From positions 9,704 to 72,759 of the forward strand of contig CAKKRC010000013.1 in the NCBI GenBank assembly GCA_919902495.1: a stretch of DNA of 63,056 nt, in the 5' to 3' direction. Source of the DNA: Nitrospiria bacterium. GTDB taxonomy: Bacteria; Nitrospirota; UBA9217. Within the stretch, counting starts at the first letter, position 1; each line of letters starts with the position of its first letter. The position numbers were made by a program, and so were the translations under genes. Shown piece after piece: positions 1 to 63,056 of the stretch. Below the pieces are notes generated by a model, which was not told the origin of the DNA, ran no database searches, and worked only from the letters and a program-made list of their open reading frames with translations.

Positions 1-55
1 GCAGCGACTTCTCTTCCGCTTCTTTTATAACTTGATGGACAAAATCACCACTTCC
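1..55 (-). pseudogene. Fragment of a second transposase copy
   Basis: These 55 bases are identical to bases 341-395, which lie inside the intact transposase gene and encode roughly residues 225-242 of it, in the same orientation. The match stops at base 55, four bases before the left inverted repeat of the intact element. The rest of this second copy, if present, lies to the left of the window. Either one element inserted into another, or a rearrangement between copies took place. Confidence 0.75.
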
Positions 56-58
56 AAA

Positions 59-87
59 TATCTTGGGGACGTTGTTACTTACGTTGC
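59..87 (+). repeat. Left inverted repeat of the transposase element
   Basis: Perfect reverse complement of 1110-1138. It includes the last codon positions of the transposase gene. Confidence 0.85.
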
Positions 88-1067
88 GTTATTGTCCTAT
101 TCCCCATCTTTTCAACTGCCCGTGTTATGCTTGATGTGGCTACGCCGAGATGTCGAGCAATCTCTGCTGCAGGAAGCCCGATTTCTTTCATGCCGCGTCG
201 TGCTATTTCTGCACGCGCCAGACTCACCTCTGTTCGACGACTGCCGCTCTCCAGTTCTTTCCGAGTGATCTCTCGGTTTTTACATTCCTGTTCGATGATT
301 TTTATCAGGGTTAGCCCCGATCTCCTTAATTTCATTTGCCGCAGCGACTTCTCTTCCGCTTCTTTTATAACTTGATGGACAAAATCACCACTTCCTAGGA
401 TTCGCTCGTCCACTTCCTCTTTCTGGCCTTTCCGTCTCATGGCGCAGACATTGGACCACCCTCCGAGGCTCCGAACAAGTCCGCCACCGGAGTACTGTGG
501 ATCGTGTCCGTGGTCCATGCCGTCTTGCATAAACCGGCGATATTCGCTTATGGCTTTTCTTTTCGTGCCTCCGAACTGTGCCAATACTATTTCAGTATCC
601 ATCCACTCGTACTTTGCCTTGCCGATAATAACTCGATGACCGGTCCATGGGTATCTGTCCAACGCCTCCATGGCTTCGATGACCTTTGCTCGAATGGGAT
701 TAAGATGGATGTAGCGGACGAGGGCAAGGAGATAGTTGTCTTCGTCGCAAAGTATGGACTTGTACCGATTCTCGAAGAGATGTCCCTTCCGACTGTGCTT
801 GCGGTTGAAGTATTGAGCGTACCAGGTCAGAAGTTTTCTCATGACGGCAGAGATGCCGTCTTTCCCGCTTCGGAACAGCAGATGAACATGATTGTCCATG
901 AGCACCCAGGCATATATTGAGCATTTGGAACCCTGAACGTTCTGTCCAAGACGCTCAAGAAAGCGGGTTTTGTCCTCTGCATCGCGGAAGATGTTTGCTT
1001 TGTCGATGCCCCGGACCATGATGTGGTGAAGGGCGCCGGTGGCGTCTAATCGGGCGCGTCGTGGCAT
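75..1067 (-). CDS. REP-associated tyrosine (Y1) transposase
   Basis: 330 residues. The first ~200 are a Y1/IS200-like HUH nuclease domain of the RAYT type. The metal-binding HUH pair is H60-V-H62 in the segment MDNHVHLLF, and candidate catalytic tyrosines are Y83 and Y86 in TWYAQYFNRKH, followed by the family's G-H-L-F-E-N-R-Y-K stretch. Enzymes of this family make single-strand nicks at REP hairpins and form a 5' phosphotyrosine. The C-terminal ~60 residues add a helix-turn-helix (around IARHLGVATSSITRAV), common in the longer members. The start ATG sits 43 bases inside the right inverted repeat. The reading frame looks intact, so the element may be active. Family assignment is firm; substrate and activity are inference. 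Confidence 0.9.
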   Translation of the reverse strand: MPRRARLDATGALHHIMVRGIDKANIFRDAEDKTRFLERLGQNVQGSKCSIYAWVLMDNHVHLLFRSGKDGISAVMRKLLTWYAQYFNRKHSRKGHLFENRYKSILCDEDNYLLALVRYIHLNPIRAKVIEAMEALDRYPWTGHRVIIGKAKYEWMDTEIVLAQFGGTKRKAISEYRRFMQDGMDHGHDPQYSGGGLVRSLGGWSNVCAMRRKGQKEEVDERILGSGDFVHQVIKEAEEKSLRQMKLRRSGLTLIKIIEQECKNREITRKELESGSRRTEVSLARAEIARRGMKEIGLPAAEIARHLGVATSSITRAVEKMGNRTITQRK

Positions 1068-1109
1068 GAATCAACATTACCTACTCTTGACGGTGATGTC
1101 AAGAGTTTT

Positions 1110-1138
1110 GCAACGTAAGTAACAACGTCCCCAAGATA
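1110..1138 (-). repeat. Right inverted repeat of the transposase element
   Basis: Perfect reverse complement of 59-87, upstream of the transposase start. It marks the point where the SRPBCC gene is broken. Confidence 0.85.
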
Positions 1139-1255
1139 CCCTGCCTCCATATCCACGACCTTGTCGTTCCACTGGAGGAACAGCTCGGGAGTTACGACAA
1201 AGCGCCAGACGTGCGCGGCAGGCCGGTCGATCTCTGTTCTCTCCTTCAAGATCAT
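1139..1255 (-). pseudogene. SRPBCC (START-like) protein, truncated by the transposase element
   Basis: Only the first 39 residues remain (from MILKERTEIDRPAAHVWRFV), then the frame runs into the inverted repeat. The segment has the usual opening of SRPBCC/polyketide-cyclase-like proteins: a first strand with E-I-x-R-P-A, then the helix with V-W-x-x-V-x-x-P-E, then a W-N. Its ATG overlaps the stop of the upstream gene as ATGA, so the two were translationally coupled. The missing part is not found on the other side of the element within the window, so the gene is probably dead. Confidence 0.75.
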
Positions 1256-1584
1256 GGGCTCGCCTCCGGTCCGCTGATGCTGAACAGCCACCATCTCGGC
1301 TCTTTATGCCCCCGTCCCCGCCGCGGCTGCCGGTCGAAGTAGATCTTCATCGTAGCTCCGTCGTCCACAACCACTTCGTACCAGTGCTTGCGGACATACA
1401 GCTCGGGGCTGCCGTGATGGCATTTTCCGGTCTCGCGCCAGGTGCGTAGAACAGTGCTGATATGAATGGTCCGGCCCCGCCACAGGAACTCGCGCGGAAG
1501 GCCTGGTTCTCCGGCCGCCATACGCGACGTATCGCTCGTGGCGAAGACTGGGGTGATAGCCTCGCTAACTAATCGTTCAGGCAT
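1252..1584 (-). CDS. Small DUF6504-like protein
   Basis: 110 residues, beginning MPERLVSEAITPVF. It has the layout I associate with DUF6504-like proteins: an F-L-W-R-G-R strand, a helix ending in T-W-R-E-T-G, then a W-Y-E-V-V-V...K-I-Y-F-D-R strand pair and a final W-W-L-F strand. No catalytic motif is visible and I do not know its function. The stop codon overlaps the start of the truncated SRPBCC gene by ATGA, so they formed a two-gene unit. Family assignment is from memory of the pattern. Confidence 0.6.
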   Translation of the reverse strand: MPERLVSEAITPVFATSDTSRMAAGEPGLPREFLWRGRTIHISTVLRTWRETGKCHHGSPELYVRKHWYEVVVDDGATMKIYFDRQPRRGRGHKEPRWWLFSISGPEASP

Positions 1585-1620
1585 GGGTCCATTTATTATG
1601 AAACTAGGGTTTCAAAATTT

Positions 1621-1651
1621 TCTTTGCGTCCTTTGCGGCTTTGCGAGAGAC
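1621..1651. repeat. Degenerate 'cgcaaag' dispersed repeat
   Basis: The stretch reads ctttgcgtcctttgcggc followed by tttgcgagag. Closely related tracts flank the GxxExxY gene at 29738-29760 and 30178-30208. No gene is visible at 1585-1804. Confidence 0.5.
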
Positions 1652-1804
1652 GCTTTTGCTTTTGATTCCGGCTTGTCCGGGTTAAGGTTTACTCGGCCAA
1701 AACAGGCTCGTACATATCATGTAGAGGAAGGGGGAAATGTTTCGAGTGTTCTCGGAAGGATGCTGCGTGTGTTTTTGGATATCCCGAAGGAGGCATGCTC
1801 CTAC

Positions 1805-2020
1805 CTACCCTCCTTCGATCGCCTCGACATCGGCCAGGTCCTTCAGTTGAACAACGCGAGCAGTTCTCTGTAGTCGTTCTGAGCTTCCATGGCGCTCTCT
1901 CCGCAACCGTTCAACGGCGGCAATACGGTCCTCTGGCGATTTCGACAGCCAGAACTCAAGGTTCTGACGGATCTCGGACAGATCCTTCAGGTTCGCTTTT
2001 GTCACGGTCTTGGCGATCAT
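1805..2020 (-). CDS. Small conserved hypothetical protein (toxin-antitoxin-like)
   Basis: 71 residues. The core L-S-E-I-x-Q-N-L-E-F-W-L-S-K-S-P-E-D-R followed by A-A-V-E-R-L-R-R-E-R-H-G-S resembles a widespread family of ~80-residue proteins that in other genomes usually precede a KNTase-fold nucleotidyltransferase. No nucleotidyltransferase follows here (the transposase-broken region does), so it may be an orphan partner. The last residues look unlike the family and may be decayed. Function unknown. Confidence 0.55.
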   Translation of the reverse strand: MIAKTVTKANLKDLSEIRQNLEFWLSKSPEDRIAAVERLRRERHGSSERLQRTARVVQLKDLADVEAIEGG

Positions 2021-2045
2021 AGTATCAACCGTTCTCCCAGGGCGG

Positions 2046-2567
2046 CTATCGCACCGTCCTCAAGATGGTTCTAATGATCTCGGAGGAGAACCCTTTGCGT
2101 TCCAGGAAACCCGCCAAGCGTCTGCGGCGGACCTCCGGTTCGAACCGTGTCAGGGTCTTGAGCTTCTTTTCCGCTTCTTTGCGGGCGGTCTCCGCCTCTG
2201 GGGCTTCTTCGAAGAGCGTAGTGAGGGTGTCTTTGATGATGTCTCTGCCGATGCCTTTTATCCGCAGCTCTTGTTCAAGACGCCGCCTGCCGAACCCCCG
2301 GCTCCTGACCCTGGCCGCGGCCCACTGGGCCGCGAACTTCGCGTCATCAAGATACCCGAGCCTGGTCACGTGCTCCAGCACGGCGGTAATTATGGGGTCG
2401 GGGAATTCTCTGTCCTGAAGCTTGTCCTCGAGCTCCTTGCGGCTGCGGGGACGGATGGTGAGATACCGGTAGGCGGTGTTCTTCGCACGCTTCAAAAGCC
2501 TTTCATGATCTGCTTCCAGCTGGTCCCGCCCTTCGAAAGATCTATTCTGTTTCCCCGTGTCCCCCAC
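2046..2567 (-). CDS. recX: Regulatory protein RecX
   Basis: 173 residues, with the three-helix repeats of RecX: R-Y-L-T-I-R-P-R-S-R-K-E-L near residue 35, R-L-G-Y-L-D-D-A-K-F-A-A-Q-W near 68, R-R-R-L-E-Q-E-L-R-I-K-G-I near 93, and a C-terminal repeat ending F-S-S-E-I-I. RecX binds and destabilises RecA filaments, and it sits near recA on the same strand, which fits. The first residues (MGDTGKQ) are encoded by a tandem 'ccgtgtcc' tract at 2549-2588, so the true start may lie further in, before E-R-L-L-K-R-A-K. It is followed by a non-homologous region, not by alaS as in some relatives. Confidence 0.88.
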   Translation of the reverse strand: MGDTGKQNRSFEGRDQLEADHERLLKRAKNTAYRYLTIRPRSRKELEDKLQDREFPDPIITAVLEHVTRLGYLDDAKFAAQWAAARVRSRGFGRRRLEQELRIKGIGRDIIKDTLTTLFEEAPEAETARKEAEKKLKTLTRFEPEVRRRRLAGFLERKGFSSEIIRTILRTVR

Positions 2568-2588
2568 TCCCCGTGTCTCCGTGTCCGC
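2549..2588. repeat. Tandem 'ccgtgtcc' heptamer-like tract between pilT and recX
   Basis: Direct short repeats of the form (c)cccgtgtc; the same type of tract recurs at 24757-24789, 28081-28168 and 62911-62952. Here it overlaps the annotated 5' end of recX. Confidence 0.7.
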
Positions 2589-2589
2589 C

Positions 2590-3813
2590 CTATTTATCCC
2601 CGAACCGGTCGATCTTGAAGTCGCTGCTCGTCGCGGAGCCCGGCGCTTTCGGGGCGGACCCGCCCGGGGTCCCGCCGATGGTCCCCCGGATGCCGGTGCC
2701 GGACTTCTTCTTCTCGTCCTCCTCGTACGCCATGTCGCTCGTCGACGAGACGCCCTTGACCTTGAGCGCGAAGTCGTCGGGATTGCTGGCGGACAGGAGC
2801 GCTTCCTCGTAGGTGATGAGACCCTTCTTGTACAGGCCGAGAAGGGACTGGTCGAAGGTCTGCATGCCGTAGTGGACCATGCCCTGGGCGATGATCGTCG
2901 GGATCTGGCGCGTCTTTGACTCGTCGATCACGGCCTCGCGGACCGAGAGGGTCCCGAGCATGACCTCAACAGCGGCCACGCGGCCCTTGCCGTCGGCCCG
3001 GGCGATGAGCCGCTGGGACACGATCCCCTTGAGCACGGCGGCAAGCTGCATGCGCACCTGCTTCTGCTGGTACGGCGGGAACACACTGATGATCCGGTTG
3101 ATGGTTTCCGTGGTGTCCACCGTGTGGAGCGTGGAAAGCACGAGATGGCCGGTTTCCGCGGCGGTCAGGGCGATGGAGATGGTCTCGAAGTCGCGCATTT
3201 CACCCACGAGGATCACGTCGGGGTCCTGACGGAGGGCGCTCCGGAGCGCGTCGCCGAAGCTGAAGGTGTCGGCGCCGATCTCGCGCTGGTTCACGATGCT
3301 CTTCTTGTCACGGTGCAGGAACTCGATGGGGTCCTCGATGGTGACGATGTTGGACGTCCGCGAGGTGTTGATGTAGTCGATCATGGCCGCCAGGGTCGTT
3401 GACTTGCCGCTTCCCGTCGTGCCTGTCACGAGGATGAGGCCGCGCTGCTCCTGGGCGATCTTCATCAGGACCTGCGGGAGGAGAAGGTCCTCGAAGTTCA
3501 GGATCTTGGCGGGGACCATGCGAAAGACCAGGCCGACGCTGCCGCGCTGCTTGAAGACGTTCACACGGAACCGGCCGAGGCCGGGCACGGCGTAGGCCAT
3601 GTCCAGTTCGTTCTTCTCGTTGAACCGGGCCTTCTGCGGAGCGTTCATGATGCTGGCCGCCATGCCTATGGTATCTTCCTGGGTCAGCCGCTTCTCGGTC
3701 TCCAGGGGCACCAGCCGCCCGTCGACCCGGAGGATGGGCGGCACCCCGACCTTGAGGTGAAGGTCCGACGCCTTCCGTTCGAATGTCATTTTGAGCATAT
3801 CGTTCAAAGCCAT
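2590..3813 (-). CDS. pilT: Type IV pilus retraction ATPase PilT
   Basis: 407 residues. It has the PilT/PilU plan: N-terminal PAS-like domain beginning M-A-L-N-D-M-L with S-D-L-H-L-K, Walker A G-T-T-G-S-G-K-S-T near 131-139, the Asp box and a Walker B R-Q-D-P-D-V-I-L-V-G-E-M-R-D, and the His box S-T-L-H-T. PilT is the cytoplasmic hexameric motor that depolymerises the pilus, driving twitching. The C-terminal ~50 residues (K-S-G-T-G-I-R-G-T-I-G-G onward) are a Gly/Ser/Pro-rich tail not needed for the fold. A good ribosome site (GAGGAG) precedes the ATG. It lies between recA and recX. PilT versus PilU cannot be decided with certainty; the E-E-A-L region fits both. Confidence 0.92.
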   Translation of the reverse strand: MALNDMLKMTFERKASDLHLKVGVPPILRVDGRLVPLETEKRLTQEDTIGMAASIMNAPQKARFNEKNELDMAYAVPGLGRFRVNVFKQRGSVGLVFRMVPAKILNFEDLLLPQVLMKIAQEQRGLILVTGTTGSGKSTTLAAMIDYINTSRTSNIVTIEDPIEFLHRDKKSIVNQREIGADTFSFGDALRSALRQDPDVILVGEMRDFETISIALTAAETGHLVLSTLHTVDTTETINRIISVFPPYQQKQVRMQLAAVLKGIVSQRLIARADGKGRVAAVEVMLGTLSVREAVIDESKTRQIPTIIAQGMVHYGMQTFDQSLLGLYKKGLITYEEALLSASNPDDFALKVKGVSSTSDMAYEEDEKKKSGTGIRGTIGGTPGGSAPKAPGSATSSDFKIDRFGDK

Positions 3814-3980
3814 GGTGGTCTCCTCGTTCTTCCTGTCGTCCGGGACCGGTCCCGTTCGCAGGATATCAATGCAACATATTATACACGAATTTTCCGAAGA
3901 GTTCGAGCAGAAGATGGGAATCAGACGGACGGGATTGATCCTGCGGCATACCGCGGAAAATAGACCTTCAATAGATCAAA

Positions 3981-4012
3981 GTTCCCTGTCCCGCCAGGGC
4001 GGGACAGGGAAC
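3981..4012. repeat. Perfect 15-bp-stem palindrome after recA
   Basis: GTTCCCTGTCCCGCC pairs with GGCGGGACAGGGAAC across a 2-nt gap. It lies 34 bases past the recA stop and could slow or end recA transcription, although no strong T run follows on the minus strand. Half of the palindrome (ggcgggacagggaac) recurs at 15047-15062, so it is also a dispersed repeat. Confidence 0.6.
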
Positions 4013-4045
4013 TTCGGTCCTTGTCAGTAAAGCCTGATCCTTCGG

Positions 4046-5143
<1,098 letters not shown>

Positions 5144-5205
5144 GATGATTCTCCTTTTCCCTGTCGCTTGTCGCGTATTATTTTCACGGTCAATATGAGC
5201 AACCG

Positions 5206-5814
5206 TTATTCTTGTTGTCCTTCTCCTGACTTCTGGCTCCTGTCTCCTGACTCCTGCTTTTTAAGCTCAACCCTTCCCACTTCCGTGTACACCGCGCCCT
5301 CTCGCTTCAATTCGCTTTTCATCAGACTCACACGGTTTGCCTCGAACCCGCCAAGCTTCACGTCCCTGATGTTCTCTATCATCTGCTGCCAGTTGTCCCG
5401 CGGTTTCGGGAACTTGATCCGCGCCAGGGTCAGATGGGGGCTGAACTTCCGCTCCTCCCGTTCGAATCCCAGCGTTACCATTGCATCCTCGACCGCACCC
5501 TGAAGCAAGCCAAGCTTTTCGACATCTCCCGTCACTCCGAGCCAGAGGACCCGCGGGTTCTTCCCGGTCGGAAAGGCTCCCGCCCCCGCGACCTCCAGGT
5601 TCAGTTTCCCGATCCCCTGCGTTGCACCAGCGAGCGTCTGCATGATCTCCCGGGTCTTCGATTCCTCCACCTCGCCCAGGAACTTGAGCGTCAGGTGGAT
5701 GCCCTCGGACCTGGTCCATCCGGCGTTCGCGCCGGCAGACCGGAGCTGTTCCTGGACCCTTGCGATCCCCTGTTTTATCTCAGGGGGAAGTTCGATGGAA
5801 ATAAAAGTCCTCAT
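5206..5814 (-). CDS. thpR: RNA 2',3'-cyclic phosphodiesterase ThpR (2H family)
   Basis: About 202 residues from the preferred start [10 protein letters not shown] (base 5814); an ATG 30 bases upstream would add a tract encoded by a short repeat. Both 2H-family motifs are present: H-L-T-L-K-F-L-G near residue 40 and H-L-T-L-A-R near 130, whose histidines hydrolyse cyclic phosphate on RNA ends. The protein may also act as a 2'-5' RNA ligase in vitro. It lies directly before recA on the strand, as in related genomes. The C-terminal residues after V-E-L-K-K ([11 protein letters not shown]) are encoded by a tandem 'ctcctgact' tract and look like a late addition. Confidence 0.9.
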
Positions 5815-5901
5815 AATAGTCGATGGTCGGCGGTCGATAGTCAACAGACAACGTCAGATTCCGACTGCCGACTGTTGACTGCCGACAGTCTTATGACCGC
5901 C

Positions 5902-7137
5902 TCACGCAATCAAATATCTCCTCACCATATCCAGCGCCGCTTGTGCCGTGCGCAGGCGCACCTGCTCACGGGTCCCGAGAAAGCGGTGTTCGTCGACCTT
6001 CACGCCGTCCTTCGATGCAAGCGCGATGTATACCAGCCCCACGGGTTTTTCCGGCGTGCCGCCGCCCGGACCCGCGATGCCCGTTACCGCAAGGCCGAAG
6101 GTCGTCTTCGCCTGATCGCGGATCCCGCCCGCCATGGCGACGGCGACCTCGCTGCTCACGGCGCCCCGCGACTCGATCAGTCCGGCCGGAACGCCGAGCA
6201 GGCTGGTCTTTGCCTCGTAGCTGTAGACCACCACGCTTCGCTCGAAATAGTCCGAGCTGCCGGCGATGTTCGTGAGCCTTCCGCCGATGAGACCGCCGGT
6301 GCAGGATTCTGCGACGGCGATCGTGAACTTCCGCTGCCGGAGCAGCGCGCCGACGATCTCCTCCAGGTCCTGCCCGTCAACGCCGTAGACCGCGTCGCCC
6401 AGCTTCTTCCGGACCTCTGACTCGGTCCGCTCCACCACCGTCCGTGACCGCGCCCCGCTGCCTTCCCGCGCGACGATACGGATATCGACGCCGGACTCCT
6501 TTGCCGTAAGGCCCACGGCAGGGCGTTTCTGCTTCAGGATGTCCTGGATCAGTTCGTTGACCTTCGATTCCGACAGGCCGCAGGTGTGCAGGACCTTTCT
6601 TCGGATGGCGGCCTTGCCGCCGAAGTGCTCGCTCAGCACCTGCCGGAGCCCTTCGCGGAACATGGCCCGCATCTCGGCAGGCACGCCAGGCATCACCGCG
6701 ATGAATTTCCCCTCGTCGATACAATAGAAGCCGGGGGCCACGCCCACGGGATTGCTGAGGATGCGCGCGCCGCCCGGAATGAGCGCCTGCCGGTCATTGG
6801 CTCCGGGGTACTTCTTGCCCTTTGCCGAAAACACGGCCTTGACCGCCTTCAGGGCATCGTCGCTTAGGACCAGGCGTTTCTTGAGCACCCGGGCGACGGC
6901 CTTGCGCGTCATATCGTCCTCGGTGGGACCGATGCCGCCGGTGACAAGGATGACGTCCACCCGCGCAAGGGCGCCGCGAAGGGCCTCGTCCATGTCCTTG
7001 TCGTTGTCCCCCACGACGGTCCTGAAGGCAGTCTCAATGCCGATGTCCAGGAGCTCTTCCGCGAGATACACGGAATTGGAGTCGATGACCCCGCCGGTCA
7101 GCAGTTCGGAACCTGTTGCAATGATCTCAGCACGCAT
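5902..7137 (-). CDS. cinA: CinA: competence/damage-inducible protein with MoCF and PncC domains
   Basis: 411 residues from MRAEIIATGSELLTG (base 7137). The N-terminal MoCF-like domain carries I-A-T-G-S-E-L-L-T-G and V-T-G-G-I-G-P-T-E-D-D; the C-terminal PncC domain begins near residue 250 with V-A-E-S-C-T-G-G-L-I-G-G and has G-I-A-G-P-G-G-G-T-P-E-K-P-V-G. The family hydrolyses ADP-ribose (N-domain) and deamidates NMN (C-domain) in pyridine-nucleotide recycling. An upstream in-frame ATG (7191) is less likely because the family begins at the chosen site and a GGGAGG site precedes it. Sits between thpR and pgpA. Confidence 0.93.
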   Translation of the reverse strand: MRAEIIATGSELLTGGVIDSNSVYLAEELLDIGIETAFRTVVGDNDKDMDEALRGALARVDVILVTGGIGPTEDDMTRKAVARVLKKRLVLSDDALKAVKAVFSAKGKKYPGANDRQALIPGGARILSNPVGVAPGFYCIDEGKFIAVMPGVPAEMRAMFREGLRQVLSEHFGGKAAIRRKVLHTCGLSESKVNELIQDILKQKRPAVGLTAKESGVDIRIVAREGSGARSRTVVERTESEVRKKLGDAVYGVDGQDLEEIVGALLRQRKFTIAVAESCTGGLIGGRLTNIAGSSDYFERSVVVYSYEAKTSLLGVPAGLIESRGAVSSEVAVAMAGGIRDQAKTTFGLAVTGIAGPGGGTPEKPVGLVYIALASKDGVKVDEHRFLGTREQVRLRTAQAALDMVRRYLIA

Positions 7138-7198
7138 GGATACAACCTCCCTTGGGGAGCAACCATTGAATCGAAAATCGTATCGAGGCAAAGTTGCT

Positions 7199-7297
7199 GA
7201 ACACGAATGTCACGAATGGACGAATTACACAAATAACTGCACTGCGGCCTTCATTCGTGCTATTCGTAAAATTCGTGTCATTCGTGTCAAATATTTT
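7199..7297. repeat. Inverted 'cacgaatg / cattcgtg' repeat cluster
   Basis: The cinA-pgpA gap holds cacgaatgtcacgaatgg on the left and mirrored copies (attcgtgtcattcgtgtc) on the right, able to form a long imperfect hairpin. This is a dispersed intergenic repeat, not a gene. Confidence 0.65.
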
Positions 7298-7318
7298 CAT
7301 TTTTTTCTTTCTTGTTTA

Positions 7319-7789
7319 TCAACGGCCCATCACAACAATAATTATTTGCAGAATGACATTCGTATAAATACCGGCCCCCAGGTCGTCGAGCATCACGCCC
7401 ATCCCGCCGGGAATGTCCTGCAGCCGCTTGAGCGGCCAGGGCTTCAGGATATCAATGAACCGGAACAGGACGAATCCTGCAGCGACGGCCCACCAGGTGA
7501 AGGGAACGATGAACATCGCGACGAGGAACCCCGCGATCTCGTCGATCACGATGGTGGGGCTGTCCTTCGTGCCGAGTATTGCGTCCGCCTCGCCTGCCGC
7601 CCAGGTACCGATGCCGGTCACGGTGGCCGTTGCCAGCGCATACCAGCAGTATACGGTATCACGAAGCAGAACAGCGAGCAGCGCGCCGACGATCGTGCCC
7701 GCGGTGCCCGGAGCGAAGGGAACTCGGCCGCTGTAGGCGCCCTGGGCAATGAAAAGAATGATGGTGTCTTTGCTTTTACTCATTGACAT
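7319..7789 (-). CDS. pgpA: Phosphatidylglycerophosphatase A
   Basis: 156 residues. The family signature is clear: F-A-P-G-T-A-G-T near residue 25, the D-E-I-A-G-F motif near 83 and F-R-F-F/I-D-I-L-K-P-W-P near 110, with four hydrophobic helices. PgpA removes the phosphate from phosphatidylglycerophosphate at the inner membrane to make phosphatidylglycerol. It precedes cinA on the same strand, a neighbourhood seen in related genomes. Confidence 0.93.
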   Translation of the reverse strand: MSMSKSKDTIILFIAQGAYSGRVPFAPGTAGTIVGALLAVLLRDTVYCWYALATATVTGIGTWAAGEADAILGTKDSPTIVIDEIAGFLVAMFIVPFTWWAVAAGFVLFRFIDILKPWPLKRLQDIPGGMGVMLDDLGAGIYTNVILQIIIVVMGR

Positions 7790-7833
7790 GATTTACGTCC
7801 AATCGCCTTTTTCTGCTTCACTGTTGAAAGATC

Positions 7834-8385
7834 TCACAACGCCTCATACGCCCACATCGCACCCTCGGCGCCAACCCTCCGGACCAGCCGTTTCTTGTAC
7901 AAGTTCAGGAGCCGGGTGCCGCTCGTGTTCGCCTCGATCTTCGCGGCCTCGGAAAGTTCCCGCGCCGTGGCTTTCTTCCGCCCGATGACGAACTCCAGCG
8001 TGTCCCGGAGATACTTATTGAGGTTCCCGAGCACCGCCCTCGTCCCCTCTTTGGTCTCGGCGATGATGGCCAGGTCCTTCCGTTCGAGCGCCACCTCGAT
8101 GTTCTCGCGCTGGTTGTCGTTCATGCCCGTGAGCATCAGATATTTCTCGCCGTACTCGCCCGCGAGGAGTCGCGACAGGAGCTTGGCCACGATCTCATCG
8201 GAGCAGGAATAGTCGATCACCCCGACCTTCGAAAAGTCCAGGCCGATCACCGATCCCTCGGGCGCCTGCTCCACGTCCCGTTCGATGCGTTCCCGCACCG
8301 ACTGGCCCGTGGGCCGGGTCACAAGGTTGTTCGAGCCGTTCTTCAGCTCTTCCTTAAGGATGGCATAGAGATCGCAGGTCAGCAT
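7834..8385 (-). CDS. STAS-like (DUF4325) regulator with C-terminal winged-helix-like domain
   Basis: 183 residues. Residues ~30-125 follow the STAS/DUF4325 pattern (V-I-G-L-D-F-S-K-V-G-V-I-D-Y-S-C-S-D-E-I-V), a fold of anti-anti-sigma type proteins. Residues ~130-183 (A-T-A-R-E-L-S-E-A-A-K-I-E-A-N-T-S-G-T) look like a small winged helix. The upstream gene at 9121-9969 encodes a GHKL ATPase with its own STAS-like part, so the two probably form a switch pair, split here by the ORF6N gene. The target is unknown. Confidence 0.7.
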   Translation of the reverse strand: MLTCDLYAILKEELKNGSNNLVTRPTGQSVRERIERDVEQAPEGSVIGLDFSKVGVIDYSCSDEIVAKLLSRLLAGEYGEKYLMLTGMNDNQRENIEVALERKDLAIIAETKEGTRAVLGNLNKYLRDTLEFVIGRKKATARELSEAAKIEANTSGTRLLNLYKKRLVRRVGAEGAMWAYEAL

Positions 8386-8414
8386 GAATTTCTTGTATTC
8401 CCTTTTTGCTCCGC

Positions 8415-9002
8415 TCAGCGGATATTGACCGCTGCTGTTCCGTAGAACGCGCGGTTTTCCTTGATAAACCCGATCTTCTTTTCCTTCGGTTCCGGTTTAG
8501 TTATCAGCGCCCGGATAGCGTCAAATACGATCTTAAACTGCAAATCATATTTACCTTCCATCTCATCGAGCCTTTTCGCCAGCTCCTTATGGGATGCGAT
8601 CATCTCGCGGAGCTTGACGAAGGCGCGCATAATGGTGATATTAACCTGCACTGCTCGATCGCTGTTCAACACACTGGAAAGCATGGCAACACCTTGTTCG
8701 GTGAAAACGTACGGCTGATACCTGCGCCCGCCTCGGCCTGTCTTTGAGGTCACCATTGGTGACCTCAAATAGTCATGCAGTTCTAAGATGCCAGTTTGGC
8801 ATCTCAAAGCGTCTGACTCTTCTGCCGTCAGCTGAAACATAAAATCTTCAGGAAATCGATTGGTATTCCTCTTGACGGCACGATTCAACGCGCCCGTGGC
8901 AACCCTGTACAAGGCCGCTAGATCGCTGTCGAGCATCACCTTCTGCCCGCGAATCAAGTAGATCTTACGCTCTATGGTTTCTATGGTAAACGTTGGCTTC
9001 AT
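8415..9002 (-). CDS. ORF6N-domain DNA-binding protein
   Basis: About 195 residues from [20 protein letters not shown] (ATG at 9002). The ORF6N domain covers ~1-110: [19 protein letters not shown], then [14 protein letters not shown] and L-R-S-P, then the [13 protein letters not shown] motif. A coiled coil follows ([13 protein letters not shown]). The family is common on phages and plasmids and is presumed to bind DNA. A TTG at 9047 could start translation 15 codons earlier but lies inside a 35-bp palindrome, so I prefer the ATG. It separates two genes that look functionally linked, suggesting insertion. Confidence 0.85.
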
Positions 9003-9025
9003 CGAAACGTCATCCTGTTCTTCAA

Positions 9026-9060
9026 CGATAGCATTCAATTGATTCAATTGAATGCTATCG
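9026..9060. promoter_or_regulatory. 35-bp perfect palindrome upstream of the ORF6N gene (putative operator)
   Basis: Two 17-bp arms (beginning cgatagcattcaattga) flank one central T. It ends 24 bases before the preferred ATG of the ORF6N gene. Its place and symmetry suit an autoregulatory operator bound by a dimer; a structural hairpin in the leader is the alternative. Confidence 0.5.
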
Positions 9061-9120
9061 CATTAGCCGCCCATTGTCAAGATAATTTTATAATGCAATT
9101 TACATTGTTTTATTAATATC

Positions 9121-9969
9121 TTACGAGGAAGCCACTTCTGGAAGAATAATATTTATCTGGCTGCCGGGAAAGTTCTGAAGGTTCAGCTCACGTTCTTTTC
9201 CCCGCGCCCATTTGGGAATGAGCGAGAGCCGGGCCGTGCCGGAGCGGATGGAGAGCCTGCCCTGCCACTGCTCGGCGAATCGCCGGACAGCGGCCAGGCC
9301 GTGACCCCTGCCTTCGTCCTCGTGGCGCGATGCCCCGTGCAGCAGGGCTTTCTCGATCGCCTCAAGGTCGTTTTTGAGCCTGAAACGCGATGAGAGCGAC
9401 TTCCTGAAGCCTATGCCGGCATCCATGACCGCGATCTTCACAATGTTCTTTCCCAGGCTCGGGAACCGGTACTTCTGGATGCCCACGAAACCCTTGTTCT
9501 CGCTGTGTTCCACGATGTTCTGGCAGATCTCCGAGAGCGCCACGATGAACCCGTTGATCGCCCGGCTGTCGTAGCGGAGATGCTTTGCCAGGATGGCCTG
9601 CGCCCGCTCCTCCACCTTGCCGACGATGTAATGGATGTCGTTCGCGCGCTCGACAGGCGTGATCTCGAGCAGGACGTCGGAGTCCGCGGCTTTGCCCGCC
9701 GCGGGGGTAGGGACGAACATCGGTTCAAGGGAGAAGTATCGCCTGGCGCTCGCGAAGAAGTCCATGCGTTCGAGATAACGCAGGACCTCGGTTGAACGGG
9801 GAAGGAGGATGGTCTTCTTGATGTCCTCGAGCATGCAAAGCTCGCCGATCTCAAGGAGCCCCACCATGCCGTAGGGGTCGATGAAGGAAACGTCGCGGAG
9901 GTCGATCTGGTCCGAGCGGATGAAGGACTGGAGGGTCTTTTCGAAGGTCTCTTCGGTAAGCTGGGTCAT
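9121..9969 (-). CDS. STAS-like/GHKL-ATPase fusion regulator
   Basis: About 282 residues from MTQLTEETFEKTL. The first ~85 residues resemble a STAS-like domain (I-D-L-R-D-V-S-F-I-D-P-Y-G-M-V-G-L). The C-terminal half is a histidine-kinase-type ATPase of the anti-sigma/RsbW class: N box A-L-S-E-I-C-Q-N-I-V-E-H-S, G1 box M-D-A-G-I-G-F, G2 box G-R-G-H-G-L-A-A-V. Such proteins usually sequester or phosphorylate a STAS partner; the DUF4325 protein at 7834-8385 is the obvious candidate. The upstream leader contains short mirrored 'gacactgatgacac/gtcagtgtcctc' tracts. Confidence 0.78.
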   Translation of the reverse strand: MTQLTEETFEKTLQSFIRSDQIDLRDVSFIDPYGMVGLLEIGELCMLEDIKKTILLPRSTEVLRYLERMDFFASARRYFSLEPMFVPTPAAGKAADSDVLLEITPVERANDIHYIVGKVEERAQAILAKHLRYDSRAINGFIVALSEICQNIVEHSENKGFVGIQKYRFPSLGKNIVKIAVMDAGIGFRKSLSSRFRLKNDLEAIEKALLHGASRHEDEGRGHGLAAVRRFAEQWQGRLSIRSGTARLSLIPKWARGKERELNLQNFPGSQINIILPEVASS

Positions 9970-10089
9970 TGAGAAGGAATGGCGAAATAAGAAGATCAAA
10001 TATTTATATGACACTGATGACACAGAAAGGACCGTATGAAAAAACAGAGATACCGTTGGGTTTTGTCAGTGTCCTCAGTGTCGAGGAAA

Positions 10090-10680
10090 TCATTTATTCG
10101 GCTCCGGACCGATCTGCACGCCGCCGCCCCCACCCTGGGGCACGCAGCACTTGATGGCGTCGAAGGCGAGCAGGATGCGTTTCTCCTTTTCCAGCCGCTT
10201 GGCGTCCAGGGGCCGCATGACGTTCTCGTTCAGCATGACCTCCAGCTGTTCCCTCGTCGGTATGGCGCCGTAGCCCTCGCCGACCACCTTGCCGGACATA
10301 ACATCGAGCACCTCGGCGGTCACGGGATCGGCCACGACCGCGACGGGCAGCGGCGGCGCTGCGATGACCCGCGCTGCCGCGACGGCCTGGCGCTCACGGG
10401 AGTCGAGCGATCCGGCGGCGCACTTGACGATCATGCCCATCCTGCCGTTCACGGACACGAGGTAATCCGCCGAGGACCAGAAGACCTCGTGCCCGAGCGT
10501 CACCTCGAAGGCAAGGCCTTTCCGAACGTCCTCCGGACCGTAGCCCTTCTTGTCCCGGAGCAGATAGCCGATCATCTTCCGGGCATCGTTCGCAAGGTCC
10601 TCACCGTCCTGGACCTCCTGCTCCAGGATGTCCCGGATCTTCGCCTCCCGGGAAGTATTCTGATCTTCAGCGCCTGTCAT
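10090..10680 (-). CDS. HsdR-N-terminal-like (HSDR_N_2) hypothetical protein
   Basis: 196 residues. The middle has the PD-(D/E)xK-like layout of the type I restriction HsdR N-domain family: S-A-D-Y-L-V-S-V-N-G followed by M-I-V-K-C-A-A-G-S-L, then R-E-R-Q-A-V-A-A-A-R-V-I and P-V-A-V-V-A-D-P-V-T-A-E-V-L-D. The usual acidic residue before K is a V here, so nuclease activity is doubtful. There is no HsdM or HsdS nearby; this stand-alone form is typical of Geobacter-like genomes. The last residues form a G-rich tail. It starts 7 bases after the GroES-like gene ends, so they may be co-transcribed. Confidence 0.7.
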   Translation of the reverse strand: MTGAEDQNTSREAKIRDILEQEVQDGEDLANDARKMIGYLLRDKKGYGPEDVRKGLAFEVTLGHEVFWSSADYLVSVNGRMGMIVKCAAGSLDSRERQAVAAARVIAAPPLPVAVVADPVTAEVLDVMSGKVVGEGYGAIPTREQLEVMLNENVMRPLDAKRLEKEKRILLAFDAIKCCVPQGGGGGVQIGPEPNK

Positions 10681-10686
10681 TCGTCA

Positions 10687-11286
10687 TTACCGTTTTTTCT
10701 TCGTTTTCCTTGGCGCGGCCTTTTTCGCCGCTGTTTTCTTCGGCTTCGCCGCGGTCTTTTTGACGGTCTTTTTCTTCGCTGTTCCCTGACCCTTGACCCC
10801 TGACCCTTGACCCTTTTTTCCCGCCTTCTTCTTCGCCGGCTTCGGAGCTTCCTTCCTGACCGGCACAGCGGTCGTCTTCCGCGCAACCAGGGCCGTCGAT
10901 GAAGCAGTTGTGGTCATTGCCGGAAGCATGAGGGGCGGCAGATCCTCTTTCGTACGCGCCGGCGCGGGCGGCAGGATGCCCAGGATGTTCACTTCCCGCA
11001 CGAGGACCCGGTCCGCACCGCCGATGGTGATCTTCTGGCCGGCGTAACGGTCATACATGACCCGTTCCCCGGGTTTGACCGAGGTGGCGATGAACTTGCG
11101 CTCTTTCTTCTCCTTTTTTTTCTCTCCACGCTTCTCTTCCTCTAAAGCGCCCGGGCCGATGGCCTCGACGGTCCCTTCGGCCGGCTTCTCTTTTGCAGCG
11201 TCGGGAATAAAGAGCCCTCCCGCGGTCCGCGTCATCGCTTCGGATGGTACGATGACCGCCCAGTCATTCAACGGTTTGATCTTCAT
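10687..11286 (-). CDS. GroES-like protein with histone-H1-like lysine/alanine tail
   Basis: 199 residues from MKIKPLNDWAVIVPSEA. Residues 1-~110 match the co-chaperonin GroES fold (K-P-L-N-D-W-A-V-I, T-A-G-G-L-F-I-P, K-P-A-E-G-T-V, V-K-P-G-E-R-V-M-Y-D-R-Y-A-G), interrupted by a lysine-rich loop (E-E-K-R-G-E-K-K-K-E-K-K). No groL follows. From ~135 the chain is low-complexity Lys/Ala/Pro (P-A-K-K-K-A-G-K-K, A-K-P-K-K-T-A-A-K-K), like the tails of bacterial H1-type nucleoid proteins. A piece of this linker (G-Q-G-S-G-V-K-G-Q-G-T) is encoded by a tandem 'acccttg' repeat. It may bind nucleic acid; whether it pairs with GroEL is unknown. Confidence 0.78.
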   Translation of the reverse strand: MKIKPLNDWAVIVPSEAMTRTAGGLFIPDAAKEKPAEGTVEAIGPGALEEEKRGEKKKEKKERKFIATSVKPGERVMYDRYAGQKITIGGADRVLVREVNILGILPPAPARTKEDLPPLMLPAMTTTASSTALVARKTTAVPVRKEAPKPAKKKAGKKGQGSGVKGQGTAKKKTVKKTAAKPKKTAAKKAAPRKTKKKR

Positions 11287-11402
11287 TGTTCTTGCTCCTC
11301 CTGGTTCCCGTGTAATACATGTAGATAATTTCGATGCTGTCGCATTATACAAAAAGAAAGCGCCCCTGTCAAAATCGGGACGCCTCGTAAATGCGCTCGG
11401 TC

Positions 11403-12128
11403 TTAGGAATACGCTCCGGACGGCCCGCCATCCCCGCCGCCGAAGGGCGGCTTCCGTCCCACCAACGCTTCCAACATCGTCAGTTCTTCGTCTGTGTGGT
11501 TCATCATGGGCGCCTTCAGAAAGGCCCGCTTCGAGCCAGCCCCGAGGATGTAATAAGGCTGCTCGTGATGCTTTGTGTCGAAGACCATGCGCTCGCCCGG
11601 GAATGACTTCGCGTCCAGTTCGATCCCGCCGTAGCACAGGCACACATAGGTGACCTCCGGGTCGGACTCGAGGTACATGCCTGTGCCGCGCGTCCCCGCG
11701 ATGGCCGTGATGGTCTCGATGCGTTTGCCGCCCGAGCCGAATACCGACAAGACCTTGCCGGCCGCGACCTTGATGGTCTTCACGAGCTTTGTGGCGCCCA
11801 GGCCCTGTCCCGCCTTCTCACCGGCAAGCTCGATCCGGGAGTTCTCGCGCACCAGGAAGGCGTCCTTCCCGATCACGAAAACGCCGAGGCTTGCGCTTCC
11901 CGTGGTAATGACATCGCCCGGGAAGACGATGGAACCGACCTGCGCCGGCGATCCGTTCACCGCCACCGTCCCCTTCACCTTCCGGAACCCCTCCAGCAGC
12001 TGCCCGCCTTCCCCCATGGCCATGACCCGCCGCACAAGCGTAGACGACGCGGCACCGCTGACGATGCCCGCGGCCAGCATCTTTTTCAAGAACGCTCTCC
12101 GGTCAAACGCGCTGCTGTTCTTCTCCAT
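11403..12128 (-). CDS. Tat-exported FecR-domain-like protein
   Basis: 241 residues from MEKNSSAFDRRAFLKKMLAAG. A twin-arginine signal (D-R-R-A-F-L-K-K, then a hydrophobic stretch and A-S-S) opens the chain. The rest has the FecR-like beta pattern: V-K-G-T-V-A-V-N-G-S-P-A, P-G-D-V-I-T-T-G-S-A-S-L-G-V-F-V-I-G-K-D-A-F-L-V-R, and G-K-V-L-S-V-F-G, A-I-A-G-T-R-G-T-G. Such periplasmic domains often bind polysaccharide or act in signalling. Tat export suggests folding or cofactor loading in the cytoplasm. The small diheme cytochrome gene lies 22 bases upstream, so the pair is likely one operon. Confidence 0.8.
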   Translation of the reverse strand: MEKNSSAFDRRAFLKKMLAAGIVSGAASSTLVRRVMAMGEGGQLLEGFRKVKGTVAVNGSPAQVGSIVFPGDVITTGSASLGVFVIGKDAFLVRENSRIELAGEKAGQGLGATKLVKTIKVAAGKVLSVFGSGGKRIETITAIAGTRGTGMYLESDPEVTYVCLCYGGIELDAKSFPGERMVFDTKHHEQPYYILGAGSKRAFLKAPMMNHTDEELTMLEALVGRKPPFGGGDGGPSGAYS

Positions 12129-12150
12129 GGTCAACCTCCTGCACAATAGC

Positions 12151-12384
12151 TCACCGCTGGCGCTTCATCCTATGACAGAACATACATTCTTCTTTCGGCG
12201 GGTGGGATACTTTCAACGGAGCCTGCTTGCCCGGTGTATGGCAGGTCGTGCAAGCCGAATTGTTGATGACGATGGTATGGAAAACATCACTCGGAATGAA
12301 GGGAGCGTTCCTGTCCGCAAGGGCGAACACGACCATCATGGCCGCTGCCAGAGCAGCCAGGAGCAGCCCACCCACGCACTTCAT
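12151..12384 (-). CDS. Small diheme c-type cytochrome
   Basis: 77 residues from MKCVGGLLLAALAAAMM. One N-terminal membrane/signal segment is followed by two CxxCH heme sites, C45-T-T-C-H49 and C67-M-F-C-H71; H36 and H61 are possible distal ligands. The size and the tight pairing of hemes suit a small periplasmic electron carrier. It lies just upstream of the Tat-exported FecR-like gene. It has no close named family that I recognise. Confidence 0.8.
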   Translation of the reverse strand: MKCVGGLLLAALAAAMMVVFALADRNAPFIPSDVFHTIVINNSACTTCHTPGKQAPLKVSHPPKEECMFCHRMKRQR

Positions 12385-12497
12385 GTGTTCCTCGTCTCCC
12401 ACAGGTCCATGGCGATGATTGTAGCATACTTCGCCCGGATCGAGAAAACAAAAAACGGACCGGGTCCATGGAAGAGCACGTGCATTTCACTCGTTCA

Positions 12498-13409
12498 TCA
12501 GGCGACCTTGCTGCTTCCCGGGTCCGAAGCATGGTAAGCAGTCGCAAACAGGTCTGCGAATATCTCGAACGTTGTAGGCGTGGTGTTCTCTTTCGTGCGA
12601 GGAATATTCACGGCGAACAGACCGTCGTTCAAAGCCTTGCTCATCTCGATGTAGAGCCGGCTCAGATCAGGCGTAAGGCCCATTGCCACCATCCCCTTCT
12701 CCGCATCCTCATAGGGAAATGCCACGTACGTGAGGTCCGGTTTCTGAAGTTTTTTCCCGATGATCCCTGCGGCCTCGTCCAACGAAAGGTCACGCTCTCC
12801 CAGGAGGTCCGCGACGGACTTACCGGTGAAGTCACGTCGTACCAGCCGCTCGGCTGCATACGCGGCAATATCCTTCGTGGCGATCATGGCGAACTTCACG
12901 TCACCCCGGACCGCGGATCCCATGATGTTCATCTTTCTGATCATGCTGATGTTCATCAGGAGGTTCTCCATGAAATAGGTGGGCCGAAGGTGCAGAGCGT
13001 TCACCCCCTCGAGCTTGTTCAGCCGTTCTTCCTGGTCATGGAGACCCTTGATGGGGCCTGTCCGGTCCGGCAGATGGGCCCCCTGGCTGCTCAGGTCAAC
13101 GACGTACTTTACCCCGCTGCCCTGTATGGCGGCCACAATGCTCTCGCCGATCCTTTGCTGATAGGCCCGAAAATCCGCAACGACGAAATTCGGCGGGATG
13201 AGGGCGAATACCGCTTCAGCTCCCGTAAACGCCTTGGTCAGAAATAACCTGTCAGCCATGTCTCCCACGGCCGCCTCTGCCCCCTTCGCGGTGAATGCCT
13301 TGAGCGTTCCCGCGTCCCTCCCGATCACCCGGACCGCCTGACCCTTTGCCATGAGCAGTTCCGTGAGCTTGCTACCGGTCTTTCCAGTCGCTCCAGTTAT
13401 TGCCAACAT
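12498..13409 (-). CDS. NmrA-family NAD(P)-binding protein
   Basis: 303 residues from MLAITGATGKTGSKL. An atypical short-chain dehydrogenase fold begins at once with the dinucleotide motif G-A-T-G-K-T-G. It continues with D-M-A-D-R-L-F-L and A-V-F-A-L-I-P-P, and a Y-V-V-D-L-S-S-Q-G-A-H strand instead of a catalytic Y-x-x-x-K. Family members act as NAD(P)H sensors or quinone/ether reductases; the substrate is unknown. A strong AGGAGG site precedes the chosen ATG. The surrounding genes give no pathway hint. Confidence 0.85.
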   Translation of the reverse strand: MLAITGATGKTGSKLTELLMAKGQAVRVIGRDAGTLKAFTAKGAEAAVGDMADRLFLTKAFTGAEAVFALIPPNFVVADFRAYQQRIGESIVAAIQGSGVKYVVDLSSQGAHLPDRTGPIKGLHDQEERLNKLEGVNALHLRPTYFMENLLMNISMIRKMNIMGSAVRGDVKFAMIATKDIAAYAAERLVRRDFTGKSVADLLGERDLSLDEAAGIIGKKLQKPDLTYVAFPYEDAEKGMVAMGLTPDLSRLYIEMSKALNDGLFAVNIPRTKENTTPTTFEIFADLFATAYHASDPGSSKVA

Positions 13410-13662
13410 TGCGCACCTCCTCGCACCCTGTACGGCACCTCTTACGCAGGGACCGCGCCGGGCAGGGACACACGGCCTCACAAACAGGCCTGTATTTATC
13501 CTGTATCTACAGCATAACGCTCCGTGTGTTGAATGTCAATGCCGGCCGGCTCTATGCGCATGTTATTCTGAAGAAGGGAAGGCCGAGATCAGGGAAGGGC
13601 GTGGGGGAAAAAGAGAACGATATGTACGTTGAACGCTGTTCCCCGGCACCGGGGAAGGGATT

Positions 13663-14292
13663 TCAGAGCATCATGGCCCGGGATATCTTTCGTGTGTCCA
13701 TCCCCGTGAACCTTCCGGCCCTGAGAAGCGGGAGAAAATTCTCGTCGGTCACTGCATCATCGAACACGGTATAACAGGAGCCCACCTCGTTCGGCAGGTG
13801 GGCGTCGGAACCGCCGGTGTAGGGAAGGCCCATCCTGCCCGCTGCTGCCACGGCCTTTACGTTCATGGCGTGCATGTTGGCGCCATTGTAACCCTCCACG
13901 GCGCTGATGCCCGGGACCGCGAAGATCAGCTCTCCCATGCTGTTCCCTCCCCGGTATGGATGTGTAGGGATCACGACGCCGCCCGCCATCGTCACGATGC
14001 GTACGACGTCCCTGATCGGGGCGAACCGCAAATCCAGCCTGTCCGTGTCGACGCCGAAGACGAGGCAGTGTCCTTCGGCTGCCGAGAACTCGACGCCCCG
14101 GAAGAGCAGGATGGCGCCCCCGTATCTTTCGCGCAGCCGCCCGACGGGCTCCGATGCCTCGAAGGAATAATGCTCCGTAAAGGCAATACCGTCGAGCCCG
14201 AGCGCGATGGCCCGGCTCACGGTCTCCTCGGGATCTGCGTCATTATCTCCGCTGTTCCGGGAATGTACATGAAGATCGATCCTGCATTTCAC
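13663..14292 (-). CDS. PHP-domain phosphoesterase
   Basis: 209 residues. It is a compact PHP domain: D-L-H-V-H-S motif at residues 6-11, G-I-A-F-T-E-H-Y-S near 36, the G-V-E-F-S glutamate near 66, I-P-T-H-P-Y near 110 and the final G-G-S-D-A-H-L near 161. These histidines and acids bind two or three metals and hydrolyse phosphoesters. The gene is followed by ~250 bases without a gene. The substrate is unknown. Confidence 0.85.
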   Translation of the reverse strand: MKCRIDLHVHSRNSGDNDADPEETVSRAIALGLDGIAFTEHYSFEASEPVGRLRERYGGAILLFRGVEFSAAEGHCLVFGVDTDRLDLRFAPIRDVVRIVTMAGGVVIPTHPYRGGNSMGELIFAVPGISAVEGYNGANMHAMNVKAVAAAGRMGLPYTGGSDAHLPNEVGSCYTVFDDAVTDENFLPLLRAGRFTGMDTRKISRAMML

Positions 14293-14366
14293 TGCCTTCG
14301 AGTTCCTTCCCCGCTCCCCTGCTAAACCATTTCGCGCTGATCGGTCTTCCAGGAAGCGAAGTTTTT

Positions 14367-14771
14367 TTACTGGGTCTCCTGGAAACAGTGCAGAATATAG
14401 ACATGACCGTCTATGGACGTCTCGAGAAAAATATCGAGATCGAGGTGGTTCATACGGAGATAGGTCGTTCCGTCCAGGGTCATGGCCACATTGAACCGCT
14501 CTTTCGGCATCTTCACATAGACATGTTGCACCTTTGCACCAAGCATGCGACCGCCGGTAATGACCGCGTTCATGGTATGGTCAACGGAATTCTTGCTGAG
14601 CGTATCGACGATGCCGTCGTTCAGGGGCCGCAAGGTCACGGAAGCCCCGCCTTCTCTGATAAAGATCCGGCAGGAAACGCTTTTCAACCAGGCGGGCGGA
14701 GGCTCTGCGGTCCGCACATTTGCCGCGGCCGGAGCGGCAAGGCAGAGCAGCACAACAAGATATCTCATCAT
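14367..14771 (-). CDS. Secreted hypothetical protein
   Basis: 135 residues from MMRYLVVLLCLAAPAAA, a clear signal peptide with a likely cut after A-A-A. The mature part (~115 residues) contains W-L-K-S-V-S-C-R-I-F-I-R and ends in V-Y-I-L-H-C-F-Q, with two cysteines that could form a disulfide; I do not recognise the family. A GGAGAAAGGA site lies upstream. Possibly co-transcribed with the PHP gene 74 bases downstream. Confidence 0.6.
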   Translation of the reverse strand: MMRYLVVLLCLAAPAAANVRTAEPPPAWLKSVSCRIFIREGGASVTLRPLNDGIVDTLSKNSVDHTMNAVITGGRMLGAKVQHVYVKMPKERFNVAMTLDGTTYLRMNHLDLDIFLETSIDGHVYILHCFQETQ

Positions 14772-15420
14772 GGGAACATGTCCTTTCTCCTCGCGAAGAC
14801 CTCCCCGCTCTGCGGGTCCGGGACGCAAAGCCCGGTCCTGCCTGCCGCAAAAGACAGCACCCTTGGTTGCAGGGGATATGACAGAATACACCGGGAGAGC
14901 GAATTTGCAAAGCGGTTTTACCGGACGCCGATCACCCAGGTGCCTCGCGTTTCCCTCTTTCATTGGTATAATTACCGGTAGGTGATCGTGGCCGTCGACC
15001 GAGCGTTGTTCACGCAAGAAGTTGAAGCTCCCTGCAGTCCAGCTCTGGCGGGACAGGGAACGTTCGATCCTCAAGAAGGTTGCACTATTTATTCTAATCG
15101 CTCGCCAACCCCGCAGCAAGCCAGGTGGAACGCGCTCACTCCTGGATTCACCATGGACTTCTGCGACCTCAGTTGTAAATACGCGTCATTCCCGACCTCA
15201 TCGGCCGTCGACGGTTCGGGAAGCTGCCGCACCTTCATTGCGCTGTATTGCAGGAAGAGGAAAAGCCTTGCCCACAAGAACCTACCCTGCGGGGATAAAA
15301 AGTCTGTTCAGGCAAAAGGGAATAAGCGCCTTCAGAAATAATGACCACATGACATCCCGCTCGCCTGAGGTTACCGCGGAACACGGAAATAACAGTTTTT
15401 TTGGGGAGCACTAAATCGTG
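14772..15420. other. Gene-poor stretch with broken dispersed repeats
   Basis: No plausible gene in either direction. It holds gaagctccctgca at 15024-15036 and gcgctcactcctggattcac at 15132-15151, two halves of a repeat found whole at 23764-23813 and 31513-31561. Between them is half of the palindrome seen after recA (15047-15062). A TGGTATAAT extended -10-like site is at 14964-14972 (+ strand) with no gene within 500 bases. Confidence 0.55.
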
Positions 15421-15451
15421 TTGATTCCTGCTCGCATTCATGGTATATAAT
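15421..15451 (+). promoter_or_regulatory. Putative promoter of the Mth938-like gene
   Basis: TTGATT at 15421-15426 and TATAAT at 15446-15451 with a 19-base spacer, 30 bases before the start codon. Confidence 0.4.
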
Positions 15452-15480
15452 CAGCAGTTTTTCCGGGAGAGTTTATCTGA

Positions 15481-15822
15481 ATGAAGATCGAATCCTTCAA
15501 ATTCGGCAGCATTACAATAGCGGGGAAGACCTATCAGAGCGATGTGATCGTGTATCCTGACCACGTGGAGGAATCGTGGCCCCGGGAAGAAGAACACCGC
15601 CCCCAGATCAGGGAATTCGCCGACATCGTCAATGCCGAACCGGACACGCTTATCATCGGGACGGGTTATGCCGGCGTCCTGTCCATCCCGGACCAGATCC
15701 GCAACTATCTGACCTCCAAAGGGATCGAGGTACGGGTCGACAAGACAAAACAGGCCATCGAACTGTTCAACTCCCTCCCGCGAACGGATAAGGTCATCGC
15801 CATCTTTCACATCACCTGCTGA
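15481..15822 (+). CDS. Mth938-like domain protein
   Basis: 113 residues. The family pattern is visible: I-E-S-F-K-F-G-S-I-T-I-A-G-K-T-Y-Q-S-D-V-I-V at the start, T-L-I-I-G-T-G-Y-A-G near residue 57, and A-I-E-L-F-N-S-L near 93 with F-H-I-T-C at the end. Members are small alpha/beta proteins related to NDUFAF3, an assembly factor of respiratory complex I in mitochondria; the bacterial role is not established. It stands alone with its own promoter-like sequence. Confidence 0.85.
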   Translation: MKIESFKFGSITIAGKTYQSDVIVYPDHVEESWPREEEHRPQIREFADIVNAEPDTLIIGTGYAGVLSIPDQIRNYLTSKGIEVRVDKTKQAIELFNSLPRTDKVIAIFHITC

Positions 15823-16093
15823 GACGCGTCCTACTTTCTTGCTATAGAACGTTGCGAACATCCTCACGAACACTTCGCTTGGTTCACCCATCTCCTCTGA
15901 CGACCGCCCGCCGCTGCGCGCACGACGCGAGGAACGGGATCGTGCGCCTGCCGGATCGCATCATGCACTATGCACGTGTATGACGAAGACAGAAACGGGA
16001 GGAAGGGAGGACCACTCGCGGCTCCTGCGAGCGATGAACGGACGAAGCGCCATAAGGACGGAATTTGTTACCGTAAGCCGGAAAATCCTGCCG

Positions 16094-16768
16094 CTACGCG
16101 CAGTGCACACCCGCCAGATACGCGCCGTTTTCGATCTTGGTGACCCAGCGAACGGATGCGTTGCTGCAGGAGTGGAAGGGGCTGGCATGTAAGTTGATGG
16201 TCTGCTCACGCTGCAGGGGAGTGGGGACCTTGAGACAAAGGCCGGTGGGACTTGTGTTGACCGCGATGCCGGTATAGATGTCGGCGGAATCGGGGAATCT
16301 GAACACGACCTCGCGGTCGCTTTCGAAGCGCTGCTCTTTCCGCCGCGTGGCCACCTGCTGGCTCAGGTCGATCCGCTGTTCGCACCCGGCAAGCCATTCC
16401 ATGAGCGAATGGAGGTTGAACGGCTTCTGAAAAAAGGCGCATCCCAGCTTCCGGACCCGCATCCGGCTCTCATCATCAATATATCCAGAGATGACCGCTT
16501 TGTTCCTGATGTCCAGTTTGCAGCCTTTCCGGCCCTGGAATTCGAGGAGTTCGACCCCGTTCACGCCGGGCATCCTGAAGTCGGTGATCATGACATCGCT
16601 GCAGCGGTCATGGATCGAGCAGAGATCTCCGCCCTTTCCGTAGATCGGGCAAATAGGTGTCGGATCGCTGTATGAGAGGACCTCATATCCCCGCAGGAGG
16701 AAGAATTCCTTCAGCATGTTCAAAATGAACACTTCGTCGTCGAAAATGATCACCCGCGGTTTGCGCAT
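16094..16768 (-). CDS. Response regulator receiver-PilZ protein
   Basis: 224 residues from MRKPRVIIFDDEVFIL. Residues 1-~125 are a receiver domain: D-D-E acidic pair near 10, phosphoacceptor Asp in M-I-T-D-F-R-M-P-G near 63, and lysine in F-Q-K-P-F near 113. An insertion containing three cysteines (C-P-I-Y...C-S-I-H-D-R-C) precedes the phosphoacceptor. Residues ~140-224 are a PilZ domain with R-K-E-Q-R-F (the R-x-x-x-R of the c-di-GMP site) and V-N-T-S-P-T-G-L (the D/NxSxxG part). It likely couples phosphorylation to c-di-GMP output. No cognate kinase is adjacent. Confidence 0.85.
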   Translation of the reverse strand: MRKPRVIIFDDEVFILNMLKEFFLLRGYEVLSYSDPTPICPIYGKGGDLCSIHDRCSDVMITDFRMPGVNGVELLEFQGRKGCKLDIRNKAVISGYIDDESRMRVRKLGCAFFQKPFNLHSLMEWLAGCEQRIDLSQQVATRRKEQRFESDREVVFRFPDSADIYTGIAVNTSPTGLCLKVPTPLQREQTINLHASPFHSCSNASVRWVTKIENGAYLAGVHCA

Positions 16769-17001
16769 CATCCAGCTCCAGGACCGGCAAGCACTATCCA
16801 TTGGCCCAGCATAATGAATTTATTCGTTAGAGTATAATTATCGCCCGTCGGCAAGTCAAGGAGGATTTGTTATAAAAGGAACCGTCGCAGAGTATTGCAT
16901 TTACTTAACTTCGACGCTGTAACGGCTCATTCCCATAACAAATTCCCCGGCCGGTCGGTCCATCCTTTCTTCAGTGTGTCGTATGAAGTTGCACGGCCGA
17001 A

Positions 17002-17169
17002 AGGGATGACCTCGCTCATTTCAACACATGAAATGGGCTTTACCCGGGAGGTGGCGGACCGGGTCGTGGCTTCGACAACGGGGATATCATCGAATCGGGT
17101 CCGCCGGAGCAGATATTCACGGACCCGAAGAACGAGAGGACCAGGACATTCCTGGGCAGGATACTATAG
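17002..17169 (+). pseudogene. 3' remnant of a polar amino-acid ABC transporter ATPase (GlnQ/HisP type), frameshifted
   Basis: Frame one reads G-M-T-S-L-I-S-T-H-E-M-G-F-T-R-E-V-A-D-R-V-V, the H-loop region of GlnQ-like ATPases. Immediately after it a neighbouring frame continues the family: F-D-N-G-D-I-I-E-S-G-P-P-E-Q-I-F-T-D-P, then R-T-R-T-F-L-G-R-I-L and a stop at 17169. One frameshift separates the two halves and the Walker motifs are gone. A relic in an otherwise gene-free 590-base gap. Confidence 0.8.
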
Positions 17170-17356
17170 TAATGTAAGTCAGACTACCTCGGACTTACGC
17201 TTCTTCCTGCACCAACGAACCCCTCAAGCATCAACATTCCCTTCAACCCGGTTTTTGTCAACAGACACGTGCCTTCATTCTGTCCGGGCAACTCGAAGGA
17301 AGGCTGTCACGACGTTGAGGGATTATACCCCGCCTTTTGGTTTGCGATCTCCGCTC

Positions 17357-20300
17357 TCAGGGACAGCTTCCCCCGAAATTATGGCACCGGTCGCACTCGA
17401 CCGTAGATTCCCAACGATACGGAGTGCCCCAATTCACATTCGTCTGGCTCTGATGGCAGGAGACGTTCGAGCAGGTCTTCGTGGCTGGACTGTACGATGC
17501 GCTCATAAGGCTGTAGGGTGTGCTGTAGGGGAAGGTGTTCACCCGGTCAAAAACGACATCAGTGCTGCCGTTCACGTGCTTCGCGTAATTGTAGATAGGG
17601 ACGTCACTCTGCGTAGCGACGTCCATGGCATCACGGGTCCAGGTGTTCTGCGTGCGGATCGTCTCATTATGGCAGAAGCTGCAGCTGATCGGCGCGTATC
17701 CCATGTTCCAGTTGTGCAGGTTCCCGTACCCATAACTGTCCACCCAGAAATGGCTGTCCCCTGAGCCGCCGTCATTGGCGGGATAATCGGTCCTGGGCGC
17801 AATACCATGGCAGCCCGAGCAGGTGAGCGCACTGCTCCCCCAGGTCGGGGTACGGTAATACCGCGTCGTGACGAGGTTCGGCGGAAGGTAGGAGGAACAA
17901 TCCGTAGATTCCGGAACGCCGCCGGGCGTGGTCCAGTCATTGTAGCTGTGGCAATAGACGTTCTGGCAGGTCCCCTGCGTGTACGGAAATCCCCTGCCAT
18001 CGGTGAAAACCGTTCCGCCGGCAGTATACTCGGCTGAAGTTGCATTCCGGGACTTGAGTGAACCGCTCGGTGACTGGGCGCTGTACAGTTCGACCTCCAC
18101 CGTTCCATTATAGTGTTTCGCGGGATCCACAGGGTGGCAGTTGCCGCAGTTCATGATATAGACCGCGGCTGTGCCGGAGATGTCCTGGGCGATCCGGGTG
18201 TCTCCATACACTGCGTTATACATTGCGGCGGTCCCGAAATGTTTTACGTGGGACCCGGTCGGCGGCGGACAATCGTGACAGCTGTCGCAGGCAAATGCCC
18301 CCCACGTCGCCGCGCCATTGTTGTGGCAGCTGATGGTGCTGCAGGCGCCTCCCCCAGCGGCATAGGAGTAGGTAAAGGTCCTTGGCCCGCCGGCAATGAC
18401 ATCATAAGCCTTGTTCACGTGGTTCACCGTACTGCCGATCGTCGTGCCGTCGGACGTGGTCCCGGCGTGGCATTCGCCGCACCCAAAGGAATGGAATGCA
18501 TGTTTTGCGTGGCTGTTCGCCTTGGGGCTGCCATTCGCGTAGCCGGGAGGGTATCCGTGGCAGGAAGTGCAGGCAAGCGCCCCCGCACCCCACGGTGGCG
18601 AGGCGTTGGCGGGAATGGAACCTGTTGACACAGACGTCCCGTTACTGTGGCAGTAGGTATTTGAACAGTTTCCATAGGCATCGCCTGGCTGCGGAGTGCC
18701 GGAGTAGGTTATATTGGTCCCCCAATATTTTGAGGCGTTGACGTCAACAGCGTAATTCACATGGTTCGGTCGTGCGGACTCGCTGGGCAGATTGGCATGG
18801 CAACCTATACAGTCATTATTAATGTTGCCGGAGAACGCCGGATTATACGCATGGCAGTTTATGCATCCGAGGTTATAGGTGAAATGCTTGGCATGGTTTC
18901 CGGTGATAGCGCCGGTGATCGATGTCAGACTGATAGTGGCGTTCATAGTGCTTGCGCCAAAATGACAATTGTAGCATCTATACTGCAACGCCGCTCCCCA
19001 GTTGGGAGACCGGTAGGTAAGGGGATTGCCTGGCGGAGAGGTTTGCACATTGCTGTGGCAATAGACGTTCGTGCAGGTTCCATAGGCGTCCAGCACCGCG
19101 GGCGTGCCGCTGTACTGCCCTCCCGCAACCTTCGGATCAGCGCTTGAGAACGTCACTTCTGACAGGCCGTTCACATGGAGGGACGTGTCTGTCGACGGGT
19201 CCTTATGGCAAAGGGAGCAGGGGTATTTGAGCCCTTCATTCTCATTGAGCACAGCCTGTCCCACATGTATATAATTATGCGCCCCCCGTGTCGGCGAGTT
19301 ATATAAGATGTCTACCCCATGGCACGTGCCGCACTGTCCTGATGCGGCGTTTCCCCAGGCCGGCGTCGTGTTAGTCCCTCCATCAGGGGCGAGCGTCGCG
19401 CCGTGGCAGTAGACGTTCGAGCAGACCTTCGTACCGCCATTCGTGACAGTCGTTCCCGCGTTCCCCTTCGTGTAGGTGAACCCGTTGGCAAGGGACACCC
19501 TGCCGTCGTAGTTTCCGGTCTGATAGGCGCCATTCGCGATGTTGAACCCGATCTGGATGAGCTTGTCGTAGATCGGCGATGCCGGCATGCCGCCGCTGTG
19601 GCAGGTCGTGCAGGGATAGCCGAGCGACACGGCATGTTTCCCATGAGCGCCCGGCGTGGTCGGGCCGGTCCCGCCGTCGTTCAATGCCAGCCCGTCAGGC
19701 CCTCCCAGGACAGTGATCAAAGGAGGATTTCCATGGCAGCTGCCGCATTCCGCTTTGAACCCGGCCGTATGCCGGTGGCAGACCGTGCAGTCCCGTCCGG
19801 CCTGAAGTGCCGGATGACCGGGGCCTTCGAGGGTTCCGGCATTATTGAACGATGCGGTGTTGACATGGCAGACCTGGCAAATGGAGGTCATGTTCGCCGG
19901 GTCCGTGCTCGTCCCGAAGGAGCTCATGCCTGAAGCACCAAAGAACTTCACTGTCTTCATCCCGCCGGACGGCAGGCCGATCTCGGACCTCACCATCTTT
20001 CCGTACCGGATCGCGTAGGTGTTGCCCGGCTTAGCATACCTGCCGTCAATGGCGCCCGATACGGTTATCGAATTATTGGTATTCGATCTGATGTGGTACA
20101 TTTTCGTCGGATAGGCAACGTTCGGGACAAGGATATGATCGATCCACGCGTTCGGCGTCAGGCCGGCGGAGACGATAATGGTCGATTGAAGCGATGACAC
20201 GGGCACCTGGGTGTACGAAACGATCGTACCCGTGGCCAGGATCGCGGTCGAGTCGGTGGGATAGCTGCTGATCTGGTCCTGCAAGTGGGGGTTGTGGCAC

Positions 20301-20659
20301 CGGCGGCACTCAACGGTCCAGGCCGTGTATTTACCCGATGTGTTCTGGCTGGAATGGGTCTTGACGACATACCTGCTGTCGGTCATCTGCGACGGCATGT
20401 GACAGCTCGTACAGAGGTTATTGTAGAAGGTCTCGTCGGTCGTCGTCGGCTGAGTGGCCCAGGAAGGCGTGGGGCCTGCTGTGTCGTAATGGCACGAGGT
20501 GCAGGAAATCGTCATGGTCAGCGAGTTTTTTCCGTTATGCGGCGGGTCGATAGCGAGGGCATGCTCGTCCCCGGAGAGCGAGACGAACAGAACGATCGCT
20601 GCAGCAGTAACGTACGCGGACCATCGGAGAGGCAGGCAACTATTTACTGAAATTCTCAT
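17357..20659 (-). CDS. Large multiheme c-type cytochrome (CxxCH/CxxxxCH type)
   Basis: 1100 residues with an N-terminal signal segment (A-Y-V-T-A-A-A-I-V-L-F-V). I count 19 CxxCH motifs and 6 CxxxxCH motifs (such as C-S-N-V-Y-C-H, C-T-N-V-Y-C-H, C-S-T-I-S-C-H), giving up to 25 heme sites. The alternation of CxxxxCH with CxxCH about 30-60 residues later is the module described first in Geobacter multiheme proteins. It also has repeated H-A-K-H/H-V-K-H ligands. It is secreted to the periplasm or surface and is probably an electron conduit; no porin or partner gene is adjacent. A promoter-like sequence lies in the AT-rich upstream region. Confidence 0.92.
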   Translation of the reverse strand: MRISVNSCLPLRWSAYVTAAAIVLFVSLSGDEHALAIDPPHNGKNSLTMTISCTSCHYDTAGPTPSWATQPTTTDETFYNNLCTSCHMPSQMTDSRYVVKTHSSQNTSGKYTAWTVECRRCHNPHLQDQISSYPTDSTAILATGTIVSYTQVPVSSLQSTIIVSAGLTPNAWIDHILVPNVAYPTKMYHIRSNTNNSITVSGAIDGRYAKPGNTYAIRYGKMVRSEIGLPSGGMKTVKFFGASGMSSFGTSTDPANMTSICQVCHVNTASFNNAGTLEGPGHPALQAGRDCTVCHRHTAGFKAECGSCHGNPPLITVLGGPDGLALNDGGTGPTTPGAHGKHAVSLGYPCTTCHSGGMPASPIYDKLIQIGFNIANGAYQTGNYDGRVSLANGFTYTKGNAGTTVTNGGTKVCSNVYCHGATLAPDGGTNTTPAWGNAASGQCGTCHGVDILYNSPTRGAHNYIHVGQAVLNENEGLKYPCSLCHKDPSTDTSLHVNGLSEVTFSSADPKVAGGQYSGTPAVLDAYGTCTNVYCHSNVQTSPPGNPLTYRSPNWGAALQYRCYNCHFGASTMNATISLTSITGAITGNHAKHFTYNLGCINCHAYNPAFSGNINNDCIGCHANLPSESARPNHVNYAVDVNASKYWGTNITYSGTPQPGDAYGNCSNTYCHSNGTSVSTGSIPANASPPWGAGALACTSCHGYPPGYANGSPKANSHAKHAFHSFGCGECHAGTTSDGTTIGSTVNHVNKAYDVIAGGPRTFTYSYAAGGGACSTISCHNNGAATWGAFACDSCHDCPPPTGSHVKHFGTAAMYNAVYGDTRIAQDISGTAAVYIMNCGNCHPVDPAKHYNGTVEVELYSAQSPSGSLKSRNATSAEYTAGGTVFTDGRGFPYTQGTCQNVYCHSYNDWTTPGGVPESTDCSSYLPPNLVTTRYYRTPTWGSSALTCSGCHGIAPRTDYPANDGGSGDSHFWVDSYGYGNLHNWNMGYAPISCSFCHNETIRTQNTWTRDAMDVATQSDVPIYNYAKHVNGSTDVVFDRVNTFPYSTPYSLMSASYSPATKTCSNVSCHQSQTNVNWGTPYRWESTVECDRCHNFGGSCP

Positions 20660-20724
20660 TCGATCCTTATCGATCGCGCTTTTTTACACATTAAATCAAA
20701 ACATTATATCTCATTTTGCAATAT

Positions 20725-20750
20725 ATTATAGCAAAAATCATTCTAATCAA
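20725..20750 (-). promoter_or_regulatory. Putative extended -10 promoter of the multiheme cytochrome
   Basis: On the minus strand TGCTATAAT (TATAAT at 20725-20730) is preceded by TTGATT (20745-20750) with a short 14-base spacer. The rest of the 338-base gap 20660-20997 is AT-rich near the cytochrome and shows no gene. Confidence 0.35.
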
Positions 20751-20997
20751 TAATTAATTGAATTAACTCAGTATTCGCAATTCCTTCTTCTATAATCGTT
20801 TGGTTATTTGCCCACGTTTGGTCGCATGCTGAGCGCCTATGCGCAAATGGCTGCGCATCCATCATCGCACGTGTTTCCTTTTGAGAATAGGACGTTGCAT
20901 CTTGCTCGACCGGTTCCGTGTTCTCACCGCTGATTAAAAAAAACGATGCGAGGAAGCGCTCGTGAGCTCGCGATCGGGCAGCGGATATAATGCGTAG

Positions 20998-23019
20998 TTA
21001 CTTCAGAATCTGGAAAAGGTTGTTGTAGTCGTCGGTCCAGGGCCGAAGTTCCGGCCGGTGGGGAAGGTCATCAGTTGCTTCCTCGATGGCAGGCGATGTG
21101 AGCGGTTTCGATGATATGAGCGCCCACGTGGCGCTATAGATCTCCCGGTCCTCGTCGCGGTCATTGGTGATCATGACGGCGTGTTTATCGAGCTTCCGCG
21201 TCAGGGCATCCACGACCGGGGCAAGGTCCAGATGGGTGTTGGTTATATGCAGGGCCAGAATGCCCGCCGGCTTCAGATGGCGGAAATAGAGCTCCATCGC
21301 CTGCGTCGTGAGAAGATGCACCGGGATGGAATCGCCGGAAAAGGCGTCCACCACGAGAAGGTCGTACTGCTGGCCGCGTTCTCGTTCCAGGGACAGCCGT
21401 CCGTCGCCGAGGATGACCTCGGTCCTCCCGCGGCTGTCGGAGAGATAGGTGAACTCGGACCGAGCGAGCCTCTCGACAAGCGGGTTGATCTCGTAGAACC
21501 GGAACACGTCGCCGCGCTCGGCGTAGGCGGCCAGCGAGCCGGCGCCCAGGCCGATGACGCCAACCCTGAGCGGCGAGCGCCTGAGGGCCTTCACGGCAAG
21601 TCCCACGCCTGAATCCGGACCGTAGTAGGTTATGCGTTCACGATGCCGTTCCGGCGAGGTGAACTGCTTCCCGTGAATGACCGTGCCGTGGACCATGGTC
21701 CTGGCCTCGTCCTCGGTCCCCTCGTCAAATTCGGTCACCCGCAGGCCGCCGTAGAAGTTCCGCACCATCGCCCGCGCGGACTCCTGGTAGGACGTCACGT
21801 ACATGTACGACGCGACCGTGACACCCGCCGCCACGGCCCAGCCGACAACGACCGTGACCCGCCAGGCCCGATGATCGATGACCGCGAGCATCAGGACCGC
21901 ACACGCCATGAGCGCGATCGCCAGTTCAAAATATCCCGGCAGCACCCACGGCGCGATGAGCCCCACCAGGACACCGCCCAGCGCGCCCCCGATCGACAGC
22001 ATGAGATAGAACGAGGTAAGGTATCGCGGTGCCGGTTTTCGCTTCACCAGTTCGCCGTGGCAGAACATGCAGACGATGAACAGCCCTGTGCAAAAGACCG
22101 GGATGACCAGCGTGAGCGGCGTGCGCGAGTTCCAGGTGCCGAGACCGTAGGCCATGGCGGCGAGCGCGCTGGCCAGGATCCAGACCCAGGCCTTCCGGTG
22201 ATAGAGCCCTTCAAGATCGAATGTCAGAATGAACGTGAGCAGATACAGGCACAGCGGCAGCACCCAGAGGAACGGGATCGACGCCACGTTCTGGGTCAGG
22301 TGGTTGGTGATCGAAAGGAGAAATGTTGAAGCACAGGCGGCGAGGACCATCCAGAAGATCTGGTCTTTCGTTCGGGGAGGGCTGCTCGCGGTCTCTTCGT
22401 CGATACCATCAGCCGTCGTCGTGCTGGTATCCGGTGTCGCGTTCCTGCCGTACGCGATCGCGGCAATGGCGCAGAGGAGCACGAAAACGCCGTATGCCAT
22501 CGACCAGCCGAGCGACTGTTGACGGAGCGTCACGTTCGGTTCGACCAGGAACGGATATGCCAGGAGCCCCAGGAGCGACGCAAGGTTGGAGAGCGCGAAG
22601 AACCGGTACGGCAGCGCCGACCGGTGCCTCCGGGCGTACCATGCCTGGATGAGGGGGCTCGTCGTGGACAGAAGCATATAGGGAAGACCGATGGAGACGG
22701 CCAGGAGCCCCAGGATGCGCACGATGGGTTCTTCGCCGCCCGACGGCTTCCACGCAAGGGACGGCGTCACCGGCAGCAGCAGAAGGCTCGCTCCCAGCAG
22801 ACCGGCGTGGACCAGTGATTGCGACCGGGGGCCGAGGGAGCGGACCGACCAGTGCGCGTAGAGATAGCCGCCCAGGAGCGCCGTCTGAAAAAAAAGCATG
22901 GCCGTTATCCATACCGCAGCCGATCCTCCGAACCACGGCAGGATCATCTTGGCGATCATGGGCTGGATCTGGAACAACAGGAAGGCGCTCAGGAATATGG
23001 TTGATGCCGAAAGGATCAT
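20998..23019 (-). CDS. Fused MFS-like membrane protein/spermidine synthase-like protein
   Basis: 673 residues. The first ~420 contain about ten to twelve hydrophobic helices (S-A-F-L-L-F-Q-I-Q-P-M-I-A-K at the start is typical of this fusion family). The last ~220 form a SpeE-like Rossmann domain: V-G-V-I-G-L-G-A-G-S-L-A-A-Y near residue 480, F-Y-E-I-N-P near 500, L-G-D-G-R-L-S-L near 540 and V-V-D-A-F-S-G-D-S-I-P. The family is annotated as 'fused MFS/spermidine synthase', but its substrate is not established. It has no speD or speA neighbours. Not clearly in an operon. Confidence 0.88.
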   Translation of the reverse strand: MILSASTIFLSAFLLFQIQPMIAKMILPWFGGSAAVWITAMLFFQTALLGGYLYAHWSVRSLGPRSQSLVHAGLLGASLLLLPVTPSLAWKPSGGEEPIVRILGLLAVSIGLPYMLLSTTSPLIQAWYARRHRSALPYRFFALSNLASLLGLLAYPFLVEPNVTLRQQSLGWSMAYGVFVLLCAIAAIAYGRNATPDTSTTTADGIDEETASSPPRTKDQIFWMVLAACASTFLLSITNHLTQNVASIPFLWVLPLCLYLLTFILTFDLEGLYHRKAWVWILASALAAMAYGLGTWNSRTPLTLVIPVFCTGLFIVCMFCHGELVKRKPAPRYLTSFYLMLSIGGALGGVLVGLIAPWVLPGYFELAIALMACAVLMLAVIDHRAWRVTVVVGWAVAAGVTVASYMYVTSYQESARAMVRNFYGGLRVTEFDEGTEDEARTMVHGTVIHGKQFTSPERHRERITYYGPDSGVGLAVKALRRSPLRVGVIGLGAGSLAAYAERGDVFRFYEINPLVERLARSEFTYLSDSRGRTEVILGDGRLSLERERGQQYDLLVVDAFSGDSIPVHLLTTQAMELYFRHLKPAGILALHITNTHLDLAPVVDALTRKLDKHAVMITNDRDEDREIYSATWALISSKPLTSPAIEEATDDLPHRPELRPWTDDYNNLFQILK

Positions 23020-23071
23020 AGGGAGCGGAGATTATAGCACATCGGAGAAAATTTCCAAGCGGGATCGCACA

Positions 23072-23105
23072 CAAAAAAAGCCCGGCCCCGTAAGGGCCAG
23101 GCTTC
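23072..23105 (-). terminator. Rho-independent terminator after the zinc-ribbon gene
   Basis: On the minus strand an 11-bp stem (AAGCCTGGCCC with GGGCCGGGCTT, one wobble) closes a 5-base loop and is followed by seven T. It lies ~24 bases past the stop of the gene at 23129-23530. Confidence 0.85.
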
Positions 23106-23128
23106 GTTCATTGCAGAAGGGGACCGGA

Positions 23129-23530
23129 TTAGTTCGCCGAGGCCATGAGACGTTCCTTGTCCTCGAACAGCACATGGCACTTGTTCATCGCCAGTTTGCG
23201 GACCACGCCTTTTCCGAACTTATCGTGGAGCAGAATATCCCCGACGCGGTACCTGCCGGTCATGTTGTAGTTCAATTCCTTGCCTTTGGACTGGGCTATG
23301 CTGGTCTGCCACAGGATGGCCACCGTTTCGGCCGCACCGGCTTTTTTCCTGGATACCCGTGTCTTCCGGACCTCGGCGGGATTGCGGAACTTGTGAGTCC
23401 CATTGCAGGTCTTGCATTTTACCTTGACGATGGTTTCACCGTCCATGGCCACGATGGCATGGTCGAGATTCACCTTGCATTTGGTGCAATAAGATACGAT
23501 GTTCTCTCCGGCTTGATATTTCTCCAGCAT
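23129..23530 (-). CDS. Zinc-ribbon protein with Tudor-like C-terminal segment
   Basis: 133 residues. Two CxxC pairs, Y-C-T-K-C near 14-18 and K-C-K-T-C near 38-42, make an N-terminal zinc ribbon. A basic linker (R-K-T-R-V-S-R-K-K) leads to a C-terminal segment, Y-R-V-G-D-I-L-L-H-D-K-F-G-K-G-V-V, that resembles the F-G-x-G-x-V Tudor-like element of UvrD-type and CarD-like proteins. It may bind RNA polymerase or nucleic acid. I know the type from Geobacter-like genomes but no function. It ends in a good terminator and is probably monocistronic. Confidence 0.7.
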   Translation of the reverse strand: MLEKYQAGENIVSYCTKCKVNLDHAIVAMDGETIVKVKCKTCNGTHKFRNPAEVRKTRVSRKKAGAAETVAILWQTSIAQSKGKELNYNMTGRYRVGDILLHDKFGKGVVRKLAMNKCHVLFEDKERLMASAN

Positions 23531-23763
23531 AGACCCTCCTTGGTACGCTCGAACTCAGTTTTATCTATCAATTAATCAATCATATAGATGTATGACGTCA
23601 GTCATTATACACCTTTATTTGCTGAAAATCTTCATTTCTTTTTATGAAATGTCCTTTTACGGTGCAATATATTGCAAATTCCCCTGCTAATAATATACAA
23701 ACTGTTGATTTAATGGAATTTTTAATTATGATGCGCTTAATAAAATAATCAGAACGTGCAATT

Positions 23764-23813
23764 GAAGCTGCCTGCGGCAAACTACGAGAAATGCGCTCGC
23801 TCCTGGATTCAGC
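23764..23813 (+). repeat. Dispersed 'ctgcggcaa...ctcctggattca' repeat, copy 1
   Basis: About 50 bases, closely similar to the reverse complement of 31513-31561 and to the two split halves at 15024-15036 and 15132-15151. It sits in the gene-free gap 23531-23906, which otherwise shows only AT-rich sequence. Confidence 0.7.
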
Positions 23814-23906
23814 AAGGTAAGGGGGATGTGGCGAAAGAGCTCTCGTCACAAAGACTTCGCAAGGTCATTATCGTTCACGGTCGGTCCTGTTCCTGCCCGA
23901 TACAGG

Positions 23907-24434
23907 TCAGAATATGATCGCCAGCCGAAGCTCCGGATAGGTATCCGCGCAGGATTCATAGACGGTCCTGTCGCAATTGAGATGAGATTCGTAGGCCAGC
24001 CCCAGACCCACGTATGCCTTTCTTCCATACAGGAACAGGAGTCCCGCCCGCGCGCCCGCATCGTTGAGGTCCTTGTATTGGCTGATGGAGGTCCGGCGAT
24101 AGAACACGCCGGCATAGGGTTTGGCATTGCCGGACATCTGGTGAACATACAGGACCTGGGGGCTCAACCGGGTAATGCGGGGATCGTTGCCCTGCCAGGA
24201 CTCCACATCAACACCTGCTTCGATCCCGTCGGCAACATAGTAGCCCAGGCCGACGCCAAGGATCGTGTAATCCTGCTTAAAGGCCGTACCGCTTCCGATC
24301 ATGATGGACATGCGCACGCTTCCCTGCCGGAAGGGCCCGGCATCGGTGGCGGCACCCGCCTGGGTCGTGATGATCAATGCGGAAATTCCGGTCAGCAGCA
24401 GCACGAAAGCGGTGTACAGGGGACGCATGGTCAT
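23907..24434 (-). CDS. Outer-membrane beta-barrel protein (OmpW-like)
   Basis: 175 residues with a signal peptide (A-F-V-L-L-L-T-G-I-S-A-L to A-Q/G-A-A). The mature part shows alternating strands typical of an eight-stranded barrel: G-V-G-L-G-Y-Y-V, Y-A-G-V-F-Y-R-R, A-Y-V-G-L-G-L-A-Y-E and a terminal L-R-L-A-I-I-F ending in phenylalanine, the usual outer-membrane assembly signal. Function unknown. Family choice is by architecture only. Confidence 0.65.
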   Translation of the reverse strand: MTMRPLYTAFVLLLTGISALIITTQAGAATDAGPFRQGSVRMSIMIGSGTAFKQDYTILGVGLGYYVADGIEAGVDVESWQGNDPRITRLSPQVLYVHQMSGNAKPYAGVFYRRTSISQYKDLNDAGARAGLLFLYGRKAYVGLGLAYESHLNCDRTVYESCADTYPELRLAIIF

Positions 24435-24520
24435 ACGGGCTCCTCACAATGTTCATGGATTGGCAGTGCTTTCGTTCTTACAGCGTTGTGTTTGTTGATG
24501 ATAGCCAGGCATGCCCGCGG

Positions 24521-24730
24521 TCAGCAGGAAACCTTTTTCTGGCCTTCGGTGACCCATTTCGGAACACATCTTCCTTCGGCCTTCATCTGTTTCTCTATCT
24601 TCGCCAGGACCTCCGGCGATAGTTTCGTCCCTCAGAGGGGATTCCGCTTGTAGAATCCGTAATAATAAGCGACCGTTCCCCATCCATAGAGCAGGACGAA
24701 GGCGGCAATAATGATAAGGACGATGTTCAT
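24521..24730 (-). CDS. Candidate small membrane selenoprotein (UGA at codon 33)
   Basis: 69 codons from an ATG at 24730, behind a GGGAGGAT ribosome site. Residues 1-32 are one membrane helix (I-V-L-I-I-I-A-A-F-V-L-L) and Y-Y-Y-G-F-Y-K-R-N-P-L. Codon 33 (24632-24634) is UGA; the same frame then continues with a charged helical tail G-T-K-L-S-P-E-V-L-A-K-I-E-K-Q-M-K and ends V-S-C-stop at 24521, with cysteines at 55 and 69. A stem-loop 19 nt after the UGA has an AGGUC loop like the E. coli fdhF SECIS. The gene lies 65 bases downstream of msrA and near the sbtA/sbtM locus. I do not recognise the family. Alternatives are a nonsense mutation of a TGG codon or a true 32-residue protein. Confidence 0.6.
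24595..24622 (-). promoter_or_regulatory. Candidate SECIS stem-loop of the small membrane protein
   Basis: On the minus strand UCGCCGG pairs with CUGGCGA (one G-U) around an AGGUC loop; CUA/UAG pair outside a 3-nt bulge. The loop begins 20 nt after the UGA at 24632-24634, within the spacing usual for bacterial SECIS elements, and G occupies the second loop position. Confidence 0.55.
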
Positions 24731-24756
24731 AGAGCTTATCCTCCCTGACTTTTTTC

Positions 24757-24789
24757 ACGCCGCGTCACCGCGTCTCCCCGTCACCGCGT
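24757..24789. repeat. Tandem 'gcgtcaccgc' tract
   Basis: Short direct repeats of cgcgtcaccgcgtc type between msrA and the small UGA-containing gene; related tracts lie at 2549-2588, 28081-28168 and 62911-62952. Confidence 0.6.
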
Positions 24790-24795
24790 CGGTTA

Positions 24796-25431
24796 TTATT
24801 TATCCTTCTCCTTGCCCCAGATCCTCTCAAGGTACTGGTCGCGGCCCGAATTGAAGCGGTAGAACTTGTAGCGCGTCGAACTCTTCCTGTAATAATCCTG
24901 ATGGTATTCCTCGGCAGGATAGAACTTCCCGGCGGGGACGATCTCCGTCACGATGGGCTTTCCGAACCTGCCCGAGGCATCAAGCTTCTTTTTGGAGTCC
25001 TCGGCCAGCCGCTTCTGCTCGTCGTTGTGATAAAAGACAGCAGTACGGTACTGGCTGCCCGTGTCCACGAACTGCCGGTCGCGCGTAGTCGGATCGATGT
25101 TCCGCCAGAAGACATCGAGAAGCTCCGCAAAGATTATCTGGGAGGGATCATAATGGACCTCCACGGCCTCGGCGTGTCCGGTACTGCCCGAGGTGACGTC
25201 CGCGTACTTGGGGTTCTCGGTCCTGCCTCCCGTATAGCCGGATATGACGGCCTCCACGCCTTTGAGCTTCTCGAAAGGCGGCTCCATGCACCAGAAACAT
25301 CCTCCCGCGAAGGTCGCCTTTTCGAGCTTCTTCGGGGACGCGGCAACTCCCTTTCCCCCTTCGCCCGCAAGTGACATATGCATCCCCCCCATGACCAGAA
25401 GAGCGCTTAAAAACAGCATGAACTTTTTCAT
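24796..25431 (-). CDS. msrA: Exported peptide-methionine (S)-S-oxide reductase MsrA
   Basis: 211 residues. An N-terminal signal (M-L-F-L-S-A-L-L-V-M-G-G) suggests export. The active site G-G-C-F-W-C is at residues 43-48 with catalytic C45; G-Y-T-G-G-R-T-E-N-P-K-Y, G-H-A-E-A-V-E-V and Y-R-T-A-V-F-Y follow as in the family. No C-terminal resolving cysteines are seen, so C48 or an external thiol may recycle it. The enzyme repairs S-methionine sulfoxide. It is divergent from the first sbtA gene, whose promoter begins ~90 bases away, and upstream of the candidate small selenoprotein. Confidence 0.93.
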   Translation of the reverse strand: MKKFMLFLSALLVMGGMHMSLAGEGGKGVAASPKKLEKATFAGGCFWCMEPPFEKLKGVEAVISGYTGGRTENPKYADVTSGSTGHAEAVEVHYDPSQIIFAELLDVFWRNIDPTTRDRQFVDTGSQYRTAVFYHNDEQKRLAEDSKKKLDASGRFGKPIVTEIVPAGKFYPAEEYHQDYYRKSSTRYKFYRFNSGRDQYLERIWGKEKDK

Positions 25432-25519
25432 GGAACTATTATAACTCTTTACTCGCTGATTTTATAGAGAGAAAGGCCGGATTATGCTCAGTCTCCCCTG
25501 CCGTCTCCCCTGCCGCCTA

Positions 25520-25548
25520 TTGACAGTGCTCCAATCTGCTGATATCCT
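25520..25548 (+). promoter_or_regulatory. Promoter of the first selenopeptide gene
   Basis: TTGACA at 25520-25525, 17-base spacer, TATCCT at 25543-25548; about 85 bases upstream of the start codon. Confidence 0.6.
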
Positions 25549-25632
25549 TTTCCTATCGACGTTTCGTATTCCGATCGGCTTTTTCTATCGCGTTCCTCGA
25601 ACACACAATCCATAGGGGAAAGGAGGTGTACC

Positions 25633-25851
25633 ATGGACGCACAGGAACTCAGGAAGTTCCTGGCAGGGATTGGCATTGCCGGTCTCCTCGCGGGAACCAG
25701 CATGATGGCTGGAGGCTGCGCGGCAAAGAGCGGCTGAGGCGCCACAAAAGGTGATGCCCAGCAGGCTCCGGCAAAGAGTGGCTGAAGCGGCATGAAAGGT
25801 GACGCTCAGCAAACCCCTGCCCAGAGCAGCTGAAGCGGCACCAAGAAATAG
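25633..25851 (+). CDS. sbtA: Selenocysteine-containing RiPP precursor (SbtA-like), three UGA codons
   Basis: 72 residues when UGA is read as selenocysteine (U), start ATG behind a perfect AGGAGGTG site, stop UAG. The leader M-D-A-Q-E-L-R-K-F-L-A-G-I-G-I-A-G-L-L-A is shared with the second copy. UGA codons are at 25735-25737, 25783-25785 and 25831-25833, giving U35, U51 and U67, exactly 16 residues apart inside repeats of the form K-S-G-U-x-x-x-K-G-D-A-Q-Q. Conventional translation would stop after A-A-K-S-G. Its last UGA is followed at 21 nt by a GGUC-loop hairpin. I recall computational descriptions of such 'selenobiotic' precursors (SbtA) beside a radical SAM maturase (SbtM). C29 in M-A-G-G-C could alternatively be read as a lipobox. 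Product and modification are not shown by sequence. Confidence 0.85.
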
Positions 25852-25865
25852 TGCGGTCGCACTAT
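25848..25865 (+). promoter_or_regulatory. SECIS-like hairpin at the end of the first sbtA
   Basis: ATAGTGC pairs with GCACTAT around the loop GGTC (25855-25858). It overlaps the UAG stop. 21 nt separate the last UGA from the loop. The same hairpin occurs at 26342-26359. No T run follows, so it is not a terminator. Confidence 0.8.
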
Positions 25866-25903
25866 CCGGCATACCATGGATATACCAGCGCATGATCACG
25901 CGC

Positions 25904-25940
25904 CCCGGTCGGGACAGCAGTTCCTGCCCGGGATTTTTTT
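25904..25940 (+). terminator. Rho-independent terminator between the two sbtA genes
   Basis: CCCGG/CCGGG outer stem and GGGAC/GUUCC inner stem around an AGCA loop, followed by seven T (25934-25940). It suggests the first sbtA is transcribed alone. Confidence 0.7.
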
Positions 25941-25988
25941 CTATCCGGGGCCGCGCATCCGTTGCGTTGACACAGTTCACCCATCTCC

Positions 25989-26017
25989 TTGACAGCGAGC
26001 AGGCACCCTGATACTAT
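25989..26017 (+). promoter_or_regulatory. Promoter of the second selenopeptide gene
   Basis: TTGACA at 25989-25994, 17-base spacer, TACTAT at 26012-26017 (TATAAC at 26015-26020 is the alternative -10). Confidence 0.55.
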
Positions 26018-26114
26018 AACCGCTGGTTGTTCCTGGCTGTTCGACTTTTCCATAGGAATTGTCTATGGACTTTCGACAACACGAACGCTGACCAGGAAGG
26101 GAGGTGAAAGACCA

Positions 26115-26345
26115 ATGGATCAAAAGGATCTCAAAAAGTATCTGGCAGGGGTCGGCATCGCCGGTCTCCTGGCCGGCACCAGCCTCATCGCTGCGGAAAG
26201 CCCGAAAGCGGAGGGCACGCCCAAGTCCGCTCCCACCGGGAGCGCGCTGAAGTCGGAAGCGACGAAAACGGCGCCGGTAAAGAGCGGTTGAGGCGGCGCC
26301 AAGACGGAAACGCCCAAGAGCGGCTGAGGCGGTTCCAGGAAATAG
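26115..26345 (+). CDS. sbtA: Selenocysteine-containing RiPP precursor (SbtA-like), two UGA codons
   Basis: 76 residues with UGA read as U; ATG behind GGGAGGTG; stop UAG. The leader M-D-Q-K-D-L-K-K-Y-L-A-G-V-G-I-A-G-L-L-A matches the first copy closely, while the core differs: a longer Lys/Ser/Thr/Pro-rich spacer, then P-V-K-S-G-U59-G-G-A-K-T-E-T-P-K-S-G-U71-G-G-S-R-K. UGA codons are at 26289-26291 and 26325-26327. The last is followed at 21 nt by the identical GGUC-loop hairpin. It lacks the Cys of the first copy before the core, so only Sec can be the modified chalcogen residue. It lies directly upstream of the radical SAM maturase gene. Confidence 0.85.
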
Positions 26346-26359
26346 TGCGGTCGCACTAT
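26342..26359 (+). promoter_or_regulatory. SECIS-like hairpin at the end of the second sbtA
   Basis: Stem ATAGTGC/GCACTAT, loop GGTC at 26349-26352, overlapping the UAG stop and 21 nt past the UGA at 26325-26327; sequence and spacing are identical to the first gene although the cores between differ. Confidence 0.8.
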
Positions 26360-26406
26360 ACAAGAATTAGTAAGATCATCGCAGAAATCGCACCCTTCTG
26401 GCCCGG

Positions 26407-26434
26407 TGGACATCCGGGCAGACCATGGTATAAT
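26407..26434 (+). promoter_or_regulatory. Promoter of the maturase gene
   Basis: TGGACA at 26407-26412, 16-base spacer, extended -10 TGGTATAAT with TATAAT at 26429-26434. It places transcription start near 26441, which argues for the ATG at 26506 rather than 26449. Confidence 0.55.
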
Positions 26435-26505
26435 ACATCCCGGACACGATGCGAACATTGACCTCGCCTGTGACCGGGATATTTTTTTCATCCAGGATCG
26501 CCCAC

Positions 26506-28080
26506 ATGACCGGACCGGAGTTCCACAATATCTTTCCCGCCTGCCGAGCGGTCCTCGGACATGACGCATGGACCGCCGTCCTTGCTGCGTGTTCTGACGT
26601 CGGCGTAGACGCTGTTCCCGGCTGTCTCGCGAGAACTGCAGGTCCGCCGTTTCTCTCCGACCTCGCCCGGCTCGAACTGACCATAGGGCTCCTCTCGGAC
26701 GCCGCGTTGCCCGGCCCGGGCGGAAGTGAGAACCTCGCGGTCAACCCGACCGTACGCCTGCTCGAGCTTTCCTGGAAGGGACTGTGCTCCCTTCTGCCGC
26801 CAGCAAAGAGCCATGACGAGGGAACACCGGAGCAGGGCATCGAGCGCGTCCTCTCCTGGCGTGATCCAAACACGGGAGGCGTCGTTGCGCGGCCGGCAGA
26901 GAACGACGACCTCCTCGCGCTCAAGATGGCCGTTGAAGGCCTCTCTGCGGAAGCGGTCGCGGCCGAAGGCAAGCTTCCCGTCAGTGCCGTGGATGCGGTG
27001 ATCGACCGCGCCGTGCGGCAGGGCCTGCTCCTTGCTCCGCCTTCGAAACTCCGGCGCGACCCGGCGGTCTTCGCGGCAAAGCGGAAGAGCGACGAGGAAT
27101 TCCTTGTCTCCGATTCCTTCACGCTCCAGTGGCATATCACCCAGATCTGCGATCTGCACTGCAAACACTGCTACGACCGGACCGACCGTTCCCCCCTTAC
27201 CTTCGAGCAGGCGGTCAAGGTCCTCGACGACCTGCATGCCTTCTGCAAGGAACGCCGCGTCCAGGGCGCGATCTCCTTCACGGGAGGCAACCCCCTGCTC
27301 CACCCGCGGTTCCTGGACATCTACCGCGCCGCTGTGGACCGCGGGTTCGGCACCGCCATCCTCGGCAATCCCGCCCCCCGCGATCGTATTGAAGAGATCA
27401 TCAGCATTCAGAAACCCGTCTTCTTCCAGGTAAGCCTCGAGGGCCTGCGCGAGCACAACGACAGCATCCGCGGCACAGGCCACTTCGACCGCATCCTTGC
27501 GTTCCTCGATATCCTGCGCGATCTCGGCGTCTATTCCATGGTGATGCTCACGCTGACACGGGACAACATGGACCAGGTCATCCCGCTGGCGAAAGCGCTC
27601 CGGGACAAGGTTGATGTGTTCCACTTCAACCGCCTTGCGCTGTTCGGCGAAGGCGCGAACCTTTCGCTGCCCGACCGGAAGCGCTACCGGACCTTCCTCG
27701 AGGACTACCTTCAGGCCGCGGAGACGAACCCGGTCATGGGCATCAAGGAGAACCTCATCAACGTCCTGCGGCGCGAGAAGGGGATCGACCTCTACGGCGG
27801 CTGCGCCGGATACGGGTGCGGCGCCGCCTTCAACTTTGTCTCGCTCCTCGCCGACGGCGAGGTCCACGCATGCCGGAAGCTCCCCTCGCCCATCGGCAAC
27901 CTCTACCACGCTTCCCTCGCGGACATCTACGACTCCGAGAAGACGCGCCGCTACCGGCTCGGACCGTCGGCATGCCGGGGCTGCGACATACGCCCGGCAT
28001 GCGGAGGCTGTCTCGCCAGCACGCTGAGCCACGGCCTGAACATCTTCGAGAACAAGGACCCGTTCTGCTTTATAGAGTAG
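26506..28080 (+). CDS. sbtM: Radical SAM/SPASM maturase of the selenopeptides (SbtM-like)
   Basis: 524 residues from MTGPEFHNIFPACR. Residues 1-~200 form an N-terminal region with no motif I know, probably peptide recognition. The radical SAM core starts at F-T-L-Q-W-H-I-T-Q-I with the cluster motif C215-D-L-H-C219-K-H-C222, then F-T-G-G-N-P-L near 263. The C-terminal SPASM domain has C433, C438, C456 and the closing C490-x2-C493-x5-C499-x2-C502, enough for auxiliary [4Fe-4S] clusters, plus C521. Such enzymes modify RiPP precursors, for example by thioether formation. I recall this group being named SbtM, 'thio(seleno)oxazole modification' maturase, but the chemistry is predicted only. Its start lies ~160 bases after the second sbtA. 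Confidence 0.88.
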   Translation: MTGPEFHNIFPACRAVLGHDAWTAVLAACSDVGVDAVPGCLARTAGPPFLSDLARLELTIGLLSDAALPGPGGSENLAVNPTVRLLELSWKGLCSLLPPAKSHDEGTPEQGIERVLSWRDPNTGGVVARPAENDDLLALKMAVEGLSAEAVAAEGKLPVSAVDAVIDRAVRQGLLLAPPSKLRRDPAVFAAKRKSDEEFLVSDSFTLQWHITQICDLHCKHCYDRTDRSPLTFEQAVKVLDDLHAFCKERRVQGAISFTGGNPLLHPRFLDIYRAAVDRGFGTAILGNPAPRDRIEEIISIQKPVFFQVSLEGLREHNDSIRGTGHFDRILAFLDILRDLGVYSMVMLTLTRDNMDQVIPLAKALRDKVDVFHFNRLALFGEGANLSLPDRKRYRTFLEDYLQAAETNPVMGIKENLINVLRREKGIDLYGGCAGYGCGAAFNFVSLLADGEVHACRKLPSPIGNLYHASLADIYDSEKTRRYRLGPSACRGCDIRPACGGCLASTLSHGLNIFENKDPFCFIE

Positions 28081-28168
28081 TTGACTGTCCCCTTGTCCCC
28101 TTGTCCCCTTGTCCCCGTGTCCCCGTGTCGGACTTGACCTGTCCCCGCGTCTCCGCGTCTCCGCGTCA
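28081..28168. repeat. Tandem 'ccccttgt / ccccgtgt / tccgcgtc' tract after sbtM
   Basis: About a dozen imperfect 8-base direct repeats; no gene is encoded. Same family as 2549-2588, 24757-24789 and 62911-62952. Confidence 0.8.
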
Positions 28169-28233
28169 GCCTTTACCCGTCCCTACCCGTCCCTTCTTGT
28201 CTTTCCCCTGCCCCTGTGGTATTGTTCCCGTCG

Positions 28234-29703
28234 ATGGGTCCTCTTATTATTTTAAAATGCATAGATCTTCCGTCGCCTTCTGACACTGACCGGCGTGCCC
28301 TTGACCAGCGGCTCCGCGATGCTCTCGGCCTGGACCCGCTCCATATCCCGCTGTCCCTGCTCCGTTCGGTCCATTCCATCATCAGCGAGAAGCGGGAGCT
28401 CACCTGTGTCATCGGCCGGACCGGGAGCACGTATACGCTGATCGACATCGACCGGTCGCGGTCCTATTCCATCGCCCTCGACCTCGGCACTACCAACCTC
28501 GTCGCCCTGTTGTACGACAACCTGGAACAGAAGGACGTGCTGACCTGTTCCCTCGAGAATCCTCAGGTCGAGCACGGCAGCGACATCCTGACCCGCATGC
28601 ACCATGCCATGACGGGGAACGGTGAGGACTTGTATCGGGTGCTCCGGAACGGGGTCAATACGCTCATCGCGTCGCTCTGCCGCGGGGCGGGCATCAACGG
28701 CCGTGACATCCACGGCATGGCGGTGGCGGGGAACACGGCAATGACCCACTTCTTCCTCGGCCTCGATGTCAGCACCATCCCGGCGGCCCCCTGGGTCCCC
28801 GTGGTCAGAACGCCGGGGTTCTTCTCCGCCGCCGAACTCGGCCTGGACATGAATCCTGAGGCAGCCGTGTATGTGTTCCCGAACGCCGGGAGCTATGTGG
28901 GGGGCGACATCACCGCCGGCATCATCGCGACGGGCATGCATGCCTCCGTACGCACGAACATCCTGGTGGATGTCGGAACGAACGCCGAGGTGGTGATCGG
29001 GAACAGGGAGTGGATGATCGTGGGGGCCGGCGCTGCCGGGCCCGCGCTCGAAGAGGGGGTCTCAGCCATCGGGAAACGGGCGAAGAAAGGCATCGTCTAC
29101 GACGTGGAGATCGGCGACGGGGGGATTTCGTGCAAGACCTTCGACCAGGCCAGGCCTGAGGGCATCTGCGGCTCAGGCATGGTGAGCCTGCTCTATGAGC
29201 TTTACACCGCCGGCATCATCGACCAGACCGGCGTGCTGACCGGCAAACGGTATATCACCGAGGTCGCTGGCGAGAAGGCCTTCTCTATCAACTGCGACTG
29301 CGAGGACGCTCTCTTCATCACCCAGGGGGAGATCCAGAACTTCATGCGGTCCAAAGCCGCCATGTTCACGCTGCTGCTCACGCTCACCCGGTCCGTGGGC
29401 GTCTCGTTCGGGGACATCGAACGGGTATTCGTTGCCGGAGCGCTCGGCACGGGCATCGACGCGAAGAAGGCCGCCGGGATAGGCATGATGCCCGCATGGC
29501 CCCCGGATATCGTAAAGCCCATGGGCAATACATCGCTCGCGGGATGCCGCATGCTGCTCAGGGATTCAATGCTCGCTGATGTGGCTGACCGGCTCGTGGA
29601 CAAGATCACGTACAAGCATATGCACGACGACCCCGAGTTCATGAAGGAGTTCAGGGGCGCCGTGTTCATCCCCCACACGAACCCGGAACTGCTGAAGGTA
29701 TAG
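28234..29703 (+). CDS. ASKHA/DUF4445-family protein (corrinoid-activator-like ATPase)
   Basis: 489 residues from an ATG at 28234 (a GTG at 28216 is possible). The ASKHA core begins near residue 80 with I-A-L-D-L-G-T-T-N-L-V-A-L-L-Y, continues with A-V-A-G-N-T-A-M-T-H-F-F-L, and has L-V-D-V-G-T-N-A-E-V-V-I-G and F-V-A-G-A-L-G-T-G-I-D. These are the ATP-binding and DUF4445 elements of RACo-type reductive activators of corrinoid proteins. The usual N-terminal ferredoxin domain is missing: the first 80 residues lack clustered cysteines. It follows sbtM on the same strand after ~150 bases of repeats; a role in the selenopeptide system is possible but unsupported. Confidence 0.8.
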   Translation: MGPLIILKCIDLPSPSDTDRRALDQRLRDALGLDPLHIPLSLLRSVHSIISEKRELTCVIGRTGSTYTLIDIDRSRSYSIALDLGTTNLVALLYDNLEQKDVLTCSLENPQVEHGSDILTRMHHAMTGNGEDLYRVLRNGVNTLIASLCRGAGINGRDIHGMAVAGNTAMTHFFLGLDVSTIPAAPWVPVVRTPGFFSAAELGLDMNPEAAVYVFPNAGSYVGGDITAGIIATGMHASVRTNILVDVGTNAEVVIGNREWMIVGAGAAGPALEEGVSAIGKRAKKGIVYDVEIGDGGISCKTFDQARPEGICGSGMVSLLYELYTAGIIDQTGVLTGKRYITEVAGEKAFSINCDCEDALFITQGEIQNFMRSKAAMFTLLLTLTRSVGVSFGDIERVFVAGALGTGIDAKKAAGIGMMPAWPPDIVKPMGNTSLAGCRMLLRDSMLADVADRLVDKITYKHMHDDPEFMKEFRGAVFIPHTNPELLKV

Positions 29704-29776
29704 AGACGCTTTGACAAGATAAATCAAAATCTGTTTTCGCGCAAAGACGCAAAGGCGCCAAGAAAGGAGATGCAGG

Positions 29777-30154
29777 ATGGATGAAAATCAAATTTCAAAA
29801 ATAATCGTAGATTGCTGCTACAAGATACATAAGACCCTTGGGCCAGGACTACTGGAATCGGTCTATCTCGAAGTCCTCATATACGAATTGAGAAAAATGG
29901 GATTGACTTGCGAAAAAGAGGTTGGAATTCCGATCCACTATGAGGACATTACCCTTGAACTTGGATTTCGAGCGGACTTGATTGTCCAGGATCTGGTCAT
30001 TATTGAGCTGAAAGCCGTAGAGAAGGTCCTGCCCGTCCATAAGAAACAATTGATGACCTATCTCAAATTGACCGGCAAGAAGCTCGGACTCCTCGTCAAT
30101 TTCAATTCGAATCTTATTAAAGATGGGATCGAGCGGGTAGTCAACGGCTTATAG
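29777..30154 (+). CDS. GxxExxY protein
   Basis: 125 residues. Name-giving motif G-P-G-L-L-E-S-V-Y at 24-32, then G-F-R-A-D-L-I-V and I-E-L-K-A-V, a D...ExK pattern of the PD-(D/E)xK fold, and L-T-Y-L-K-L-T-G-K-K-L-G-L-L-V-N-F. The family is widespread, nuclease-like and of unknown function. It is flanked on both sides by 'cgcaaag' type repeats (29738-29760, 30178-30208), its usual setting, which suggests it moves with them. Confidence 0.9.
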   Translation: MDENQISKIIVDCCYKIHKTLGPGLLESVYLEVLIYELRKMGLTCEKEVGIPIHYEDITLELGFRADLIVQDLVIIELKAVEKVLPVHKKQLMTYLKLTGKKLGLLVNFNSNLIKDGIERVVNGL

Positions 30155-30289
30155 AGACTGAAAGATTCGCCTGGTTTCCTTTGCGTACTTGGCGGCTTTG
30201 CGCGAGATGGCCTTGGTTTCGATCTGTCGTGAAAGAACCTTGCAGGATCAAGCTATTTCGGCGGGTCATGAACGGGTGGAATAAAACGA

Positions 30290-30320
30290 GAAGCGCGCCC
30301 TCTGCCGATGAGCGCGCTTC
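30290..30320 (-). terminator. Terminator of the YtxH-like gene
   Basis: GAAGCGCGC/GCGCGCTTC stem of 9 bp, followed on the minus strand by CTCGTTTTATT. It lies just past the stop of 30333-30617. Confidence 0.55.
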
Positions 30321-30332
30321 ACGAGATATTTG

Positions 30333-30617
30333 TCATGCGGCCTTCCGGTGTTTCTCGATCTCCGAAACGTAGGCACCTTTTCCGGCCTCGATGACATGCT
30401 TGACCGCCTCCGTGCCCTCGATGTAGAGCTCTTTGCCCTTCTCAACGGTCGTAGCGATCTTCTCCCGCGTGTCCGAGGCAATGTCCTTGATGTCCTTCCT
30501 CAATTCCCTCCCCGACATCGGCGCCAGCAGAAGCGTGATGCCTGCTCCTACAAAGCCGCCCACCAGGAAGGGAACCAGCATGGACTGATAATTTTTCACA
30601 TCCAGTTCCTCTTTCAT
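30333..30617 (-). CDS. YtxH-domain protein
   Basis: 94 residues from MKEELDVKNY. One membrane helix with the YtxH signature F-L-V-G-G-F-V-G-A-G-I-T-L-L-L-A-P-M-S-G-R-E-L-R near 18-40 is followed by a charged amphipathic helix (R-E-K-I-A-T-T-V-E-K-G-K). Members are small envelope or stress-linked proteins of unknown mechanism. A GGAGG site precedes this ATG; the ATG at 30650 is less likely. Ends in a hairpin terminator. Confidence 0.82.
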   Translation of the reverse strand: MKEELDVKNYQSMLVPFLVGGFVGAGITLLLAPMSGRELRKDIKDIASDTREKIATTVEKGKELYIEGTEAVKHVIEAGKGAYVSEIEKHRKAA

Positions 30618-30886
30618 GATCTTTCCTCCTTCCCTCTGAATATTCTTCACCAGGGTCGCGACCCCGGTCGTTATGCCCCGGCGGCAGACTCGAGGCCCTC
30701 CTTATAGTATTAGTATAGCACTACTGTCCTTCCGACGATCCCCGTATATCAATAACCTGGAAAGCCGGACCGCAAGAGACATAACGCTTCCCTGTACAAC
30801 GATTGATCCCCCATGTTGTTTTTTCCAAATGGCTGTGTTATTGTTCAAAACACCTTTGATGGACAATACCGAACAAGACAGGGCCC

Positions 30887-31543
30887 GTGGTGAAAAAAAC
30901 CCAGCAAAAAACGACCGCCGGCCTTTCCCGCCGTCTGCACTACCCGGAAGATGAGCAGCGCATCCCCTGGCTCTCCCGCCTTCTCGACGCATTCGCCGTC
31001 GCCGATACCGGCATCGCGATCGCCATCCGGGACGCGGAGAAGAAGGAGAAGAAGAAGCTGGCGTGTTCAAAAGGCTGCAATGTCTGCTGCCGGCAAAAAG
31101 ACATCCCGCTCTATCCTCATGAGATCGTGGGGCTCTATTGGTTCGTAGCTGAGAAACTGTCCGGGGGCGGGCGGGACATCGTCAAGCGTCAGCTCGGCGA
31201 CCATTCCTCCGGCTCTCCCTGCCCCTTCCTGGTCGACGGCTCCTGCGCCGTCCATCCCGTGCGGCCGATCGCCTGCCGCCAGTACAACGTCTTTACCGCG
31301 CCCTGCGCGCCCGGTGAGGACCCGTACTACACGCGGCGCGGCGACGTGCTGGTTCCACTGCCGGACTACACGGACCGTGCGTTCGCCTCGGTCTTGAAGT
31401 TCTATGAGTTAGAGAAGGAAAGGGAGGTTGCGAAAGCGGTGAAGCTCATCCGCGCTCAGATCATGAACCTGCAGGAATATGACTGGAAAAAGCTGGTGAA
31501 GATAATGGAGGAGGTGAATCCAGGAGCAAGCGCATCCCTGTAG
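30887..31543 (+). CDS. YkgJ-family cysteine cluster protein
   Basis: 218 residues from a GTG. The cysteine pattern A-C-S-K-G-C-N-V-C-C near 59-68, C-P-F-L near 112, G-S-C-A-V-H-P-V-R-P-I-A-C-R near 119-131 matches the putative zinc/iron chelating CxxCxxCC family (UPF0153). The role is unknown. The C-terminal N-P-G-A-S-A-S-L and the stop codon are supplied by a dispersed repeat at 31513-31561, so the original end may have been different. Confidence 0.85.
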   Translation: MVKKTQQKTTAGLSRRLHYPEDEQRIPWLSRLLDAFAVADTGIAIAIRDAEKKEKKKLACSKGCNVCCRQKDIPLYPHEIVGLYWFVAEKLSGGGRDIVKRQLGDHSSGSPCPFLVDGSCAVHPVRPIACRQYNVFTAPCAPGEDPYYTRRGDVLVPLPDYTDRAFASVLKFYELEKEREVAKAVKLIRAQIMNLQEYDWKKLVKIMEEVNPGASASL

Positions 31544-31561
31544 CTTGCCGCAGGGAGCATC
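31513..31561 (-). repeat. Dispersed 'ctgcggcaa...ctcctggattcac' repeat, copy 2
   Basis: Reverse complement closely similar to 23764-23813; overlaps the last codons and stop of the YkgJ-family gene. Confidence 0.7.
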
Positions 31562-31594
31562 AATGCCCTTTGAAATAGCCGCAACGCGGCAGCA

Positions 31595-32092
31595 TCATTT
31601 CAATTTCTTGATCACCGCCTTCAGGATGTCGGCCCTCGTGATGATCCCGAGCAGCACCTGACGTTCATCGGTCACGATCAGTCTTCTGATCTTTTTTTCG
31701 TCCATGACCCGCACCGCATCGGCAATGTTCGCATCGGGTTTTATAGTGATCACCGCGGTGGTCATAATGTCCCCGACGATATCGCCCATCTTGCGCACGG
31801 GGAGGCGTTCCCCCAGCATGTATTTCAAGAGGTCCTTGAAGGTATGTTCCCGCCCCACGCCCAGCATGGACAGGATGTCAGCCTGGGTAACGATGCCGAG
31901 GACCTTCTTGTCATTATCCACGACCGGAAGCCCGCTGATGTTCTTCCCCGACAGGATGTTCGCCACCTTCGTGATGCTTTCATACTTCGTAATGACGAGG
32001 ACATCCCTGGTCATTACGTCCTTCACATGCAACTCCAGCCCGATCGCCGACCGGATCTGCCTGCCGCTGCCTTCTTCCTGGATGGTATCCAT
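31595..32092 (-). CDS. Tandem CBS-domain protein
   Basis: 165 residues with two CBS motifs: V-K-D-V-M-T-R-D-V-L-V-I to G-I-V-T-Q-A-D-I-L (~23-75) and V-G-D-I-M-T-T-A-V-I-T-I to G-I-I-T-R-A-D-I-L-K-A-V (~105-160). Pairs of this kind bind adenosine nucleotides and regulate partner proteins. Nothing adjacent identifies the partner. An imperfect hairpin (atctcag/ctgagat) lies upstream at ~32178-32200. Confidence 0.88.
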   Translation of the reverse strand: MDTIQEEGSGRQIRSAIGLELHVKDVMTRDVLVITKYESITKVANILSGKNISGLPVVDNDKKVLGIVTQADILSMLGVGREHTFKDLLKYMLGERLPVRKMGDIVGDIMTTAVITIKPDANIADAVRVMDEKKIRRLIVTDERQVLLGIITRADILKAVIKKLK

Positions 32093-32306
32093 GCCACGCT
32101 CCGTAGATTTGAGATAGATAACGTCAGATCGTAATTACCGCGAGTAACGAGGATATCAACTGCTGCGTAAAAGGACTATTCATCTCAGATTTTCGCTGAG
32201 ATCCCTATGATAAAACCATGTAAGTTCTTTGGTCCTTACTGCGTTAATCATAGTTTTTTCATAGCATTTTCAGAGTTAATGACTTCTTGATCTTCAACGA
32301 AGACCG

Positions 32307-33545
32307 CTATCGCTCCCGCAGCTCCACGTCGGCCTTCATTTCCTTCCCGTTCCGCAGAAACCGGAGAGACAGCCAGTCTCCGGGCTGTTTCGTTTTCAGG
32401 ACATCGGACAGGTCCTTCAGGACCGCGATGGGGGTGGTTCCCGCCTGGATGACCACATCGCCCGTCCTCAGACCGGCCTTTTCCACGGGACCGTCGGGCG
32501 ATATCCCGCCGAGCCGCACGCCCTGTCCATTATAGGTGAAGTCCGGGACAATGCCAAGCGTCACTTTCCGGTCGGCGTTAGGCGCTGCGGTAACAGGACC
32601 GGGAGACGCGGCGATGGTCCGCGTGAGCATACCCGGAAGGTTCGCCAGGGTGAACGCAACGGCCCGCGCAACCGTCGCGACCTTCGCGAGCCCCTTTCCA
32701 TCTATCTTGTCCAAACTGTCCGTGGGACGGTGGTAGTCGCCGTGGGGACCGGTGAAAAGCTGCACCGCCGGGGCCCCGGCCTCGTGGAAGCTCTTCTGGT
32801 CGCTCGCGTCGAGGTCCTGTGTTGACTCGGCGATCTCAAGTTTCAGGTGCTTGGCGGTCTCCTGCAAGATGGAGGACCATTCCTTGGCGGACCCGGAGCC
32901 GAGGATGATCAGCTTGCCCTTCCCCAACCGCCCGACCGTATCGAGATTGATCATTCCGGCGACCTTTGACAGGGGATACCGCTTCTCGTTCCGGACATAC
33001 TGCCGCGACCCTTTCCTTCCCTCCTCTTCACCGGTGAAGGCGACGAACACCACGGACCGCTCCATGTTCGCAACGAGGGGAAGCCGCGACGCGAGCTCAA
33101 GGAGCACGGCAACGCCGCTTGCGTTATCGTCCGCGCCGGGATGCACCTTTCCGGCATTCTCCTTCGAAGCCCCCTTCGTGCCGAGGTGATCGTAGTGCGC
33201 GCCGATGACCACGCTCTCCCGCGCGAGCTCCGGGTTCCTGCCCGGGAGGACTCCCACTACGTTCCGCATCCTTATGTTGGTCTCCGGATCGGTCCACTCC
33301 TGGAACCAGCTGCCGTTCGCCGAACCGCCGGGCAGCAGGCCGACGGCCTCGAAGCGCGAGGCGATGAACGCCGCGGCCCTGTCCAGCTCAGGAGTGCCGA
33401 TGCCCCGGCCCAGGAACTCCGCGCCCGACAAGAACTTGACGGTCTCCAGCATGCCCTCGGGCTCGATCGCTACCTGCGCCCCCGCTGGACCGGCAAGTAC
33501 AGCCATGAAGCTTATGAAACAGAGAACGATGGTTGCTTTTCTCAA
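32307..33545 (-). CDS. Secreted M28-family aminopeptidase with PDZ domain
   Basis: 412 residues with a signal peptide (L-C-F-I-S-F-M-A-V-L-A-G-P-A-G-A). The M28 zinc site is complete: G-A-H-Y-D-H-L-G near 114, G-A-D-D-N-A-S-G near 138, F-T-G-E-E-E-G near 169, I-N-L-D-T-V near 200 and H-R-P-T-D near 278. Residues ~325-412 are a PDZ domain (G-V-R-L-G-G-I-S-P-D-G-P-V-E-K-A-G-L-R). It probably trims peptides in the periplasm. It precedes a histidine kinase gene but is unlikely to be functionally linked. Confidence 0.92.
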   Translation of the reverse strand: MRKATIVLCFISFMAVLAGPAGAQVAIEPEGMLETVKFLSGAEFLGRGIGTPELDRAAAFIASRFEAVGLLPGGSANGSWFQEWTDPETNIRMRNVVGVLPGRNPELARESVVIGAHYDHLGTKGASKENAGKVHPGADDNASGVAVLLELASRLPLVANMERSVVFVAFTGEEEGRKGSRQYVRNEKRYPLSKVAGMINLDTVGRLGKGKLIILGSGSAKEWSSILQETAKHLKLEIAESTQDLDASDQKSFHEAGAPAVQLFTGPHGDYHRPTDSLDKIDGKGLAKVATVARAVAFTLANLPGMLTRTIAASPGPVTAAPNADRKVTLGIVPDFTYNGQGVRLGGISPDGPVEKAGLRTGDVVIQAGTTPIAVLKDLSDVLKTKQPGDWLSLRFLRNGKEMKADVELRER

Positions 33546-33575
33546 ATCCGTTGCCTCCCTGTTGGAAATTCACTT

Positions 33576-33611
33576 CCCCGCGTCGCTTAGAAGCGCCTAC
33601 GTTTGGCGCCG
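33576..33611 (+). repeat. 36-bp direct repeat, copy A (downstream of the histidine kinase)
   Basis: Core gtcgcttNgaagcgcctac; 32 of 36 positions match copy B at 37275-37310, on the other side of the kinase gene. Confidence 0.75.
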
Positions 33612-33640
33612 TTTCGATCTTTCCCCTCCGGGGGACGCTC

Positions 33641-37165
<3,525 letters not shown>

Positions 37166-37274
37166 GCGCTCCTCCTCATCGGCCCCGCTGACCACGGCTT
37201 TCGCTCATAGAAAGTACCGATGGATTCCACACTCCGCACTCCACACTCCGCGCACCGCAGCGCCGTTGCACTAT

Positions 37275-37310
37275 CCCCGTGTCGCTTCGAAGCGCCTACT
37301 TTTGGCCCCG
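37275..37310 (+). repeat. 36-bp direct repeat, copy B (upstream of the histidine kinase)
   Basis: Pairs with 33576-33611. Just upstream (37222-37262) is a tandem 'cactccgcact' tract of the kind also found inside the giant fusion ORF. Confidence 0.75.
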
Positions 37311-37319
37311 CGTCGGACC

Positions 37320-38405
37320 TTACTCCACCCAGTCGGCGATAAAGATGTCCGTCTGGCGCGGCTTGTTCGCGTCCCGGTTGGACGCCCAGACCAGTTTCTT
37401 GCCGTCGGGTGAAAACATGGGGAAGGAATCGAAGGTTGTGTTGAACGTGATCCGCTCCAGGCCCTTGCCGTCGAGGTTGATGAGGTACAGCTCGAAGTTG
37501 TGGCCGAACTGCCTGATGTCCTCGCGCCAGTCGTCCATGTTGCTCGCGAAGATGATGCGGTTGCCGTCGGGGTGCCAGGACGGCGCGAAGTTCGTAGCGC
37601 CGTTGCTCAGGACCAGCCGCTTGTTCGACCCGTCAACGTCCATGACCCAGAGCGACAGGGGGAAGGCGAGGATGTAGTTCTTCTCCATACAGTCCTTCCA
37701 CTGTGCCCGTTCGGCCTCGCTCTCGGGATACCAGGCGCGCCAGACGATCTTGGTGCCGTCGGGCGAGAACCACGGCCCGCCGTCGTAACCTACCCGGTCC
37801 GTCAGCCGCCGCACGTTCGAACCGTCTGCGTTCATGATGTAGATGTCGAAATCCCCGTTCCGCTGGGAACCGAAGACGATCTGCTTCCCGTCGGGGGAGA
37901 CGACCGGCTCGGCGTCGTATTGCGCGTTGGTCGTGATGCGCACCAGGTCCGCGCCGTCGGGGTCCGCCTTGTAGATATCGTAGGGATGGAGGGGCCAGAC
38001 GTACCGGGCCCCGGCCGGGGTCTTTGGTTTGGGCGGGCAATCGCCCGGCAGGTCCTTCGTCGAGGCGAACACGATCCGCTTCCCGTCGGGAAAGAAGAAA
38101 GCGCAGGTGTGTGCCCCGTGGTTGGGGCTCACTATGCGCTTGTTCGTCCCGTTGCTGTTCATGATCCAGATCTTGTCGCAGGCGTATCCGCCGCGATTCG
38201 ACTGGAAGATGAGCTTTTTGCCGTCGCTGGAAAAATAGGCCTCGCCGTTGTCACCATCGAAGGTGAGCTGCCGCACCCTCTGCATATGGCGGTCTCGGAA
38301 CTGGCCGTCCTTTGACCGCGATTCGGTCAGCGCCGCGGACTTTGGGCCGGCACATCCGCCGAGCAGAAGCGCGGCCACAAGGCAGAGCACCATCATTCGT
38401 ACCAT
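37320..38405 (-). CDS. TolB-like beta-propeller lipoprotein
   Basis: 361 residues from MVRMMVLCLVAALLLGGCAG; the lipobox L-L-G-G-C predicts a lipid-anchored protein. The rest is built of PD40/WD40-like TolB repeats: Y-F-S-S-D-G-K-K-L-I-F-Q-S-N-R, F-F-P-D-G-K-R-I-V-F-A-S, V-S-P-D-G-K-Q-I-V-F-G-S, F-S-P-D-G-T-K-I-V-W, H-P-D-G-N-R-I-I-F-A-S, F-S-P-D-G-K-K-L-V-W-A-S, six blades or so. TolB itself is part of the Tol-Pal system, but no tol genes are near, so this is a stand-alone propeller of unknown ligand. Confidence 0.85.
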   Translation of the reverse strand: MVRMMVLCLVAALLLGGCAGPKSAALTESRSKDGQFRDRHMQRVRQLTFDGDNGEAYFSSDGKKLIFQSNRGGYACDKIWIMNSNGTNKRIVSPNHGAHTCAFFFPDGKRIVFASTKDLPGDCPPKPKTPAGARYVWPLHPYDIYKADPDGADLVRITTNAQYDAEPVVSPDGKQIVFGSQRNGDFDIYIMNADGSNVRRLTDRVGYDGGPWFSPDGTKIVWRAWYPESEAERAQWKDCMEKNYILAFPLSLWVMDVDGSNKRLVLSNGATNFAPSWHPDGNRIIFASNMDDWREDIRQFGHNFELYLINLDGKGLERITFNTTFDSFPMFSPDGKKLVWASNRDANKPRQTDIFIADWVE

Positions 38406-38782
38406 AGGGCCCCTTTCGATCGTACCGGCGTCTCTCACTAATTATAGTCGCAGCGGTCCGGCAAGTAAAGTTCTTTGCGCCTCATGGTGCATTCCACGCC
38501 TGCCGTCGCGCAGTGCCCGAAGGGACATGCTGATGATACGATCAGGACGATGTCCTGGGTCCGGCGCAGAGATGACCGGGCGCGGTCTGTTAAAAATACC
38601 ACATCCCTGCCGCAGCGCCATACCCTTAAAATACCCCGACCCGAAAGTTGCTTTTTAGATACCTTTAGCCATGATTGTGCTACTATTCTTCATTTCAGGG
38701 ATCCCTTGTCTTCGTTGCGTATTTTCCAAACCTTGCTACGATACGGTTGCGTCACGAGACGCGTCTGGAGCATTGGGCCGGT
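38406..38782. other. Divergent intergenic region
   Basis: 377 bases between the TolB-like and GGDEF-EAL genes, read away from each other. It must hold both promoters, but I see no convincing -35/-10 pair, repeat or RNA gene. Confidence 0.5.
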
Positions 38783-41700
38783 ATGAACAGGGTCTCGCGC
38801 ATGGTTCGCAAGCCTTCGGGGAGAACGGTCGGCATTGTCATTGCCGTCGTCGCGATCCTCCTGATCGGGTATTTTTCGATCAGGAACCACCGCAAGTTCG
38901 AGCATTCCGTCACCAGCCAGACCCACAACCAGCTCCTCACCACCGCCCGGTCCGTTTCCAACTCGATCCGGGAAAATATCGAGATCCTTTCCAACACGCT
39001 CCGCATCATCTCCGAGGACCAGGGCATCCAGCGAACCCTGAAGCAGTGGGAACCGGGCCGTTCCCGGTTCAGCTCCCCGATACCGACCTCGCTGTACAAC
39101 GCGCACTACCACCATGCCGATGCCCTGTATATCCTTGACGCAGAGGGCCGCGTCGTCCAGCGGTATCCGCAGCCAAAGGACTATCCGAGCGGACCCCGGA
39201 GCCTCGCGGACCGGCCGGACATCGCCCGCGTCCTCGATCTGAAGCTTCCCTATATCAGCGATCCTTTCCGGTCACGGTCCGGCGATTTCGTATTCACCAC
39301 TTCCGTCCCCATCTTTGACCGCTCGGGAAACGGCGAGTTCGTCGGCATCGCCCGGTGGCTCATCAAGATCTCCACGATCGGCGGGCACTTCGTCTCAGGC
39401 ATCCGGGTCGGCAACAGCGGCTACGCGGAGCTCGTCGACTCCGCCGGGGTCCTCCTCGTGACGCCCGATCCCGGCCGGATCGGCAGGCCTTTTCTGGAGG
39501 AATCCCGGAAGCTGCTGCCCGGGCACGACTGGTCCGCCCTCGAGCGGATCGTCGCTGCGATGACGGCCGGTAAAGAGGGAACCGGCGTCGCGGACCAGAT
39601 CTGCCCGCTCGATGACGTTCACAAGGGCGAGCTGACCAGCAAACTGATCGCCTACACTCCCGTTCAGTTCGATGACCACACCTGGTCGGTCCTCATGTCC
39701 ATTGACTACAGCGAAGCGTCCGCGCCCATTTTTGACAGCGCCAGGGAAAACCTGCTCTTTTTCTGCGGCGTCATCGGGATCATCACCGTAGCGGGATGGA
39801 AACACCTCCAGATGCAAAAGCAGCTTGCCGTAAAGGAGGGCGATCGCCAGCTCATCACGCTCCTCGAAACGCTTCCGATCGGGATCTTCGTGATCACTCC
39901 CGACGGCAAGCCCTTCTACGCGAACACGGCCGCGGAGAAGGTCCTCGGCACGGTCGACCGGGACGGCCCCGAGATCGACATCCTCTCCCTGTTCACCGAT
40001 ACCTACCTCGCGGGAACAAGTAAGCGGTATCCCCGCGACCGCATGCCGGTCCTGAAGGCCCTTGCCGGCGAGAAAGCGTCGGCGGGCGATATGGAGATCC
40101 GCAAGGAGGGCCGCGTGGTCCCCATCGAGCTGCACGGGTATCCGATCCATGCGGACAACGGCGATCTCCGCTTCGTCGTCGGGGCGTTCCTGGACATCAC
40201 GGAGCGCCGGAAGGCCGAACAGGAGATATCGAACGCCCAGCAGCGCCTCGCACTGCACGCCCAGCAGACGCCGCTCGGCGTCATCGAATGGAACATGAAC
40301 TTCAACGTGGCGGAGTGGAACAAGGCATCGGAGCGTATATTCGGCTACACGCGGGAGGACGCCCTGGACCGCCACGCGGGATTCATCATCCCCGAAACGG
40401 CGGGATCCGGCGCCGAACGCCTCTGGAACGAGATCCTCGCGAGCAACAGCGGCCACCGCGGCACGTACGAGCACAAGACGAAGGATGACCGGGTGATCAC
40501 GTGCGAATGGTACAATACCCCGCTCATTGACGGGAACGGCGGCGTGATCGGCGCGGCTTCCCTCGTCCAGGACATCACCGGGCGGATCAAGATGGAGCAC
40601 AGCCTCATCCAGGCCCGGCAGGACTGGGAGGAAACCTTCAGCGCGATCTCCGACAGCATCACCATTCACGACAACAATTTCAACATCATCACCTCCAACC
40701 GGGCCGCGAAGGAGCTCCTCCGCCTGACTGACGGCGCCGACGGAAGCACGAAATGCTACTCCTGCTATCATGGCGCCCACCAGCCTCCCCAGGACTGCGC
40801 GAGCTGCGCGTGCACCGACCGGGAGGTCATTTCCGAGATCTTCGAACCCCATCTGGACCGCCACATCGAGATCCGGGCGATCCCGCGCCTCGACCGGGAA
40901 GGCGGCCGGAAAGGGGTCATCCACATCGTTCGGGACATATCGGTCCGCAAGCAGCTGGAGGACGAGCTCCGGCATCGGGCGCTGTACGACTCGCTCACGA
41001 AGCTGCCGAACCGGCTGCTGTTCTTCGACCGTCTCCGGAACCTCTTTGCCCACCAGGTGCGCCAGCAGGACCTGCTCTTCGCCGTCCTGTTCATCGATCT
41101 CGACCATTTCAAAAAGATCAACGACACCGCCGGCCACACGGTCGGCGATCAACTGCTGATCGCGGTCGCCGAGCGGCTCAAGAACAGCACCCGTCCCGGT
41201 GACACGGTCTCCCGGTTCGGCGGCGACGAGTTCCTGGTCATCGTGGATGATCTGAAGGGCGACGAGGATTCCTTCAGGGCCGCGGAGCGCATCAGAAAGG
41301 CCTTTGATGTCCCCTTCCTGTTCGAAGCGAACGAGTATTTCGTCACCGCGAGCATAGGCATCGCCCTGAGCGGCAGGGACGGCCTGAACCCGGAGGATAT
41401 CGTCCGGAATGCGGATCTGGCCATGTATCATGCCAAATCGCTGGGCCGGGCAACCTACGCGCGCTTCGATCCGTCCATGCACAGCCATATCCTGCATATG
41501 GTAAAGATGGAAAGCGACCTCCGGAACGCGCTCAAGCGGGAGGAGTTCATCATCCATTACCAGCCTATCATCGATATCGAACGCGGAACGGCGGCCGGGT
41601 TCGAGGCCCTCGTGCGGTGGCAGCATCCCGTGGACGGCCTGCTGCTGCCCGGAGCGTTCATCACCATCGCCGAGGAAACCGGCATGATCAGCGCGATCGG

Positions 41701-42280
41701 CGAATGGGCGATCCGGAACGCCTGCCATCAGATGCAGATCTGGCGCCGGCGGTATCCGGAACGCGAGGACCTGTATGTGAGCGTGAACGTCTCGGCAAAA
41801 CTGTTCAGCGAGCAGTTCCCGGTTATCATCGAAGCCATTCTGAAGGAGACCGGGATCGCGCCCCGCGCGCTCAGGATCGAGATCACCGAGACCCTTCTCA
41901 TGGAGCATACGGTCGTTGCCCACGAGGTCCTGACAAGGCTGCGCGCCATGAACGTCCCCATCTACCTCGATGATTTCGGGACCGGATACTCCTCGCTCGG
42001 CTATCTGCACAAGTTCCCCATCGACGCCCTCAAGATCGACCGGACGTTCGTCATGAACATCCTCCAGGACCAGCAGGCCCAGGAGATCATCCGGGCGATC
42101 ACCACGCTCGCGAACAGCTTGAACCTGGAGGTGATCGTCGAGGGCGTTGAGAAGCGCGAGCAGCTCGCGTTCTTCTCGGGTCTGAACTGCAAGCTTTTCC
42201 AGGGATTCTTATTCTCAAAAGCGGTCGAACACAAGGAAGCGGATGCGTTCATCACCAGGAGAACAAGCGTCGGCCCATGA
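38783..42280 (+). CDS. Membrane GGDEF-EAL c-di-GMP enzyme with Cache and PAS sensors
   Basis: 1165 residues from MNRVSRMVRK. Two membrane helices (about 15-33 and 322-342) bracket a periplasmic double-Cache-like sensor. Three PAS-like regions follow (to ~725), the last with a cysteine-rich stretch (C-Y-S-C-Y-H-G-A-H-Q-P-P-Q-D-C-A-S-C-A-C) that might bind metal or heme. The cyclase signature R-F-G-G-D-E-F near 813 and the phosphodiesterase signature F-E-A-L-V-R-W near 940 with D-D-F-G-T-G-Y-S-S near 1063 are both intact, so either activity is possible. An earlier in-frame start exists but the chosen ATG starts just before the first helix. Confidence 0.92.
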   Translation: MNRVSRMVRKPSGRTVGIVIAVVAILLIGYFSIRNHRKFEHSVTSQTHNQLLTTARSVSNSIRENIEILSNTLRIISEDQGIQRTLKQWEPGRSRFSSPIPTSLYNAHYHHADALYILDAEGRVVQRYPQPKDYPSGPRSLADRPDIARVLDLKLPYISDPFRSRSGDFVFTTSVPIFDRSGNGEFVGIARWLIKISTIGGHFVSGIRVGNSGYAELVDSAGVLLVTPDPGRIGRPFLEESRKLLPGHDWSALERIVAAMTAGKEGTGVADQICPLDDVHKGELTSKLIAYTPVQFDDHTWSVLMSIDYSEASAPIFDSARENLLFFCGVIGIITVAGWKHLQMQKQLAVKEGDRQLITLLETLPIGIFVITPDGKPFYANTAAEKVLGTVDRDGPEIDILSLFTDTYLAGTSKRYPRDRMPVLKALAGEKASAGDMEIRKEGRVVPIELHGYPIHADNGDLRFVVGAFLDITERRKAEQEISNAQQRLALHAQQTPLGVIEWNMNFNVAEWNKASERIFGYTREDALDRHAGFIIPETAGSGAERLWNEILASNSGHRGTYEHKTKDDRVITCEWYNTPLIDGNGGVIGAASLVQDITGRIKMEHSLIQARQDWEETFSAISDSITIHDNNFNIITSNRAAKELLRLTDGADGSTKCYSCYHGAHQPPQDCASCACTDREVISEIFEPHLDRHIEIRAIPRLDREGGRKGVIHIVRDISVRKQLEDELRHRALYDSLTKLPNRLLFFDRLRNLFAHQVRQQDLLFAVLFIDLDHFKKINDTAGHTVGDQLLIAVAERLKNSTRPGDTVSRFGGDEFLVIVDDLKGDEDSFRAAERIRKAFDVPFLFEANEYFVTASIGIALSGRDGLNPEDIVRNADLAMYHAKSLGRATYARFDPSMHSHILHMVKMESDLRNALKREEFIIHYQPIIDIERGTAAGFEALVRWQHPVDGLLLPGAFITIAEETGMISAIGEWAIRNACHQMQIWRRRYPEREDLYVSVNVSAKLFSEQFPVIIEAILKETGIAPRALRIEITETLLMEHTVVAHEVLTRLRAMNVPIYLDDFGTGYSSLGYLHKFPIDALKIDRTFVMNILQDQQAQEIIRAITTLANSLNLEVIVEGVEKREQLAFFSGLNCKLFQGFLFSKAVEHKEADAFITRRTSVGP

Positions 42281-42458
42281 CCGTGTCGCGCGCATAAACC
42301 CTCATTCGGCACCCGATCCCTCTCCGTCCGTAACGGCAGTATGGTGCAACGCATCATAGCCTACCCCGCAAATACCCTTTCGGTACCGTTGACATCACGG
42401 AAAATCAGGCATATATTCGTCCTTAATATTGAGTTTAATCAGACAACCCAACAGCAGG

Positions 42459-45400
42459 ATGGATCAGCCGATCATGCACGAAAACCTGATAGAGCGATAC
42501 TTGACCGAAATGGGTGAGGTCCGGGGCTCCCGGTCCAATGTTGCGGAGACTTCGTTCTATCCGGCATTGGAACGGCTGCTCTCGGACATCGGAAAGAGCC
42601 TTTCCCCCAAGGTCCGCTGCGTTATCAACCTCGCCAACCGGGGCGCCGGGCTGCCCGACGGCGGTCTCTTCTCAGCCGAGCAATTTCGCCGCAAGACACG
42701 CACCGATGACTCCAAAGACGACCCCTTCCTGAACCAGAACCCCTCGCGCGGCGTGATCGAAGCCAAGCCGCTGGCTGAAGATGTCCACAAGGTAGCCGAG
42801 ACCGAGCAGGTTGAGCGGTACTGGAACCGGTACGGCATGGTGCTCGTTACCAACTACCGCGCCTTTGCCCTCATCGGCAAGGGACCGACGGGAAAGCCGC
42901 GCGTTCTGGAATCCTTTGAGCTGGCCCCGTCCGAGAGCGAGTTCTGGAAGCTGACCGCCCATCCCCGCCAGGCCGCGAAGGAACACGGTGAAAGGATGCT
43001 GGAGTATCTCAAGCGCGTGCTGCTGCATAACGCGCCGCTGTCCGCTCCACAGGACGTGGCGGGCATCCTCGCTTCCTACGCCCACGACGCGAGGCTTCGC
43101 ATCGAACAGGCCGACCTCCCCGCCCTGACCAGCCTCCGGCAGGCTCTCGAAGAAGCGCTCGGTTTGCGTTTTGACGGAGAGAAAGGCGAGCACTTCTTTC
43201 GTTCTACGCTCATTCAGACCCTCTTCTACGGCGTCTTCTCGGCCTGGGTATTGTGGGCGCGGCAGCGCGACGCCAAGCCGAATAAGAAAACCGGCTTTGC
43301 CGACGCACTCCATGATACTGCCGCGCCTTATGCCGTTGCCGGCGGATTCGACTGGCGCGTCGCTCCCTACCTTTTGCGCGTGCCCATGCTCCGCGCTCTT
43401 TTCGTTCAGGTCGCCGACCCTGCACGCCTCGGCGCGCTCGGCATGATCGAAGTCCTCGACTGGACCGCGGCGGCTCTCAATCGCGTGGACCGAGGTGAGT
43501 TCTTCAAATCCTTCGACGAGGGGCATGCAGTCCAGTATTTCTACGAACCCTTCCTTCATGCCTTCGATCCCGAACTGCGCAAGGAACTCGGCGTCTGGTA
43601 TACGCCCGAGGAGATCGTCCGGTATCAGGTGGAACGGGTGGACGCTGTTCTCCGTTCCGAACTTAATCTCGCTGATGGCCTGGCCGACCCGAACGTGGTT
43701 GTGCTCGACCCCTGCTGCGGTACTGGCGCGTATCTCCGTGCGGTCCTTCGCCGCATAGCCATCACCCTGCATGAAAAGGGCGGCGACGCACTGGTTGCGA
43801 ACGATCTTAAGAAGGCCGCCATGGAACGCGTCTTCGGCTTTGAGCTTCTGCCCGCGCCGTTCGTCATCGCGCATCTCCAGATCGGACTGGAACTCGAAAC
43901 CCTCGGCGCGCCGCTCAGCGACCGCAGCGATCCGCCCGAACGCGCCGGAGTCTATCTGACCAATGCCCTCACCGGCTGGGAGCCGCCCAAGGAAAAGCCG
44001 AAGCAGATAGCCTTCCCCGGTTTCTCCGACGAACGCGACGCGGCTGGCAAGGTGAAGCAGGAAAAGCCCATCCTCGTCATTCTCGGCAATCCGCCCTACA
44101 ATGGATACGCTGGCCTGGCAATGGAAGAGGAGCGCGATCTTTCGAATGCCTACCGGACCTCAAAAAAAGTTGCGGCGCCGCAGGGGCAAGGCTTGAACGA
44201 TCTTTATGTCCGGTTCTTCCGCATGGCCGAGCGCCGCATTGTGGAAAAGAACGGGCAGGGTGTCGTCTGTTTCATCTCGAACTATTCGTGGCTCGATGGG
44301 TTGTCCTTTACCGGGATGCGCGAGCGGTACCTCGATGTGTTCGACAGGATCAGCATAGATTGCCTGAACGGCGATAAGTACAAAACCGGCAAGCTCACAC
44401 CCGCGGGCGCGCCCGATCCCAGCGTCTTCTCGACGGAGTTCAACAAGGAAGGCATCCAGGTCGGCACGGCCATCGCCCTGCTCGTCCGCAAGATGAAACA
44501 CTCCAGCGTTAACGCCGTTCAATTTCGCCATTTCTGGGGTAAGGACAAACGCGCTCAACTGCTCGAAGATATGGGCGACTACCAACAGGTGACACCAGTG
44601 CTGGAGATGGGCCTCGCGCTCATACCCGGCCAAATGGCCGCTGACTACGTCACGTGGCCATCGTTGCCCGACTTGTTCCCGGTCTCGTTCCCCGGCGTCA
44701 AGACCAGCCGCGATGACGTGGTCGTGGACATAGACCGCAATGCACTTGAGAAGCGGATGAAGGACTACTTCGACTCGGAGATCACACACGAGCAAATGAA
44801 ACGGTTATCGCCGACGGCCATGGCCAGCACCAACCGGTTCAAAGCAGAGGCAGTGCGTGATCAACTTCGCAAACGCGGTTTCATGCCGGACAAGCTCGTT
44901 CGCTATTGTTATCGTCCCTTTGATGTTCGTTGGCTTTATTGGGAACCAGAAACCAAATTGCTTGATGAGAAGCGCAGTGAATATTTCCCGCACGTGGGCG
45001 AGAGCAATCAGTGGCTGGTCACTCAACAAAAGCCGCGCCGCGATTGGTCGATGCCTCAAATGGTCCGAAGCCTTGGTTGTCTCGACCTTATGGACCGAAG
45101 TGCAAGCTGCTTTCCGCTTTATCTATTTGCAGACGGTAGCTCCTTGCTTGAAAAAAGCGGGCACAATCCTAACCTGAGCGATATGGCGTCAACATATCTG
45201 GCCGGGATAAAAAACGCGCCGGAAGGCTTGTTTTTCCATTCGCTCGCGATTCTTCATGCACCTGCATATCAAACAGAGAACAGCGGAGCACTCCGACAGG
45301 ACTGGCCGCGGATTCCGCTTCCGAAGGCGAAGGATTCTCTGGTCGCCTCCGCTGCTCTTGGGCGGCAGGTGGCGGCATTACTGGACACAGAAGCGCCGGT

Positions 45401-45851
45401 TCACAGCGTGACCACGGGGAAGATTCGGGACGATCTGAAGGACATCGCGGTCTTCCAGCGCGTGGATGGCAAACCCGCTAACCCTGACACTGAGGATTTA
45501 GACTTGACCGCCGGCTGGGGTCATGGCGGGAAGGGCGGCGTCACCATGCCGGGCAAAGGGAAAGTTATACGACGGGACGACGGGGCGTATGACATCTACC
45601 TGAACGATGACACATGCTGGCGCAACGTACCCGAGGCGGTGTGGGACTACACCATCGGCGGCTATCAGGTCATCAAGAAGTGGCTGTCGTACCGTGAAAA
45701 ACCGCTTCTTGGCCGTGGCCTTACCCCTGATGAAATCCGCTATGTGACGGAGATGGCCCGGCGGATAACGGCCTTGATTGCCTTGCAGGCATCCTTGGAC
45801 GACAACTATCGGAATGTGATAAGGACGACTTATCAGTGGACGAACAAATAG
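42459..45851 (+). CDS. Single-chain restriction-modification enzyme (type ISP-like, nuclease plus N6 methyltransferase)
   Basis: 1130 residues. An N-terminal PD-(D/E)xK-like part has L-P-D67-G-G and G-V-I-E101-A-K103. The methyltransferase has motif I L-D417-P-C-C-G-T-G-A-Y-L and motif IV G-N544-P-P-Y, i.e. N6-adenine specificity. The C-terminal ~350 residues resemble the type ISP C-terminal/target-recognition region (Y-C-Y-R-P-F-D-V-R-W-L-Y-W-E). No helicase motifs are seen, unlike LlaGI-type enzymes, so cutting would have to work without a translocase or with a partner. It opens an accessory region. The start ATG is a choice over a TTG 30 bases upstream. Confidence 0.85.
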   Translation: MDQPIMHENLIERYLTEMGEVRGSRSNVAETSFYPALERLLSDIGKSLSPKVRCVINLANRGAGLPDGGLFSAEQFRRKTRTDDSKDDPFLNQNPSRGVIEAKPLAEDVHKVAETEQVERYWNRYGMVLVTNYRAFALIGKGPTGKPRVLESFELAPSESEFWKLTAHPRQAAKEHGERMLEYLKRVLLHNAPLSAPQDVAGILASYAHDARLRIEQADLPALTSLRQALEEALGLRFDGEKGEHFFRSTLIQTLFYGVFSAWVLWARQRDAKPNKKTGFADALHDTAAPYAVAGGFDWRVAPYLLRVPMLRALFVQVADPARLGALGMIEVLDWTAAALNRVDRGEFFKSFDEGHAVQYFYEPFLHAFDPELRKELGVWYTPEEIVRYQVERVDAVLRSELNLADGLADPNVVVLDPCCGTGAYLRAVLRRIAITLHEKGGDALVANDLKKAAMERVFGFELLPAPFVIAHLQIGLELETLGAPLSDRSDPPERAGVYLTNALTGWEPPKEKPKQIAFPGFSDERDAAGKVKQEKPILVILGNPPYNGYAGLAMEEERDLSNAYRTSKKVAAPQGQGLNDLYVRFFRMAERRIVEKNGQGVVCFISNYSWLDGLSFTGMRERYLDVFDRISIDCLNGDKYKTGKLTPAGAPDPSVFSTEFNKEGIQVGTAIALLVRKMKHSSVNAVQFRHFWGKDKRAQLLEDMGDYQQVTPVLEMGLALIPGQMAADYVTWPSLPDLFPVSFPGVKTSRDDVVVDIDRNALEKRMKDYFDSEITHEQMKRLSPTAMASTNRFKAEAVRDQLRKRGFMPDKLVRYCYRPFDVRWLYWEPETKLLDEKRSEYFPHVGESNQWLVTQQKPRRDWSMPQMVRSLGCLDLMDRSASCFPLYLFADGSSLLEKSGHNPNLSDMASTYLAGIKNAPEGLFFHSLAILHAPAYQTENSGALRQDWPRIPLPKAKDSLVASAALGRQVAALLDTEAPVHSVTTGKIRDDLKDIAVFQRVDGKPANPDTEDLDLTAGWGHGGKGGVTMPGKGKVIRRDDGAYDIYLNDDTCWRNVPEAVWDYTIGGYQVIKKWLSYREKPLLGRGLTPDEIRYVTEMARRITALIALQASLDDNYRNVIRTTYQWTNK

Positions 45852-45944
45852 GCATAGAGAGAAATCGCCTTGGCCACTACCAACAGCGCCGTCACTTGCA
45901 AATGTCATGAGTGACGCGAGAAACATGAAGGAGGATATAATACC

Positions 45945-47126
45945 GTGCCAACAGGACTCAAACCCGCCATATTTGTAAGTTCGACTTGCTACGATCTAGG
46001 TCAAGTCAGAACGGATCTTAAACAATTCATTGAGTCTTTAGGACATGATCCGATTCTCTCCGACTTTAACTCTTTTCCCGTAAATCCATTACACGATATC
46101 GTAAAAAACTGTCGGGAAGCCATCAAGAATCGTGCTGATATATTCATTTTAATAGTTGGGGGCCGATACGGTGCCGTAGCTGATAATGGCAAATCGATAA
46201 CCAACCTTGAATATATCGAGGCGAAAGCAAAGGGCACGCCAATTTACATATTTGTTGCAAAGAATATTATTAACATACTTCCCGTGTGGCAAAAAAACAA
46301 AGAGGGTAATTTCACAGATGTAGTTGACAGCAACAAGTTGTTTGAGTTTGTCGAGTCGCTTAGAGACACTAAGGATAACTGGGTTTTCTCATTTGAATCC
46401 GCCCAAGATATTTGCTTAACTCTTAAACAGCAACTGGCATATTTATTCATGGATTGCCTCGATCTCAGGTCGAGGATGACACCTGGAATCGCAGACGATA
46501 AAGAACTTTCTGAAATATCACCAAAGTCGCTTCAGATAATTATAGATAGGCCCAAAGGATGGGAATATCGTCTATTTGCAGAAACGCTCAAGGACCACAT
46601 TGATAACTGTGATAACATAAAACGTGATTTATTGTATGGCGTTTCGTACGGGAAAAGAACGGCGTTGAAAAATCATATTGACGTTGCCAACTGGGTATCA
46701 CTACACTTCAGCCATATCACGAACACGATATCATCTTCAACAAAACTTCTTAACGAAGGGCTTCCAATTGCATTTGGTGAACCAGGGAAACCAGGTGATG
46801 TAAAGCATATCCTTTATATAGCCAAGAGATTTGCGGAAGGTTACAAAAAGCTAATTGAATGGCGACTAGAGTTCCTTGCCGTAAATACTGACGATGTTTT
46901 CAAGAGGCTTCTTGACCTTTCTTCCAGAATGGCCACGAATGCAATTAAAGAAATAGAAGATTACGCGAATAAGATCCATACGGAAATTAATCATGTCTTT
47001 GATAATATCGATAAATATGAAAAGGGCACAGAAATAAAGTTAGCGCTCATACTCTCAGAGCCGGACACAAAGGAGTTTTCGGAAGAGCTGGAAAGGATAA
47101 AGAGAACTTTGGGGACGAACTCATAG
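45945..47126 (+). CDS. DUF4062-domain protein (putative defence effector)
   Basis: 393 residues from a GTG behind AAGGAGG. The N-terminal DUF4062 domain reads K-P-A-I-F-V-S-S-T-C-Y-D-L, then L-S-D-F-N-S-F-P-V and I-L-I-V-G-G-R-Y-G, and S-I-T-N-L-E-Y-I-E-A. This is a flavodoxin/TIR-like fold common in defence genes. The C-terminal ~200 residues are helical and unassigned. The gene is visibly AT-rich and rich in I, K, N codons compared with its neighbours, a sign of transfer. It lies 93 bases after the methyltransferase gene and probably belongs with it. Confidence 0.82.
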   Translation: MPTGLKPAIFVSSTCYDLGQVRTDLKQFIESLGHDPILSDFNSFPVNPLHDIVKNCREAIKNRADIFILIVGGRYGAVADNGKSITNLEYIEAKAKGTPIYIFVAKNIINILPVWQKNKEGNFTDVVDSNKLFEFVESLRDTKDNWVFSFESAQDICLTLKQQLAYLFMDCLDLRSRMTPGIADDKELSEISPKSLQIIIDRPKGWEYRLFAETLKDHIDNCDNIKRDLLYGVSYGKRTALKNHIDVANWVSLHFSHITNTISSSTKLLNEGLPIAFGEPGKPGDVKHILYIAKRFAEGYKKLIEWRLEFLAVNTDDVFKRLLDLSSRMATNAIKEIEDYANKIHTEINHVFDNIDKYEKGTEIKLALILSEPDTKEFSEELERIKRTLGTNS

Positions 47127-47292
47127 GGTCAACTTATAGGGTCGCGTCTTGGATGTTGATGTCGGACGAGTTGAGAACACGCGAAGCCCTTCACAGGCGC
47201 GCCCATGTAAAGGACCTGTCATGCCTGCTTTACTGCCTGACCTCAGGAGTTCCTTGAGCTGGCGGGCGAGAAACCGAGAGAGGAAAAGCACA

Positions 47293-48117
47293 GTGAGAAA
47301 GAAGACCGCCAAAGTTTCCCGCATAGTAATAAAACGTCGAACGGGGAATCGGGAAAAGCCGGGCAGGCGCGTATGCGCGCGGTTGACGGAAAATCCCGGA
47401 ATCCGGCTGGAAGCCGGGCCGCTCAATCGGGCGCACCTGGTTGCCGATTTTCTTCATCTTCAGCGGAAGCTGGGCAGACGGCCCGTCATCGGCGACTTTC
47501 TTCAGCACTGCCATACTCCCAAGGTGCTTGATCGCGCATTCGGCAGACCCGGATGGAGAAGGCTGATCAAAGCGGTCGGCAAGGAGGCCCTGCCGAAAAA
47601 CAGTCGGAGCGGCCTTACCGCGGAGCACCTGATCGAGGATTATCTGGACGCCGAGAAGTCGCTCGGTAGAAAACCCAGCTACTCCCATTTTCATGAATTG
47701 CACCGGCACAGTATGAAAGTCCTCGTACGCGTATTCGGAAAGCCCGGATGGACCAAGCTTCGGAAAGCCGCGGACAAAGCAATGCGGAAACAATTTAAGG
47801 AACAGCGCCTCGGCTCAAAAGCCGCGGTTGGAACGACTGAACGAGCGCATGCGAGAAGAGCGGAAGCGGAAATACTGAATGAAATACGCGCATCGTACAG
47901 CGCTCTTTTAAAGGCAAACAGGGTTTTACGAAGGAAAACGCTCTCCCGGAAAGCATTGAAGCAAACCTGGAAATTGCGAGCCCAGCTGAACGATTTGTTC
48001 TATGAAATAGGCCGGGCGATTTCCGTTGAAGAGGCCTTTCAGTCAGTAGGTCGGGTAGAGCGTAGCAAAACCCGACACAAGAAGGTCGCGAGGGACATTG
48101 ATGCACGCGTTGCGTAA
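47293..48117 (+). CDS. Homing-endonuclease-associated repeat (HNR) protein
   Basis: About 274 residues from a GTG with GAGAGG upstream. Two HNR-type repeats are visible: L-V-A-D-F-L-H-L-Q-R-K-L-G-R-R-P ending F-G-R-P-G-W-R-R-L near 65-105, and L-I-E-D-Y-L-D-A-E-K-S-L-G-R-K-P ending F-G-K-P-G-W-T-K-L near 115-155. These helical repeats bind DNA in homing endonucleases, but no nuclease domain is seen here. The C-terminal part is a basic coiled region; its last ~25 residues (from V-G-R-V-E-R-S-K-T-R-H) are encoded by a palindromic dispersed repeat at 48046-48077. Possibly a DNA-binding accessory of the defence island. Confidence 0.7.
   Translation: MRKKTAKVSRIVIKRRTGNREKPGRRVCARLTENPGIRLEAGPLNRAHLVADFLHLQRKLGRRPVIGDFLQHCHTPKVLDRAFGRPGWRRLIKAVGKEALPKNSRSGLTAEHLIEDYLDAEKSLGRKPSYSHFHELHRHSMKVLVRVFGKPGWTKLRKAADKAMRKQFKEQRLGSKAAVGTTERAHARRAEAEILNEIRASYSALLKANRVLRRKTLSRKALKQTWKLRAQLNDLFYEIGRAISVEEAFQSVGRVERSKTRHKKVARDIDARVA
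48046..48077. repeat. Palindromic 'gtcgggt...acccgac' repeat at the 3' end of the HNR gene
   Basis: GTCGGGT (48050-48056) pairs with ACCCGAC (48070-48076). A unit of this kind is common between genes in many bacteria; here it is read in frame. Confidence 0.65.
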
Positions 48118-48163
48118 CGAAATCCTGTCTGATCGTAAGCAGAAAAGTTGTTCAAACAGCCGG

Positions 48164-48196
48164 TAGGTTGGGCAAAATGCCTCATCTTGCCCAACA
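48164..48196. repeat. Palindromic 'gttgggcaa...ttgcccaac' repeat
   Basis: GTTGGGCAA at 48167-48175 pairs with TTGCCCAAC at 48187-48195. It lies in the gap between the HNR gene and the DUF4160 gene, which shows nothing else. Confidence 0.7.
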
Positions 48197-48344
48197 GAAT
48201 TCAAAAGATGTTGGGCTGTAATGCGTAGTCCAGGCGACCCACTGCTTTGATTTCATCATACACACTTTCACATTCCTGATGTATAATGCAACATAAAGGA
48301 CGGGAAAAAGAAGATCGGAAGGTAAATCATAAACAGGAGGCATA

Positions 48345-48611
48345 ATGCCGACAATCTCAATGTTTTTTGGAATTATCGTCAGAATGTATTGTTCTCCGGG
48401 AGAACACAATCCGCCTCATATTCATGCCTATTATCAAAAACACATGGCTATCATTGACATTCGATCAGGAGAAATAACTGACGGCAAACTGCCTCCGAGG
48501 CAGACGAAGCTTGTCTTGGCTTGGGTTGAAATTCACAAAGAAGAACTGATGGCCGATTGGGAATTAGCATCAAAGGGCGAGCTTCCCTTCCCTATCGAGC
48601 CCTTGAAATAA
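48345..48611 (+). CDS. DUF4160 protein
   Basis: 88 residues: M-P-T-I-S-M-F-F-G-I-I-V-R-M-Y, then the family's H-N-P-P-H-I-H-A-Y-Y near 27-36, and I-D-I-R-S-G-E-I-T-D-G-K-L-P-P-R-Q. DUF4160 usually pairs with DUF2442, as here (13-base gap), in what is thought to be a toxin-antitoxin-like module. A CAGGAGG site precedes the ATG. Confidence 0.9.
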   Translation: MPTISMFFGIIVRMYCSPGEHNPPHIHAYYQKHMAIIDIRSGEITDGKLPPRQTKLVLAWVEIHKEELMADWELASKGELPFPIEPLK

Positions 48612-48624
48612 CTGGAGGATAAAT

Positions 48625-48915
48625 ATGTATATACCGGTAAAGAGCGCGAAGCCGTTAGAAGGGCATAAGCTGCAAATTAAATTCAAAAATGGAGAGGAAA
48701 AAGTCTTTGATCTAACTCCTTATCTCACCATTGGAAAATTCGCTGAGTTGCGGGATGTAAACTTATTCAACTCCGTTACGGTCAAATTCGACAGTATTGA
48801 ATGGGCCAATCATTTGGATATTGATCCGGAGTTTTTGTATGCGCACAGCGTCACGGTGAAACCGCGTATAGCCAAGCGTTCAATACGAGCCGTCAAAAAG
48901 CAGGCGGTTGGTTAG
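48625..48915 (+). CDS. DUF2442 protein
   Basis: 96 residues: P-L-E-G-H-K-L-Q-I-K-F-K-N-G-E-E-K-V-F-D, L-F-N-S-V-T-V-K-F-D, and I-D-P-E-F-L-Y-A-H-S, the pattern of DUF2442. Second gene of the DUF4160/DUF2442 pair, preceded by TGGAGG. Function as antidote or transcription factor is inferred from the pairing only. Confidence 0.88.
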   Translation: MYIPVKSAKPLEGHKLQIKFKNGEEKVFDLTPYLTIGKFAELRDVNLFNSVTVKFDSIEWANHLDIDPEFLYAHSVTVKPRIAKRSIRAVKKQAVG

Positions 48916-48950
48916 CTTCGCAATACGGAAATAGGGATGAGGATAGAATT

Positions 48951-49148
48951 ATGTCGGTCAAGGATTTAATTAAACACGAGGTGGACAGGCTGCCGGAGCA
49001 TGCTCTTGCCGAAGTGCTGGACTTCATCCGGTTTCTTGAGCTGAAAGTGGAAAAGGGTGCGTTCGTCAAAGCTTCCCAAAGGCTGTCTGAGCGCTCGTTC
49101 GAAAAGATATGGGGCAACGAAGAGGACGCCGTGTATGACAACTTATAA
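48951..49148 (+). CDS. DUF2281-like antitoxin
   Basis: 65 residues: L-I-K-H-E-V-D-R-L-P-E-H-A-L-A-E-V-L-D-F-I-R-F-L with a charged tail. This is the pattern of short VapB/DUF2281-type antitoxins. Its 3' end overlaps the start of a MazF-like toxin fragment by 14 bases, the usual antitoxin-toxin overlap. With the toxin truncated, the antitoxin is a leftover. Confidence 0.75.
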   Translation: MSVKDLIKHEVDRLPEHALAEVLDFIRFLELKVEKGAFVKASQRLSERSFEKIWGNEEDAVYDNL

Positions 49149-49227
49149 GCGGGGTGCTATTGTTCTCGTACCCTTCCCTTTATCAAACAAAACCGCAATG
49201 TTGAAAGCATTGTTTGGTCGCCAATAG
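49135..49227 (+). pseudogene. Truncated MazF/PemK-like toxin
   Basis: 30 codons starting M-T-T-Y-K-R-G-A-I-V-L-V-P-F-P-L-S, the first strand-loop of MazF/PemK mRNA interferases. The family sequence is lost after S-N-K-T and a stop follows soon at 49225-49227. The rest of the toxin is absent. Confidence 0.75.
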
Positions 49228-49283
49228 GTCGGTAATTCCCGCCCGCTTCAAATCCCGTCCCTGTATCCCTCACCTTCTGATTC

Positions 49284-49292
49284 TGGTATAAT
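49284..49292 (+). promoter_or_regulatory. Extended -10 site before the giant fusion gene
   Basis: TGGTATAAT (TATAAT at 49287-49292), ~89 bases before the ATG. No good -35 is seen at the right spacing, as often with extended -10 promoters. Confidence 0.45.
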
Positions 49293-49380
49293 TCCGTATG
49301 ATGTTCCCAGGCGTCTGTATCCTCATGTTCTCCTCGGAGATCGTTCATCTGTCTCACTCATTAAACAGGAGCGTTCGATC

Positions 49381-52300
49381 ATGAATATCTGTCGGTTCGA
49401 CGTCGTCATCATCGGTGCGGGGCCCGCCGGGGTCGCGGCGGCGGGAGCGCTTGCCGGGAGCGGCATTTCCGTCTGCCTGCTCGAGGCCGGCGTGTACGCC
49501 GGAGCGGAGAACTGGTCGGGCTGCGTGTACTTCACCGAGAGCCTAGCCGCGGAAGACTGCTTCGGCAGCAACGCCGTCGCCTCCGCGCCCTTCGAGCGGC
49601 GCGTCGTGCGCCGCGGCACCCTGGTGCATAACGGGCTGGACGAGGTCGGCCTGACGCTCACCGACGCCGGTGTCTTCCGGGACTGTTTCACCGTCCTCAG
49701 GCCCATCTACGATCCCTACTTCGCCGAACTCGCCCGGTCAAAGGGCGCAGTACTCATCACCAAGACCACCGTCACCTCGCTTATCCGCAAGTCCGGCAGG
49801 GTCGTCGGCGTTCAGACCAGCCGCGGGCCGCTGTACGCGGAGGTGGTCTTCATCGCCGAGGGCGACGCGTCCCACCTGGTACGGTCCGAGCGGCTGGAGC
49901 GCGTTCCCGAGCCGCATTATCTCCAGGGCGTCAAGGCGGTCCTTTCGCTCCCTCCGGAGATGATCGAGAAGCGGTTCGGCCTGGACCAGGGCGAAGGCGC
50001 CGCATTCGAGATCCTGGTCAGGAACGCGTCCATTGCCGGCAGGACCGCGAAGCTGAACGTGGGCGGCTTCCTGTATACGAACCGGGACAGCCTCTCGCTG
50101 GGCTATGTCCTCCCCCTCGACAATCTGAAAAAGAACTACCACGGAGACCACGACCGGCTCTTTGCATGGCTGCGGGGCCTGCCCGCGATCAGCGATCTGG
50201 CGAAGGACGCGACGCTCTCCGCCTACGGGACCAAGATCATCCGGAGCGGCGGCTGGCGGGAACGGCCCGTTCTTGTTGAGGACGGACTGGCCGTGGGCGG
50301 CGCATCCGCAGGTCTCGGCATCGACATTCCCTTCCCGAACTTCACCGGCCCGGCCGCTGCAACCGGTCTGTACTTCGCCCGCGGCGTCAAGGCCCTCCTG
50401 AAGGACGGACATGGTCTGGACGCGAAGAACCTCACCCGGGCCTACCTCGCTCCGCTGAAAGAGAGCGTGTATGGCAGGAACGCGCAATATTTATCCCGCT
50501 GGCCGGGATACTTCGGAAGGTCGAGCGTCCTCTTCGGCAGGACAACGGACATCCTCTGCGGCTCAGCGCATTTCCTTTCGAGCGGCAGTCTCATCGAGAC
50601 CGGCCGCTTTCTCAGGGGCCACCTGCTCTCGTTCCGGGCGCTCATGGGATCCATCACCGACAATGTATCCGCAGTGAGCGCTCTCAGGCTCGGGAAGCCC
50701 ATGATCACGACCCTGCTCAACCCGGCGACTGTTGCCGCGTGGATCGGAAACCAGTTCAAAGCCGCGCCGTCGCGTGACAACAAGCTCGCCCTGGTGCTGA
50801 ACATTCGTGGGAAGAAGATCGATGCCGCTTCCCTGCCCTGGCCGATCGGAGGACTGCTCCGGAGACTATCTCCCTCACTGTCGCAAGCCCTTGCGGCCAT
50901 CTATGCCAACACCGACGAACCCGTAGAGGATCGCTTCGCGAAAGCGGTGCGGCTCATGCTCCGCTCCTTCCGGTTGACCGACATCATCGTCCTTCCCGCC
51001 TTCGGGTCCCTGCTCTTCCTCATTGCCCTCGGCACCGCGATCGGGGACGCCTTCCGCTTCTATATATTGAAGGTCTCTGTGGAAAAGCTCCTGGCGGAGC
51101 CGGTCATGGCCTACAATGACGCCCAGCGAAAAGCCCGGGACCTCGACGCGGTGAAGCCTTGGGTGAGCCTCGAGGCGAAGCTCGCCACGAACACCTATCA
51201 CGTGGGCAGCGCGTCGCACATCCGGGCGCTCTGGCCTGGCTCGATAGCCGAACAGCCGGACATGTCCCGCACGAGCCTCTGGTGGGTCTGTCCGGCAAAG
51301 GTCTATGGATACGACGCGCCGCTCATGGGCCGCGGCAAGGTGACCGTGAACTGGGAGAACTGCATCAAGTGCGAGTCCTGCTGGCGGTCTGAACCGGGCA
51401 AGGCCCTCTGGGGCCGGTTCACTGACCACGGGCTCATCTACCGTCCCGAGAGCGGCGCGATGGCCGGTCTTCTGGGATCAATGAAGCAAAGCGCCCGTAT
51501 GCAGGCCCCGGCCAAACCACCTCATGTGGTCGACCAGAAGCTGTGGTATGTGAGCGGGAATATCGCCAGCGCCGTCACCTCCGTAATGAACGCCGCGACT
51601 GCCTTCCGGGATTCCCTCGAACACCTTCCGGCATCGCCGGACGCGGGCAGATGTTCCTGGCCGCACAGCCTCGGCACGCGGCTGATCGAGAGGATGACGA
51701 ACCTGGAGGATCTGCTCCGTGCCGACGAACGGCCCGACGCCGCAGGCGAGATCGCGGAGGAGAAGGCCCTTATCCGAATCTGTAGGGGCGGCCCTGCGTG
51801 GCCGCCCGAATCAGGGCAACCACATAGGGTTGCCCCTACGGAATTCCGTACCCTCACTGCAAACCGGTTATTCCATTGCCGCTATGCGGTATCGCGGCTC
51901 GAAGACCAGCTTCGCTCCTGGACCGCGGGCCCGCTTCCCTCGAGCTCCGGCGCAGCGCCTTCGGCCGCCGCGGAAGGGGCAACCCCGGCATACGATGATC
52001 TGTCCCGGCTCTTCCCCGACCGTGTCGTAAAACAGTGGGAAGAGTTGCCCCTGCCGCGTGAATGGGCGGAGAAGCTCGGACAGCTCCTCTTGGAATACCG
52101 TCATTCCGCCCGCTCCGTTATCCGCGGCCTCTCGTCCGTAAGCCCGGCATTGGGCCTGATCGCCGCCCGGCAGAGGGAGGCGATGAACATTCTTGACCAC
52201 GCGGGACGACGCGTCGTGCACGGGATCTGTGCGTTCAGCGGCGAGAACATTGTTATCGCGGAAAGCAGCGAAGGTCGAAGGATGACCGGCACGCTGCGCT

Positions 52301-55300
52301 TCGTGCCCACTGCCGCGAGCACGGCCCTCCTGCTGATCATTGACGGCAAAGGCATTCTGATCCCGTTCACCGCACCGGGGGTCTCCATCTCCTCTACGCC
52401 TGCCATCGGGTTCCGTGCTGCCGCCCTCTCCCGGATCACCCTCGACTGCCCGGTGAAATACGAGGACTTCTTCCCGGTCCGGGAAAGCGGGGAGATCGAT
52501 CACGCTTCCTACCTCGCAATCGCCCTCGGCGCGGGAGATTATCTCTCCCGCCGCGCAAAGGAGCACGCGGCAAGCAGGGTCCAGTTCCCCGGCCAGATGC
52601 TCGACACCGAAGGGCGCGACGGCATTGCCAAGCTCGGCGCGGTAAAGGCACTCGTCGCCCGTGTCGAGGCATGGCGGTTATTATTGGAGACGTTGTATGA
52701 CGTTCACTCCGCACTCGGCACTTCGCACTCCGCACTGGTTACTGATTCCCAATCCGCAATCCGAAATCCGCAATCCGCAATTGGATTGCTGTCTTCCTCC
52801 CTCGCCGCCTTCGCCTTCGGGCCGGAGAACGGCTGCATGGCCTACGACGCCGGCCAGGTCTTCGGCGGGTTCGCCTTCTCCGAAGATGATCTCCTGTCGC
52901 GGTCCTATCGCGACAGTTCCCTCTTCCGGTTCCTTTCCCCGGGATACGGGGCGGCCGAAGCGCTGCAAAGGGATCTTTCCGGCAAGGACCTCGGGAAGAT
53001 CCTTTCCCAGGAGCTCGGCAGCCTCTCCGGGATCAGCGGATCGCCTCTTGCCCCGCTCGTGAAACAATGGAATGAGGTGCGGACCGCCTATGAGAACATC
53101 CACGTAGGGTCCGACGCTTTGCTAACCGGCGATGCGGCAGCTCTGCTGATCGGCATCCGCGCCCTGCTCGCGGTGATCGAACAGCGTCTCAATGAGGGAG
53201 CGAGCATGGAGCAGGAGGCTGCTTCGGCGGAGGTCCTGCTCGGCATCGCGGAGAAGGCCATAATGAAGGCCGCGCTATCGGCAGGCAGCGGAGCTGTATC
53301 GCCTGCCGCGCTCTTCCCCGCCGCGCCGGACGTCGCCGCGGTCGCCCTGGACCAGGACTACGAGAGCTTCTGCGCGCGAAAAGGCAGGCATCACCGCTCC
53401 GGCACCTTCCTCGCATCCCTCTTCGACCGGTCGCCGCGCTACGTTCCGGAGATGCAGCTCCATGATCCCAAACTCCGACAGCTCTGGAGCGAACTCACGG
53501 ACTGGTTCCAGGCGAACGGGAGCGGCAGACGCTTCGAGGGAATGCATTTCGAACGATATGTCGAGCAGCTCCACAATCTGCCGCCGGAGTTCCTCGCGGC
53601 AGTGAAGCGGAACAAGTGGCTTGCTACCACGATACCGGCGTCGGAGGACGGCCTGGGCTGGCGCAAGGCCGGATACTACGTCCTGAATTCCGCGGCCGGG
53701 AGCTTCGGCGATGCCGCGGCCTGCCTGCTGATCATGGCGAACACGAGCATCGGCACCACGCCGGTGCTCTTGGGGCTGGAGGACGAGCTCCCCCGCGTGC
53801 GGGAAGAGCTTGCCCCGCTCGCCCGTGACCCGAAGCGGCTCGGCGAGATCGGCGTCCGCATGAGGCGTCTGGTGGCGTCGTTCACGAACCCGAGCCCGGG
53901 ATGGATCCGGAAGGAGTATACGGCCATCATGAAGCTCGTGGACGGCCGCATCCGCCGCACGCGCGTCGTCAAGTACCTCTCGGCGAATTTCCTGCGCGCC
54001 TTCTACGGCGCCGGCATCGCGGGGAAACGCGGCGACTTCGGGCAGTTCATGTCCGGCCTTGCACACGCCGCATCGCTCTTCGAGCGCATCATGCCCGAGG
54101 TAGCCAATGCCCTGGAAGAACTTCCCCGGCGGGAGCGTGCCCACAAGCTCTTTCTGCGGAACCTCGGCCACGGCGGCGTCAGCGCCTTTGCCCTGACCGA
54201 GCCGACCGCCGGCTCCGACTCCGGCGGCGTCAAGACCATGGCCGTGCTCAGGACCGCCATGCTCTCGCCCCTGCCCGACGGACGGTACGTCTTCTCCCCG
54301 ACGAGTGAGCTCGACAAGTGCAGGCGCTACCTGATCGACGCCGATAGAGTTGAGTTCTCACGGGACGGCATGGCCTATCGGACGCCCGACGATACGCTCT
54401 GCCCCATCCGGTACGACCGCTACGACTACGCTGCGGACGAGGGCGTCCGCTATTACGAACATCAGGGCACGGTCTGCGAGTTCCACGATATCGGCCAGGT
54501 CCGGCAGACCGCCACCGGCCCGATGTACGAGTACTACAGCCTCACCGGCGCGAAGATGTGGATCACGAACGGGAGCCTGGCCTCGCAGTTCTGTCTCTAC
54601 GCCCAGACGCCGGAAGGCGTCACGGGCTTCATGGTGGACCGCCATGCCGAAGGGCTGAAGGTCGGCGCCGACGAGCAGAAGACCGGCCAGCGCGGTTCGC
54701 CGACGAACGAGATATCCCTCGACAACGCGCGCGTTCCGCGTGAAGCCGTGATCGGCTACGAAGGACACGGCCAGGTGAACGCCCTGGAGACCCTGAACGT
54801 GGGCCGCTGCGGCCTGGCGGCCGTCGCCGGCGCGCTCGCCCGGAAGCTGCTTGCAGAGGCTTCGGTTAACATTCCGCCGACGGTCCAGCGCGACCGCCTG
54901 CTCGGCGAAGCCGCCGCCATCCAGTTCGGCAGCGAGTCCCTGGCCTACTACCTGATCGGCCTGTTCGACCGCCCCCATGAGTCCGTGCGCATGGAGTCGG
55001 CCATCGCCAAGTACGTCTGCTCCGAGGACGTCCACGAGATCATCTCGCTCATCGAGCGTGCCTACGGACCCGCGGGACAGACCGAGCAGTTCCTGCTCGA
55101 GAAGGCGCGGCGCGACGCCCGCATCCTGAACATCTATGAAGGGACCAACGAGGTACAGCGGTTCCTCATCCTGAAGGACCTGATCGCACAGGCAGCGGAC
55201 TGGCCACTCCTGCCGGAGCGCGTCCCCGAACGGCCGGATGATGACGCCGCGATGACGCTCGGCAGATGGAAGAACAGGATCCGGGCGCACGTCCTTGCCG

Positions 55301-57393
55301 TTCGTGAGCGGCTCGGCGACGCGGCGTGGTCGGACGCCATGCTCCAGCCGGCCCTCTTTCCGCTTGCCGAGATGGCCGGAGAGGTCCTGCGGCTCGAATG
55401 CATTCTCTACCGCGTTGAATGGCTGGAGGCACGCAGGGAGCTCCTGGGACCCGCCTACGTCGATCCCCTTTGTGTCGCCGGACAGCGCGCACTGCAGCGC
55501 GCCGTCGCACAGTTGGAGCATCTCGACCGTTCGTTCGGCAAAGCCTGGAACTGGATATCCCGCGACATCGACGTGCCTGAGGTGCGCGCATGTGACGCGG
55601 CCCTGGACCGGGTCATGGAAAAGATCGCTGCTCATCATGCGCGGACCGGTGCTGTGACCGTTCCCCTCCGCCTCCTCTCGATCGTCAGGCCCGTTGCCGA
55701 TCTCTCACCCGTTCCCCGGCTGTCCGAAGGAACGATCAGCGAACTGGTCTGGGAGATCGATCCTCTTGACCGGGCAGGATTGGAACAGACGCTCAGCCTT
55801 AAAGCCGCGAGCGGTCCGAACGTGACCGTTGATGTGCTCATGCCGGGCGGGGACGAGCGGGAACAGCTCCTGCGATCAAGCGCTCCGACCGCCGATCGTC
55901 TGATCAGGCTGGACACAAATGAACTGAGCGGGACGCTTCTGGCGGAGACCGTGCAGGGGCTTGAACTGAACGGGAGATACGACTGTATCGTCATGGGAGC
56001 GAGCGCCCTTGACGGAGTTCACGGCATCGCGGCATTTCTCGCCGGGGTTACGATGAGACCCTATCTGTCCGCTCCGCGCATAACGACGAGGTCCGACGGC
56101 AGGGGGATCGATGGCGCTGCTGTGCCGTCGGTCATCGGCATCACCCGCGGGTCGACGGGAATGGAGCACGACATCAACGACCTGGCGGCCGCGCTTTCAC
56201 GAAACGTCATAGTAGTGAAACCCTCGACTGGCACGCCCGCCCTGTCCCCGCGCTTCTCCCGGCCCGCTGCCGCATCTACCACGATGCAGGTCATCACCAC
56301 GGTCAAGGATACCGCCGCTTACCTCAAAGAGCATGCGGCAGCGGCAAGCGCATCAAAAACGGAAGCCTATACCGGGACCATCGGCAAGGGGAAACTGGCA
56401 GCGGGACCTGTTGTCTGGTCCGTCCTGGACCACGCCGAAGGAAAGGATGATATTGCAGGCCTCAGGGCTTGCCGCACCGCCTCGGACCTCTTCGGCAGGA
56501 ATGCCTGCACGCTCATCGCGGCTCCACGCGACCAATGGCCTTCCCTGCTCGGCCTCGCCCGGGCGAACGGACTGGAGCAGGCCTTCTGCTTAGATACGAA
56601 AGGCGGTGCTCTCTCTTCCTCGGGCAGGCTCCAGGTCCTCCGGCTCGTCGTGGAGGGAGCGGGCTCTCCCCTGATCTTCGCGGGATCGTCATGGAACGAT
56701 GCCTTCGGAACAGCAGCGGGTGAGTTTTCAATTAAGCATCCGGTCCAGCTTGCATCAGGCATCACCCATCTCAAGCGGAACGCCGACGGATATCTTGATG
56801 TTTCGATGGCTGCCTACGCGGGCAAGCTGATGAAACAGGAGCGCATAACCGACGGGTGCGCCTTCCTGACCATGAGCGGCGATGCCGAACTTCCCGATCA
56901 GAAAGGTCGCGCAGGCTTTACCGCAATAGCTGTGGATATTGACGTGAAGCCGGACTGGACAGCCCCGCTGCCGCCGCCCGTAGAACCGACGCTGTCCACC
57001 GCCGACGTGATCATCGACATCGGTTACGGCGTCAGGGACAAAGCAGGAATGGAATTGGCGAGGGAGCTCAAAAAGAAACTGGAAGGGATGGGACTCGCGC
57101 CCATGTTCGGCGCCACGCGCAAGGTCACGCAGGACCTGAAGCTCCTGCCGCTCGAGGCCCAGATCGGCCAGACCGGTGTGGCCGTGAACCCGAAGATCAT
57201 CATCTGCCTCGGCATCTCCGGCGCGCCGCAGCACATCGACTATCTCGGCACGCGCGCAGAGGTCCTGTGCTTCAACAAAGATCCGGAAGCCCCGCTCATG
57301 AAGCTGAACCAGACCCGGCCCTCCCCGCGCGTACACCCGATCGCGGGAGACCTGTTCGTGACGGTGCGGGAGCTGATCGGGAGGCTGAAGTGA
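49381..57393 (+). CDS. 2670-residue fusion: ETF:quinone oxidoreductase-like, two acyl-CoA dehydrogenase-like modules, EtfB, EtfA
   Basis: One uninterrupted frame. (1) Residues 1-~690: FAD-binding G-A-G-P-A-G-V-A-A-A at the N-terminus, a hydrophobic helix near 533-555, and the [4Fe-4S] ligands of ETF-QO, C637-P-A-x-V-Y then C661-x2-C664-x2-C667. (2) ~835-1200: a degenerate acyl-CoA dehydrogenase (G-V-S-I-S-S-T-P-A-I-G-F-R near 985; Q-V-F-G-G-F-A-F near 1160). (3) ~1350-2090: a full acyl-CoA dehydrogenase with L-T-E-P-T-A-G-S-D-S-G near 1604, W-I-T-N-G near 1728 and the catalytic-base motif I-Y-E1920-G-T-N-E. (4) ~2093-2320: EtfB-like. (5) ~2331-2670: EtfA-like with Q-I-G-Q-T-G and C-L-G-I-S-G-A-P-Q-H for FAD. 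Together they could carry electrons from acyl-CoA through ETF to quinone. Two dispersed repeats sit in frame. Confidence 0.9.
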   Translation: MNICRFDVVIIGAGPAGVAAAGALAGSGISVCLLEAGVYAGAENWSGCVYFTESLAAEDCFGSNAVASAPFERRVVRRGTLVHNGLDEVGLTLTDAGVFRDCFTVLRPIYDPYFAELARSKGAVLITKTTVTSLIRKSGRVVGVQTSRGPLYAEVVFIAEGDASHLVRSERLERVPEPHYLQGVKAVLSLPPEMIEKRFGLDQGEGAAFEILVRNASIAGRTAKLNVGGFLYTNRDSLSLGYVLPLDNLKKNYHGDHDRLFAWLRGLPAISDLAKDATLSAYGTKIIRSGGWRERPVLVEDGLAVGGASAGLGIDIPFPNFTGPAAATGLYFARGVKALLKDGHGLDAKNLTRAYLAPLKESVYGRNAQYLSRWPGYFGRSSVLFGRTTDILCGSAHFLSSGSLIETGRFLRGHLLSFRALMGSITDNVSAVSALRLGKPMITTLLNPATVAAWIGNQFKAAPSRDNKLALVLNIRGKKIDAASLPWPIGGLLRRLSPSLSQALAAIYANTDEPVEDRFAKAVRLMLRSFRLTDIIVLPAFGSLLFLIALGTAIGDAFRFYILKVSVEKLLAEPVMAYNDAQRKARDLDAVKPWVSLEAKLATNTYHVGSASHIRALWPGSIAEQPDMSRTSLWWVCPAKVYGYDAPLMGRGKVTVNWENCIKCESCWRSEPGKALWGRFTDHGLIYRPESGAMAGLLGSMKQSARMQAPAKPPHVVDQKLWYVSGNIASAVTSVMNAATAFRDSLEHLPASPDAGRCSWPHSLGTRLIERMTNLEDLLRADERPDAAGEIAEEKALIRICRGGPAWPPESGQPHRVAPTEFRTLTANRLFHCRYAVSRLEDQLRSWTAGPLPSSSGAAPSAAAEGATPAYDDLSRLFPDRVVKQWEELPLPREWAEKLGQLLLEYRHSARSVIRGLSSVSPALGLIAARQREAMNILDHAGRRVVHGICAFSGENIVIAESSEGRRMTGTLRFVPTAASTALLLIIDGKGILIPFTAPGVSISSTPAIGFRAAALSRITLDCPVKYEDFFPVRESGEIDHASYLAIALGAGDYLSRRAKEHAASRVQFPGQMLDTEGRDGIAKLGAVKALVARVEAWRLLLETLYDVHSALGTSHSALVTDSQSAIRNPQSAIGLLSSSLAAFAFGPENGCMAYDAGQVFGGFAFSEDDLLSRSYRDSSLFRFLSPGYGAAEALQRDLSGKDLGKILSQELGSLSGISGSPLAPLVKQWNEVRTAYENIHVGSDALLTGDAAALLIGIRALLAVIEQRLNEGASMEQEAASAEVLLGIAEKAIMKAALSAGSGAVSPAALFPAAPDVAAVALDQDYESFCARKGRHHRSGTFLASLFDRSPRYVPEMQLHDPKLRQLWSELTDWFQANGSGRRFEGMHFERYVEQLHNLPPEFLAAVKRNKWLATTIPASEDGLGWRKAGYYVLNSAAGSFGDAAACLLIMANTSIGTTPVLLGLEDELPRVREELAPLARDPKRLGEIGVRMRRLVASFTNPSPGWIRKEYTAIMKLVDGRIRRTRVVKYLSANFLRAFYGAGIAGKRGDFGQFMSGLAHAASLFERIMPEVANALEELPRRERAHKLFLRNLGHGGVSAFALTEPTAGSDSGGVKTMAVLRTAMLSPLPDGRYVFSPTSELDKCRRYLIDADRVEFSRDGMAYRTPDDTLCPIRYDRYDYAADEGVRYYEHQGTVCEFHDIGQVRQTATGPMYEYYSLTGAKMWITNGSLASQFCLYAQTPEGVTGFMVDRHAEGLKVGADEQKTGQRGSPTNEISLDNARVPREAVIGYEGHGQVNALETLNVGRCGLAAVAGALARKLLAEASVNIPPTVQRDRLLGEAAAIQFGSESLAYYLIGLFDRPHESVRMESAIAKYVCSEDVHEIISLIERAYGPAGQTEQFLLEKARRDARILNIYEGTNEVQRFLILKDLIAQAADWPLLPERVPERPDDDAAMTLGRWKNRIRAHVLAVRERLGDAAWSDAMLQPALFPLAEMAGEVLRLECILYRVEWLEARRELLGPAYVDPLCVAGQRALQRAVAQLEHLDRSFGKAWNWISRDIDVPEVRACDAALDRVMEKIAAHHARTGAVTVPLRLLSIVRPVADLSPVPRLSEGTISELVWEIDPLDRAGLEQTLSLKAASGPNVTVDVLMPGGDEREQLLRSSAPTADRLIRLDTNELSGTLLAETVQGLELNGRYDCIVMGASALDGVHGIAAFLAGVTMRPYLSAPRITTRSDGRGIDGAAVPSVIGITRGSTGMEHDINDLAAALSRNVIVVKPSTGTPALSPRFSRPAAASTTMQVITTVKDTAAYLKEHAAAASASKTEAYTGTIGKGKLAAGPVVWSVLDHAEGKDDIAGLRACRTASDLFGRNACTLIAAPRDQWPSLLGLARANGLEQAFCLDTKGGALSSSGRLQVLRLVVEGAGSPLIFAGSSWNDAFGTAAGEFSIKHPVQLASGITHLKRNADGYLDVSMAAYAGKLMKQERITDGCAFLTMSGDAELPDQKGRAGFTAIAVDIDVKPDWTAPLPPPVEPTLSTADVIIDIGYGVRDKAGMELARELKKKLEGMGLAPMFGATRKVTQDLKLLPLEAQIGQTGVAVNPKIIICLGISGAPQHIDYLGTRAEVLCFNKDPEAPLMKLNQTRPSPRVHPIAGDLFVTVRELIGRLK
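51782..51839. repeat. MITE-like palindrome inserted in frame in the giant fusion
   Basis: Begins gtaggggcggccctgcgtgg and ends gggttgcccctac; the ends are inverted. It occupies codons 801-820, exactly 20 codons, between the ETF-QO-like and first dehydrogenase-like modules. Confidence 0.8.
52705..52781. repeat. Tandem 'cgcactc / atccgcaa' tract inside the giant fusion
   Basis: Imperfect 7-8 base repeats, translated as S-A-L-G-T-S-H-S-A-L and Q-S-A-I-R-N-P-Q-S-A-I. It separates two C-terminal helices of the first dehydrogenase-like module. Confidence 0.8.
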
Positions 57394-57416
57394 TCTGCAC
57401 GGATGAAGCTGAAACG

Positions 57417-57809
57417 ATGGCAATCCAATATATCACCGGCAGAGCTCTGACGCTGGCGGCCTGTACGCTGCTCCTCGCGGCGTGCTGTTCCGGTTGTCTG
57501 TTCGAGCCGACAAAAGGAACGCTCACCCTTGACGAGCAGAAACAGCTGATAAGGCAAACGGAGCATTCCTATTCGCTGCCCCAAGAGCAGCAGGGTATGG
57601 GGTTGAGGCAGGTCGAGTGCAATCGGGAGGCCCTGGAGGAAAAGGGCTGGCACGCGGGAGATTATCTTCTCGATGCTGTCTCCGGCAACAGATCAAAGTG
57701 CGAACCCGTCATGAAGTCGTCGCCGGATGTCATGAAGGACAACCACGGGGCGATCGATGCCGTTATCGACAAGAATCTCAAGGATGCCCTGGATAATTTG
57801 AAAAAATGA
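57417..57809 (+). CDS. Small lipoprotein
   Basis: 130 residues from MAIQYITGRALTLAACTLLL with a lipobox C-C-S-G-C. The mature part is charged and helical with two further cysteines (V-E-C near 70, S-K-C near 93); I do not recognise a family. It starts 23 bases after the stop of the giant fusion gene and is probably co-transcribed with it, so it may be a membrane partner. A strong hairpin follows. Confidence 0.65.
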   Translation: MAIQYITGRALTLAACTLLLAACCSGCLFEPTKGTLTLDEQKQLIRQTEHSYSLPQEQQGMGLRQVECNREALEEKGWHAGDYLLDAVSGNRSKCEPVMKSSPDVMKDNHGAIDAVIDKNLKDALDNLKK

Positions 57810-57853
57810 CGCTCCCCCGATGCGCCCTTTGCCATCGGCGCCGAAAACAGCGC

Positions 57854-57880
57854 GGACCGGAAGGAAACCCCTTCCGGTCC
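57854..57880. terminator. Hairpin between convergent genes
   Basis: GGACCGGAAGG pairs perfectly with CCTTCCGGTCC over a 5-base loop. It lies between a plus-strand lipoprotein gene and a minus-strand hemerythrin gene. Four T follow on the minus strand only, so it is a moderate terminator at best. Confidence 0.55.
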
Positions 57881-57914
57881 GATGCGCTTCGGCTCTCTCC
57901 GCTTCTGCCTTTAT

Positions 57915-58328
57915 CTACTTCGGCGGCATCTTCTCCGCCAGGAACACGCCCATCCTGTTATCGACCGTGGCGATATGATCGGTGAACCAGTCGTTGAGCT
58001 TGCGCACGATATCGACGCCCAGAAAGGTCGTGCTCTCTCCCTGCGCCTGCAGGGTGGTGAACTTTTCCTTCAGGGCGGCCAGGTCCTTGAGGAACGTTTC
58101 GTGCTCGGCCTTGTGCAGGAGGATGCCGGGATAGTTGTACCGCAGCATGTATTTGACCTCCGTGTCGAAATGCTCCACCGCATACTGTTCCAGGAACTTC
58201 AGCGTATTGCGAACTGCGTCGCTGCTCTGGCCTCTTCGCATGGCATCGCGCAGGTGGTCCATGCGTTCGAGAAGCTCCTCATGCTGCCTGTCGATCTCCT
58301 CAATGCCTATTGTCAATCCCTGGTCCAC
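57915..58328 (-). CDS. Bacteriohemerythrin
   Basis: 138 residues from a GTG at 58328 with GGAAAGGAG just upstream; an earlier frame start would add a repeat-derived extension. All di-iron ligands are visible: I-D-R-Q-H-E-E-L near 13, H-F-D-T-E near 58, Y-P-G-I-L-L-H-K-A-E-H near 74, and W-F-T-D-H-I-A-T-V-D near 117. Hemerythrin domains bind O2 at a non-heme di-iron centre and serve oxygen sensing, storage or delivery. A second such gene lies at 61135-61578. Confidence 0.9.
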   Translation of the reverse strand: MDQGLTIGIEEIDRQHEELLERMDHLRDAMRRGQSSDAVRNTLKFLEQYAVEHFDTEVKYMLRYNYPGILLHKAEHETFLKDLAALKEKFTTLQAQGESTTFLGVDIVRKLNDWFTDHIATVDNRMGVFLAEKMPPK

Positions 58329-58406
58329 GGTGGCTCCTTTCCATATATCCGGCAGGGCGCTTTCGGCATACCTACAGCACACACTGACGAGGTGTCCGGG
58401 CTTTAT

Positions 58407-58510
58407 TACTATCCCCTCCCTGCGATGGGAGGGGACTAAGGGGAGGGTGAAGAATCTATCGTTCATACTCGTCACCCCCACCTAACCTCCCCCATCAAGG
58501 GGGAGGAACC
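58407..58510. repeat. Inverted 'gggaggggactaaggggaggg / cctcccccatcaagggggagg' repeat
   Basis: Two palindromic G/C-rich units face each other around the upstream region of the hemerythrin gene. It is intergenic and of REP type. Confidence 0.6.
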
Positions 58511-58526
58511 AGTAGGGTAACCGTAA

Positions 58527-60959
58527 TTACAAGTTCAATTGCTGGTAGATCCGGCTCATGACCTCTTCGGCGGTCTTCCCCCGCACGCTGTATCCCTTCG
58601 AGTCAAAATCGAAATAGGCATACCCGAAGGAATAGCATCCCTGCACCCACGTCGTCTCTGCAAAGGCCCAGAGCACCGCTTCGTAGGCCATTGCCTGCTC
58701 GTCCCAATCGCTCACCGGGGAAGTCAACGCCGGCAGGAAATCATCGATCTCGCGGTCATAGACACCGTAGGTCTGCTGTGCCGACGAATCTGCGGAATAG
58801 TAGGCAATTTCTGAAAATACGATCGATTTGCCAGTGTACTTTGAGAGAGAGAGAAGTGGAAGATATTTCGACTGCAATTCCGCCTTCGCTGCGTTATACA
58901 GGTCCCCGATCGTCGCTGTCGGCGATGAGGTGAGTTTCACCCACCACTTGTCACCCAGGTAGTCCAACTGCTGGTACCAGTCGTACTCGGGCCGTTCGAC
59001 ATGATAGTCTGTCGTGATCTTGCCCCTATAGACACCAACCGACGTTTTTTTAATCCCTGCAATTACTTCTTTCCATTTTTGATTGATGTGTGCCGTCGGC
59101 ACTGCAAGAATATCATCCGCCCAGTTGAAGTTGCCCAGGATCATCATCTCCACGCCTTCCTGCTCGGCGATCGCGGCATGATACCGGTACATTGCCTTGA
59201 CCTGATCGAAGAACTGGTCGTACCACTCATTCGTGTGGGGATCAGTAAAGGCTGACTCCTCAACTGTTGACGAAGGGAATGGGAATGGCCGCAAGGCCAC
59301 CTTCAGGCCCTGCGCCTTTGCGGCCCTGATGTGGTCCACCAGCTCCTCGGTGGTGAAGGAGTTCCATCCGCGGTCGATGATCGGCGGGTCCACGCTCACG
59401 AGCCCCCAGACCGAGGGGATATGGACCCACTGGGCGTTCTTCTCCTTGATGCGCTGGACCGACGGGACGATGAGGGGCCTCCAGGCAGGCCGCCAGTAAT
59501 CGATAAGTTCCACGCCGGTCTGGAACGAACCCGTCGTGCGGGATACGACCGTGCCGGTCATGCTGGTCGTGACGGTGGGGAGCGACGTCTCGCGCATCTG
59601 GTGGCGCCATTCTGTTATCGTGTCGGTCGAGGTCACTGCCGAGACCGGCACAAGCGTCCGGTAGGCCGGCGGGTTCGTGTCCGTGCCGACCGTTTCCAGA
59701 CCGATGGCAGCGTCGCCGTTCCGGACATAGCGGTAGTTCAGCGTGCTGCCGGGGTCCGTGTACAGGATGTACTGCCACTGTCCCGGGCCTTGCTTCCACA
59801 TGCGAAGCGGTTCATACCCGCCCCACCCGTCCGTCGTCACATAGACCGTGTCGGTCACGGTCGGCGAGGTCGCGGTCAGCGTGACGGGGACCTGGGTGGA
59901 AGCTTTTCAGGAGACGACCGTGTCATCGAGGGTCATGGCTCCGGTTACGCAGAACGAGCGGACGACATCCGCGCCGATCGCATCGCGTTCGTGGTTGATG
60001 CGGAAGTCTCCCAGCGTGTAGCGGTACTGGTAGCACGACCCCTTTCCCAGCACCGCGGCATAGGTCCATGTCCTGCCGCTCGTAGAGGTCAAGTCTATCG
60101 CGCGGCTCGGGTCAATAGCTGAACCCTCGAAAACGGGGAACATCCCGAGACGGTACGCATCACCGTAGATCCGCGGCACCGCGTTCGCGGGCGTGTCGAC
60201 CGGTACGGTCACCCGGAAGGTTACGGTCACCGAGGATGCCGAAGCCAGCATGAAGTCCTTTGTAGCCGTACCGGCCGCGGGCACGGTGGCCTCTGCCATC
60301 TTCGGCTGGTATTCTCCGTTGTCCGTATGCACCGTGACGCTGCAGGGTCCCGCTGGCACGCCCTTGATGCTGTAGGACCCGTCCCACCTGGTCATGGTCT
60401 GGTACGGCCCCGCGGATACGGCCGCTCCCATGACCGGCTGCCAGATCTGATCGGTGACCGTTCCAATAAGCGTGCCCGTGGACCCGGTCGCGAGCGATCC
60501 CTCCCAGCAGGCGATCGTATCGTTCACGACGGCGTTCTTCACGACCAGGACCTCCCGGAAATGGAACTGCCCCTGCCGGTGCTCATAGGACTCTTCCCTG
60601 TCCCAGTCCCCGTTCAGCCGGTAGGTGTAGCGGAGGATCGTCCCTTCCGGCGCCGAGATCGTCGCTTCCCAGGTACCCGTGCTTCCCGAGACCAGGGTCA
60701 TAGTCGTGTCATTTTCATTACCGAAGATCATTCCGGTGCGCAGCGTGACAGGGCCCGATGTATTTGACGGGTCGGTCACCAATAATTTCATGGACACCAG
60801 CCCGGGCCTGTTCGACACGCCCTGTGGTGCGGGTTTGGAACCTCCACCGCCGCAGCCGGCCAGCAGGGCAACGGCGCTAAGCAGCGCCAGGCACGAAAAC
60901 AGGGAAGCTGGAAAGGTCCGTATCTTCACCGGGATATTATCATGCGGATCGGTCAGCAT
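58527..60959 (-). pseudogene. Secreted glycoside-hydrolase-like lipoprotein interrupted by in-frame UGA
   Basis: 811 codons if the UGA at 59907-59909 is crossed. The chain starts M-L-T-D-P-H-D-N (ATG at 60959, AAAGGAG upstream), has a lipobox L-L-A-G-C-G-G-G-G, two starch-binding-like beta domains (Y-T-Y-R-L-N-G-D-W; Y-Q-Y-R-Y-T-L-G-D) around a carboxypeptidase-regulatory-like domain (G-T-V-T-D-Q...G-S-Y-S-I-K-G-V-P-A-G), then D-D-T-V-V-S-UGA-K-A-S-T-Q-V-P-V-T in the same frame, another beta domain, and a TIM-barrel hydrolase (V-H-I-P-S-V-W-G-L; F-S-E-I-A-Y-Y). I expect Trp at the UGA by family pattern, so a TGG to TGA mutation is likeliest; readthrough or recoding is the alternative. Confidence 0.75.
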
Positions 60960-61134
60960 AGAAGTCTCCTTTGGGAAAGGCTCAACCGGCGGCGGCCGCG
61001 GGGCCATGCTGCGGGGAGAAAAGGCCGTAGTATTGCCGCCGTGAAATAATATAGCCGCCGCGAAGGGATGAGTCAATGGGAAATGACGGTAGGGTGCCCG
61101 AAGGAGAGAAGTGATCTGTCCTGCCTGAAGGCGG

Positions 61135-61578
61135 TCAGCCGCGCTCAGACAGGTAGTCCGCCATCTTGCGGTCGTGGACAAGGATATGCTCGGTAAGCCA
61201 CTTTTCGAGACGGTGTTCCACATCGACGGCGAGGAACGAAAGGACCTCGCCTCGCGACTCGAGGTCCATGGCCGTCTTCTTGAACTCTGCGATGGTCTTC
61301 GCAAAGGCCTCATGCTCCGCCCGATGCACGAGAATGCCCGGGTAGTTGTGCCGCCGCATGTAGCCTTCTTCCGCGCGAAAATGTTCGTCGATGAACGTGT
61401 CGAGGTACCGGAGCGTCTTCATCAGCTTGTCCCTGCCGCCGGAACCTTCGATCAGGGCACGGCGGAGGCCGACCATATGCATGAAGAAAGCCTGGTGCTG
61501 ATCATCCAGTTCGCCGATCCCCAGGTTCAGTTCGTTCAGTATTTTCTCGGTCTCCAGGTCGATGCCGCTGTCTTCCAT
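61135..61578 (-). CDS. Bacteriohemerythrin
   Basis: 147 residues. The di-iron ligands are complete: L-D-D-Q-H-Q-A-F near 25, H-F-R-A-E-E near 66, Y-P-G-I-L-V-H-R-A-E-H near 79 and W-L-T-E-H-I-L-V-H-D near 128. Related to but clearly different from the protein at 57915-58328. The two lie on either side of the interrupted hydrolase gene on the same strand. Expected to be cytosolic and O2-binding. Confidence 0.9.
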   Translation of the reverse strand: MEDSGIDLETEKILNELNLGIGELDDQHQAFFMHMVGLRRALIEGSGGRDKLMKTLRYLDTFIDEHFRAEEGYMRRHNYPGILVHRAEHEAFAKTIAEFKKTAMDLESRGEVLSFLAVDVEHRLEKWLTEHILVHDRKMADYLSERG

Positions 61579-61721
61579 AGGTTTCCATCCGATCCGCGCT
61601 AGTAATGATTGTTCAAAAGGTAGCAGACAAAGCAGGAGGTGTCAAGAAACCGCGGGAAAAGGCCTGTCCGGCTGGACGGACCCGGGGGGATTTTTCACAA
61701 AAGGAGTCGTTTCGATCCGCA

Positions 61722-62552
61722 TTACAGGACCGGGGCAGACGGCATGTACAGAACATTGGCCTTTCCCTGTCCCTTTTTCTCGATAAAGTCCTTGACCGGG
61801 GCATAATCGCGCTTCTGGAGACTGTTCACTATCGTCTGGGCCTCGCCGTCGTCGATGTCGTCTGGGGAAATGGACGATATCTCGGGAACGACAAATGCCG
61901 GGATCTTGTCCACATAGGTCGTTAGCTGATTGTAGAACTCCCGTTGACACCGTCCGATGTATCCTCCGCCGATCAGCACCTTGTCCGCCTTGACCCTCTG
62001 CAGGAATCCGTAGAGCGTCACCATCGTATCCGTGCTCAGCGCTCCGCTGCTCGACGTTTCCGAATAGATGTAGTAGACCAGCGGGCTGGACTTGGTGGAA
62101 GAGTTCAGGAAGAACGTGTAGGACAAGGGTGCGAGGCTGTCACTCTGATAGTTGCCCGGCAGCACGAGGATCAGCAGGTTATCGGTCTTCGCTATCTCAC
62201 CGATGAAGCGGGCCTCGTTGTCGAGCTGGAACTTCAGCAGGTCGTACTTGGACTCGCGGTAGGTGCTCCTGCGCTCCTCGCGGAAGAAGAGCGAGTATGC
62301 CGGATGCACCATGATCGTGACCGCCCTGCCCCGGAGGGAGTGCGGCACGGCATCGGCAGAGGTCGCATTCAGCCTGGCGATCGCCAGCGGCTCCGGGGAC
62401 TGAGGATAGCGGTGGAGTATCTCCGTAAAGCGCTTTGCCTGCGTATCGGAAGTCGTACAGCCGGCCGCGGCAAGGAGGACCAGGGCGGCGAGGGCAGAGA
62501 GCAGCCGCCGGGTGATCCGCGGCGTTCCTGTTATGGTTTCACGGTGCATCAT
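61722..62552 (-). CDS. Lipoprotein of unknown function
   Basis: 277 residues from MMHRETITGTPRITRR with a lipobox L-L-A-A-A-G-C. The mature part has an alternating alpha/beta look (A-V-T-I-M-V-H-P-A-Y-S-L-F; N-L-L-I-L-V-L-P-G-N-Y; K-V-L-I-G-G-G-Y-I-G-R-C), so it may adopt a Rossmann-like fold. I do not recognise the family. It ends about 140 bases before the hemerythrin gene. Confidence 0.65.
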   Translation of the reverse strand: MMHRETITGTPRITRRLLSALAALVLLAAAGCTTSDTQAKRFTEILHRYPQSPEPLAIARLNATSADAVPHSLRGRAVTIMVHPAYSLFFREERRSTYRESKYDLLKFQLDNEARFIGEIAKTDNLLILVLPGNYQSDSLAPLSYTFFLNSSTKSSPLVYYIYSETSSSGALSTDTMVTLYGFLQRVKADKVLIGGGYIGRCQREFYNQLTTYVDKIPAFVVPEISSISPDDIDDGEAQTIVNSLQKRDYAPVKDFIEKKGQGKANVLYMPSAPVL

Positions 62553-62679
62553 GATGGTGACGTTGAAACCCCTGTTTCTTCGCGGCACGATGCCGTGGAG
62601 CGGATGTTCCTGTTCTCGCTGCTAAGGCTGGGATGCTCCGGGCAGGGGGAAAGACGGGGCTTGCAGGCACACACGTCGT

Positions 62680-62847
62680 TCATGCGCGGTTGCTGGGACG
62701 GAGGGCGATCTTCTCCCATGTTGCTTCATCAAGTTCGTCCAGGTACTCGTTGATCGGAAACTCCTTGCCGCACGACGTGCAGCGTATGGTAACCTTCCTT
62801 CAGCCGATCTTGAGCACCACTTCCTGACTGCAGGCCTTGCACTTCAT
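62680..62847 (-). pseudogene. Small zinc-ribbon protein interrupted by in-frame UGA
   Basis: 56 codons from M-K-C-K-A-C-S-Q-E-V-V-L-K-I-G; codon 16 (62800-62802) is UGA; the frame continues R-K-V-T-I-R-C-T-S-C-G-K-E-F-P and N-E-Y-L-D-E-L-D-E-A-T-W-E-K. The two CxxC pairs flank the UGA and are both needed for a zinc ribbon, so the downstream part is clearly the same gene. A stem GCUGCAC/GUGCGGC with loop GUC lies 23 nt after the UGA, but it falls in the C-T-S-C codons, which pair with each other by nature. Nonsense mutation, sequencing error or selenocysteine are all possible. Confidence 0.6.
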
Positions 62848-62910
62848 GCAAACCTCGACAAAAGAACTTCAGAACGTCCACCACGGAGGCACGGAGTAAG
62901 GCGAATGCTG

Positions 62911-62952
62911 TTGTCCTGTCTCCGCGTCCCCCTGTCCCCGTGTCCCCGCGTC
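62911..62952. repeat. Tandem 'cccctgtccccgtgtc' tract downstream of aspS
   Basis: Same family of short direct repeats as at 2549-2588 and 28081-28168; it lies just after the aspS stop. Confidence 0.75.
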
Positions 62953-62959
62953 CGGTTTA

Positions 62960-63056
62960 TCATTCCACGATATCCAGCTTGATCGACAGTTCCCGGAGCT
63001 GGACCGGCGTGACCCGTGACGGGGCCTCGGTCATGAGGCAGATCGCCTTCTGCGTC
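62960..63056 (-). CDS. aspS: Aspartyl-tRNA synthetase, C-terminal end (partial)
   Basis: Only the last 31 codons are in the window: T-Q-K-A-I-C-L-M-T-E-A-P-S-R-V, then Q-L-R-E-L-S-I-K-L and stop. This matches the conserved AspS ending (K-T-Q-K-A-x-C-L-M-T-x-A-P-S...Q-L-R-E-L). The bulk of the gene lies to the right of the window. AspS charges tRNA-Asp (and tRNA-Asn in non-discriminating forms). Confidence 0.88.
   Translation of the reverse strand, partial: TQKAICLMTEAPSRVTPVQLRELSIKLDIVE

Follow-up and report, generated by a model that had tools for sequence, protein, structure and literature searches.

The locus at positions 25633 to 28080 of the window, by which we mean the whole stretch of 63,056 nucleotides of Nitrospiria bacterium DNA analysed here, is probably an SbtA/SbtM cassette in which five UGA codons of two short precursor genes are likely read as selenocysteine (Sec) and oxidised by SbtM to selenooxazoles; export of the peptide carrying them is predicted. 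Systems of this kind are already known, the SbtM enzyme having been characterised and the precursor family named in a 2026 table. What is new is the placing of the conventional SECIS-type hairpin, which in the window's clade follows none but the final UGA of a precursor and elsewhere accompanies nearly all UGAs.

Two SbtA precursors adjoin an SbtM maturase

The genes of the locus, their ribosome-binding sequences (read from the sequence) and their UGA codons are as follows.

25621..25628, + strand: Shine-Dalgarno AGGAGGTG of precursor 1
25633..25851, + strand: SbtA precursor 1, 72 aa, predicted Sec at 35, 51 and 67, stop TAG
25735..25737, + strand: UGA 1 of precursor 1, SGU, without conventional SECIS
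25783..25785, + strand: UGA 2 of precursor 1, SGU, without conventional SECIS
25831..25833, + strand: UGA 3 of precursor 1, SSU
26100..26106, + strand: Shine-Dalgarno GGAGGTG of precursor 2
26115..26345, + strand: SbtA precursor 2, 76 aa, predicted Sec at 59 and 71, stop TAG
26289..26291, + strand: UGA 1 of precursor 2, SGU, without conventional SECIS
26325..26327, + strand: UGA 2 of precursor 2, SGU
26506..28080, + strand: SbtM radical SAM/SPASM maturase, 524 aa, TIGR04082

A sequence-only reading of this DNA had described two short genes with a common leader and five in-frame UGAs, and had assigned them to a predicted SbtA/SbtM family. Both genes were recovered as described, all five UGAs (5/5) lying in SGU or SSU contexts, and the family models TIGR04081 and TIGR04082 returned matches that bear out the family identity; the predicted-only status of the family does not stand, SbtM having been characterised in vitro in 2021. 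With TIGR04081 (NCBIfam SbtA), the leaders of precursors 1 and 2 scored 37.3 and 45.9 bits, both over the curated cut-off of 30.5, and the Shine-Dalgarno sequences ahead of both genes are strong. The family core motif is given as SGUG in the corresponding entry of the 2026 table (PMC13188914), and all five UGAs of the locus occupy a core motif of the Ser-Gly-U type. Since a Ser codon followed by a Gly, Ser or Ala codon precedes only 68 of the 1955 TGA trinucleotides on both strands of the window, as opposed to 5/5 here, these contexts are not due to chance. In a mechanical list of open reading frames of at least 50 aa, which is not the output of a gene caller, precursor 2 ends at its first UGA and precursor 1 is missing, the frame ahead of its first UGA being 34 codons long. 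From the end of precursor 2 to the start of sbtM is 160 nt.

In all, 105 leader matches (80 + 25) reduced to 95 distinct precursor genes, the window's two included and the stand-alone precursor L161 left outside; for a larger phylum, one search covered 395 evenly drawn genomes. Multi-UGA precursors are common among them, 83/95 having at least two UGAs, with a maximum of four per precursor.

The maturase scored 715.8 bits against TIGR04082 (cut-off 350), over the full length of the profile (1-516 of 516); its longest possible frame starts at 26449 and encodes 543 aa. Pfam recognised Radical_SAM and SPASM domains, and the cysteines picked out from the sequence alone, C215/C219/C222 of the radical SAM CX3CX2C motif and C490/C493/C499/C502 of the SPASM domain, did not vary across an alignment of 24 sequences, one of them from the window. 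Other maturases share 75-85% identity with that of the window. A PDB search retrieved distant radical SAM relatives only. Lewis et al. reportedly studied the SbtM protein WP_083768621 in 2021. According to the review PMC11002830, SbtM removed four hydrogens from both Cys and Sec peptides in vitro, and a thiooxazole was shown by NMR on the Cys product. By analogy with this homologue, the SbtM of the window is predicted to be an oxidase converting Cys or Sec to thio(seleno)oxazole.

When the ORFs of at least 90 aa within up to 6 kb (often less) of 99 loci were clustered, a maturase cluster was common to 95 loci, and the next largest clusters were found in only 16 and 13; by eye, the latter two were response-regulator-like, with no obvious pathway genes. 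SbtA/SbtM is thus, from this clustering, a two-gene cassette. In the locus sample, which is the best 80 of 190 loci, carriers are mostly Deltaproteobacteria/Desulfobacterota and Nitrospirota. Desulfosarcina alkanivorans PL12 (L085) is a strain with the cassette whose genome is complete.

The genome carries genes for selenocysteine use, and the frame past a UGA looks translated

The sequence-only reading had proposed a search for selA, selB, selC and selD, and all four were found in the genome with matches over cut-offs, selC encoding a tRNA-Sec with a UCA anticodon. This tRNA lies on a different contig (C108) from selA and selB (C45), so the piece carrying it may be mis-binned. The SelD gene itself contains an in-frame UGA, and the hairpin behind it agrees with SECIS geometry as published. 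Judged from the sequence, the five in-frame UGAs are likely read as selenocysteine.

The same reading had called for a look at UGA/Cys exchange, and relatives among the 95 distinct precursors do show it: at their motif codons, 76 carry UGA alone, 10 carry both, 8 carry Cys alone (one of them, L089, doubtful) and 1 carries neither. Sites were taken as [SGATKNQ][SGA][UC] from residue 30 onward, a pattern that left out 30 UGA positions, namely frame overruns, second UGAs (SGUSU being an example) and a small number of sites that are probably genuine. UAA or UAG at UGA motif positions, named in that reading as counter-evidence, was seen in no clear case at the frame ends of the 95 precursors. The frame ends in S/G followed by TAA or TAG in 5/95, and in four of these five the end comes no more than two residues behind a UGA motif, where it is readable as natural.

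Over the 21 codons past the first UGA, precursor 1 and its L023 homologue differ at 0, 0 and 8 sites at codon positions 1, 2 and 3, respectively, and the frame beyond the UGA therefore looks translated. This clean synonymous pattern is restricted to that pair, the other 12 pairwise comparisons being less one-sided; the codons changed between precursor 2 and its two homologues were 3 synonymous and 5 nonsynonymous in one case, and 1 synonymous and 4 nonsynonymous in the other.

Conventional hairpins follow only the last UGA of each precursor

Five hairpins were delineated downstream of the UGAs.

25738..25758, + strand: UGA-adjacent hairpin after UGA 1 of precursor 1, 4+3 bp with A-rich loop, candidate cis element (suggestive)
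25786..25806, + strand: UGA-adjacent hairpin after UGA 2 of precursor 1, candidate cis element (suggestive)
25848..25865, + strand: SECIS-type hairpin ATAGTGC-GGTC-GCACTAT, 14 nt after UGA 3 of precursor 1, overlapping its TAG stop
26292..26314, + strand: UGA-adjacent hairpin after UGA 1 of precursor 2, candidate cis element (suggestive)
26342..26359, + strand: SECIS-type hairpin identical over 18 nt to that of precursor 1, 14 nt after UGA 2 of precursor 2, overlapping its TAG

The terminal hairpins resemble conventional bacterial SECIS elements in their GGUC loop and a UGA-to-loop distance of 21 nt. Under a loose threshold, 191/204 sites had a hairpin, but so did about 82/204 in synonymous shuffles; the published SECIS model was therefore used. 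By this model, the last UGA is followed by a hairpin in 2/2 precursors of the window and 7/7 of the clade (dG -7.6 to -7.9). Outside the clade, at dG -5, such a hairpin is present at 118/126 internal and 75/78 last UGAs. Cys sites have hairpins as well, 9/45 in one count and 12/45 at dG -5, and their nt 10-39 fold with z -2.0. Minimum-energy folding of 45 nt gave 107/126 internal and 72/78 last UGAs outside the clade, 6/7 last UGAs within it and 8/45 Cys sites. In most surveyed precursors, the linkers between Sec residues (GAGGT, SAVST etc.) double as coding sequence of a SECIS-type hairpin. Closely spaced UGA pairs sharing one SECIS were observed in 12 genes of other lineages, some of which are frame overruns.

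Single-hairpin folding scores against dinucleotide shuffles were not significant for either the terminal (z -0.41 and -0.88) or the internal hairpins (z -0.08, -0.32 and +0.65), and the case for SECIS elements therefore rests on comparison. Among 223 UGA sites, 106 had exactly one GGT, 91 of these fell in one register, and the 83 distinct site sequences among these, all from other organisms and none from this stretch, were aligned. In this alignment, 113 cells had changed on both sides of the stem, compared to 30 in shuffles, a count reached in 0/500 shuffles and far lower in slid registers. A scan of the window with Rfam gave no match at gathering scores. The covariance model R1, run over the whole window, ranked the two terminal hairpins first, with 15.5 and 15.0 bits (E 0.21 and 0.27), ahead of an unrelated third match at 14.7 bits.

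No conventional SECIS of dG -5 or better was found at the internal UGAs of the window (0/3) or of the clade (0/12). Within the model's range, a weak stem of at least 4 bp occurred at 7/12 of the clade's internal sites, and 1/12 reached dG -3; by minimum-energy folding of 45 nt, 1/12 passed. The sequence-only reading did not mention that a conventional SECIS is missing at three of the five UGAs. Here the locus departs from the conventional way in which a bacterial SECIS directs Sec insertion. Its membership of SbtA is unaffected, since Cys-only SbtA relatives need no SECIS.

There is suggestive evidence, weaker than for the terminal elements, that the 12 internal UGAs of the clade are instead followed by a hairpin directly abutting the UGA. 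Pooled over these sites, the first 24 nt past the UGA fold with z -3.7, none of 300 synonymous shuffles being as low; with another codon table and 11 sites, 4/300 were. The signal is absent over nt 1-42 (70/300 and 221/300 shuffles as low). By group, 9, 27 and 98 of 1000 shuffles were as low. The 12 sites share common ancestry, and of the six KGDA sites two show no advantage in folding over their shuffles. MAFFT misaligned the 12 sites, and in an alignment of six sites the stem is nearly invariant. Across the five clade genomes, 12/12 internal UGAs retain an S-[GS]-U or G-S-U motif. In L024, GAA replaces the motif codon before the terminal SECIS and the hairpin is kept, with two UGAs upstream, which supports one terminal SECIS serving upstream UGAs. 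It is conceivable, and we propose it tentatively, that one SECIS at the stop codon decodes several Sec codons, aided by the hairpins at the internal UGAs. No earlier account of a multi-UGA SbtA, or of one SECIS serving several bacterial UGAs, was found among the literature matches listed, and the term selenobiotic did not occur in the literature searched, most subscription papers lying outside both.

A predicted pathway and its alternatives

In the pathway that we favour, SelA, SelD, tRNA-Sec and SelB, whose genes are present, would read the UGAs in their S-G-U or S-S-U motifs. For the final UGA in each gene the conventional SECIS-type hairpin would serve, and the three internal UGAs would depend either on their UGA-adjacent hairpins or on assistance from the terminal SECIS. 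SbtM would then remove four hydrogens per Sec, as the published enzymology suggests, closing a ring with the carbonyl of the preceding residue. The leader, which is hydrophobic and has Lys/Arg close to its beginning, would act as an export signal, so that a dedicated protease would not be needed. Finally, by analogy with copper-binding thiooxazole peptides, the repeated selenium heterocycles may bind soft metals, e.g. Cu(I), in the cell envelope.

Two features give the leader the look of an export signal, in that a PROSITE-style lipobox pattern occurs in 45/95 precursors as opposed to 20/818 other ORFs of the same loci, and in that the mean hydropathy of residues 9-26 is 1.83 against 0.02. Residues 21-30 contain no UGA in any of the 95 precursors. 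Precursor 1 has a lipobox-like Cys29; precursor 2 has no lipobox. Neither a protease or transporter nor a metal gene recurs near the cassette in the 99 loci (ORFs of at least 90 aa, flanks of up to 6 kb, often less). From the export-like leader and the want of a recurring protease or transporter, we infer that the product is not an antibiotic but a selenopeptide that is exported and binds soft metals.

That the heterocycles instead perform redox or electron-transfer chemistry in the envelope is rather unlikely. The range of carriers in the best 80 of 190 loci and a large multihaem cytochrome about 5 kb upstream in the window speak for it, but no cytochrome cluster occurs in at least five loci (though the window's own cytochrome lies only partly in the clustered stretch), and a thiooxazole peptide of like chemistry bound Cu(I).

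Three of five UGAs without a conventional SECIS could also mean frequent termination there, the locus yielding mainly a truncated leader peptide and a minor read-through product with a terminal Sec. We regard this as unlikely. It would fit the 0/12 conventional hairpins at the clade's internal UGAs and the partial efficiency of bacterial recoding, which even where a SECIS is present amounts to 30-40% in vivo (PMC4513850); against it stand the synonymous differences between precursor 1 and L023, the motif kept at every internal UGA and the better-than-shuffled folding of the 24 nt beyond.

A secreted antimicrobial, as the name Selenobacteriocin given to TIGR04081 in the 2026 table (entry in PMC13188914) would imply, is quite improbable, since no transporter, protease or immunity gene recurs in the 99 loci (ORFs of at least 90 aa, limited flanks) and the leader resembles export signals of a general kind. 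Reassignment of UGA to another amino acid, or decay of the frames to pseudogenes, is scarcely credible despite five in-frame UGAs in two short genes, as UGA ends 18 of the 35 six-frame open frames of at least 300 codons in the window (not all of them genes), a tRNA-Sec with a UCA anticodon is present, and related genes keep the motif and exchange UGA with Cys codons.

Comparison with known systems

The locus resembles the SbtA/SbtM thio(seleno)oxazole RiPP system in its leader family, S-G-U core, adjoining radical SAM/SPASM maturase and Sec machinery. It differs from listed SbtA/SbtM systems in having two precursors, with three and two UGAs, and a conventional hairpin after the last UGA only; the 2026 table entry gives two Sec for the TIGR04081 family (PMC13188914). 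SbtA shows that selenium is writable several times over into one ribosomal peptide.

Thiooxazole peptides bind copper and carry export signals according to PMC12668002, PMC12538549, PMC12452194 and PMC12636315. Among them, the captophorins and bufferins, which are Cu-binding peptides with MNIO-made 5-thiooxazoles, have repeated Cys-Gly motifs (EGKCG in one group) and work alike, with a thiooxazole heterocycle and an export-signal leader; from these, Cu(I) binding by the SbtA product is predicted. They differ in relying on Cys and on a multinuclear non-haem iron enzyme with a partner protein, and SbtA is not a member: a Pfam scan found no MNIO family among 14 window proteins, the window's maturase being a radical SAM enzyme. 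Should the product prove to be a selenooxazole chelator that is exported, the copper-binding thiooxazole peptides, defined only recently, would have a selenium parallel made by a radical SAM enzyme.

In eukaryotic selenoprotein P and the Sec redefinition element, several UGAs, a SECIS at the gene end and hairpins directly at UGAs are found together. The window's clade is alike in its several UGAs, terminal SECIS and UGA-adjacent hairpins, and unlike in being bacterial, with a SelB system and bacterial-type SECIS, the shared role of the terminal SECIS being putative. Since the clade breaks the rule of one hairpin per UGA, it is a naturally occurring test case for whether Sec insertion in bacteria needs one SECIS behind each UGA, and the single-SECIS reading, if true, would make it a bacterial counterpart of the selenoprotein P and redefinition-element arrangement.

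The locus encodes two multi-UGA SbtA precursors and an SbtM maturase

The plus strand of the window carries two short genes and one radical SAM gene, which lie among the following features:

17357-20659, minus: multihaem protein of 1100 aa, Geobacter CxxxxCH..CXXCH family; 19 CxxCH and six CxxxxCH motifs
24796-25431, minus: methionine sulfoxide reductase MsrA, close upstream of the cassette
25633-25851, plus: precursor 1, three UGA codons
26115-26345, plus: precursor 2, two UGA codons
26506-28080, plus: SbtM maturase, radical SAM/SPASM, 524 aa
28086-28160 and 62917-62941 (also locus L001, about 1190-1330): degenerate repeats between genes, with TGTCCCC / GTCTCCG units, at multiple genomic sites
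28264-29703, plus: corrinoid-activation ASKHA protein of the RACo type, immediately downstream of sbtM; AcsV profile match below cut-off

With UGA read as selenocysteine (U), precursor 1 translates as MDAQELRKFLAGIGIAGLLAGTSMMAGGCAAKSGUGATKGDAQQAPAKSGUSGMKGDAQQTPAQSSUSGTKK and precursor 2 as MDQKDLKKYLAGVGIAGLLAGTSLIAAESPKAEGTPKSAPTGSALKSEATKTAPVKSGUGGAKTETPKSGUGGSRK. NCBIfam assigned both to the SbtA precursor family (37.3 and 45.9 bits, respectively; cut-off 30.5) and the third gene to SbtM, thio(seleno)oxazole maturase (715.8 bits; cut-off 350). The sequence-only reading had described these genes and frames as two multi-UGA precursors beside a radical SAM/SPASM maturase and had named the SbtA/SbtM family; the scores bear out both points, and its reading of the locus as a selenocysteine SbtA/SbtM cassette is correct. 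SbtA/SbtM is an already known system with a characterised enzyme. No SbtA leader other than those of precursors 1 and 2 was found in the window's genome.

A genome search for selA, selB, selC and selD, set beforehand as a test of that reading, returned all four: a tRNA-Sec with anticodon UCA (64.1 bits, above cut-off), SelA (530 bits), SelB (383.6 bits) and SelD (364.5 bits). Judged by gene content, the organism should be able to make selenocysteine. SelD has one in-frame UGA of its own, in the context TCGU; the hairpin behind it conforms to the published SECIS geometry. UGA also serves as an ordinary stop, ending 18 of the 35 open frames of at least 300 codons found in all six frames of the window.

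The radical SAM CX3CX2C motif and the SPASM cysteines of SbtM are invariant in 24 aligned sequences (the window's own and 23 relatives, identity down to 57%). According to a review, SbtM WP_083768621 strips peptides containing Cys or Sec of four hydrogens, the Cys product being a thiooxazole (PMC11002830). Two papers on copper peptides use absorbance near 305 nm to class the SbtM-modified peptide together with bufferins and other related thiooxazoles (PMC12538549, PMC12668002). From this chemistry and the 305 nm grouping, we infer that each modified S-[GS]-U would become a selenooxazole.

Most relatives have one predicted SECIS-type hairpin per UGA

In a scan of genome contigs for SbtM loci, of which the best 80 of 190 were kept, the carriers were mostly labelled Deltaproteobacteria/Desulfobacterota and Nitrospirota. 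SbtM scored above cut-off in 27 of 395 genomes sampled from the window's phylum, and SbtA was carried by five of the 14 genomes examined in its family, its own genome counted. A leader profile seeded with the window recovered 80 precursors in the best-80 loci plus the window and 25 in further genome stretches, yielding 95 distinct precursors in all. Nine of these had no UGA, three had one, 36 had two, 40 had three and seven had four, so that multi-UGA precursors are the norm; a 2026 review gives two Sec for the family, there called Selenobacteriocin (PMC13188914). The motifs held UGA only in 76 precursors, UGA and Cys in 10, Cys only in eight (one doubtful) and neither in one; the proposed exchange of UGA and Cys codons among sbtA homologues is thus seen. 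At seven loci (L044, L064, L065, L066, L085, L091, L093) the precursor ends in S-G-UGA-S/G-UGA, the motif-defined Sec being followed two codons on by an apparent true stop UGA.

The published SECIS model has an apical loop of 3-9 nt with G within the first two positions, an upper stem of 4-16 bp and a UGA-to-loop distance of 16-37 nt (PMC13188914). This geometry was applied together with an energy threshold for the hairpin, either -5 kcal/mol or a stricter -7.5, the review's value for the whole element (PMC13188914), here applied to the hairpin alone. Outside the window's clade (the window and loci L023-L026), 118/126 internal UGAs (any before the last) and 75/78 last UGAs passed at -5, compared to 12/45 motif positions with a Cys codon; at -7.5, the figures were 90/126, 57/78 and 6/45. 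Most relatives are thus predicted to have one SECIS-type hairpin per UGA. Across 83 sites, none from the window, 86.3% of stem cells were paired versus 67.7% in shuffles, and both-side changes affected 113 cells versus 30; in slid registers of the same stem, pairing dropped to 25-50%. Exchanging 3' arms between sites lowered fully paired stems from 77/106 to a mean of 33 (maximum 42). Nucleotides 10-39 after outside-clade internal UGAs folded much better than synonymous shuffles (z -20), and nucleotides 1-24 no better (z +1.1). Given this covariation and fold signal, RNA structure looks to set part of the SbtA linker sequence.

The window's clade departs from this pattern at its internal UGAs

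In seven clade precursors a near-invariant hairpin lies 11 to 15 nt beyond the last UGA. Its sequence is ATAGTGCGGTCGCACTAT in six of them, and in the window it overlaps the TAG stop; all seven fit the model, at -7.5 too. In the eighth clade precursor (L024 precursor 1), the third site, the position of the last UGA, is GAA, with the hairpin behind it kept and two UGAs remaining upstream. None of the clade's 12 upstream UGAs passed at -5 (one reaches -3.6), and 1/12 passes using the minimum-energy fold of 45 nt. A covariance model from other organisms placed both terminal hairpins at the top of its hits in the window, with weak scores. On the plus strand of each gene, the stretch from the first internal UGA to the terminal hairpin gave no hit over 3.3 bits. 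In G063, apparently the genome of L026, a stand-alone SbtA (L161), on a contig other than the cassette's, has conventional SECIS-type hairpins, the first two UGAs sharing one. Since L161 and the window's SelD have such hairpins, these genomes appear to use ordinary SECIS elements. The distinct feature of the clade is its internal UGAs, predicted to be without a conventional SECIS.

At these internal sites, folding of nucleotides 10-39 showed no gain over synonymous shuffles (z +0.8), and nucleotides 1-24 folded better (z -3.7, 0/300 as low), a level seen in 0.05% of 12-member sets of random coding 24-mers; with another codon table and 11 sites, 4/300 shuffles were as low. The common shape is a 4-bp stem starting at the base right after UGA, with an A-rich loop. 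Subgroup values for this fold were 9, 27 and 98 of 1000, a moderate support from sites related by descent.

Over the 21 codons compared beyond the first UGA, precursor 1 and its L023 homologue differ at 0, 0 and 8 first, second and third positions, a pattern as expected of a translated frame; more distant precursor pairs gave a mixed pattern. In the few codons past the first UGA of precursor 2, nonsynonymous changes exceeded synonymous ones in 3/3 comparisons (3 synonymous/5 nonsynonymous, 1/4 and 2/3 changed codons). Internal UGAs might be decoded by either of two routes: the UGA-adjacent hairpin would be a distinct SECIS type, or a single terminal SECIS would serve several UGAs. The first route, with an unusual SECIS, is the more conservative one, because the review admits some predicted bacterial elements outside the model (PMC13188914). 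The missing conventional SECIS at the clade's internal UGAs opens an established rule for decoding selenocysteine in bacteria to a direct test.

UGA pairs three to six codons apart are followed by one SECIS-type hairpin at L084, L095, L144, L149, L071, L027, L029 and L161. With such pairs in several lineages, the one-to-one match of SECIS and UGA may be loose outside the clade too.

Predicted export and likeness to copper peptides

Neighbouring genes were clustered over 99 loci (ORFs of at least 90 aa, flanks of up to 6 kb, often less). The maturase cluster was common to 95/99, and only precursor and maturase recur; the next clusters covered 16 and 13 loci (response-regulator-like by eye), and smaller ones six each (MsrA-like and ABC-type ATPase, by eye). 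As MsrA-like genes occur in only 6/99 loci, MsrA is not considered part of the cassette. No recurrent protease, exporter or immunity family was found near the cassette within these loci and flanks.

SbtA leaders have Lys/Arg within the first nine residues and then a hydrophobic core (mean hydropathy 1.83 versus 0.02 in background ORFs). A PROSITE-style lipobox pattern matched 45/95 precursors versus 20/818 background ORFs; in the window it matches precursor 1 at C29 and is missing from precursor 2. Among precursors devoid of a match, 31/50 have a loosely defined AxA-like end. UGA is absent from residues 21-30 in all 95 precursors, which would fit a lipidation or cleavage site, not a modified core.

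In our working model, the SbtA product would be an exported, in part lipidated, selenopeptide that, we infer, binds soft metals. In MNIO-modified copper peptides, export signals are described as replacing RiPP leaders (PMC12452194), and lipidation through the lipoprotein pathway as predicted in some cases and demonstrated in one (PMC12452194, PMC12636315); the GSCG repeats of Cys-only SbtA relatives (L058, L078) recall the EGKCG repeats of those peptides.
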